Positions 1 to 32,896 of a DNA stretch of 32,896 bases are shown here, piece after piece. A program made the position numbers and the translations under genes. The notes beneath the pieces were generated by a model. The model saw nothing but the letters and a program-made list of their open reading frames with translations, made no database searches and was not told the origin of the DNA. The stretch comes from a virus: positions 1 through 32,896 of the IMG/VR virus record IMGVR_UViG_3300022413_000030. One strand, 5' to 3'. Within the stretch, counting starts at the first letter, position 1. Each line of letters begins with the position of its first letter.

Positions 1-163
1 GCCGCGTTTTCAGGAGCCGCTGCCCGACGTTGAAATGCCAAGCTGAGATCGGCGATGCCGCGCTCCCGGTGCGCGTCCCAAGCGGCGGACCGCCCGCCCG
101 CGCCCGTTGCTTGATCTTTCCTGGCGCGCCCTTCGGTGGCGCGACGGCTTTAGCCGCTTTCAT
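1..163 (-). CDS. Partial leftward gene, unknown function (N-terminus only)
   Basis: An open frame on the minus strand starts at 163 (ATG; a second in-frame ATG lies at 166) and runs without a stop to the window edge, giving at least 54 residues. A strong purine-rich ribosome site (AAAAGGGGAAA) lies directly upstream. The visible N-terminus is rich in Lys, Arg, Ala, Gly and Pro, and is followed by a less biased stretch containing SAWHFNVGQRLL. I do not recognise a family. It is divergent from the recombination operon and shares with it the AT-rich gap 164-245. The strong ribosome site and lack of stops support a real gene, but only a fragment is visible. Confidence 0.5.
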   Translation of the reverse strand, partial: MKAAKAVAPPKGAPGKIKQRARAGGPPLGTRTGSAASPISAWHFNVGQRLLKTR

Positions 164-245
164 CATTTTCCCCTTTTCTTTGGCGATGTGATATATATAT
201 AATACACTTCACCCCAAGAAGTAACCTTGAAAAGGAGCGGCGGTT
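164..245 (+). promoter_or_regulatory. AT-rich divergent control region with candidate -10 for the recombination operon
   Basis: This short gap is far more AT-rich than its surroundings and contains an alternating AT run (191-200) ending in a perfect TATAAT at 198-203. The -35 region near 174-179 (TTTTCT) is poor. A ribosome site AAAGGAG at 231-237 lies 8 nt before the GTG start at 246. It is probably the early promoter of the rightward recombination operon. A similar ATATATATAAT string occurs on the minus strand at the divergent promoter near 19323-19333. Confidence 0.5.
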
Positions 246-509
246 GTGATCCATCTCACGAAGCAGGAGGTCAGGCTACTTGCGCACGCGGTTGATTTGA
301 TGGACGGCGAGCTCGTAATGCTCGACGAATTTGAATTTGCCGGCGAGCTAGAGTACGTGGCCGAGGCCGGGGGCTTTCGCGCGGACGGGCACACCCGGGT
401 CGAGAGCTTGAAGCATTTGATCAAGAGCCTGCTCAGCTGGAAGCGCCGAGCAAGCGAGGACGCGGGCGCCAGCCCCGCAGACCGGCCCCTGTGGCTGGTA
501 AGGGAGTAA
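246..509 (+). CDS. Small early protein, unknown function
   Basis: This 87-residue protein begins at GTG 246, chosen because AAAGGAG sits 8 nt upstream. It is first in the rightward operon and ends one base before the exonuclease ATG. The N-terminal two thirds are acidic and helix-prone (LTKQEVRLLAHAVDLM and following). The C-terminus is basic. No catalytic or metal-binding motif is visible. Position and spacing suggest an accessory of the phage recombination module, but no function can be assigned from sequence alone. Confidence 0.7.
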   Translation: MIHLTKQEVRLLAHAVDLMDGELVMLDEFEFAGELEYVAEAGGFRADGHTRVESLKHLIKSLLSWKRRASEDAGASPADRPLWLVRE

Positions 510-510
510 G

Positions 511-1428
511 ATGGGCTATACGACGGTGTGCCACGCCACCGACCCACAGTGGCTTGAGGAGCGTCTCAAGGGGGTCACCGCGACCGAGGCCGCGCACCTG
601 CTTTCGGGCGGGAGCGCGCTCGAGCTATGGGCCCGCAAGACCGAGCGCGCGCCGCCAAATGACCTGAGCGGCAACGACCGCGTGTGGTGGGGCAAGTGGC
701 TTGAGGACAAGATTCTGACTGCCTACGCCGACAAGCGCTACGCAGGCCGCGAGGTCACGCCGTCGGGGTATCTGCTCCGGTCCGACGAATATCCTTGGCT
801 GCTGGCGACGCTCGATGCGTGGACGGCCCATCCCGAATGGGGAACGATACCGCTCGACGCCAAGAACGCCGGCAGCGACCAGGCGGTCAAGTGGGAGGAG
901 GGCACACCCGCCCGTTATTATTGGCAGCTGCAGCAGCAGACGGCGGTGACCGGGACGCAGGGCGCTTCGATTGCGTGTTGCGTTGGGGGTAACGGCCTGG
1001 TGTGGACGGACGAGGCGCGCGCCGATCAGGACACGCTCCTCAAAGTGACCGAGCAGTACTGGTGGTGCGTGACCAACGACGTACCGCCGACGGAGATGGA
1101 CGGGAGCCGCGAGACCCGCCGGGCGCTCGATATCATTTATCCCGACGTAAACACCGATAGCCGTATTGACCTCGGGGCCTGGTCGATTGACGCAGACCGC
1201 GAGCTTGAGCACCTCACCGCACTGATCAAGGCCCGCCAGGGCGAGGTCAAGCAACTGGCGGACGAGCGCGCCGCGCTTGAAAACCGAATCAGGCGCGAGA
1301 TGGGAGAGGCCGAAATTGCGTGGCTCCCGAACGGGGTTCACTATGTGCGCCGCAAGATTGAGCGAAGCGGCTACACCGTACAGCCGACGAGCTATACGAC
1401 CCTGAAGCGTAAGGAGCCCAAAGCATGA
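511..1428 (+). CDS. YqaJ-family (lambda exonuclease-like) recombination nuclease
   Basis: Predicted 305-residue double-strand 5'-3' exonuclease that would generate 3' single-stranded ends for the RecT annealase encoded downstream. Motifs of the PD-(D/E)XK/YqaJ fold appear in order: TATEAAHLL near 23-31, WGKWLED at 60-66 with acidic E65, LDAW with D102, the core DAK at 116-118, and YYWQLQQQ at 136-143, matching the family's Q-x-Q segment. The core is D-x-K where lambda exonuclease has E-x-K, a conservative change. Residues about 230-270 look coiled-coil. The length is usual for YqaJ proteins. The start is ATG 511 with GGGAG upstream. The stop overlaps the next ATG as ATGA. Family assignment is firm; biochemical activity is inferred. 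Confidence 0.87.
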   Translation: MGYTTVCHATDPQWLEERLKGVTATEAAHLLSGGSALELWARKTERAPPNDLSGNDRVWWGKWLEDKILTAYADKRYAGREVTPSGYLLRSDEYPWLLATLDAWTAHPEWGTIPLDAKNAGSDQAVKWEEGTPARYYWQLQQQTAVTGTQGASIACCVGGNGLVWTDEARADQDTLLKVTEQYWWCVTNDVPPTEMDGSRETRRALDIIYPDVNTDSRIDLGAWSIDADRELEHLTALIKARQGEVKQLADERAALENRIRREMGEAEIAWLPNGVHYVRRKIERSGYTVQPTSYTTLKRKEPKA

Positions 1429-1649
1429 GCGCGCGCTTATTGGTTGCCGGTCTGATTCTCGCAGCGACGACGCTGCTCGGGATATCGGCCGCGATCCTCG
1501 GCGCGCGCGAAAGACGCAGAGTACGGGCAGAGCAGGAAACGCTCAGCCGCATGTGGAACCAACAGAGAGGACCAAGCCATGACAATCGTCACAGACGGAA
1601 GCGGAAAGATCGTCCCGAAAAGCCAGCGCAAGCGAACGCTGGCGAGTGA
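1425..1649 (+). CDS. Small single-span membrane protein overlapping recT
   Basis: This 74-residue frame starts at ATG 1425 inside the exonuclease stop (ATGA) and overlaps the RecT start by 71 bp. Residues about 3-26 are a clear hydrophobic segment (LLVAGLILAATTLLGISAAI), followed by ARERRRVRAE, which would be cytoplasmic by the positive-inside rule. The last 25 residues are very basic and lie in the overlap with recT. The spacing and a typical membrane span support a real gene. The length of the overlap keeps confidence moderate. No function is recognised. Confidence 0.55.
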   Translation: MSARLLVAGLILAATTLLGISAAILGARERRRVRAEQETLSRMWNQQRGPSHDNRHRRKRKDRPEKPAQANAGE

Positions 1650-2418
1650 GCTAGTCGCACTAAAGCCCGCGATTGCGGTAGCCGTACCGCGACACCTAGA
1701 CCCCGAGCGCATGAGCCGAATCTGCCTGACGGCGCTCCGCACCACGCCGAAGCTCCAGGAGTGCACGTTGCCGAGCTTTCTGGGGAGCGTGCTCGAGCTT
1801 GCGCAGCTCGGGCTCGAACCGAACACGGCGATGGGGGAGGCCTATTTGATTCCGCGCAAGATCAAGGGGGTGATGCAGTGCACGATCATCATTGGCTATC
1901 AGGGGCTACTCGAAGTCGCGTTTCGGAGCGGCAAGGTCAGCAACGTGTACGCAGAAGTAGTGCACGACGGCGACGCCTTCGACTATCAGTTGGGCCTCGA
2001 CCCCGATATCCGGCATAAGCCGATCGGCGACGAAGATGCGCCGCTGACGCATTGCTACGCGGTAGCGGTGCTCAAAGACGGGCGCAAGTCGTTCCGCGTG
2101 TTGACGAGACGCCAGGTCCAAAAACGGCAAGCGAGTAGCGGCTCGGGCAAGAGCGGCCCCTGGGTTACGCACCCCGAGGCAATGTGGCGCAAGACCGCGC
2201 TCCGCGCCCTGTGCGGGCAACTGCCGCGCTCTGCCGAGCTACGCCAGGCCGCCGCGATCGACGAGGCCCCCGAATACGGCGAGCGCCAGCAACGGCTCTT
2301 CACCGAGGAGACGCGCCAGCACCTACAGGCCCAGGGGATCGACGCGCTGAGCGACGACGTCCCCGACCCCGACCCCACCGATGACGCCATCGAGCTAGAG
2401 GGCGAGGTCGTAGCGTGA
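1579..2418 (+). CDS. recT: RecT-family single-strand annealing protein
   Basis: This 279-residue protein matches RecT/Redbeta-type annealases. Recognisable segments are the ECTLPSFLGSVLELAQLGLEP block (about 55-76), EAYLIPRK (about 87-94), CTIIIGYQGLLEVAFRSG (about 100-117), and the late core HPEAMWRKTALRALCGQLPRS (about 198-218). These are diagnostic for the family, which binds single-stranded DNA and anneals complementary strands. The C-terminal 50 residues are acidic and probably disordered. The start is ATG 1579 with AGAGGA upstream. The stop overlaps the ssb GTG (GTGA). Its place between the exonuclease and SSB forms a standard phage recombination cassette. Confidence 0.9.
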   Translation: MTIVTDGSGKIVPKSQRKRTLASELVALKPAIAVAVPRHLDPERMSRICLTALRTTPKLQECTLPSFLGSVLELAQLGLEPNTAMGEAYLIPRKIKGVMQCTIIIGYQGLLEVAFRSGKVSNVYAEVVHDGDAFDYQLGLDPDIRHKPIGDEDAPLTHCYAVAVLKDGRKSFRVLTRRQVQKRQASSGSGKSGPWVTHPEAMWRKTALRALCGQLPRSAELRQAAAIDEAPEYGERQQRLFTEETRQHLQAQGIDALSDDVPDPDPTDDAIELEGEVVA

Positions 2419-2876
2419 ATCACATCACCCTGATCGGAACGACCAAAGCCCCCGAAACCAAGACGACCGCAAACGGCTTTGACCTGTTGAAGTTCCAGGT
2501 CGTGACCGAGGACGAGTACCCCACTCGCGACGGCGAGAGCAAGACGCGATCAGAGACTCACAACTGCGTAGCCTGGGGCAACCTGGCCAAGCTCCGGGCC
2601 GACCTGCAGCCCGGCGAGCTCGTGTCGGTGGCCGGCCGCATTCAAACCCGGAAATACACCGGCAAGGACGGGCAAGATCGGTACTTTACCGAGGTCGTCG
2701 TGAGCGATGTGCAGCGGCTAAGGCAGCCCCCGCTCCCCGCCCATACCGGCGACAAGCTAGCGGCGGTCGTAGAAGATGAATTTGCCGACGACGACATCCC
2801 GTTTATCCGGAACGCGACGCTGTACGGCGACGAGCTCTACCTCCATCGACGGAGCAAGGCGCCGTGGGAAAGGTGA
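2415..2876 (+). CDS. ssb: Single-stranded DNA-binding protein (OB fold)
   Basis: This 153-residue SSB starts at GTG 2415, overlapping the recT stop as GTGA. The OB-fold core spans about 1-103, with NHITLIG at the start, KFQVVTEDEY, ETHNCVAWGNLAKL, GELVSVAGRIQTRKY and YFTEVVVSDVQRL. It would coat single-stranded DNA during replication or recombination and work with the adjacent RecT. The usual SSB tip DDDIPF is present at 125-130 but is not terminal: 23 further residues follow (IRNATLYGDELY and on). In most SSBs this tip is the free C-terminus that docks partner proteins, so the extension is unusual. The last 13 bases overlap the next gene. Confidence 0.92.
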   Translation: MNHITLIGTTKAPETKTTANGFDLLKFQVVTEDEYPTRDGESKTRSETHNCVAWGNLAKLRADLQPGELVSVAGRIQTRKYTGKDGQDRYFTEVVVSDVQRLRQPPLPAHTGDKLAAVVEDEFADDDIPFIRNATLYGDELYLHRRSKAPWER

Positions 2877-3118
2877 TCCGCCAAGACGACGCGCCGCGCT
2901 GGTTAGACGACGCGAGGAACCTTGCGCAAGAGATCGCGACCCTCCTCGCCGAGAACGATTCGCTCGTGGCTACGCTTGCCGTGCTGGCCGTAGCGTCTTG
3001 CTATCATCGCGACGCCGAGCAGCGTCAGTCGCCCGAAGTGCAAGAGCCGCTTTGGGTTCTGGTCAAAACCCTCGCGGATGAATTTACGACGCTAGACCTC
3101 GACCGCGACATCAACTGA
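2864..3118 (+). CDS. Small acidic helical protein, unknown function
   Basis: This 84-residue protein starts at GTG 2864, overlapping the ssb 3' end by 13 bp, with GGAGCAAGG upstream. It looks mostly helical (ARNLAQEIATLLAEN, LVATLAVLAVASCYH, PLWVLVKTLADEF), with the hydrophobic stretch 34-47 probably buried rather than membrane-spanning. It is the last gene before the terminator at 3139-3180. No family is recognised. Tight coupling to ssb suggests an early accessory protein. Confidence 0.65.
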   Translation: MGKVIRQDDAPRWLDDARNLAQEIATLLAENDSLVATLAVLAVASCYHRDAEQRQSPEVQEPLWVLVKTLADEFTTLDLDRDIN

Positions 3119-3138
3119 GGGCCAGCGCTCCTTAACGC

Positions 3139-3180
3139 AAAAAAGAACCCCCCGAGCCGTCGAAGTGGCTCGGGGGGTTC
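3139..3180 (-). terminator. Intrinsic terminator of the leftward late transcript
   Basis: A perfect 14-bp GC-rich stem (3145-3158 with 3167-3180, arms GAACCCCCCGAGCC / GGCTCGGGGGGTTC) encloses an 8-base loop. Six A residues at 3139-3144 become a U-tract immediately after the hairpin on the minus-strand transcript, so it is well formed for leftward transcription. On the plus strand the hairpin is followed by TAGCCCC, not a T-run, so it should be weak for the rightward early operon. It separates the recombination operon from the lysis genes. Confidence 0.85.
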
Positions 3181-3258
3181 TAGCCCCAACAATCTCTGCA
3201 CCTTGAAGTCGGGAAGGCGGAAACGAAAACCTCCCCGGCCGCTACGGCAGCCTAGCAC

Positions 3259-3657
3259 ATGGCGTTAGCCCCGGCGCAACGAATGATTGCGTGGTGGCTG
3301 CAAAACACGGATAAATGTGCGCTTGGGGGGGGAAGGGGCCTGGGCTTCTACCACAAAATGAAAGAGCGCATCATGCACGTGGAGGCGAAAGCGGCCGCGC
3401 TGCTGCGGTCTTCCGTGATACCGCAGGCAGATCGGCGCGTGCTGTACGAGCTGATCAGGGCCCTCGAGGAAGCGCGCGGCCTGCTCGACGACTGGCGCTA
3501 CGATACGTTCATCAGCTCGTCGCTACACCCGCGACCGCGCTCGACTACCCCGCAGCCACGAAACCGCATGCGATCCGGGACACGTCGCCTTGGCGTGCCC
3601 GTCTCCGAGCCGGTCGGCTTCAAAGTGCCCGAAGACGAGGGGGATGAGCCCGAGTAG
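3259..3657 (+). CDS. Rightward ORF overlapping the endolysin in antisense, unknown function
   Basis: This 132-residue frame fills most of the 400-bp gap between the early operon and the endolysin stop. The first 90 residues look like a natural soluble protein (RMIAWWLQNTDKC, GGGRGLGFYHKMKERI, ADRRVLYELIRALEEARGLL). The last 45 residues, where it overlaps the endolysin on the other strand by 135 bp, are low-complexity and may be shadow sequence. No good ribosome site precedes ATG 3259. The leftward late mRNA should extend to the terminator at 3139 and so be antisense to it. I cannot identify a family. Alternatives are a chance ORF or a gene with a downstream start such as 3358. Confidence 0.42.
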   Translation: MALAPAQRMIAWWLQNTDKCALGGGRGLGFYHKMKERIMHVEAKAAALLRSSVIPQADRRVLYELIRALEEARGLLDDWRYDTFISSSLHPRPRSTTPQPRNRMRSGTRRLGVPVSEPVGFKVPEDEGDEPE

Positions 3658-4101
3658 CCGCCGCTCGTTATACGAGACGAGCTGGGGCAAGCACCGGAGC
3701 TGATGATCGCTCAGCGGATATTTGCTGGTGTTGCCCTGCAAACAAATCGCAATGCCGCGCGTGTTCGGTCCGCGTCCGCCGTGGTAAGCGCGCGTCGTAT
3801 CGGCGTTGACCCGATAGATGACGCGCCGGCCTTCGACAAAGGTATCCGCGTGCGGGATCCAAAAGTGGTACCCGATCCCGGGCCAGCCTCGATGACGCAC
3901 ACAATAGCGCGCCGAATGGTAGACGCCCGCAAACCCGGGCGCCCCGAGGCGCCCCGAATGGTGCAAGTATTGCTCAGTGACCTTGATGCGCTTTGCGTAG
4001 CGCTTGGTCGGGTGACGCGGCAACGCAGCGGTCACGTCCCAGAGCGCGACATCGCCGCCGAGCTCCGCTTCGAATGTCGATCGCTTAGGTAACGCGGCCA
4101 T
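3523..4101 (-). CDS. N-acetylmuramoyl-L-alanine amidase endolysin (Amidase_2/PGRP fold)
   Basis: Predicted zinc amidase that cuts the MurNAc-L-Ala bond of peptidoglycan at lysis. From ATG 4101 it is 192 residues. This start follows the end of the upstream gene (17-bp overlap), and a longer frame to 4317 would read through that gene. Zinc ligands typical of T7-lysozyme-like amidases are visible: the first His in YLHHSG (about 45), a later His in RAYHGGRG, and the Cys of KATCPG near the C-terminus. GYHFWIP and TRGIAICLQGN match strands of this fold. There is no signal peptide, so a holin would be needed for export. It is the last gene of the late operon. Confidence 0.87.
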   Translation of the reverse strand: MAALPKRSTFEAELGGDVALWDVTAALPRHPTKRYAKRIKVTEQYLHHSGRLGAPGFAGVYHSARYCVRHRGWPGIGYHFWIPHADTFVEGRRVIYRVNADTTRAYHGGRGPNTRGIAICLQGNTSKYPLSDHQLRCLPQLVSYNERRLLGLIPLVFGHFEADRLGDGHAKATCPGSHAVSWLRGSRARSRV

Positions 4102-4609
4102 CACTTGACGCCCGGTGGCGCTCCAACCAGCTCTGCCCTTTGCCGTAATGCCAGGTTTGCGCGTATGCGCTCCGCTCCCGCTCACTCCCGCGGTAGCCGT
4201 TCGGGTGGGCGTTGCGTAGCACAGCGGCCGACACGATATCGAAGATCGGCCAAAGGATGCTCGACCCCCACACGATCGCGAACGCCGGCCAGCCCCCCCA
4301 AATACTCGCAAGCCCACCCGCGATCACGCCGCTGAAGCAACTGTCTTGATGTTGACGGATATGGATGCGTTCATGCTGGCGGAGCTTCTCACAATACACG
4401 GCCGGATGCCCGACGACATAACCCACGGCCGTCGCGTAGGGCCAGCGCCGGAGCCACCACGCGCGCCACTGCAGCATGATGGCGCCGCGGTCCCAGCGGA
4501 TCTTTTTCCAGGTCCAAGGGCCAAACACGAAAAGGAAAAACAGTGCGCCCCCGATCCACATCGGCAGCGTGACCACCGCAAGCAAGCAAGCGCGAATGTA
4601 AAAAAGCAC
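4085..4609 (-). CDS. Membrane protein with HExxH zincin-like motif, lysis region
   Basis: This 174-residue protein starts at GTG 4609, five bases from the upstream stop, with a run of six G as ribosome site. Two hydrophobic segments at the N-terminus (LLAVVTLPMWIGGALFFLFVF) and centre (GVIAGGLASIWGGWPAFAIVW, SILWPIFDIVSAAVL) suggest an integral membrane protein. Between them, QHERIHIRQHQD contains HERIH, which fits the HExxH zinc-protease signature. A later SERERSAYAQ could supply a third, Glu, ligand. Similar HERIHVRQ strings occur in uncharacterised bacterial membrane proteins. The neighbours are spanin-like genes and the endolysin, so a lysis-related role is possible. Peptidase activity is speculative. 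Confidence 0.7.
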   Translation of the reverse strand: MLFYIRACLLAVVTLPMWIGGALFFLFVFGPWTWKKIRWDRGAIMLQWRAWWLRRWPYATAVGYVVGHPAVYCEKLRQHERIHIRQHQDSCFSGVIAGGLASIWGGWPAFAIVWGSSILWPIFDIVSAAVLRNAHPNGYRGSERERSAYAQTWHYGKGQSWLERHRASSDGRVT

Positions 4610-4611
4610 GA

Positions 4612-5103
4612 CTACCCCCCGCTAAACCCGAAAGCCAAGCTCGTCGCTAGCACCCCCATTAAGACTCCGCCGGCAATGCCCCACAGCAGCCCGCCGCGTT
4701 TCTTGCGCCGCGCCTCTCGCTGCAGGGCGCGGTTGCGCTGCTCGCTCAGGCTTAGCGCTACGGCTTGCGCGGTCATCGATTCGTCGTAGTGGTCGATCGC
4801 CTGCTCGTAAGCGACGATCCGTTCATGCTCAACGGCGAGCGTCTCTTCAAGCAATGAGATCCGGCGCCGGTCCGCGTGCAACTCTTCAAGGTCGCTCGCG
4901 ATGCAGGCTGCGACCTCCGGATGAAACCACAGGCCGAGCTTCTGATCGTGCGCCAAGATAGCCCGCCGCGCGGAGCGCTCAATATTGGGGGCGCACTTTT
5001 GGGCCATCGCCCTAGTACCCGAGAGCGTCAAAGCGCTGATCAAGCTCAGCCACATCAGAGAGGTCGCCGCGCGTTTCGCGTATCTTCTCGATCTGCTCTG
5101 CAT
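4612..5103 (-). CDS. Exported coiled-coil protein with C-terminal membrane anchor (spanin-partner candidate)
   Basis: The frame is open from 5151. ATG 5103 is preferred because it gives a textbook signal peptide (basic SRRYAKR, hydrophobic LMWLSLISALTL, then TRAMA before QK) and has AAGG about 10 nt upstream. ATG 5007, four bases after the upstream stop, is the alternative and would lack the signal. From 5103 the product is 163 residues: signal peptide, central coiled coil (SLLEETLAVEHERIVAYEQA and later SLSEQRNRALQRE), basic RRKKR, and a hydrophobic tail. The 5' end is embedded in the +1 frame of the Rz-like gene, as Rz1 is in lambda. No lipobox Cys is present, so it is not a classical Rz1 lipoprotein. 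Confidence 0.7.
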   Translation of the reverse strand: MQSRSRRYAKRAATSLMWLSLISALTLSGTRAMAQKCAPNIERSARRAILAHDQKLGLWFHPEVAACIASDLEELHADRRRISLLEETLAVEHERIVAYEQAIDHYDESMTAQAVALSLSEQRNRALQREARRKKRGGLLWGIAGGVLMGVLATSLAFGFSGG

Positions 5104-5344
5104 TCGTGCGCAGCCTTTCCTTGAGACCGATGCTGCTCTTTGAGAGCGCACGAGCCTCCCTGAGAATCGCGTCCCCCTCGGACCGCTCCTGCATGGCGCG
5201 CTCCTTTTGCTGTTCGATCACCTTCACGGCTTCGGCGTCCTTTCGGCCTTGGTCATAGGCCCGGTGTACGGCAAAGTAGATGCAGACGACGATCACCCCG
5301 ATCGTCAATACGATAGCAAGCACCGCGCCGCCCGATAGCTTCAC
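5012..5344 (-). CDS. Rz-like inner-membrane spanin candidate
   Basis: This 110-residue protein starts at GTG 5344, overlapping the diguanylate cyclase stop as GTGA. Topology is i-spanin-like: an N-terminal membrane span (VLAIVLTIGVIVVCIYFAVH, about 8-27) followed by a long charged coiled coil (about 34-100). Spanins link inner and outer membranes in the last step of lysis of Gram-negative hosts. Its 3' end contains the start of the next gene in another frame, a hallmark of Rz/Rz1 pairs. Assignment rests on topology and context, not on sequence motifs, since spanins are highly diverse. Confidence 0.6.
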   Translation of the reverse strand: MKLSGGAVLAIVLTIGVIVVCIYFAVHRAYDQGRKDAEAVKVIEQQKERAMQERSEGDAILREARALSKSSIGLKERLRTNAEQIEKIRETRGDLSDVAELDQRFDALGY

Positions 5345-6318
5345 CGGCTGGCCACTCCCTTTGGAACGATGCTCTCCGGACTGATTAGCCTGTTCTTGCC
5401 GAGCGATTTACCCTCGAGCAAAAGCGGCGCCGCGGCCTTGATCACTTCTTCGAGCGTTGCGCACTTGCGCTCGGGCTCTCGCGAAAGCCGGACGAGCGCC
5501 GCGCTGCAGCTGATATCCACCGTGTGATCTTGAAACTCAAAGCTCCTCGAAACCCCGGCCCGAAGACGTCCCAAAACGATCTCGGCTTCGCGCCGGTTTC
5601 GGCACGTTACGATCGCGATGAACTCGTCCCCACCCACGCGCCCGCATTCATCGGTGATGCGAAGCGCGCCCCGCATGCGTAGCGCCGTTTGCTCGAGCAC
5701 CTCATCGCCTACCGCATGGCCGTGTTGGCTGTTGACTTCTTTGAAGTTGTCTAGATCGATGAACGCCGCATAGGTTTTGGTGGCGCCTTCAGACCGATCC
5801 GAATGGGCAATCGCCTTTTGAATCGCCGTCTCTAGCCCTCGGCGGTTGAGTAGATTGGTAAGCGGGTCGCGGACGTTTTGCTCTTCGAGCTTTTGCGCCA
5901 TCTTCATGATCTCGGTCACGTCGATAGCTACCCCGAACATGCGGCAGTCCCCTTCGCCGCACCGCACCTGCCCCTTGGCCCGGGTCCAAACCCAGTGCCC
6001 GCGCTTGTGCCGAAAGCGCACCGTCACGTCGTATGGCGTATGGTTTTTGTGGGCGGCTACGGCTTCGTCGACGGCTTTGTGCCAGTCGTCGGGATGGCAG
6101 ATCGCTTTCCAGAACCGCGTCCCCTGCGGAACCTCGGAGACCGAATAGCCAAACGTTTCGATGAAGGCATTGGTCACCCACGCATCGCCGTCGTCCTGCA
6201 TGTCCCAGATCCAAACGCCGTTGAACGCGGTATCAAAAAACTCTAACAGCTGCTCGCTGACGAGCGTCTTCAGTTCAATCTCAAACGGATGGGGCCCTTC
6301 GTATTGTCCGCTGGTCAT
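5341..6318 (-). CDS. PAS-GGDEF diguanylate cyclase, phage-encoded
   Basis: Predicted enzyme joining two GTP into cyclic di-GMP. ATG 6318 (325 aa) is chosen because it overlaps the upstream stop as ATGA with GGAGG upstream. Residues about 20-135 form a PAS/PAC domain (GVWIWDM, HPDDW, VTVRFRHKRGHWVW, FGVAIDVTE). A short helix leads to the catalytic domain: DPLTNLLNRRGLE (about 151-163), FIDLDNFKEVNSQHGHAVGD with metal-binding Asp 188, and GGDEF at 229-233. RITD at 220-223 lies exactly five residues before GGDEF, the spacing of the allosteric RxxD inhibitory site. The C-terminal part is more divergent (GKSLGKNR for the usual AKxxGRNR). No membrane span. Domain identity is firm; activity and role are inferred. 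It sits inside the lysis-end operon, coupled at both ends. Confidence 0.92.
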   Translation of the reverse strand: MTSGQYEGPHPFEIELKTLVSEQLLEFFDTAFNGVWIWDMQDDGDAWVTNAFIETFGYSVSEVPQGTRFWKAICHPDDWHKAVDEAVAAHKNHTPYDVTVRFRHKRGHWVWTRAKGQVRCGEGDCRMFGVAIDVTEIMKMAQKLEEQNVRDPLTNLLNRRGLETAIQKAIAHSDRSEGATKTYAAFIDLDNFKEVNSQHGHAVGDEVLEQTALRMRGALRITDECGRVGGDEFIAIVTCRNRREAEIVLGRLRAGVSRSFEFQDHTVDISCSAALVRLSREPERKCATLEEVIKAAAPLLLEGKSLGKNRLISPESIVPKGVASR

Positions 6319-6671
6319 CTGCGCCGCTGCCTCCACCGCTCTAGCGACCGTAGCCGCTGCTCCTGGTCCGCCTGCTGTTCATCGTAGCGACGCAGACGGT
6401 CCGTTGACAAGTCGTGCGCGGGATTGAGCTTGTGCGTATCAAGCAAGCGCTCTTGGGCGTCTAGGCGTGCGTCGTTGTGTTCGTATGCCTGATAAGCGCA
6501 GTTACCGGCCCACCCGAACCCACCCGAGAGCGCGGTCAAGATCGCGGCGACGATCCGGATCTGTTTTCTCGTGTCGCGATTTTCCGATACCTCCCGCTCA
6601 ATGCGGTTGAGTCTGTCGCTCAGCCGCTCGCTTACGCGCAGGCTATCGGGGCGGTCGCTCGGGCGGCTCAC
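6315..6671 (-). CDS. Coiled-coil/membrane-span protein upstream of the cyclase (possible holin-type)
   Basis: This 118-residue protein starts at GTG 6671 and overlaps the upstream gene by 29 bp. Layout is an N-terminal charged helix (LSDRLNRIEREVSENRDTRK), one hydrophobic segment (IRIVAAILTALSGGFGWAG, about 38-56), and a second long charged helix to the C-terminus ending in RRR. The helix-then-span N-terminal half resembles XhlA-like haemolysin/holin-associated proteins, but the extra C-terminal helix does not fit that family well. Its stop overlaps the cyclase ATG, so the two are probably translated together. Function is uncertain. Confidence 0.62.
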   Translation of the reverse strand: MSRPSDRPDSLRVSERLSDRLNRIEREVSENRDTRKQIRIVAAILTALSGGFGWAGNCAYQAYEHNDARLDAQERLLDTHKLNPAHDLSTDRLRRYDEQQADQEQRLRSLERWRQRRR

Positions 6672-6900
6672 TGGACAACCGCGTCATCAGCAGCGCGACC
6701 TGGGTACGTAAGTCGGCGTTTCGTTCCTGGAGTTGCTGCATCCCTACTTCTAGCTCTCGGCATTTTCGTTTCCCATGATGATAGCCCGCCACGTAGCAAC
6801 GCTCCAAGCAGGTGCGAATATGGGTCTTGATGGCCGGCTGCATCGTCCCAAGTCCGAGCCGGTCTAAGATCTCCTGCTCGCTGTCGTCGATGATGTTCAC
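6643..6900 (-). CDS. Small coiled-coil protein, unknown function
   Basis: The frame is open to 7032, but GTG 6900 is preferred: it overlaps the upstream stop as GTGA, and the residues before it merely shadow the upstream gene. The 85-residue product has an acidic N-terminus (NIIDDSEQEILDRLGLG), a Cys-containing middle (IRTCLERCYVAGYHHGKRKC), and a C-terminal coiled coil (ELEVGMQQLQERNADLRTQV). No family is recognised. It lies between late structural genes and the membrane/cyclase genes. Confidence 0.62.
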   Translation of the reverse strand: MNIIDDSEQEILDRLGLGTMQPAIKTHIRTCLERCYVAGYHHGKRKCRELEVGMQQLQERNADLRTQVALLMTRLSSEPPERPPR

Positions 6901-7232
6901 GACGACAATCGGTTCACCAGGCGTTGACGAATCGTGAGCCCCGCTACGTCCGTGTCGAGCCATGGAAGAGTCGCATCGTTCTGAATAGCGGTAATAATCG
7001 CAGTCGAGCCCGCGAACATGTACAGATTCCATTCGGCGGCGAACGTCAGGAAGAGCGCTTCGACTTTGGTGGTCGCCTGCGTTTGGTTTTGGCCGAGGGT
7101 GCGCGCGAGCGTCAGGAGATCGTTGATGATGTTCCTCACCAAGTCTTTGCGCACCTGCTCGTCCTCTTCGAGCTTGTCCAGATAGTCGCGGTCCTCCGAG
7201 TAGCGACCGTCAAACCACGGCAAAAAAGACAT
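6897..7232 (-). CDS. Hypothetical late protein
   Basis: This 111-residue protein starts at ATG 7232, sharing bases with the upstream stop (TGATG). It has an acidic N-terminal region (SEDRDYLDKLEEDEQ), a helix-rich centre and a moderately hydrophobic stretch (EALFLTFAAEWNLYMFAGSTAIITAI). No known motif is seen. Coupling to the short fibre gene suggests it belongs to the tail-fibre or lysis transition, possibly as an assembly helper, but this is a guess from position. Confidence 0.62.
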   Translation of the reverse strand: MSFLPWFDGRYSEDRDYLDKLEEDEQVRKDLVRNIINDLLTLARTLGQNQTQATTKVEALFLTFAAEWNLYMFAGSTAIITAIQNDATLPWLDTDVAGLTIRQRLVNRLSS

Positions 7233-7861
7233 CAGACAAACTCCATAACCAGGGTGCAGTTGACATAACAGCTACCGCCCGCCGTGTCGGTGTTCCGGAA
7301 AAATGGCGCAAACCCGTCGCCGGCCGCCAAGGTGTTGGCGCTGACAAAGGTCGTGCTCATGTCGTATCGGTTCGAAGCGGACCCGCCCGATGCCACGGTC
7401 ATCGTGGTGCCGAGCTGGGTCTCCGTCGTCGTTGCGGTGCCGTCGGCGTATTCGATTTTGTACAGTCGAAAATCCCCGCCCACGGCCGCGCCGCTCACGC
7501 GATACCAGGCGTTGACCTCGTTGATCTTGAGCGCCACGGGCGCTTGCGGCCAAATGTTATAGACCTGTGTCGCCGGGTCGGCGCCATTCCCATACGTTTG
7601 GGTCATCGTGCCGGCAAGCCACACACTTTGAAACGGCAACCCGTACCAAGTGTTCGTCGCGGCGGCCGAGAAAGCGCCGCCGAAATGGTAGATGCATCGG
7701 TCGGCTAGGGCATTATGGTCGGTCTCTAATGCGATTAGCCCGTCTACGATCCGGTTGTGGCAAGCCGCCTCTTGCTGCGTGTCGAGATCGGTTGCCGCGA
7801 CGACGTCCTGCTTGATCCTACCGTAACTGCCGTCTGTTCTTGTGCCTGGTGTGACTGCCAT
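7232..7861 (-). CDS. Short tail-fibre/receptor-binding candidate
   Basis: This 209-residue protein has a likely virion-attachment N-terminus (TRTDGSYGRIKQD...DLDTQ) that closely resembles the N-terminus of the 389-residue fibre at 30999-32168. The rest is Gly/Thr/Ser-rich and beta-prone, as in fibre tips (for example TTTETQLGTTMTVASGG). It follows the gp48/YmfQ-type baseplate gene, where Mu-like phages place fibres. Recognition of a fibre is by composition, position and the shared N-terminus; receptor is unknown. Confidence 0.62.
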   Translation of the reverse strand: MAVTPGTRTDGSYGRIKQDVVAATDLDTQQEAACHNRIVDGLIALETDHNALADRCIYHFGGAFSAAATNTWYGLPFQSVWLAGTMTQTYGNGADPATQVYNIWPQAPVALKINEVNAWYRVSGAAVGGDFRLYKIEYADGTATTTETQLGTTMTVASGGSASNRYDMSTTFVSANTLAAGDGFAPFFRNTDTAGGSCYVNCTLVMEFV

Positions 7862-7873
7862 TGATCGTCGTCC

Positions 7874-9184
7874 TTATGTCGGCAGGTTGTATTTGTTCAT
7901 CAAATAGGCAGTCGTAGCCGCCACGTCGGCTTGCACGTAGGTGCCCGTGTAGTCCGCGCTCACCATCTCGAAAATCACGCCGCGGAAGCCCGTTGTCGTA
8001 TCGCCGAGGGTCAAGCCTTGATCCCCCGTCACCGAAGCCGCGTGCGCGCCGCTTACGCCTGTGCGGTCGTTCGTCCGTAGATAAGCCGTGCCCGCGTCGG
8101 CGCCGATTGTAACCATGCAAGGATGGGCGAGTGCGATCGGCTCGGTGAGCGTCGTCGCACCATAAGTAAAGTTGCACTCATAGCCGCCGCTGCCGTCGTT
8201 GTCGACGGCGACCGTGATATCCGTTCCGTCGGTGAGGATAATCCCGCCGACGACGAGCTCTTCCATATAGAACACTATCCAGCACTGAAAGTCGTCCTCT
8301 TGCAGCAACGTGTTCGCGTCGGTGCTGCCGGGCGCCGAATGGTCAAGTCCGCTGATCTCCTTATCATCTGGCGAAACGTAAAGCCCACAGCCATTCCAGC
8401 CGAAAACCTGCGTTGCTACGGGCAAGTCGGGCCCGCCCGTGTCCCAGCTGTTCGCCGGGGTAACGCGGTTGGTCCACGTCGTAATCTCCCCGCCCGACTC
8501 GACGAACTCCCCGTGCACGTAATGATGCCGCAGGTTGGTCAGCCCGGCGGTCGCCGCCTCGGTCCAGCCGTTGTAGTTGATGTGCGTATAGAGGTGCTTG
8601 TGTTCGTCGAGCGTGCACTCAAGCACGGCGTCCTGCGTGGTGCCGGTCGTCTCGTAGCTCATCTGGCTTGCGAAGAGCCACGGCGTATGCCGGATCGGCT
8701 TACTGATTGGCGTTTTGCCGCAGCGCCAAACCTCGTACCTGGCGACGTCGATCGTGTATCCGATATCGAGCGCTATCGCCTTGAAGTCCGCTTCGCTTTG
8801 CCCCTCCGAAACGGCGAAGCGCTTTAGAATCGCGTCCTGCCGGTCGGCTTCGGTCGTCAGGTAAGCGGTGCATTCATTCGGGAGGCCGACAAACGTCTCC
8901 CAATCCATCAGCAGATCGACCGCGGTTGCATCGCCAGGGAATGACTCGCGATAAAGGTCGGCGCCTCGTTCATGCACCCGGGCAAACTCGACGGCAAACG
9001 CCTTGAGGAACTTTCCGACGTTGGTCAGCACGCCACCGATCTCAAGGGCCTTCGTGATGCCGCGGCCGGGCGGTAGCAGCTTCAGCGCCTGATCTTGATA
9101 TTGCGAGATCAAGGCCTCGCTCGTTCCCGTGCCGCATCCCCCGAGGTAAAAGGGGAAGTCATACGGGAACTCGCAGTCGGCCAT
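7874..9184 (-). CDS. gp48/YmfQ-type baseplate protein fused to a LamG-like domain
   Basis: In this 436-residue protein, residues about 25-205 match the Mu gp48/YmfQ (DUF2313) baseplate family: LLPPGRGITKALEIGGVL, FARVHERGADLYRESFPGDA, DWETFVGLP, and a following FKAIALDIGYTI block. That family closes the baseplate and is normally about 200 residues. Here about 220 further residues form a beta-rich, concanavalin/LamG-like domain (HHYVHGEFVESGGEITTWTN, later FRGVIFEMVSADYTG and terminal YLMNKYNLP), typical of glycan-binding modules. The start overlaps the preceding stop as TAATG. The fusion suggests a baseplate protein carrying its own adhesin. Confidence 0.77.
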   Translation of the reverse strand: MADCEFPYDFPFYLGGCGTGTSEALISQYQDQALKLLPPGRGITKALEIGGVLTNVGKFLKAFAVEFARVHERGADLYRESFPGDATAVDLLMDWETFVGLPNECTAYLTTEADRQDAILKRFAVSEGQSEADFKAIALDIGYTIDVARYEVWRCGKTPISKPIRHTPWLFASQMSYETTGTTQDAVLECTLDEHKHLYTHINYNGWTEAATAGLTNLRHHYVHGEFVESGGEITTWTNRVTPANSWDTGGPDLPVATQVFGWNGCGLYVSPDDKEISGLDHSAPGSTDANTLLQEDDFQCWIVFYMEELVVGGIILTDGTDITVAVDNDGSGGYECNFTYGATTLTEPIALAHPCMVTIGADAGTAYLRTNDRTGVSGAHAASVTGDQGLTLGDTTTGFRGVIFEMVSADYTGTYVQADVAATTAYLMNKYNLPT

Positions 9185-10137
9185 TAGGCTTGCTCACCAA
9201 ACACAAAGACGTTGAGCCGCGCCGAAACCGCGGAGAGGACGACCTCGGTGCTGGTGCTCGACGTCCAACAGGTAATCAGGAACGACGCGCTGCTTAACGT
9301 ATTCACGCTGAACACCATGCTTACACCGGCCGCGGCGGCGTCGGTTTGCGTGCACTGAACAAAGAAGTCCGTATCGGTCATCGCGTTGTCCATCACCACG
9401 GTGATCGTTCCGTTGGTGTCGTTGCTGCTGGTTGCGCTAGCGAGCCCAAACGAATTGCCCGAAATGGTGGCCGTCGTGCTTCCCGTGGTCGTCACGATAT
9501 TGCCGCCTGCCTTGGGAATCGCTTGGCTGATGAGCTGATTCTTGCTGATCGTAGCCGGATTGAGGACCCCGTTCAGCCTGACGGTGTCGCCAAATACTCC
9601 TGCCGCCAAGTTGCTGCTCATCTGCACCTCGGGGCCGTTTGCGTCGCTAGCAATGAGCGTCATGAGGCCCTCGCTTATGCCGAGCGAATCCCACTGTGTC
9701 GTGCCCTGATTCCATTCCGCATTGAAGGCGACCGAAAGCCCGGCCGGCTCGGTGTAGACGTTGACAAAGTTCCCCGTGATCGCCGCGGCTTTGAGCCAGT
9801 GCGTCCGGGAATCGGTTGTGGCGTTCGTGTCAGTAATACGCGGCGAGTCTCCCGCAAAGGCTGCGCCAAAGGGGATCGCAATGTCCATCTCGTTGCTCGT
9901 GCCGCTCCGGCGCAAGTAGAGGATCTCGAGCCCATCGAGCACCTGCGTAAAGTCGAGCGCCGCGGGCGTGAGGCCGGCCGTCTCGATGATGTTGAGCAGT
10001 TCTTCCTGCACGCCGTCAAACCACTCCTCCTGCCCAATAGTGCCGGAGTTGGGGTCGGTCGGGTCGCCGTTCGTCCAGCCGTCTTTGCCGGCCCCGAATT
10101 TGTTTTGCTCCGCAGTCGGGTCGTCGATTCTATCCAT
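9184..10137 (-). CDS. Tail-fibre-like protein between gp47 and gp48 homologues
   Basis: This 317-residue protein has GAGGCAAGCA before ATG 10137. The N-terminal 95 residues contain a pattern common at phage fibre N-termini (EEWFDGVQEELLNIIETAGLTP, FTQVLDGLEILYLRR). The remainder is Thr/Ser/Asn/Ala-rich and beta-prone, as in trimeric fibre shafts or tips. In Mu, gp47 and gp48 are adjacent, so a fibre gene here is an insertion relative to the standard order. Assigned by composition and location; a neck or collar fibre is an alternative. Confidence 0.65.
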   Translation of the reverse strand: MDRIDDPTAEQNKFGAGKDGWTNGDPTDPNSGTIGQEEWFDGVQEELLNIIETAGLTPAALDFTQVLDGLEILYLRRSGTSNEMDIAIPFGAAFAGDSPRITDTNATTDSRTHWLKAAAITGNFVNVYTEPAGLSVAFNAEWNQGTTQWDSLGISEGLMTLIASDANGPEVQMSSNLAAGVFGDTVRLNGVLNPATISKNQLISQAIPKAGGNIVTTTGSTTATISGNSFGLASATSSNDTNGTITVVMDNAMTDTDFFVQCTQTDAAAAGVSMVFSVNTLSSASFLITCWTSSTSTEVVLSAVSARLNVFVFGEQA

Positions 10138-10145
10138 TGCTTGCC

Positions 10146-11210
10146 TCAGACGTAAATGTGAGTGAAACTCGTAAACATTCCATATTGACCGGGGTCCTGA
10201 TCGATTGTCGGCGAAGAGAGGCTCACCGACGTCACGCCAGACGCGCTTTGCGCCGCGTTTTCAATATCGGGCTGCCGGAGCACGAGCTCGGGCTCGCCAG
10301 ACGTGAGGATCCAATCCTCAACCGCCATTTCGAGCGAGTTGCGGACCGGGGTGGTATCCGGGATCAAGCCGGACCAAGTGAGCGTTAGCGGTTGCGGGGT
10401 CGGCCCTATGACCGGCGCCCCGCCCATCATGATGGGCCGCTTCGCGTCGACATTCGCCTGCGCCGCCGCAATCGTCGCGGCGCCGGGTACCGGGCCAGAT
10501 ACATCGTCGACGATCACGATCGTCACAAAGCTCGGAGACGGTTCGTTCGGAAACTCAAAGGCGCGCGACACCGCCGCCGTCTCCAATGCCCAGGCCGCAA
10601 AGTCGCCCGCGCTGCCCCCACGCGGCGGCGTCTTCATACGGGCGCGGAGCCGATTGAATACACCGACGCTCGTCTCGGCGTCCGCCCCGCCCGATAGGCC
10701 GCCCGTGGCTACGGTTGCCTCGGAATCGATCCCGACGATCGGCGTTGACAAAAACACCGCCGCGCCCGCCAACGTGTTGCCGCTCAGCCCCGCCGCGGTA
10801 GCCGTTACGGCTACGGTCACATCGCCCCCGCCCCCAATGTTCACGGAGCTGTCGGTCGTAAAGGTAATGCCGTCGCGGTTTCCGATCTCGGTGCCCGCCG
10901 GGATATTAGTGCTTGGCGTCCCCGTAAAGGTGACGTTTCCGGTGGCCGCGCTCGCGACGACTTGCGGAGGCGTGAGGAAGATATCCGCCCACCGCAGCAA
11001 CGTGTCGAGGTCGCTTTCCTCGCTTGGGATTACCTGCTTTTGCAGGTAGTTCAGATAGCCGTAGACCCCGTGTGTCATTCCGGGGACGACGAAGCTGTAG
11101 ATATTCTCGACGGACCGCCGGAGCACCGCGTCTCCCGATGTGGTGCGCGCTAAAAAGTCCTGCTGAAAGCGGTCGCGTAGCGTCTGCAATGTCGGTCGAT
11201 CAAATGGCAC
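10146..11210 (-). CDS. Baseplate J-like wedge protein (Mu gp47 type)
   Basis: This 354-residue protein starts at GTG 11210 behind a G7 ribosome site. It matches the Baseplate_J family: FDRPTLQTLRDRFQQDF at the start, SDLDTLLRWADIFL (about 66-79), a beta-rich centre with GTEIGNRDGITFTT, and GLSGGADAETSVGVFNRLRARMKTPPRGGSAGDFAAWAL (about 199-237), the most conserved stretch of the family. These proteins form the baseplate wedge and initiate sheath contraction. It follows gp46-type and precedes gp48-type genes, as in Mu apart from one inserted fibre gene. Confidence 0.9.
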   Translation of the reverse strand: MPFDRPTLQTLRDRFQQDFLARTTSGDAVLRRSVENIYSFVVPGMTHGVYGYLNYLQKQVIPSEESDLDTLLRWADIFLTPPQVVASAATGNVTFTGTPSTNIPAGTEIGNRDGITFTTDSSVNIGGGGDVTVAVTATAAGLSGNTLAGAAVFLSTPIVGIDSEATVATGGLSGGADAETSVGVFNRLRARMKTPPRGGSAGDFAAWALETAAVSRAFEFPNEPSPSFVTIVIVDDVSGPVPGAATIAAAQANVDAKRPIMMGGAPVIGPTPQPLTLTWSGLIPDTTPVRNSLEMAVEDWILTSGEPELVLRQPDIENAAQSASGVTSVSLSSPTIDQDPGQYGMFTSFTHIYV

Positions 11211-11224
11211 TTAACCCCCCCCCT

Positions 11225-11677
11225 TTACTGCGCATAGTAAACTTCCCAAGGCCCGACGAGCTGCGGCGCGAGTTGATCGGGGCGGAACACCCGAACCAAA
11301 ATCCGCATAAATCCCTTTCGGCCCTCTACCCAGCTCGTCTCGACTTGCACTTCGCGGGCGATGCCGTCTTCTATCATCCACTGAAGCGATTCCTCGGCGG
11401 CTTCGCGCGCAAAGAGCAACGTGCCGGTATTGGCTTTGGCGCGCTCTAGCAGCCAAAGGCGCGAGCCCCACAGGTCATTGTCAACAAAGCTATACGCATC
11501 GGCCCACCAGCCCCGGCGATCTTGGCCCTCGGCGACGTTGTCCTCGTCCCGCGCTCGTTGATCGCAGAGCAGGCTCAGCAGGACCGCGGTTTCAAGGGCC
11601 TGCGTCGTGTCGTGCCCTTCCTCATCTGCCGAAAGATCACCCTGGCCCTGTACGTTGTCGAAGACGATTCGGAGCAT
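11225..11677 (-). CDS. Baseplate protein, Mu gp46 type
   Basis: This 150-residue protein fits the phage GP46 family in length, position and motifs: LETAVLLSLLCDQRA, DRRGWWAD followed by a short hydrophilic stretch, GSRLWLLERAK, and ESLQWMIEDGIAREVQV. GP46 proteins are small baseplate components related to T4 gp25. The ATG overlaps the gp45-type stop (TAATG), which indicates coupled translation with the spike gene. The C-terminus ends 14 bp before the gp47-type GTG. Confidence 0.86.
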   Translation of the reverse strand: MLRIVFDNVQGQGDLSADEEGHDTTQALETAVLLSLLCDQRARDEDNVAEGQDRRGWWADAYSFVDNDLWGSRLWLLERAKANTGTLLFAREAAEESLQWMIEDGIAREVQVETSWVEGRKGFMRILVRVFRPDQLAPQLVGPWEVYYAQ

Positions 11678-12201
11678 TAGGTCGCTTTCACTTTCTGCGC
11701 GGCCACGTCGCCGGCAATGTAGGGGCTAGTAAAAGTCACCGGCCCGCCCGTGGGCGTGGTGCCTGTGCCGAGCGTGGCCTGGATTTTGTCGAGCTCCGCC
11801 TTGACCAGCGCAGCCAGCGCAACGAAGTCCGCGCCGGACTGGGCCCCGAGATGCACGACATCGTCTGCAGCTAAGAAGATCTTCCAGCCCGTCGGGTTAT
11901 ACAATCCGCCCTCCCCTTCCTCGACCCCCGTTGGTCGAGTTGCGCGGTCGGTCGCTGCGAGACCCACTAGGTGATCTTGCGCGCCCCCGATGGCCAAAAC
12001 AATGACCTCGGAATCAACCGCAGGGCGGAATGACAGCCCATAGGGCTGGAAGTGCTCGACGTCGTCCGCAACCTCAAGGTGCCGCAGCTCAACCTGGAGG
12101 CCCTGCGTGGCGAGCGCATCGTTCACGCGCGAGATTACGCCGCGCGCGATCATCGTGCTGACGCGCGACTGTAGATGCCTGGCGGCGCGGCGTAGGTCCA
12201 T
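11677..12201 (-). CDS. Baseplate spike/assembly protein, Mu gp45 type
   Basis: Starting at ATG 12201, which overlaps the hub stop as TGATG, gives 174 residues; the longer open frame to 12237 only shadows the hub gene. The N-terminus (LQSRVSTMIARGVISRVND) and the OB-like LQVELRHLEVADDVEHFQPYG, followed by short beta repeats and EGEGGLYNP, match Mu gp45 spike proteins. These form the trimeric membrane-piercing tip beneath the hub. Residues after 140 are Thr/Gly/Pro-rich. No His-x-His iron motif of the Mu spike apex is evident. Confidence 0.82.
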   Translation of the reverse strand: MDLRRAARHLQSRVSTMIARGVISRVNDALATQGLQVELRHLEVADDVEHFQPYGLSFRPAVDSEVIVLAIGGAQDHLVGLAATDRATRPTGVEEGEGGLYNPTGWKIFLAADDVVHLGAQSGADFVALAALVKAELDKIQATLGTGTTPTGGPVTFTSPYIAGDVAAQKVKAT

Positions 12202-13376
12202 CAAAGCAACGGCCCTTCGGGTGGGACAACATTCCAATCCGCGTGCTGCCGATCTTGGGCGGTTTTCTCGTCCAGCGTTGGCGCTGACGTATCACCGAGC
12301 GGTCGGCCGCGCTTTCGCTTGGGGTAGGTCTCGATCAGGTCGAATGCGGCTTTCTGCACGAACGTGAGGTCGGTGGTGCGGCCGCCCTCGTTTCCGTCTG
12401 CTGCAAAGCGATACGCGCATGCGATCAAAAGGAACGTTCCGTCAACCGCGAGGCGCGGGTCCTTGATCCGAACCTGAACCCCGGGCATCCACACTTCGCG
12501 GTTGAAGCCTTCGCCGTACCCAAAGCCGTCAACCGTATAAATGACGCGCTCCCCCTGGCCCGCGCGCCGATTCCGCTCCCACACCGCCCGCCGTTTCAAG
12601 TCGCGCTTGCCTTTCTGAGAAGTCGAAACCAGAAGCAGGGGCCGATATCGGACGATCTGGTCGTCAAAAATCGCACTATTTTCCTGAGCCGTGGTGCGCC
12701 CGTTGCTTTCGTTATCGCTCGGGCTTTGCCCCTTGATAAAGTACGCCGAGTGCCTGCCGGCATGGCTATCGAGCCGCTCGCCCCGGATGATGTTTTGCCC
12801 GTACTCGAGCGCCACATTGCTGAGCACCCGCTCGCCGGCTGCGAGTAGGCGTAGCGCGCCTTCGGGATCACTGGCCGGGAAAAGGCCCCGCAGCCGTGCT
12901 GCCCGCGTGATGCAATCGAGCACCGACTCCCCCGGGTCAATCGCAAAGCGCGGAAACCTTTTTTTGTAGTCGCCTACGGGGTCGACCGATACCTCGATCC
13001 CAAAGGGACTGCACAGGTTTTGCGCGATCTGGCGGAGCGTCACATCGCGCCAGCGCCCCTTCTTAAAATGGGCGGAGCAGTCGACTAGATCGCCTAGCGT
13101 TGAGCGCCCCCGCGCCGTGAGCTGTAGCTCGCCCGCCGAGTATTGGGTGCTAACGTCATCGATAAAGCCGGTCACCAGCAAGCGGTCTTGCAGCTTGATC
13201 GTGCAGCGGTCTCCGGCCTCAATCGGGGGCGGACCGGTTAGATCAACCCGTAAGTCGGCGTAGCTGAACTCAAAGAGACTGGCGGCCTGTTCAAGCGATA
13301 GCCGCACAAAGCCGCGCGTAAAGTGCGTAAACTTCTGCCCGTTGATGAACAGCTCAAAATCGGGGAGGCTAGCCAT
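12201..13376 (-). CDS. Baseplate hub protein, Mu gp44 / late-control D-like
   Basis: This 391-residue protein belongs with the Mu gp44 (gpP) and P2 gpD hub family. It starts with FELFINGQKFTHFTRGFVRLSLEQAASLFEFSY and continues with DRCTIKLQDRLLVTGFIDDV, LTARGRSTLGDLVDCSA (a family signature), RQIAQNLCSPFGIEV, and a repeat of beta domains. It would form the trimeric hub joining the tail tube to the spike. It overlaps the gp43-type gene by 8 bp and shares bases with the gp45-type start. The C-terminal 50 residues are basic and possibly disordered. Confidence 0.88.
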   Translation of the reverse strand: MASLPDFELFINGQKFTHFTRGFVRLSLEQAASLFEFSYADLRVDLTGPPPIEAGDRCTIKLQDRLLVTGFIDDVSTQYSAGELQLTARGRSTLGDLVDCSAHFKKGRWRDVTLRQIAQNLCSPFGIEVSVDPVGDYKKRFPRFAIDPGESVLDCITRAARLRGLFPASDPEGALRLLAAGERVLSNVALEYGQNIIRGERLDSHAGRHSAYFIKGQSPSDNESNGRTTAQENSAIFDDQIVRYRPLLLVSTSQKGKRDLKRRAVWERNRRAGQGERVIYTVDGFGYGEGFNREVWMPGVQVRIKDPRLAVDGTFLLIACAYRFAADGNEGGRTTDLTFVQKAAFDLIETYPKRKRGRPLGDTSAPTLDEKTAQDRQHADWNVVPPEGPLL

Positions 13377-14655
13377 CGGCGATCACTTCAAGGGGCTCGT
13401 CTTGCAATACGAAACCCGGATGCTGGAGTCGGTTGCGCGCGACGATGTCCTCGGCTTGGCGTGCGTCGCCGTATAGGTGTTGCGCCACCACCAACGCGGG
13501 GAACGTGTCGGCCGGCGTATGGGTGCCGATCTCCGGGAGACCCCGGGCGACCTCACTCAAATAGGCGGAGACGGCTTCGTTCAGATTGCTGATTGCTTCA
13601 AATTCTTTGTCCGACGCTTCGAGCAGGAACGGGTCCATCGCGTCAATGAACGCGCTCCGCGCACCATCCGCTTGGGAAAAGCTCTCAAACGGGAGCCCCG
13701 TAAATAGCGAGGCCGTCTCGTAGAGCGCGAGCAACGGGCCCAGGCGGTAGAGCTCGTCCAGGTTGGTCTGCTCTTGCACGCCGTTGGCCGTCGTGGTCTG
13801 CACCGTTGGCTTGCCCGCGGCGAAGTCATTCGAGAAGTTGAACGTCTGATCGACCAGAATCCGGATCGGCCCGCCCCGGCTCCAGGTAGTGACGACGTTT
13901 TCGAGTAGCTCGGCCGGTGCGCGTAGGGCGCTGTAGGTGGTAACGACCCCATCCACGATCGCGTCGCTCAGCTCGAGCGGCTGATTGATAAGCGCGTTCA
14001 AGTTGCCCGATAGCCGCGTTACCTGATTCGTCACCTGCCCGATGATATTGATCTTTGCGCTAATGGTGCCCTGTATGTCGACGAGCTGTTCGCTAAGGTC
14101 GTCGAGCCCCCGCCGGAGCTTGGCGCGCCGCGATTCTGGGATGCCGTCATTTGAATATCTGCGAACGAACTTCGCTTGGCTTTCTTCTTTCGCGTTCTCG
14201 GCGGCGTCATTCACGCGCGCGCCGGCGTCAGCGACGGCGAACTCCGGGGGCGGCGCGGTTTCGATGCATTCGAACGAGACGGTGCAAAAGCCGCGCTGGC
14301 TCTTGCTCTCATTCGTTTTGATGCGCCCAACGATCGTGACCGTAAGCGGCCCACGCCACGGCAAGAACAGCTCGCCCTCACCGCCCTCGAGCAGAGCGGC
14401 CTCGAGCGCCAGGCGCTCAATGTCGTAGTTAGGCCCGATGAGGAAGGCCGAAATCTGGAAGCGATTGCTGTCGGCGCCAAGGTCTTGCACGTTCGTAAAC
14501 TGCTGCCCCGGGAAACGCTGAATCGCCAAACGCCTGCCCGCGTCTTTGGAGTAGTCTTCGACCCAAAAAACGGCGTCCCGAAACTTTGCGCGCCGGTATC
14601 CCTCCCGAACGGGGCGACCATCAACAAAGAACTGCTGTTCGTCAAACCAGGCCAC
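13369..14655 (-). CDS. Tail/DNA circularisation protein, Mu gp43 (gpN) type
   Basis: This 428-residue protein starts at GTG 14655, sharing bases with the tape-measure stop (TAGTG). The N-terminal 130 residues match the DNA_circ_N family: YRRAKFRDAVFWVED, GRRLAIQRFPGQ, VQDLGADSNRFQISAFLIGPNYD and a final EGELFLPWRGPLTVTI. In Mu-like phages this protein sits at the top of the baseplate hub, despite the family name. The C-terminal half is helical with a coiled-coil region and ends in a short segment resembling a LysM-like tail (HLYGDARQAEDIVARN), which is common in this family. Confidence 0.87.
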   Translation of the reverse strand: MAWFDEQQFFVDGRPVREGYRRAKFRDAVFWVEDYSKDAGRRLAIQRFPGQQFTNVQDLGADSNRFQISAFLIGPNYDIERLALEAALLEGGEGELFLPWRGPLTVTIVGRIKTNESKSQRGFCTVSFECIETAPPPEFAVADAGARVNDAAENAKEESQAKFVRRYSNDGIPESRRAKLRRGLDDLSEQLVDIQGTISAKINIIGQVTNQVTRLSGNLNALINQPLELSDAIVDGVVTTYSALRAPAELLENVVTTWSRGGPIRILVDQTFNFSNDFAAGKPTVQTTTANGVQEQTNLDELYRLGPLLALYETASLFTGLPFESFSQADGARSAFIDAMDPFLLEASDKEFEAISNLNEAVSAYLSEVARGLPEIGTHTPADTFPALVVAQHLYGDARQAEDIVARNRLQHPGFVLQDEPLEVIADG

Positions 14656-16565
14656 TATTCCGTTACTCCTGCGTCGCCTTGCTGCCCGGGTGCGTTTGCG
14701 CGCTCAATCGATCCAGCGAGACGATTCAGCGCCCGGGTATTGTCCTCGGTCCGGTCGGCGTTTTCTTCGTTGGCTGCGGCCGAACGCTCGACGGCTTGGG
14801 TTGCTTCAATCGGTATCAAGCCGCCTTCGAGCGGGTTCTCTCCAGCAATCCGCGCGCCTTTGAACCCAAGGCCCGCAAGAAAGTCGTTGAAGTTGTTCTC
14901 AATATCAAAGGCTTTGTTGGCCAAAGTCCCCGCGCCCGCACCGACAGCGCCAGCGGCAGTGAGCGCGCCGCCGACGACGAGCGCCGACTTTCCGGCTACC
15001 GCCGCCCCAACTCCGGAGCCGAGCGCGCCAGGTACACCCGCAAGCACCTTGCCGGCTCCCTTCACGGCACCGGCCGCGCCTTTAATGCTGCCCCCGCCCG
15101 CCGCCAAGCTAAAGGCGCCCGCGGCAATCGCGGCAGCCGTAAGCGCCTGCGTCAGCCTTGGAAATTCATCCCGCAATTCTTGGATGGGTGCAGCGGTTTT
15201 GTTAATCTGGTCCGCAAATTCATCGAGGCTACCTACCCCGCGATTCAGCGACTCAAGTTGCAATCGCTGTAGGTTCGCGAGTCCACCGGTCGTGGCCCGG
15301 GTAAATCCTTCCTCAACTGTCGCTAGGCCGGCGCCGACGTCACCCGTCCCAATGCGGCTGATGATGCCCGCTGCTTTGCGCTCCTGCTCGGTTAGGGTCA
15401 GAAAACCCTTTACCGCTTCGGTCTCACCGACGACCGGCTGAAGTCGATCTTTAAGCTGCTTCGGGGTTAGCGTCGCCAGCTGTGCGATTACGGTTTGAAA
15501 ATCAATATCCGTGCCCTGGAGCAGCTGTCGGCCTGCCTCGGTCCGCTTACCGCCGGCGAGCGTTGCGAGGTCCTTGGCGCGCTCGGGCGTGAGCAAAGTT
15601 CGAAGCACGGCCTCGGTCTGGGTCCTCGCCTTACGCGGGTCCTTCTGGCCCTTTGCGATTACTTCTGAAAGGCCGAGAAATGACTGAACGCCTTCAAAGC
15701 CTGACTTCCCGGTTGCGACCTTAAACAAAGGAATAAGCTCGCCGAATGAGGATGAGAAGCCCTCGACGGTAATCGCGCCCTGCTTCTGCGCTTCGACCAG
15801 GGCGCCGATCGCCTTGGGGACATCCTCTTCTGCAAGGTCCATGTTTTGGACAAACGCGCCGACGGTTTGCGTCAGATCAACAAAGTCAACGCCGAGGGCC
15901 TTCGAAGTCTTTGCGAAAAGCTGTAGGTTATCCTCGACGAATTTGATGTTGCTAAAGGCGTCTTGCGCCCGCGCAAACCCCTCCAGCAGGACATCGGACC
16001 CAATCAGCGTTGCGTCGCTCACCTTGAGGATGTTCTCCTCTAGCTGCTGAATCGCGGGGTCGCTCAACCCGGTTTGGGTCTGCAGCTGGCCGCGACGCTG
16101 GCGAAAGCGCGCAGCAAAATCGAGCCGCTGCTCGATGCTCGGAGCTTGGGCGAGAGATAGCGCGCGCTGCGCCACAAAGGCACCGCCGGCTAACGCACCG
16201 GCGGCAACTCCGCGTGCAATGCCTGCGCGCCTTTCTTTGATGCGCTTGATCGCGTCGCGGTGATCTTTCTCCGCCTGTTTCTTCAGCGCCTTTTGGTTCT
16301 TCTCTTGCTCGCGCGCGGTCCGCTTTTGCTCGCGTATCTTCTCTTGCTCTGCCCGCTTAACCATCCGGACGATCGCGCGTTCGTCCTGCTCGAGTATGGT
16401 GCGGCGCGAACGCTGCCGCCGCGCCCTGTCTTTGTCCGTTTGCTGCGAAAGCCGATTGACCTCCTTTTCGCCGCGCTTCTGCTCCTTGGTAATACCGGCC
16501 AGCGTCTTCTTGACTTGCGCGGCGTTCTTGACCGAGATTTCGAGCTCAAGTTTTGCTTCAGCCAT
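14655..16565 (-). CDS. Tail tape measure protein
   Basis: This 636-residue protein directly follows the tail-assembly chaperone pair, the standard position. The first 130 residues form a long, highly charged helix. This is followed by a small hydrophobic stretch (GVAAGALAGGAFVAQRAL), a central helical body, and a Gly/Ala-rich hydrophobic region (about 480-560) typical of the part that enters the host membrane. Tape-measure length sets tail length; at roughly 0.15 nm per residue this predicts a tail near 95 nm, short for a myovirus. The ATG at 16565 overlaps the end of the frameshifted chaperone product. Confidence 0.9.
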   Translation of the reverse strand: MAEAKLELEISVKNAAQVKKTLAGITKEQKRGEKEVNRLSQQTDKDRARRQRSRRTILEQDERAIVRMVKRAEQEKIREQKRTAREQEKNQKALKKQAEKDHRDAIKRIKERRAGIARGVAAGALAGGAFVAQRALSLAQAPSIEQRLDFAARFRQRRGQLQTQTGLSDPAIQQLEENILKVSDATLIGSDVLLEGFARAQDAFSNIKFVEDNLQLFAKTSKALGVDFVDLTQTVGAFVQNMDLAEEDVPKAIGALVEAQKQGAITVEGFSSSFGELIPLFKVATGKSGFEGVQSFLGLSEVIAKGQKDPRKARTQTEAVLRTLLTPERAKDLATLAGGKRTEAGRQLLQGTDIDFQTVIAQLATLTPKQLKDRLQPVVGETEAVKGFLTLTEQERKAAGIISRIGTGDVGAGLATVEEGFTRATTGGLANLQRLQLESLNRGVGSLDEFADQINKTAAPIQELRDEFPRLTQALTAAAIAAGAFSLAAGGGSIKGAAGAVKGAGKVLAGVPGALGSGVGAAVAGKSALVVGGALTAAGAVGAGAGTLANKAFDIENNFNDFLAGLGFKGARIAGENPLEGGLIPIEATQAVERSAAANEENADRTEDNTRALNRLAGSIERANAPGQQGDAGVTE

Positions 16566-17144
16566 GGCTCATCAGTTCGCTGTAGTAGAAGACTTGCCAG
16601 TCGGAGAGGTCGGCGGCTGGCCCGCCAAAAAACGCACTAAGCTGGCGAGCGTATCGCGCTCGAAATGAGCCAAGACCTGCTTCGCGTTTGGCGGCTCTTT
16701 TAAAGCCGCCGCAAGTTCGGCCACCTCCTCCTCGGTCAACCGCAGGCGCGGGTTGACCGTGTCCTGCCAGTCGACGTAGCTCTCCCACAGCTGCTGAACG
16801 AGCACCGAATCGAGGGACCGCACCTGCTCAATCGATTCAAAGAAAGGCACGGGAGCCTCGGCCTTGCTGTCCACATCGACGATGCCGTGCAGCAAGACCT
16901 GGCGCTGCGTTTCCCGATCGAGTGATTCCGGGTCTACGTTGACAAACTCCGAGAGCGTGAGCTGCACTTTTTTGCACTGGCGTTCGAGGTATATCTGCGC
17001 CTCGAAGCGCGCGAGGTCGACCTGGCGATCGGATAGCACTCGGATCCCAATTTCCAGATTCTCATCGCCGGGAAACTTGGCTTTGCCAATGACGCGACGG
17101 CCCTGCAAAATGCCCTGCACCGCCGCGTCATCGAAACGCGCCAC
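16558..17144 (-). CDS. Tail assembly chaperone, -1 frameshifted form
   Basis: A shift of -1 at the heptamer T TTT TTG joins the chaperone to a second open frame ending at 16558, giving about 195 residues. After the shift the sequence reads FFGGPAADLSDWQVFYYSEL, ending MSHG. DW and FYYSEL resemble the C-terminal parts of gpT/gp42-type extensions in other phages. Such paired products are conserved in long-tailed phages including Mu. Here the extension is unusually short (about 25 residues). The product ends 8 bases inside the tape-measure gene. Confidence 0.75.
16572..17144 (-). CDS. Tail assembly chaperone, short (unshifted) form, Mu gp41 type
   Basis: This 190-residue protein starts at GTG 17144 (TAGTG overlap with the tail-tube stop). 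N-terminal GRRVIGKAKFPGDENLEIGI and the long helical body are as expected for gp41-like chaperones, which bind the tape measure before tail assembly. The last 20 residues downstream of the slippery site (GQPPTSPTGKSSTTAN) look like untuned sequence, whereas the alternative -1 frame looks protein-like. This supports programmed frameshifting at 16626-16632. Position between tail tube and tape measure is diagnostic. Confidence 0.85.
   Translation of the reverse strand: MARFDDAAVQGILQGRRVIGKAKFPGDENLEIGIRVLSDRQVDLARFEAQIYLERQCKKVQLTLSEFVNVDPESLDRETQRQVLLHGIVDVDSKAEAPVPFFESIEQVRSLDSVLVQQLWESYVDWQDTVNPRLRLTEEEVAELAAALKEPPNAKQVLAHFERDTLASLVRFLAGQPPTSPTGKSSTTAN
16626..16632 (-). other. Programmed -1 frameshift slippery site
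   Basis: On the minus strand the codons CGT TTT TTG contain the heptamer T TTT TTG in the chaperone frame, matching X XXY YYZ. A five-pair GC stem (GGCGG 16626-16622 with CCGCC 16616-16612) begins at its last base, which is closer than the usual stimulatory structure. Frame arithmetic confirms that a -1 shift, not +1, enters the frame ending at 16558. Confidence 0.75.
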
Positions 17145-17497
17145 TAGATCGTCCTATTCGCTGCGTTACCGTTGATGACCAGCTGAAACTCCCCAGCCGA
17201 GAGCTCGCCCACCTCCGTGACAAAGGCGTTGCTGATGCTCCAGCCGTCCCCGGTATCCGTCTCAAAAGCGCAGGTGAAGTCCCGCAACGCCCGGAGCGAC
17301 TGAATGTCCGTATCCGCCAAATGGACCACGGTCGCAGTAACGACCGCCGGGGTGATGTCTTCGCGGTAGAAGATCGTCCCCTGGTCCGTGGTGAGCGCTT
17401 CGCGAATGATGCCGCCTGTTTGAATCGACGCACCCGCCCTGGAGCGGATAACGTCGCCGTTCAGTTTGATCGTAACCCTACCTGTGGCCTGTGCCAT
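17144..17497 (-). CDS. Tail tube protein, Mu gpM type
   Basis: This 117-residue protein, beta-rich throughout, matches the phage tail tube family of Mu-like phages: GRVTIKLNGDVIRSRAGASI at the start, ITPAVVTATVVHLADTDIQSL in the middle, FETDTGDGWSISNAFVTEVGEL, and a terminal GEFQLVINGN. It would polymerise as the inner tube through which DNA passes. It lies 9 bp downstream of the sheath stop and shares bases with the chaperone start, matching the sheath-tube-chaperone order of contractile tails. Confidence 0.88.
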   Translation of the reverse strand: MAQATGRVTIKLNGDVIRSRAGASIQTGGIIREALTTDQGTIFYREDITPAVVTATVVHLADTDIQSLRALRDFTCAFETDTGDGWSISNAFVTEVGELSAGEFQLVINGNAANRTI

Positions 17498-17506
17498 TTT
17501 TCCCCC

Positions 17507-18976
17507 TTACAGCCTGAACTGGAGCCGCGTGGCCGAGACCACGAACTTATTGATGACGTCCGGCCGCAGGATTGCGTCGAGCCGGTTAAAGTCGGTCGTG
17601 TTGCGCTCGACCACCAGGTCCGTCCGGAACTGATCCAAGTCCTCCACAAGGCCGGCCAGCTCCTGGTCTTCGAACCAGGCCAAGGCCTCGGCCCGGATGG
17701 TGCTCGGGGTGACGATGGCCTGCCCCGGGCTAAACCGCGTTCCGTCGTCCGCAAGCTTGTGCCGCGGATACTTGAGCGTGATGCGCGCGTCCCAGCTCCA
17801 CCGGAGAAAGCTGATGGTGCGCTTGGTCGTGAGGTCGAGCCACGTCGGGTCGTCTACGCCTTGCGCGTTCTTCTGGTAGGTCGTGACGAGTCGCTCGATC
17901 GCGACCTGCCCGCTTGGGTTCACGGTCGTCGTCGACGCCCCGTAGCCCAGCAACAGGTTCCGTTCGTTCTGGTCGAGACGGTTCCCCGCCTTTGGCGCCA
18001 CGACGTCCGGAAGGACAAGCGTTGTCCTAGGGCGCGCCGGGTCTTGCCCGGTCTCGAAGGCATCGATCGCCGCCGCGTTGGCCGCCACCGTCCAGGGCGG
18101 AGTCGGGGACTGCCCCGGCGCCACGACCGTCGTGTGCTCGCTATTGCGTGCAGGCTGCTCGGTGAACGTCTGCGTGGCGGCGAAGGTTCCGACGAAACCA
18201 ACAAACAGATGCCCGTCCAGGTTGACCATCGGTCCCCACCGCGTAGCCAGCTCCGCTTCTAGGAGGTCGATGTTTCCATCGTCCGCAATACCGCTGCAGA
18301 TCGTGTCGTACTGCGTCCCCGCCAGCGCAGTGATCGTAGCTGCGAGGCTAGGGCTCGTTGCGCCCGACGCCATGGGCGTTGTGGTATTCGCAAGGCCAGC
18401 CGGTAAGATATCCGAATCTCGGAAATCCATCTGAATGTCGAGGTCGTTGCCCTCGGGGCCGTCGTGCCGATACGTGATCGTCACAGTGCCCGTCGTATTG
18501 GAAGACGTGAACTGCGCCCGCGCATCTGCGGCGACTAAAACGTCAAGCGCATCTCCGACTACGGTCGCGGTGTCCCCGATCGAAACGCCAACCCCGTAGC
18601 GCTGACCACCAATATAGAACTGCGCAGTCCCCGAAGCGGTCGCCGTCCCGGTCAGCGCGAAGGTTCCGGTCGCCGGGGTTCCGGCAGCCTCGTCAACCCC
18701 CACGGCCACAAGCGCCGTCCGCGGCTTGGCCTTGCGGAAGTTCATCGCCATCGTCGCGAGCTGCGAGCCCTGCCCGAAAAACCCTTCGGCCTGCTCGTCG
18801 CTCGTGACCTGTTTTGTAATGTTTTGCGCTACGGTGCCGGTCGATAACCGGTAGCCGATGAGCAGCGCTGTGTGTGGCCGGATGCCCACGCCTTCGATGG
18901 CTCCCGTCGGGTCAATCTCGACGAAGTTGCCAGGCGTGAGCACGTCCGCCGGGATGTCATTGAACGTGATAGGCAT
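17507..18976 (-). CDS. Contractile tail sheath protein, Mu gpL type
   Basis: This 489-residue protein starts at ATG 18976 sharing bases with the upstream stop (TGATG). The N-terminus ITFNDIPADVLTPGNFVEID and the following RPHTALLIGYRL are typical of gpL sheaths (usually 470-500 residues). The C-terminal signature includes NLLLGYGASTTTVN, VAIERLVTTYQ, TWLDLTTKRTISFLRW, then RDITLKYPRHK-like (here DARITLKYPRHKLADDG) and the final VINKFVVSATRLQFRL. It shows that the phage has a contractile tail and so is myovirus-like. Confidence 0.93.
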   Translation of the reverse strand: MPITFNDIPADVLTPGNFVEIDPTGAIEGVGIRPHTALLIGYRLSTGTVAQNITKQVTSDEQAEGFFGQGSQLATMAMNFRKAKPRTALVAVGVDEAAGTPATGTFALTGTATASGTAQFYIGGQRYGVGVSIGDTATVVGDALDVLVAADARAQFTSSNTTGTVTITYRHDGPEGNDLDIQMDFRDSDILPAGLANTTTPMASGATSPSLAATITALAGTQYDTICSGIADDGNIDLLEAELATRWGPMVNLDGHLFVGFVGTFAATQTFTEQPARNSEHTTVVAPGQSPTPPWTVAANAAAIDAFETGQDPARPRTTLVLPDVVAPKAGNRLDQNERNLLLGYGASTTTVNPSGQVAIERLVTTYQKNAQGVDDPTWLDLTTKRTISFLRWSWDARITLKYPRHKLADDGTRFSPGQAIVTPSTIRAEALAWFEDQELAGLVEDLDQFRTDLVVERNTTDFNRLDAILRPDVINKFVVSATRLQFRL

Positions 18977-19197
18977 CAGCTTTCATCCTTCTCTGATTTG
19001 GGTTGCTTCTTGCGAGCCGGCTTAGGTGTCAGCTCGGACTTGGTAGAGGGAGCGGCGAGGGTGATCGCCCCGTCGCGGAGCCGGCGATCCCACCAGCTAG
19101 ACCAGACGACCTCCGCCCCTTCGGCAGGGACGCGGCCCCCGAGTCGGTCAGTCGGGCGGTGCGGCGGCACCGGGTAGATGGTTTTCTTCTCGGCCAT
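18976..19197 (-). CDS. DUF2635 protein, Mu gp38 type
   Basis: This 73-residue protein has an excellent ribosome site (TAGGAGGG) upstream of ATG 19197. The family pattern is clear: VPPHRPTDRLGGRVPAEGAEV, then SSWWDRRLRDGAI. It is found immediately before the sheath gene in Mu-like phages, as here. Its molecular role is not established. The C-terminal 25 residues are Lys-rich. Because the islet at 19350-19986 separates it from gp37, it is the first leftward gene after that islet and may need its own promoter. Confidence 0.83.
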   Translation of the reverse strand: MAEKKTIYPVPPHRPTDRLGGRVPAEGAEVVWSSWWDRRLRDGAITLAAPSTKSELTPKPARKKQPKSEKDES

Positions 19198-19260
19198 GAC
19201 GGTTTTCTCCCTCCTAAAAACGTAGTGATTTCGGCACCTTTGAAACTATCGGCGCGTTTA

Positions 19261-19274
19261 GTAATCCGTATTAC
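19261..19274. promoter_or_regulatory. Operator-like palindrome 1
   Basis: GTAATCCGTATTAC has five-base arms GTAAT/ATTAC around CCGT. Its right half CGTATTAC is identical to the half-site of palindrome 2, and its left half differs by one base. Centre-to-centre distance to palindrome 2 is 46 bp. It is a candidate binding site for the ribbon-helix-helix protein encoded at 19801-19986. Confidence 0.6.
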
Positions 19275-19304
19275 ACAGAAAACAGGGCCCTACCCCTTTA
19301 CTTT

Positions 19305-19322
19305 GTAATACGCGCGTATTAC
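19305..19322. promoter_or_regulatory. Operator-like palindrome 2 (perfect 18 bp)
   Basis: GTAATACGCGCGTATTAC is a perfect 18-bp inverted repeat. It lies between the candidate -35 and -10 of the rightward promoter and just downstream of the leftward TATAAT. It shares half-site GTAATACG with palindrome 1. It lies far from any 3' end and lacks a T-run, so it is more likely an operator than a terminator. Confidence 0.68.
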
Positions 19323-19349
19323 ATTATATATATGAAGGGCAGGGGAAAC

Positions 19350-19478
19350 ATGGAAATCACAATCAGCATCCGAAGCATCAAGGTTCTCGTTATGGTCACG
19401 GTCTGCGTCATCTCGCTGATGGCCGCCGACAGCTTCATCCACAACGTCGCCCGCAACATCGCCACCGCCGCCCTGTAA
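19350..19478 (+). CDS. 42-residue membrane peptide, first gene of the moron islet
   Basis: ATG 19350 has AGGGG five to nine bases upstream; an in-frame ATG at 19332 lacks a ribosome site. The 42-residue product has a short N-terminus with basic residues, then one hydrophobic segment (IKVLVMVTVCVISLMAA, about 10-26) and a polar/Ala-rich tail (DSFIHNVARNIATAAL). A single-pass inner-membrane peptide is likely. Such peptides in phage accessory loci can mediate superinfection exclusion or toxicity, but no specific family is recognised. It reads against the surrounding structural genes. Confidence 0.6.
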   Translation: MEITISIRSIKVLVMVTVCVISLMAADSFIHNVARNIATAAL

Positions 19479-19495
19479 GAAAAGAAACGAACCAA

Positions 19496-19804
19496 ATGAC
19501 TTTTCCAAACGAAGAAATCACGACTCGAATTAACCTCCGCGAAAGCGGGTACCTGCGACTCGTTGAGTCCGCTGCGCGCCCGGGGCGCGGCCGGGAGTTT
19601 GAGGAGGAAGCGACTACGCAACCGCTACCTGCAAACGAGGTGCTACAAGTAAGCGCCGGCGAGCTTGCGCGTGCTGAACTAAAGCGGCTCCGTGCCGTTA
19701 TCGCCGAGCGCGACACGGAAATAGCGGCGTTGACCCGTCTGCTAGAGCGGGCCCTTGCCGATAAGCGCACTCTGATCGACTGCGCCGTATTGGAGGCGAA
19801 GTGA
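19496..19804 (+). CDS. Coiled-coil protein, second gene of the moron islet
   Basis: This 102-residue protein starts at ATG 19496, 17 bp after the membrane peptide. The N-terminus (EITTRINLRESGYLRLVESA) is followed by a charged linker and a C-terminal coiled coil (ELARAELKRLRAVIAERDTEIAALTRLLERAL, about 55-87) with leucine spacing. The stop overlaps the next GTG (GTGA). The start has only a weak purine-rich site (AAGAAAAG). No family is recognised. By position it is a candidate effector of the islet. Confidence 0.65.
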   Translation: MTFPNEEITTRINLRESGYLRLVESAARPGRGREFEEEATTQPLPANEVLQVSAGELARAELKRLRAVIAERDTEIAALTRLLERALADKRTLIDCAVLEAK

Positions 19805-19986
19805 AGGACCGTCGCACGGAAATTATTCCGACCCGCTTTGCCCCGGACGAAGTCGACGCCCTCGATAGGGCGGCAGCAGACGCACGGATAAGTCGGTCGG
19901 AGCTGATTCGGACACTGGTGCTCGGCGCCATCGAGCAGGACATGGCCAGCGCCTTGATCTTGCTGGCACGGCTGCCCCGCGATTAG
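19801..19986 (+). CDS. Ribbon-helix-helix (CopG/Arc-like) regulator
   Basis: This 61-residue protein starts at GTG 19801 within the preceding stop. The fold signature is clear: a beta strand (EIIPTRFAP), helix A (DEVDALDRAAADAR), turn, and helix B (ISRSELIRTLVLGAI), as in CopG/Arc/MetJ-type repressors that bind palindromic or repeated operators as dimers. The upstream palindromes at 19261 and 19305 are its obvious candidate targets, suggesting autorepression of the islet. Its stop is convergent with the gp37-type gene, overlapping by three bases. It is the last islet gene. Confidence 0.78.
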   Translation: MKDRRTEIIPTRFAPDEVDALDRAAADARISRSELIRTLVLGAIEQDMASALILLARLPRD

Positions 19987-20630
19987 GGCTGCGGGAGCGT
20001 AAGGTCGTTGACGGCCTCGTCGACGATGTTCAGGCCATCGGGCGGGAGGTCCCACTCGGTGTGCTGCGTCACGTAAGCGTCAAGCGTATGCCGGTTCGCG
20101 AGGTCGATGAACGCCTCCGGCGCCGGGTAGCAACCGTCGAAGGTCATCTCGCCCCGAAACATCGGATAGGTTTGGTTGGCGCCCGGAACGAAGCTGTAAT
20201 CCGCCCGCCCGGTCCCGAGTCCGTATCTGGCTAGCCCGGCAGCTTCGAGCACCTTGGCGTTGTCTTCGATTAGGGGGTCGCGCCCCTCCCGGCACACGGC
20301 AATCATGGCGGCCCAGACGCGGCGGAGCACGGGCCAGCGCTGCACAATGCGGTCGTGCGGCGTGGCCGGTAGCATGTAGTCGAATCGAAAAACGCTGTTT
20401 TCCTCGAAGAGCCAGTCGCCCTTGTCCCGGTCCCGGTCTTGCGCCCGGTAAATGAGCAGCGTGGGCTGGTTGCCCTGGGCCAGGAGGCTCAGGGGCAAGG
20501 GCGCCCCGTAGATCAACTCGATGGCGTTACCGCCTAGCTCGGGCAGCAGCCGGGCATTGACCGAGCCACGGATGAGCAATGCTAGGGCCTGAACGGCGGT
20601 ATCCGCCGAGATGTCGAGGTCGGTAGGCAT
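19983..20630 (-). CDS. Tail terminator/completion protein, Mu gp37 (DUF1834) type
   Basis: This 215-residue protein starts at ATG 20630, two bases after the gp36-type stop. The position immediately after gp36 and the mixed alpha/beta pattern (STVFRFDY-like NSVFRFDYMLPA, then PMFRGEMTFDGCY) fit the Mu gp37 family, which is thought to cap the tail tube and sheath at the neck. In Mu it is followed directly by gp38; here the rightward islet intervenes. Its 3' end meets the islet's RHH gene with overlapping stops. Confidence 0.75.
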   Translation of the reverse strand: MPTDLDISADTAVQALALLIRGSVNARLLPELGGNAIELIYGAPLPLSLLAQGNQPTLLIYRAQDRDRDKGDWLFEENSVFRFDYMLPATPHDRIVQRWPVLRRVWAAMIAVCREGRDPLIEDNAKVLEAAGLARYGLGTGRADYSFVPGANQTYPMFRGEMTFDGCYPAPEAFIDLANRHTLDAYVTQHTEWDLPPDGLNIVDEAVNDLTLPQP

Positions 20631-20632
20631 GC

Positions 20633-21046
20633 CTAGCGCCTGGAGACGGCAAAGCCTCCAGCCGCCCCACGGACCCCGCCCTCGAGCGTTGGGGTCAAGC
20701 CGCTGATTTCGTTATTGAACTTCATTTCCCAGAGCATGCGCTGCTGCATGTAGATGTCCGATTCGACGCCCGTGGACATCGCGATTTGATACAGGTGCTC
20801 CGCGGCCCCGTAGCGCACGGCAAGGCTCAGCTCTTGGGGAAACTGTAGCTGCCCATATTCGATCGGGGGCGTGCGACGCCTGAGCGCCTCGAGCACCCGA
20901 TCGAGCGCGTATTGCCGCGCGGGCTTGCTATCCTGCCAGGTCGAGGGCTGAAGCTGCATGGGGCCCGAGCGCACGTGGCCGCCGAGCCACTCGTCAAAGT
21001 CCTCGTCGCTGATAATCAGGTCTACATCTACGGTGGTTATTGGCAT
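20633..21046 (-). CDS. Head-tail connector, Mu gp36 (DUF1320) type
   Basis: This 137-residue protein, mainly helical, matches the gp36/DUF1320 adaptor family in length and pattern: ISDEDFDEWLGG near the N-terminus, ARQYALDRVLEALRRRTPPI, and ELSLAVRYGAAEHLYQIAMST. Such proteins form the dodecameric adaptor ring below the portal. It lies between the HK97-gp10-type gene (3 bp spacing) and gp37-type gene (2 bp spacing). Confidence 0.78.
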   Translation of the reverse strand: MPITTVDVDLIISDEDFDEWLGGHVRSGPMQLQPSTWQDSKPARQYALDRVLEALRRRTPPIEYGQLQFPQELSLAVRYGAAEHLYQIAMSTGVESDIYMQQRMLWEMKFNNEISGLTPTLEGGVRGAAGGFAVSRR

Positions 21047-21049
21047 CAG

Positions 21050-21562
21050 CTACTCCAGTTTATCGAGCGCGAGCTCCATTGCGGCCGCCATCTTGTCTTC
21101 AATCCGGCTTAGGTTTTTCTCGACTGCCGGGCGCATGTAGGGGCGGGACTTCATGCCTTTCATGGTGACCCGCTTGCGGAAGATGAAACCGTCGCCGCCG
21201 GGCGCGGCGAAGCGTAAGGCCTTGCGGCGCGTCGGAACGATCTCCTTTGTGCCGCCCGACGCGAAGCCGGGCTCGCCGCGGGATAGGGTTCCGAACTCGA
21301 CAAACGCGGCATAGGGCGCCGCCGCGAGCACGCTGCCCCGGAGCGAGCCATCGAGGAAGTCGCCCTCAACACGGCCCGCACGGATGCTGCTCTTCAGGTT
21401 GCCGGTGCGGGCGGTAGGGCCCTGCACCTTGCCCACGGGGGCCATGGCGCGCGCCTCAACCGCGATCAGATCGGCGATAAACTCTAAACCGTCGCGCGCC
21501 CCTTCGTTGATGGCCGCGAGGATGGGCTCAATCTGTAGCTTGATGTCGATCTCGATGGTCAC
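21050..21562 (-). CDS. HK97 gp10-like head-tail/tail completion protein
   Basis: This 170-residue protein starts at GTG 21562 with AAGGAG eight bases upstream. The family pattern is clear: helix GARDGLEFIADLIAVEARAMAP, TARTGNLKSSIRA, APYAAFVEFGT, and the terminal SRPYMRPAVEKN. These proteins join the head to the tail or regulate tail length. It overlaps the gp35-like gene by 35 bp. In Mu the equivalent position holds no gp10-like gene between gp35 and gp36, so this is a mosaic feature. Confidence 0.85.
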   Translation of the reverse strand: MTIEIDIKLQIEPILAAINEGARDGLEFIADLIAVEARAMAPVGKVQGPTARTGNLKSSIRAGRVEGDFLDGSLRGSVLAAAPYAAFVEFGTLSRGEPGFASGGTKEIVPTRRKALRFAAPGGDGFIFRKRVTMKGMKSRPYMRPAVEKNLSRIEDKMAAAMELALDKLE

Positions 21563-22001
21563 GGATCAACTCCTTGAGCCGCGCCGAACCCGTATTCCAG
21601 TGCGGGCTAAGCCCGAGCTCGCGGGCTTCGTCCATCAGCTCGGCTCGGCTCATAATATCGAGGTCGTCCCCCTCGGCCGCGGGAAGTTCCGGCCTAGTGG
21701 TGGCTTCAGACCGGGCGGCAGGCGATGATGTCAATTCTGCCGCCCGGTCTATTTCGCCACGGTCGCGGAGCGTGTCCGCAACCATGCTCAAAGTCTCGTC
21801 GTCCCACGCCTCGATAGTGAGCGATGGGCCGAAGGCAGCATAGAGCCGCTTGACTGTCTTGCCCTCGACGGGCTCGACAGTAACGCCATCAACGAAGCGT
21901 GCGCCCGGATACTTTTCCGAGCGGCCGTCCGTCATGGTCAAGCGATATTTCCCTTGGAGCTGCCCCTTTTGGCGTGGGATTTCAAAGACTTCGAGCTTCA
22001 T
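21528..22001 (-). CDS. gp35-like protein with SAP/HeH-like C-terminus
   Basis: ATG 22001 is chosen because AAGGAGAACC lies upstream; the open frame to 22133 shadows the capsid gene. The 157-residue product has a beta-rich N-terminal domain (about 1-65: KLEVFEIPRQ, YRLTMTDG, YPGARFVDGVTVEPVEG), an acidic/Ser-rich linker, and a C-terminal helix-extension-helix-like segment (MSRAELMDEARELGLSPHWN followed by ARLKELIRDH). Mu gp35 has the same type of C-terminal motif and the same position after the capsid gene. Role in head maturation is not established. Confidence 0.68.
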   Translation of the reverse strand: MKLEVFEIPRQKGQLQGKYRLTMTDGRSEKYPGARFVDGVTVEPVEGKTVKRLYAAFGPSLTIEAWDDETLSMVADTLRDRGEIDRAAELTSSPAARSEATTRPELPAAEGDDLDIMSRAELMDEARELGLSPHWNTGSARLKELIRDHRDRHQATD

Positions 22002-22014
22002 GGTGTGGTTCTCC

Positions 22015-23271
22015 TTATTCGACCACGCCTTCGCGGACGGCGAAAGCGAGGTTACTCTTGAGCACCGGGGCGCCGTACCACTTGACGCGCGTTCGCACGG
22101 CGTCCTTCGCTTCGAGCGGCCCAATGTTTTCAATACGGAAGCCGAGCACCGGTCGGGTGCGCGGGTCTGCGTCTGGGCTGATTACAGATCCACCCGTCGC
22201 GGCCGCCAGCACCAGACCCTCGTCCGGATTGAGCGAGCCGAGGTAGATGCGGGACACCGTCCCCGAGCCTACCGTGTAGTTCGTGATGTTGTCGTTGTGC
22301 AGAATCGGGATCCCGCGGTAGGTCGGGACCTGGCCCGCGTACCCAGGGATCGCGACGTGCTCCGGGTGAATACCCCCGAGCGCACGGAGCGCACCGTAGT
22401 GGTTCTCGATTTGCTTGCTGTTCATGATAAAGGCCCGACCATCCCGCACCTTTTGGAGCGAGATCAGCTCGTCGAGCATCGCGATGGAGTACGCATCCCC
22501 ATTCACGCCGACTACGGGAACGGTTTGCGCGGCGGGAATCATTTCGTTGAGCCCTTCGAATTCATCGTTTGAGCTGGCGAAGTAGATCAGAACCTCGTCG
22601 TCCGCCGTGATGTCCGAGACGTCGACCGTGATGTCGATGTAGAAACTCGGATTCCACGACGTGAGCGTGACCGTCGAGTCCGCCGCAACGGCGACCGCCG
22701 GTCCATAGTCCACGTCACCGGGCGCCCTAAACTGCCAGAGCGTGCCGGCGTGGGTGTACTTGAGCGAACCGGGGCCCCGCCGCGCGGAATCCAGGTGCGG
22801 ACCGTACACGATACCGTCCGCCGCGCCCGTGCCCTCTGCGAGGGGGATGCCCGCAATGACGGGCTGCAGCCCGTAGTTGTGCGACGTCGTGTGGCCGCCG
22901 TTGATCAGCTTATCCTTGACCAGGCGCCAGGTCGCTTTCGCCTTCTTGCCGGCAAGGCGATTGCGAGACGGCCCGCCGGTGACGCCCACTTCCTCAGCGA
23001 GGAGATCGGAGTCCACGTTGCCGACGATGCGTCGGAACTGGACCTCGACCACGTCGTCAAGGCCGGAGCTTTCTTCGGTCGTGGCGCCGCTATCCGGAAT
23101 GAATAGCGTGGACGGTAAGGTTCCCTCGCGAGCGAACTTGATGCTCGTCCCCGCGACCGGTTCAAACGGAATGAGCGCCGCGAGCTCGTCCGTGGTTACG
23201 ATGTCGCGGATAATTCCGGCGAGCATCGGGTTTTGCGCCATCTTGAGCGCTTCGGGCAATAGGTATGCCAT
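22015..23271 (-). CDS. Major capsid protein (HK97 fold)
   Basis: This 418-residue protein is in the right place between scaffold and connector genes. The N-terminal part (KMAQNPMLAGIIRDIVTTDEL) and the ESSGLDDVVEVQFRRIVGNVDSDLLAEE block are typical of capsid P-domain and E-loop regions in this group. A central beta insert (about 165-235) carries Thr/Val-rich strands. The C-terminal half (MLDELISLQKVRDGRAFIMNSKQ, YRGIPILHNDNI, EGLVLAAATGG, and final VKWYGAPVLKSNLAFAVREG) is strongly capsid-like. It would form the icosahedral shell. No N-terminal protease or delta domain is evident. Confidence 0.88.
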   Translation of the reverse strand: MAYLLPEALKMAQNPMLAGIIRDIVTTDELAALIPFEPVAGTSIKFAREGTLPSTLFIPDSGATTEESSGLDDVVEVQFRRIVGNVDSDLLAEEVGVTGGPSRNRLAGKKAKATWRLVKDKLINGGHTTSHNYGLQPVIAGIPLAEGTGAADGIVYGPHLDSARRGPGSLKYTHAGTLWQFRAPGDVDYGPAVAVAADSTVTLTSWNPSFYIDITVDVSDITADDEVLIYFASSNDEFEGLNEMIPAAQTVPVVGVNGDAYSIAMLDELISLQKVRDGRAFIMNSKQIENHYGALRALGGIHPEHVAIPGYAGQVPTYRGIPILHNDNITNYTVGSGTVSRIYLGSLNPDEGLVLAAATGGSVISPDADPRTRPVLGFRIENIGPLEAKDAVRTRVKWYGAPVLKSNLAFAVREGVVE

Positions 23272-23293
23272 TTTCTTGTGTCCTTTGGGTTAG

Positions 23294-23992
23294 TTAGGTG
23301 TCGGAACGGTCCACAGACTTAGAAGGCTCTGGCATGGGCCCTGCGAGGTCATACAAGTCACTCGAATTCATCTCGTGCAGCGGGACCCGGCTCGTGCCGC
23401 GCGCCGTCGCATTCGGTGATGACGTCCCCGCTCCCCCGGTTGTTGCCGAGGCAAAGTGGGGGCGGTCAACCAAGAACTGCTTCGCAATCTTGACCGGGTC
23501 CTCGTCGATGAGATCCCCGCCGTAGGTTGCTCGGATGGCACCATTGCCATCGACCTCGACTTCTTTGAGCTGCGCCAGTAGCACCGCGCGCGCATCGTCA
23601 GCAGCCGGCCCGTATACCTTTGCCGCTTGTAAGGCCGAGGTAAACGCGCTTTGGAGCCGCTCTTGCTTCAGCCGCTCATTGGCGGCTAGCACGGCCTCGT
23701 CTCGCGTCTTGATCTCGTCCTCAAAGTGCTTGGCCTTTTGAGCCGCCTTCTCCAACTCGCGCGCGTGCTGCATTTGCAGCTTCTCTATCTCTGACTTTCC
23801 CGCTTCCTGCTCCTTCGCCGAGAGCTCGTCGAGTTGCGCTTGTAGCTTCGCCACCGTGTCCGACGTCGGCGCCGCGGCTAGCTGTTGCTCTAGCTCCGCG
23901 ATGCGTCGGTTGGCCTTGGCGTTGATGCGGTTCACGTCCTCTTGAGTAAATGTCGGCGTTGGCGCTTCTGCGCTCTCGTCAATCTCTGCCAT
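23294..23992 (-). CDS. Capsid scaffold candidate (coiled coil)
   Basis: This 232-residue protein, acidic and highly helical, has a long coiled coil (about 20-125: RINAKANRRIAELEQQL, ELSAKEQEAGKSEIEKL and on), followed by a small compact region (TYGGDLIDEDPVKIAKQFLVDRP) and a Ser/Thr/Gly-rich tail ending in SKSVDRSDT. It directly precedes the capsid gene, the usual scaffold position, and the composition fits the gp20/DUF4355-like scaffolds. A separate maturation protease is not seen in the window. Confidence 0.75.
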   Translation of the reverse strand: MAEIDESAEAPTPTFTQEDVNRINAKANRRIAELEQQLAAAPTSDTVAKLQAQLDELSAKEQEAGKSEIEKLQMQHARELEKAAQKAKHFEDEIKTRDEAVLAANERLKQERLQSAFTSALQAAKVYGPAADDARAVLLAQLKEVEVDGNGAIRATYGGDLIDEDPVKIAKQFLVDRPHFASATTGGAGTSSPNATARGTSRVPLHEMNSSDLYDLAGPMPEPSKSVDRSDT

Positions 23993-24109
23993 GTCTGCTT
24001 CTCCCCCACGGATGCTCTGCCGCCCGTGGTGCGGCTACCCCTGCCTAACCCGCATGAACCCCGTGGCGGCAGGTGCGCCTCGGGACGGTAAAAACGTCAC
24101 AACAACTAG
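23993..24109. other. 117-bp gap with dyad symmetry upstream of the scaffold gene
   Basis: No gene is supported here. A 6-bp stem CCACGG/CCGTGG (24006-24011 with 24024-24029) and a nearby CTGCCGCC/GGCGGCAG inverted pair are visible. There is no T-run on either strand, so it is not a convincing intrinsic terminator. It could be a processing site or control element ahead of the scaffold-capsid genes. Confidence 0.25.
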
Positions 24110-24862
24110 CTAGACAATCGGAACGGGGCGGAGCACGTCGGCCTTATGGATGTCGGTCCAAAGCTCATCGACGCCCGCCGTCCACACGACGAAGGCTTGG
24201 ATCCGCCAGTAGCCCGGAACATCGAATACCGTGGCGTCCGTAGTCACCGTCACCTCGCTCCCGGTCCCCACTGCGCCCGCAATCGTGACCGCCGTATCCG
24301 ACTCGGGCGCCTGAAAGCTGAACGTCACTGCCGTGACCCCGGTCAGGTCCGCTAGCTCGCCCGCCTTGATTACCGGAATATTGATCACGACACCCACATC
24401 GCCCACATGAATCGAATCCGTGATCGCCGGAAGCCTCACGAGCGTCGGCCCGTAGCGCTGAATTGTGCCCACATATTGCGTCAGGAGCCCGGATAGGGTC
24501 GACGTGTCCGCTTGGGCCGGAACCACCTGGACCACGTCCGTCGCCGCCGGAGCGCCGCCCGAGGCGTCATACTCGACGACCCAGAAGTCCCCCGAGGAAA
24601 CCCCCACAACCGCCGAAGCGTTGAGCACCGCGCGATACACCCCGGGCGCGTTGCTTGCGTCGACTTCGGCCACCGCGGTCTGGCGCGTTGTCCAGCCCGA
24701 CGTCTTGAACGTCGAGTCGGCAAAGTCGAGCCAGCTATTGACCGTCGCGCCCTGGCGCACCGCCGCCAGCACGGTGAGCCCGGTCACGCCTCCGGTTGCG
24801 TTGCCCACCGTGTAGGTCAGCGGTAGCGCCGTCTCTGTTGCTTCGATTTGGAGTCTGGTCAT
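24110..24862 (-). CDS. Beta-rich structural protein, possible head-decoration or fibre protein
   Basis: This 250-residue protein, Thr/Val/Ala-rich, contains two beta-domain halves. The second (about 160-245: VGDVGVVINIPVIKAG, VTFSFQAPESDTAVTI, YWRIQAFVVWTAG, ELWTDIHKADVL) resembles BppU-N-type adaptor domains of phage tail/host-recognition proteins. It lies upstream of the scaffold gene with a 117-bp gap after it and a 114-bp gap before it. It is more likely a virion component than an enzyme. Exact role unknown. Confidence 0.66.
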   Translation of the reverse strand: MTRLQIEATETALPLTYTVGNATGGVTGLTVLAAVRQGATVNSWLDFADSTFKTSGWTTRQTAVAEVDASNAPGVYRAVLNASAVVGVSSGDFWVVEYDASGGAPAATDVVQVVPAQADTSTLSGLLTQYVGTIQRYGPTLVRLPAITDSIHVGDVGVVINIPVIKAGELADLTGVTAVTFSFQAPESDTAVTIAGAVGTGSEVTVTTDATVFDVPGYWRIQAFVVWTAGVDELWTDIHKADVLRPVPIV

Positions 24863-24883
24863 AGCTTTGGCTAGGTTGTAAAA

Positions 24884-25063
24884 ATGCCGCTCTGTCCGAT
24901 ATGCGGTCAGGTTTCAAAGTGGGGCACCGGGGCTGGACGCAAGGCCGCGCTCTGCGACGCCTGCGAGGAGCGCGCCCTAAGGCGCTACGGTTTCAGCATC
25001 CACCGCAGGATGTGCGCCCACCACGGTTCCGGTCTGCCCCACTTCCTCGAGCAATCCTCGTAG
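24884..25063 (+). CDS. Possible small C4 zinc-ribbon protein on the plus strand
   Basis: A 59-residue plus-strand frame starts at ATG 24884 and ends at 25063. It contains CPIC near the N-terminus and CDAC 16 residues later, the spacing of a C4 zinc ribbon, followed by EERALRRYGFSIHRR. The zinc core falls in the 114-bp gap between the two leftward genes. The 3' part overlaps the leftward coiled-coil gene by 87 bp. Neither ribosome site nor promoter is convincing, and it reads against the late operon. The Cys pattern is the main support; it may be a remnant or chance. Confidence 0.38.
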   Translation: MPLCPICGQVSKWGTGAGRKAALCDACEERALRRYGFSIHRRMCAHHGSGLPHFLEQSS

Positions 25064-25252
25064 GCCGCGGAGTTCTTCGCGGTCGGCCCGTTGCTGTTGA
25101 GTGAGCTTGTCGAGCGTGGCGTCGATTTCACCGATCCGCTTTTCAAGTTCCTTGCACCTCTGGTGAATCAAGCTAGCCGAAACGGGTGCCGTGACCAAAA
25201 CGATTTGGCCTTCGGCGGTTTCGAGCTGTAGCCCGTTAATGTGTGCTCTCAT
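24977..25252 (-). CDS. Small coiled-coil protein, unknown function
   Basis: This 91-residue protein starts at ATG 25252 with AGGAGG about 10 bases upstream. The N-terminal part (HINGLQLETAEGQIVLVTAPV) is a likely beta hairpin, followed by a heptad-rich coiled coil (IHQRCKELEKRIGEIDATLDKLTQQQ, about 29-54, and on to EELRGLRGLLEEV) and a loose tail. No family is recognised. Coiled-coil and hairpin structure fit a virion accessory or trimerising protein. Confidence 0.66.
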   Translation of the reverse strand: MRAHINGLQLETAEGQIVLVTAPVSASLIHQRCKELEKRIGEIDATLDKLTQQQRADREELRGLRGLLEEVGQTGTVVGAHPAVDAETVAP

Positions 25253-25290
25253 GAAATGCTCGCCTCCTGTGCCGTCGCGCGCTTCTCTGA

Positions 25291-25524
25291 TTAGGGATTG
25301 GCAGCTTGCTCTTCCTCTTGCATTTCCTCAATGGTGTCCGGGATGAGCGCGAGAATCGTGCCAATGATCACGGTGAAGTTCAGGATGGCCTTTTCTACGA
25401 GCGCGGCGCGCGCCTCAGGTGTTGCGGCCGTTTTGCTGTTCAGCAGATGATTGCGGCCCGTGATCGCGTGCTGGACGATCGTCCCCTCGCTCGTTAGCTC
25501 TTGCTGCTTGGTGTATCGGCTCAT
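25291..25524 (-). CDS. Small protein with one hydrophobic segment
   Basis: ATG 25524 is preferred over the longer frame to 25587 because AAAGGT lies seven bases upstream. The 77-residue product has a polar N-terminus (SRYTKQQELTSEG), a helical middle, a hydrophobic segment (ILNFTVIIGTILALIP, about 48-63) and an acidic tail (DTIEEMQEEEQAANP). A membrane span or buried helix is possible. No function can be assigned. It lies between two structural genes. Confidence 0.62.
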   Translation of the reverse strand: MSRYTKQQELTSEGTIVQHAITGRNHLLNSKTAATPEARAALVEKAILNFTVIIGTILALIPDTIEEMQEEEQAANP

Positions 25525-25587
25525 GATGTGACCTTTCTGGGATTTGTTCGAGGACCGCTTGCCAAAATAGCGACTCGGCCCCTTCAT

Positions 25588-26124
25588 TTAGGTAACCGAC
25601 ATTATCCTTCTTGTGGTTGCTGGTTTGTTCACATTGATATCAGCGTTAAGTGTAAATGTGTCGCAGCCCTGAATACGGAGCAAAATCTCATCTCCGTCTG
25701 ACACGTCCGGGCCAAGGATTTTAAACGACAACAAAAACTCGCATTCTTCATTTGCCGAGTAACTAAGGTTGGGCGTGTTTCCGTCCGTAGTAACGCCTTG
25801 GTTGGGAGTTATAAATGTGCCCGATCCGATCCGCTGCGTGGTGTCTCCGAGATCGGTAAGTCCTGGGTCAGTAGTCGCTATGAGTACATTGACTGCACTG
25901 AAGACAGCGGTCCAACCGCCAGAGTTATGGTTAAACTCCCAGTTGATACTGGTGAAGTTACCATTCCCGCTGTTACTTTCTTGTACAAGCAGCCGCGCCT
26001 GTAGATTGGTATTGACTGTCAGTGTAGTCTGCGTATCGGTTGTCCCAATCTGTGTTGAACCCGACTCGGTCCCCGCCGCGTAAAACGCATAGGAGGCCTG
26101 GTCGAATTGTGCCATTGCAACCAT
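25588..26124 (-). CDS. Beta-rich structural protein, AT-richer segment
   Basis: This 178-residue protein starts at ATG 26124 sharing bases with the upstream stop (TAATG). It is rich in Thr, Asn, Ser and Gly with alternating strands (TQTTLTVNTNLQARLLVQES, NWEFNHNSGGWTAVFSAVNV), typical of phage fibre or decoration domains. The C-terminus (ILLRIQGCDTFTLNADINV) closes the domain. Local base composition is clearly less GC-rich than neighbouring genes, suggesting recent acquisition together with the next gene upstream. No family name can be given with confidence. Confidence 0.6.
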   Translation of the reverse strand: MVAMAQFDQASYAFYAAGTESGSTQIGTTDTQTTLTVNTNLQARLLVQESNSGNGNFTSINWEFNHNSGGWTAVFSAVNVLIATTDPGLTDLGDTTQRIGSGTFITPNQGVTTDGNTPNLSYSANEECEFLLSFKILGPDVSDGDEILLRIQGCDTFTLNADINVNKPATTRRIMSVT

Positions 26125-26459
26125 TAGCGGGCCTCGTGTTGTTTGCGGTAAGCTCTAATTCTCTTGCGCACTTGCTCAAATTCCTGGTTTGGAATCCATA
26201 ATCCGTATTTAGCAATTCCGGCTGCCCGCAATACCGGGCCAAGGTCATCCGTTGCCATTGGTTCGCCGTTAGGAAGAACTGCGTAAATGTCGCATTGATC
26301 GTAGACCCGAAGCCTCCCGTCGTTTTGATGGGCGATGACAGCCTGCATGCCATCTGCAGGAGCATTTTTCCATACACGGGGAACTCGGAAAACTACCTCC
26401 ACATCAGTACCGTCATCCTCAAGCATTCGATCTGGGTAAACCATGGTAAAACGTTTCAT
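26124..26459 (-). CDS. Small protein after the giant fibre, unknown function
   Basis: This 111-residue protein starts at ATG 26459, overlapping the giant fibre stop. It is a compact mixed alpha/beta protein (MVYPDRMLEDDGTDVEVVF, NAPADGMQAVIAHQ, RVYDQCDIYAVLPNGEP, DDLGPVLRAAGIAKYGLW) ending in a basic helix. Position after a large fibre gene suggests a fibre assembly chaperone or fibre-linked component, but I recognise no signature. The base composition is AT-richer than most of the window. Confidence 0.6.
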   Translation of the reverse strand: MKRFTMVYPDRMLEDDGTDVEVVFRVPRVWKNAPADGMQAVIAHQNDGRLRVYDQCDIYAVLPNGEPMATDDLGPVLRAAGIAKYGLWIPNQEFEQVRKRIRAYRKQHEAR

Positions 26460-29400
26460 CAGTCTTCCGTATACCGCACTGTCACGTTGAGTAATGTCGG
26501 GCTTCCGATCACTCCGCTCGTCTCAAACCAAACCCACGAATTAGCTGGGATGGTCGGGTCGCCTGCGCTAACAGTGATGCTTGTCCCGGCTCCCACAATT
26601 GCAATCACGTTAGCCGAATGCACCGCATTGCCCGCACTGTCTCGGTTTGTGTTGTGATAGACCTGTAAGGTGCAGGTGGTCCCGCCGATGATGTTCGCGT
26701 AGATGTGCGTAACGGTAATCGCAATTGGAGTAAAGAACATCGTCAAATCTTCGGTAGCCGTTGGCGTCTCGACCGTGATTGCTTTTGTTAATACGGGCGC
26801 AGGCGCGCCCTGAAATGTAGGCGCCGTTCCGACTCCGTTGGATGTAAGCACCTGGCCGATGGTGCCCGTGGCTACCGTTGCGGCAGCCCCGGCGGCATCC
26901 CATGTTATCAGCTCGCCGTCAGTTCCGTTTGCCAGTTTGGCGACTCCGATGGTCGCGTTGGCAATCTGTCCGTTCACGAGCTGCGCAGCAACGACGTCAC
27001 CAGCAACGCGCCCGACGACGGTGTTGGTGCCAACTGTGAGGTTGCTCGGATCGCCTGTGCCTGTCGTGGGCTTTGCCTTGACGGAAAACCCGGTCATGTC
27101 CGCGGCCTTCGCGTCCGTGATTGCGTTGTCGGCAACCTGGCTTGTCTCGAGCTGGGCGGCGACGATGTCCCCAGCCGCGCCCCGGCCGACGACCGTACTT
27201 GCGCCCACGGTCATATCGACCGGATCGCCGAGCGTTGCGGCGTTTCGAACCTTGACGGTGTTGGCGGCCATGTTCGCCAATTCGGTATTCGTGATCGAAT
27301 CGGCGCCCGGTGTGCCCGCGGGCAGGTTCGAGATCTGAACCCGCTTTTTCACGTTCGCCGCGGCCGAATCCTCAATGATCAAAAGGTCGGCTGAAACTGG
27401 CGTGACCTTCTCGGTGATCGCCGCGATCTCGCCTGCGACATTGTCATGGATCGCCGTCGTATCGGTGCCGGGGCCCCCTTCGATGTAGTTGTCGACGTGG
27501 ATTGTGCCTGCGCCGGCTTGCGTCCAATCGATATGTTCGTTTGCAACGAAGTTGGTCAGCGCGTCGTGATCGATCGCGCCCATGGTGATCGACTTTTTGA
27601 CGTTGGCCGCGGCCGAGTCTTCGATGATCAGGAAATCACCAGAGACCGGTGTCGCCTTGGCAGTGATGGCCGCGATTTCCCCCGCAACGTTATCGTGAAT
27701 CGCGTCCGCGTCCGTGCCCCCGGGTGCGACTTGAAACGTGGGCGCCGCGCCGGGGCCGTTGCTTGTGAGGACGTGGGTCGCGGTACCGGTCGCCACGGCT
27801 GCCGGATCCCCGGCGGCATCGTAGGTGATGAGATTGCCGGCCGTGCCGGCCGCCATCTTTGCAAGCGTGATCGCATCGTCCGCGACTTGGCCCGTTGCAA
27901 CCTGCGCCGCGACGATGTTACCGGCCACCCTGCCAAGGACCGTGTTGGTTCCGACCGCAAGGTCCGCGGGATTCGTCGAGCCCGCAGTCGCGTTGGCCTT
28001 GACGGTATTGGCCGCCATGACGGCGAGCTTTGCATTGGCCAGCGTACTCGCGGCGACTTGGCTGTTCGTGAGCTGCGCCGCGACGATGTTCGCGCCCACG
28101 CGCCCGACGACCGTGTTGGTGCCTACGGCAACATTGGCCGGATCGGCAAGGCTTGCCGTGTTGTTGGCTTTGATCGTGTTGGCGGCCATATCGGCCGCTT
28201 TGGCGTTGGTAACCGCGTTATTCGCAATCGTTGCCGCGAACGACCCGGTGCCCGACCCGGTCACGTCCCCGGTCAGCGTGATCGTCTGGTCGCCGGTATT
28301 CGTGCCGCTCGTGTTGTCGAGCTTCGTTTTGTCGGCCCCGGAAAGAAACCCGGCCGCGCCCGCAGCTACCGCGAGCGCGTGTTGCGTCCCCCCGCCCCGC
28401 ACCCCGTGCTGAGCATCGCTCGCCAAGACGCCCACCTGAACGTCATTTGCATTGACGGTGATCGAGCCGTCCGCGTTGCCGACGACGTCAAAGGTCCGGT
28501 CGGCGCTTAGGTCGCCGCCCCCGGTAAGCCCGGCCCCCGCCGTGAGGTTACGGCTGGTCGGGACGCCGCCGGCTTCGGGCTGCCAGGTGGCGGTCGTCGC
28601 GCTCGTCGCCTTGAGGACATCCCCGGTTGACGGAGGCGCAGCAAGGTTGACGTTTACGCTCGCCCCGGTGGTTCCGAGCGCGACCACGGTGGCCGGGGCG
28701 CCCGACGTGGTTACGTCCCCGGTGTGATCTACGTTGCTGACCTTCGCATTATTGGTAGCAATGTCCGATTCCATCGTGTCGAGATCGACCGCTTGGGTGA
28801 CCGTGATGAAATCGCTTTTTGTTTTGTCCGGGCCCGACATGAACCCGGCAACGGCGCCCGTCGCGATGGCATGCCAGGCCCCGATCCCGATCACGCCGTG
28901 CGCGTGTTGATGGTCGGCGCGCGCTAGGCTGGTCGATGTGCCTTCGGCGTTTGACGTCGAGACGTCGACGGGCGCGGCGGTTGCCACGTCATGTTTATGA
29001 TCGGCCCTAGCTACCTCGGTTGATACGCCTGCGCTTGCGGCGGCCTTGGTAACGTCGGCCGGCGCCGCGCTGGTAATAACGGTCGACTCGGAGAACTTGG
29101 CCCAGCTCAGTGGGTCGGTTCCCACGGTGTCCGTTGGTTGATCGGACGTACAAAGCCAACCCGTGTCGGCGTTGGCCGTGCCTTCCTCGACGAATACAGA
29201 AACGCCCGCGGCGCTCGAGGTCGCTACCATGTCCGAGGCTCGCGAAGGAGCGCCTGAGGCGTTCACGGTGTAGATGCCGTTTTCGCTGGCGGTGCTCTGA
29301 TTCTTGACCAAGATCCGGTCGCTCGTCGCGAGCACCACGCCGTCGATCGTGTCGCCGTTTTCAAAATCCGTGGCAAGGGTGCCGGCCGCCGTGGTGGCGG

Positions 29401-30997
29401 CGCGCACCGACTGCTTCGGGTCCATCACCAGCGGGGTGACCAGGCTATCGAGCTTGGCCTTGTCCGCTGCGCTCATGAACCCGGCCGCGGCGCCCGTCGC
29501 CACGGTGTGCAAACTGCCGTTGCCCCGGTTCCCATGCTGCGCATCGGAGGCAAGCACCCCGACTTGAATATCATTGGCGTTGACGGTGATGCTGCCGTCG
29601 CCGTTCGCGATGACGTCCAGGGTAACGTCGCCGAGCCCCCCGCCGGTCATGCCGGCGCCCGCCGTGATCGTTTGATCGTCCTTGGCGGCCGTTTCAATGC
29701 CGTCGAGCTTAGATCCGTCCGCGGCGACGTCGCGCCCGTCTACCGTGCCGGTGAGCGTGATGTTCCCGATCCCGGAAAGGTTATCGGTATCATCAACGGT
29801 GATCCCGCTGTTCTGCACCCCCTTGGCTGCGCCATCGCCCCGGACTAAAAGGTTATCGCCAATATTCGCGGCTGCCGTGACGTCGCCGCCACCCGCCGGG
29901 ACGTCCCATGTATCATCACCCCGGAGGAACGTCGTCGCGTCCTTCGTCCCGGTGGCGCTGAGGTCGGTCGTCGCAACGATGGTGTTGCGCGTAATGACCT
30001 GACCCGTGATCGTGATGTAGTCCGGCGTTCCGGCTAGCGTCACGTCAGTTGAATTGTCAGTGCCCGCCGCGTCCACTCCGAGCGTCGTTCGCGCTGTTGG
30101 GGCGTCAACGTCGTCAACGAGCGTGGCCCCGAACGCGCTGATCGTCGTGTTCGCAGGCAGGGCCAGCGTCTTTAGGTCTGCGTCGACCTCGCTGTCCATC
30201 AGTGCGCCGGCTGCGGTCACGTTCGCCGTATTGGTGACCTGGGCCCCGGCCTCGACGCCGTCGAGCTTGGTCTTGTCGGCGCCGGTCATGAATCCCGAGG
30301 CACCGGCCGCAATCACGTCGGCATGCTGCGTCCCGCCGCCGCGCGTGCCGTGCAAAGCGTCGGTTAGTTCGCCCGTATGGAGCGCGCCCCCGATGGCGTG
30401 GGCGAGTGGCGTTCGAGCATCGGAGAGCCTTGAGTCGTCGCCCTCGCATACCGTGTTCGCTCCCGTGCCGTAGGTCGGGGCAATGTCTACCACGCCAGCA
30501 ATAGACGCGTCGGCCGTCACAGTGAAGCCCGTGACAAAGTTCAGCAGCGGCGTTTGGTCTTTGAGCGTGAGGTCCTGGTAGACGTTACTTCGCGGCGTGA
30601 TGTCTGCCTGGCCGCCGCCGCCATCGGCAACTAGCGCACCGGCAACGAAGTTGAGTTGCGTCGCCGTAGCGACTACGGTGGCGCCGCCATCTTCGACGGC
30701 GATACCGGCCGCCGCCGTGCCAAACTCGAGCCCCGTTTCGCCGACATTGACGACGACAGCGTTACCACCTTCGCCGGTGTAGCTGGCTTCGGTTACGTCC
30801 GTCAGCGCCAAGAAGGTCATCGCGGCGCCAGGCAAGCTCCCGATCGTGATTTTCTTCTTTGCAAACGCGGCGGCCGAGTCCTCGATCAGCAGCAGGTCGG
30901 CGGAGACGGGGCTGGCCTTGAGCGTAATCGCATTGATCTCGCCCGCCGTATTGAAGTGAACTCCATCAATGTCCTGTGGGATAACAACGGAAGCCAT
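26459..30997 (-). CDS. Giant repeat-rich tail fibre / adhesin (1512 residues)
   Basis: This very long Ala/Thr/Gly/Asp-rich protein is built from repeated fibre modules. Module A (IHDNVAGEIAAIT...LIIEDSAAANVKK) occurs at about 11-53, 1098-1140 and 1182-1222. Module B (MAANTVKA...DLAVGTNTVLGRVAG...VAAQ) occurs four times, at about 934-976, 987-1033, 1239-1283 and 1297-1340. Module C (GFMSGADKTKLD type) occurs about four times, at 220-247, 494-517, 705-728 and 869-894. Module D (TAGAGMTGGG...DGSITVNANDIQVGVL) occurs twice, near 444-489 and 818-865. ARADHKHD/ARADHQHAH form a tandem pair near 663-700. These are common in phage fibre shafts. The C-terminal 110 residues (1400-1512) are non-repeated and may be the receptor-binding tip. 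The gene starts at ATG 30997, just after the previous stop. Confidence 0.85.
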   Translation of the reverse strand: MASVVIPQDIDGVHFNTAGEINAITLKASPVSADLLLIEDSAAAFAKKKITIGSLPGAAMTFLALTDVTEASYTGEGGNAVVVNVGETGLEFGTAAAGIAVEDGGATVVATATQLNFVAGALVADGGGGQADITPRSNVYQDLTLKDQTPLLNFVTGFTVTADASIAGVVDIAPTYGTGANTVCEGDDSRLSDARTPLAHAIGGALHTGELTDALHGTRGGGTQHADVIAAGASGFMTGADKTKLDGVEAGAQVTNTANVTAAGALMDSEVDADLKTLALPANTTISAFGATLVDDVDAPTARTTLGVDAAGTDNSTDVTLAGTPDYITITGQVITRNTIVATTDLSATGTKDATTFLRGDDTWDVPAGGGDVTAAANIGDNLLVRGDGAAKGVQNSGITVDDTDNLSGIGNITLTGTVDGRDVAADGSKLDGIETAAKDDQTITAGAGMTGGGLGDVTLDVIANGDGSITVNANDIQVGVLASDAQHGNRGNGSLHTVATGAAAGFMSAADKAKLDSLVTPLVMDPKQSVRAATTAAGTLATDFENGDTIDGVVLATSDRILVKNQSTASENGIYTVNASGAPSRASDMVATSSAAGVSVFVEEGTANADTGWLCTSDQPTDTVGTDPLSWAKFSESTVITSAAPADVTKAAASAGVSTEVARADHKHDVATAAPVDVSTSNAEGTSTSLARADHQHAHGVIGIGAWHAIATGAVAGFMSGPDKTKSDFITVTQAVDLDTMESDIATNNAKVSNVDHTGDVTTSGAPATVVALGTTGASVNVNLAAPPSTGDVLKATSATTATWQPEAGGVPTSRNLTAGAGLTGGGDLSADRTFDVVGNADGSITVNANDVQVGVLASDAQHGVRGGGTQHALAVAAGAAGFLSGADKTKLDNTSGTNTGDQTITLTGDVTGSGTGSFAATIANNAVTNAKAADMAANTIKANNTASLADPANVAVGTNTVVGRVGANIVAAQLTNSQVAASTLANAKLAVMAANTVKANATAGSTNPADLAVGTNTVLGRVAGNIVAAQVATGQVADDAITLAKMAAGTAGNLITYDAAGDPAAVATGTATHVLTSNGPGAAPTFQVAPGGTDADAIHDNVAGEIAAITAKATPVSGDFLIIEDSAAANVKKSITMGAIDHDALTNFVANEHIDWTQAGAGTIHVDNYIEGGPGTDTTAIHDNVAGEIAAITEKVTPVSADLLIIEDSAAANVKKRVQISNLPAGTPGADSITNTELANMAANTVKVRNAATLGDPVDMTVGASTVVGRGAAGDIVAAQLETSQVADNAITDAKAADMTGFSVKAKPTTGTGDPSNLTVGTNTVVGRVAGDVVAAQLVNGQIANATIGVAKLANGTDGELITWDAAGAAATVATGTIGQVLTSNGVGTAPTFQGAPAPVLTKAITVETPTATEDLTMFFTPIAITVTHIYANIIGGTTCTLQVYHNTNRDSAGNAVHSANVIAIVGAGTSITVSAGDPTIPANSWVWFETSGVIGSPTLLNVTVRYTED
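26978..28198 (-). repeat. Fibre module B repeats (four copies)
   Basis: Four copies of a unit of about 43-47 codons with core VGTNTVVGRV and VAAQL lie in two pairs: 27899-28198 and 26978-27283, flanking module A copies 2 and 3. The arrangement B-B-A-A-B-B suggests block duplication within the fibre shaft. Confidence 0.65.
27332..27706 (-). repeat. Direct coding repeats, fibre module A copies 2 and 3
   Basis: Two copies of a roughly 42-codon unit (27578-27706 and 27332-27454) share the protein core HDNVAGEIAAIT, TPVS, and IEDSAAANVKK. A more diverged third copy lies at 30839-30967, near the N-terminus. DNA is similar but not identical, so the repeats are old enough to have drifted or are under protein-level selection. 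Confidence 0.7.
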
Positions 30998-30998
30998 G

Positions 30999-32168
30999 CT
31001 ATCGGCCGACTGCCCTTCGGTATTCCTGAATCATTTGCGCATGCGTAAGCTCAACGTCCAGCAGCTTGATACTCTGAACGCCCCCGCCGCCCTGCAGCCA
31101 ATACCCGTTTGCCGCCGTGCCCGCAGAGCCGCAGCAAAAAATGTCGCTGCCGCCCGGGGTAGGGGGCGTCACCGTGACGCCGCTCGTGACCTTCGTGTCG
31201 TTGATGTACACGTTGACCACATTGGCCGCGCTCCGTGTAAACCCAGCCCAAAAGACGACGCCTCGAGGAATGGTCCAGCCCGTGTCGACCAAGTCGCCCG
31301 AGTTTTGATAGTTGAGCGTTCCGGAGACCGACACGAGCGCATAGTTTTGGGCGCCCGCGCCGGACGCGGGTCCTGAATAAAACATGTACGGGGAGCTCTG
31401 GCTATTGGCGTCGGCCAGTAGAAACAGGCCGTAGCCGCTCACCGCCTGGTTGATGCCGCGTTGATGGTCGGTGCCGGTAGCCGTCCGGAAATCAACGTTG
31501 CCGACGCCCGAGCCCATGTCCGCGCTGGCGTTGATGCCAATCGATGAAAAGATGGGCGAGCCGCCCGTCGTCATCGTGTGATTGGCGGTCTCGTCAGTGT
31601 TGCCGTTGTCGCCTTGCCAGCAGAAGAGAACATTACCCCCAAAGCCGGCGGTCGGGTCGTGCAGTTGGGGGAGCTGCACAATACCGGCGTCGAGCGTATC
31701 TAACGCCGCGGCCACGGTCGCCCCGGTCACGCCGGAATCATTGTCGATTTGCGAGGCGTCGTAATCGCTCGCCGCTGCGACTACCATGCCTGTGCGTCCG
31801 AAAACGTCCGTTACCGGGGCGGATGCGGCGTCGAGGGTGTCTAACGCCGCCGCAACCGTGGCGCCCGTTACCCCGGAGTCGTTGTCGATCTGGCTTGCGT
31901 CATAGTCGCTTGCGGCGGCTACCACGGCCCCGGTCCGTGCAAAGACCGACGTTACGGCTCCGGCGCCGGCTAGGGCGGCTTCCCAAAGTGAGCCCGCGTC
32001 CGATCCGTCGGTGTTGCCAATCTCATTGATGACGGTGAGCAGCCAGGTGGCGATCGTCTCGTATTCGCTCGCCTGAACTTGTACGTCCAGATCTTCCACC
32101 GCGGCGTTATCCATCTTGGTACGCCCGAGCGAGCCATCGGTGCGGGTGGGAAAGGGTGGTACAGGCAT
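30999..32168 (-). CDS. Tail fibre with tandem repeat and LamG-like C-terminus
   Basis: This 389-residue protein has an N-terminus (TRTDGSLGRTKMD...DLDVQ) matching that of the 209-residue fibre at 7232-7861, likely a shared virion-docking module. Residues 75-114 and 122-161 are near-identical tandem repeats (SDYDASQIDNDSGVTGATV core) with a 47-residue period. From about 170 onward is a LamG/concanavalin-like beta sandwich (NVLFCWQGDNGNTDETAN, WTIPRGVVFWAGFTRSA, VVNVYINDTKV) ending LTHAQMIQEYRRA, the usual final helix of such domains. It would bind a surface glycan. The start lacks a clear ribosome site. Confidence 0.75.
   Translation of the reverse strand: MPVPPFPTRTDGSLGRTKMDNAAVEDLDVQVQASEYETIATWLLTVINEIGNTDGSDAGSLWEAALAGAGAVTSVFARTGAVVAAASDYDASQIDNDSGVTGATVAAALDTLDAASAPVTDVFGRTGMVVAAASDYDASQIDNDSGVTGATVAAALDTLDAGIVQLPQLHDPTAGFGGNVLFCWQGDNGNTDETANHTMTTGGSPIFSSIGINASADMGSGVGNVDFRTATGTDHQRGINQAVSGYGLFLLADANSQSSPYMFYSGPASGAGAQNYALVSVSGTLNYQNSGDLVDTGWTIPRGVVFWAGFTRSAANVVNVYINDTKVTSGVTVTPPTPGGSDIFCCGSAGTAANGYWLQGGGGVQSIKLLDVELTHAQMIQEYRRAVGR
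31686..31946 (-). repeat. Tandem 141-bp coding repeat in the LamG fibre
   Basis: Two units, 31827-31946 and 31686-31805, encode almost the same 40 residues (core SQIDNDSGVTGATV). Codon choice differs between copies at many third positions although the protein is nearly unchanged, indicating selection for the protein sequence after duplication. Confidence 0.75.
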
Positions 32169-32181
32169 AGGTGGTGTATAT

Positions 32182-32268
32182 TCAGCGTCGTAGATTAGGG
32201 TCGGATAAAAACCAGAGGATCAGAACGCAAAGCGCGAACAGCACGTAGAACGCGGTTTCGTCAGCCAA
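32182..32268 (-). CDS. Possible 28-residue membrane peptide
   Basis: A short minus-strand frame fills the gap between the 83-aa membrane protein and the LamG fibre. It would start at TTG 32268, one base after the upstream stop, and end at 32182. The product has ADETAF, then a hydrophobic run (YVLFALCVLILWFL) and a polar/basic end (SDPNLRR), a plausible single membrane span. The TTG start and absence of a strong ribosome site make it tentative. Translational coupling to the upstream gene is possible. Confidence 0.35.
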   Translation of the reverse strand: MADETAFYVLFALCVLILWFLSDPNLRR

Positions 32269-32269
32269 G

Positions 32270-32521
32270 CTATTCGACGTCGACTTCGCCCATGACTCGC
32301 TTTTTGCTGTCCCCTTGCAGCAGCGGAACCTTGAGCGATTTTGGCTCGTTCTTGTAACGGGCGGCCGAAAAGCGGTTCAGGAGACTAAGGGCGATGCCGA
32401 GCCACTTATTCGCCTTTTGGGCAGCAGGGCCGTCGATGTTGCCCACGACCAGGGTGGCCGCGCCGATGATGGCAATCAGGCCGCCGATCAAGGCTTCTCC
32501 GTGTTCTTGAAACCATTCCAT
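32270..32521 (-). CDS. Small membrane protein, possible holin-like
   Basis: This 83-residue protein starts at ATG 32521 behind a G-rich site (AAAGGGGGGAAAC). It has an N-terminal hydrophobic segment (ALIGGLIAIIGAATLVVG, about 10-27), a second moderately hydrophobic amphipathic helix (KWLGIALSLLNRF, about 39-51) and a charged tail. Small phage proteins of this shape are often holins or fibre-linked membrane proteins, but it lies far from the endolysin, at the opposite end of the late operon. Function remains open. Confidence 0.6.
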   Translation of the reverse strand: MEWFQEHGEALIGGLIAIIGAATLVVGNIDGPAAQKANKWLGIALSLLNRFSAARYKNEPKSLKVPLLQGDSKKRVMGEVDVE

Positions 32522-32543
32522 GTTTCCCCCCTTTGTTTGGTTC

Positions 32544-32783
32544 TCACTCGTGTTGTACGAGTCGCAGCGCTGGTCGTTTTCGGACTAGCGGCACATCCCA
32601 CTTGAGCGTCATGCGGTCTGCGCTGATGCACACCTGCCCCATGCTCCCGACGCAATCGCAGTCGAGCTGCAGCTCGAGGATCCCGCGCTTATCAAAGATG
32701 CACGCCTCGGCCCACTCGGCGAGGTTGAAGATGGCGCCGCAGCCCGGGCAAACCGCCGCCCCGTAGTCGCCTGGTCGGATCAT
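32544..32783 (-). CDS. Cys-rich small protein, likely zinc-binding
   Basis: This 79-residue protein starts at ATG 32783, which overlaps the upstream stop as ATGA. Cys residues lie at 12 and 15 (CPGC), 28, 42 and 44 (CDC) and 52. CPGC plus a later Cys pair suggests a zinc ribbon, though the CDC spacing is not the standard CxxC. The remainder is beta-prone (LELQLDC, MTLKWDVPLV). No family is recognised. It is near the start of the visible late operon. Confidence 0.65.
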   Translation of the reverse strand: MIRPGDYGAAVCPGCGAIFNLAEWAEACIFDKRGILELQLDCDCVGSMGQVCISADRMTLKWDVPLVRKRPALRLVQHE

Positions 32784-32896
32784 GGCTTGGCCTTCTGCAT
32801 CGCTTCTTTGACCGAGCGCGGGGCGCCTTGCTTGGTCAGCACGGCGGCCGGTTGCTTTTCGAAGATTTGTTGCCGCGTTGGGCTGAGCAGCTTTTT
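32780..32896 (-). CDS. Partial gene, C-terminal 38 residues only
   Basis: The minus-strand frame is open from the window edge to the TGA at 32782-32780, which overlaps the next ATG as ATGA. The visible tail is basic and helix-prone (SPTRQQIFEKQPAAVLTKQG, then SVKEAMQKAKP). ATGA coupling supports a real gene of the same operon. Too little is visible to identify it; portal- or head-related genes would be expected here. Confidence 0.6.
   Translation of the reverse strand, partial: KKLLSPTRQQIFEKQPAAVLTKQGAPRSVKEAMQKAKP

Follow-up and report, generated by a model that had tools for sequence, protein, structure and literature searches.

Accounts of phage lysis name holins, endolysins and spanins, and the last of these include the u-spanins, which combine an N-terminal export signal with a C-terminal transmembrane (TM) segment. 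In the phage-lysis literature, covered in part and mostly without its subscription papers, no lysis operon is reported to include a membrane metallopeptidase as a conserved component; with this coverage, it is weak evidence of absence. The words protease and peptidase are absent from the main text of a spanin survey (PMC6139136), and the metalloprotease mentioned in a lysis-cassette paper is a filament-forming M66 protein that is not described there as a component of the cassette. Mtz, a phage-derived metzincin of Listeria, is reported to cleave its genetic partner Tim and to raise the sensitivity to phage lysis (PMC8235301). The protein described here is likewise proposed to be a metalloprotease of phage origin. 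Mtz, however, is a secreted metzincin, from another zincin class, with a Gram-positive host and another partner (PMC8235301). With BlaR1 and MecR1 (family M56), membrane gluzincins having a cytosolic HExxH...E site, and with HtpX, Ste24 and BepA (family M48), which have the same HExxH...E order, the resemblance lies in the predicted architecture.

The window, that is the whole stretch of DNA analysed, is one entire IMG/VR virus record of 32,896 bases. Its minus strand carries a contractile-tail gene set (sheath, tape measure, hub and baseplate); relatives of the hub protein occur in SfV, KS10 and similar phages. The plus strand carries RecE/RecT/SSB genes. At 3130-3190, where these recombination genes give way to the lysis genes of the minus strand, an inverted repeat with a long C/G arm was noticed by eye and is a possible terminator. 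The final minus-strand genes encode, in the order of transcription, a PAS-GGDEF protein, the coiled-coil proteins cc1 and cc2, a membrane protein with an HExxH motif, and an Amidase_2 endolysin (Table 1).

Table 1. Coordinates of the final minus-strand genes of the window and of the predicted site residues
Feature	Position	Strand	Remarks
PAS-GGDEF protein	5341..6336	-	PF00990 E 1.6e-27, PF08447 E 1e-16; same run, 5' of cc1
cc1: N-terminal TM and coiled coil	5012..5344	-	weakly Rz-like, i-spanin candidate
cc2: signal peptide, GxW motif, coiled coil, C-terminal TM	4612..5151	-	start uncertain within 5082-5151
HExxH membrane protein	4085..4609	-	174 aa, GTG start; predicted membrane gluzincin-type metallopeptidase
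HERIH codons, H79-E-R-I-H83	4361..4375	-	predicted zinc ligands H79, H83; predicted general base E80; invariant in 19/19 rows
Glu145 codon in SERERSAYAQ (residues 142-151)	4175..4177	-	predicted third zinc ligand; invariant in 19/19 rows
Amidase_2 endolysin	3523..4101	-	likely ATG at 4101; longest ORF 3523-4317

The open reading frame of the HExxH protein is a real gene. A GGGGGG stretch lies 6-11 nt 5' of its GTG, which follows the stop codon of cc2 after a gap of 2 nt, and the likely ATG of the endolysin is located inside its 3' end, with an overlap of 17 nt. These overlaps and abutments suggest that cc2, the HExxH gene and the endolysin gene form a single late lysis unit. The endolysin matches PF01510 (E 1.2e-9) and the endolysin family phrog_1493 (E 1.3e-9). 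Compared with two-component spanins (PMC6139136), cc1 weakly resembles an Rz i-spanin; its match to the Rz-like spanin family phrog_4297 is weak (E 0.026), and the cc1 of a homologous viral locus, L129, has an Rz-like PHROG match at E 0.0013. The window's cc2 resembles the u-spanins in its N-terminal export signal and C-terminal TM; no lipobox was recognised in it by eye, and no Pfam or PHROG family matched it better than chance. The PAS-GGDEF gene overlaps cc1 by 4 nt and is not seen in the conserved module described below; its VGGDEF motif is intact, and a putative diguanylate cyclase in a phage late or lysis run would be unusual if expressed at lysis.

Relatives of the HExxH protein were difficult to retrieve. 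Taken alone, the window protein detected none by tblastn against 50,697 phage records at E<=1, nor among viral and genome contigs in a related-locus search; it had no match in Pfam, NCBIfam or the sequences of solved structures, and a single chance-level row in PHROG (E 0.32). No relatives of the window endolysin taken alone were found in viral contigs, and the cc2 proteins of the window, L123 and L124 (the same records as L128 and L129) had no match in phage records. A degenerate pattern around HExxH[x]RQ retrieved two viral homologues, and the alignment of these three sequences led to 19 viral loci, 18 of them distinct. The aligned set comprises the window protein and 18 viral homologues, L143 being left out as near-identical to L142. 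A first bacterial-type pattern returned nothing from viral contigs but gave at least 120 stretches in bacterial genomes. A complete open reading frame with the motif was missing in 4 of the 122 loci listed (120 bacterial, 2 viral), and 116 bacterial proteins were examined.

HExxH occurs three times in the 37,783 aa of the window's stop-to-stop segments of at least 60 aa, so that the motif by itself is weak evidence. In shuffled copies of the window protein, it arose in 150 of 20,000, and together with a spaced ExxA in 13 of 20,000. The conservation of the motif, on which the original prediction depended, is a stronger argument. Indeed, at 26-34% identity to the window protein, the 18 homologues retain both HExxH and the distant Glu, and thirteen residues are invariant across the 19 rows (H79, E80, H83, Q86, D89, Y139, E143, E145, A148, Y149, A150, Q151 and W161), with HExxHxxQxxD and ExExxAYAQ present in each. 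This conservation is not an artefact of the search, because rows that lack a search motif still keep both sites: the first search motif is unmatched in 11 of the 19 rows and the second in 2, and 13 rows match just one of the two. Being conserved across diverged homologues, HERIH stands above chance and, as judged from the sequences, is not a chance motif.

The phage proteins have counterparts in bacteria, among Planctomycetota, Burkholderiales and others, where membrane proteins of the type GHVILG...HExVHVRQYExWGP...NPFExEAY are encoded. Using the bacterial proteins from the matches listed, the phage and bacterial profiles aligned in hhalign at 98.7% (E 3.3e-16, 133 columns), and masking the HExxH segment in both lowered this to 95.8% (E 6.6e-9); five column-shuffled profiles gave at most 0.6% and a reversed profile 3.1%. 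By profile comparison, the phage proteins are thus homologous to a large unnamed bacterial family, beyond the motif. The homology is full-length and the two groups share the order N-terminal TM, strands, HExxH helix and Glu helix. The presence of HExxH in all 116 bacterial proteins among the matches listed follows from the construction of the search pattern, and in 115 of these 116 an FExxA or YExxA lies exactly 26 residues past the motif. The bacterial members are about 135 aa long, whereas in the phage members the membrane hairpin that separates HExxH from the Glu is longer and the chain, unlike theirs, ends in ExExxAYAQT...W. Neither family received a name from Pfam or NCBIfam at the curated cut-offs; the sub-threshold rows were weak for Pfam, a single meaningless one for NCBIfam, and for PHROG a weak 'protease' (phrog_15610) and unknown families. 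The neighbourhoods of the bacterial homologues are not conserved, the largest shared cluster covering 6 of the 116 among the matches listed, and they give no functional hint.

The AF2 model of the window protein, computed from the alignment of 19 (pLDDT 88.2, pTM 0.78), comprises helices 2-13 and 15-29, strands 34-40, 43-48, 60-62 and 65-68, a helix 74-105 carrying HExxH, a helix 107-131, and a helix 143-152 carrying Glu145. A zincin site had been anticipated, and this predicted layout follows the order given for the core of zincin-like metallopeptidases (helix, strands, HExxH helix, helix, Glu helix) in PMC5512222. The model of a bacterial member, built with 40 sequences out of the 116 proteins among the matches listed, has a pLDDT of 96.1. 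With Foldseek, neither model had a PDB match at E<=0.001, and among predicted viral proteins four uncharacterised phage proteins were returned at E 0.006-0.03 (probability 0.93-1.00), none of them at E<=0.001. Structural realignment (VIA) gave low Z values throughout (at most 3.6 with both models), too low to carry the claim alone. For the window model, BlaR1 occupies ranks 1-3 among 146 chains, with Z of 3.6, 3.2 and 3.1 over 109-112 residues; for the bacterial model, 8 of 212 chains reach Z>=2 (2.1-2.7), namely BlaR1 three times, BepA, aminopeptidase N, ERAP1 twice and EryP. All eight are gluzincin metallopeptidases.

The third ligand can be approached from the same alignments. Those of the bacterial model end 8 residues past the third zinc ligands of ERAP1 (376), aminopeptidase N (411) and BepA (201). 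In the BlaR1 rows, residue 134 of the bacterial model lies opposite BlaR1 250, placing E126 on E242 if this end is ungapped, and E242 is the zinc ligand reported for BlaR1 (PMC9834060). Glu145, already suspected as a ligand within SERERSAYAQ, aligns with the Glu of the bacterial FExxA, whose model end-aligns in this manner on the third ligand of BlaR1. This supports the suspected ligand, and Glu145 is the predicted third one. We infer that H79, H83 and E145 would hold zinc and that E80 would activate water. The membrane metallopeptidase of the original prediction is therefore upheld by invariant motifs, homology and model layout, with zinc binding and catalysis as predicted properties.

The filing of this protein under M48 or M56 was rejected. 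The window protein had no Pfam match to PF05569 (M56) or PF01435 (M48), and in hhalign the phage profile scored 11.5% against eight M56 sequences and 0.9% against twelve M48 sequences, all trimmed around HExxH, though M48 and M56 were linked to each other at 98.0%; the bacterial family scored 3.4% against M48. BlaR1 provides the top VIA rows for both models, but at Z of just 2.3-3.6, and the window protein differs from BlaR1/MecR1 by the absence of a beta-lactam sensor domain and by ExxxY instead of ExxxD. Similarly, BepA takes second place for the bacterial model, but the M48 enzymes show no sequence relation in the hhalign test. No match to eCIS_core/DUF4157 (PF13699) was found in the window protein; the HExxH regions of L125, L131, L133, L136 and L003 match it below threshold (13.6-18.8 bits against a cut-off of 22).

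As originally described, HERIH (residues 79-83) is flanked by hydrophobic stretches, at about 9-31 and 91-131. Segment 32-78, after the first of these, is net positive in 18 of the 19 rows and 0 in one; in the same rows, a hydrophobic hairpin comes after the motif and the C-terminal part has no consistent charge. According to the positive-inside rule, positively charged segments face the cytosol, and both catalytic helices would therefore lie at the cytosolic face. The active site is thus predicted to face the cytosol, as in BlaR1, and not the periplasm. The protein would be a small zinc metallopeptidase of the inner membrane, gluzincin in type, belonging to an uncharacterised family common to bacteria and tailed phages. 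Its N-terminal hydrophobic segment would serve as an anchor, followed by two beta hairpins leading to the helix with H79-E80-x-x-H83, then by the membrane hairpin (about 91-131) and the helix with Glu145.

The gene context was investigated in the 19 homologous viral loci with HMMs of cc1 and cc2, derived from the window and some of the loci and run over all reading frames. cc2 was recognised in nine loci (L125, L126, L128, L129, L130, L134, L135, L139 and L141; E <= 1.1e-10), four of which were not HMM seeds, and cc1 in eight (E < 1e-5), excluding a match of about 1e-4 on the opposite strand in L133. In eight of the nine cc2-positive loci, no more than about 20 nt separate the end of cc2 from the start of the HExxH gene, as in the window. 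One or both genes of the Rz-like pair stand beside the HExxH gene in 9 of the 19 loci. The placement in a lysis cassette is thus supported for the window and for roughly half of the homologous loci. Proximity to other endolysins, proposed as a check, varied among the loci: the Amidase_2 search was positive in 4 of 19 records, and the gene follows the HExxH gene directly in L134 and at a distance of about 0.8 kb in L139, but is about 21 kb away in the near-identical L142 and L143; L135, missed by this search, has an Amidase_2 gene overlapping the start of cc2. Reverse scans recovered the HExxH gene in 4/4 records found from cc1 and 6/6 found from cc2, most of which had seeded the queries, a single one being independent (the L139 record, in the cc2 scan).

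Several of these loci present additional features. In L139, a single open frame at 9822-11093 (+), after the amidase gene, contains cc1-like and cc2-like stretches and is possibly a fusion of the pair. A conserved membrane protein of 114-134 aa (HWPF..., holin-like, no Pfam family at cut-off) is encoded 5' of cc1-cc2-HExxH in L125, L126 and L134. Similar-looking signal-peptide proteins with no Pfam or PHROG match are found 3' of the HExxH gene in L135 (8510-9088) and L136 (1250-1960), and may represent a second envelope enzyme.

A recognised cc2 neighbour is absent in 10 of the 19 loci. In L131, L132 and L137, the HExxH gene lies between a DNA methylase-like gene and the gene of a large tail-sheath-like protein, and in L127 it lies among tail genes, these names resulting from sequence reading; it is located elsewhere, without the cc1-cc2 module, in L138, L140, L142 and L143, and the upstream end of L136 is cut. 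In L131, L132 and L137 (records of 133-392 kb), the tail-sheath-like protein of ~1157 aa lies further on, and the HExxH homologues have their own insert before YRDSEHERSAYAQT. These ten loci, together with the bacterial homologues devoid of conserved neighbourhood, indicate that the enzyme does not need cc1/cc2.

On this basis, the protein is probably a membrane gluzincin-type metallopeptidase made late with the lysis genes. It would be produced with the endolysin, directly after the Rz-like pair (cc1, TM-coiled coil; cc2, signal peptide-coiled coil-C-terminal TM), and its likeliest job would be a timed cut in a membrane protein during lysis, at or near the cytosolic face. An action on host envelope proteins or on spanin-like partners had been suggested, and both are possible; the conserved adjacent Rz-like pair favours the processing of a partner, but the predicted site is cytosolic and not periplasmic. 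The recurrent gapless cc2-HExxH gene order designates the membrane anchor of cc2 (or cc1) as the first candidate substrate, a tentative choice. The C-terminal TM of cc2 has 1-6 residues beyond its most hydrophobic 19-residue stretch. The second candidate substrate is a host inner-membrane protein.

This host target is a serious rival, since the HExxH gene also occurs away from the cc1/cc2 pair. The protein would then be a membrane metallopeptidase cutting an inner-membrane or cytosolic host protein, for takeover, quality control or defence evasion, and its position among lysis genes would reflect late expression only. The homologues located off the lysis genes (L131, L132, L137, and L127 between tail genes), the bacterial relatives standing alone and the predicted cytosolic site all point in this direction. 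The exact abutment to cc2 in 8 of the 19 loci and the window argues against it, as do the reverse scans, even if these returned mostly query seeds, and a host-directed function is possible but less likely than not. A degenerate or moonlighting zincin, keeping fold and zinc site as a binder or a zinc-dependent scaffold (e.g. for the spanin-like pair) without proteolysis, could account for the additional invariants Q86, D89 and W161, to which no role is assigned; it is improbable given an HExxH whose Glu is invariant in all phage rows, the motif being also present, by search-pattern construction, in the 116 bacterial proteins among the matches listed. A holin- or antiholin-like protein with a structural, non-catalytic HExxH, suggested by three hydrophobic segments, the adjoining endolysin and the lack of another obvious holin identified in the window's cassette, was rejected as very unlikely, in view of a general-base Glu, two His and a distant Glu invariant at 26-34% identity, this last Glu being kept in the bacterial family as well, and of the separate holin-like gene upstream of the pair in L125, L126 and L134.

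Returning to the processing of a lysis partner, its most specific form has a dedicated inner-membrane gluzincin severing the anchor of a spanin-like pair. Proteolysis, and not the loss of peptidoglycan only, would then release the disruption of the outer membrane, through a cc1-cc2-protease module conserved in diverse tailed phages. This scenario is speculative and rather unlikely as a whole. A membrane metallopeptidase as a conserved element of lysis operons, if confirmed, would introduce a regulated cleavage step into phage lysis, might help to account for lysis where phages have no recognisable spanins, and would provide a first function for the membrane zincins of a widespread, unnamed bacterial family.
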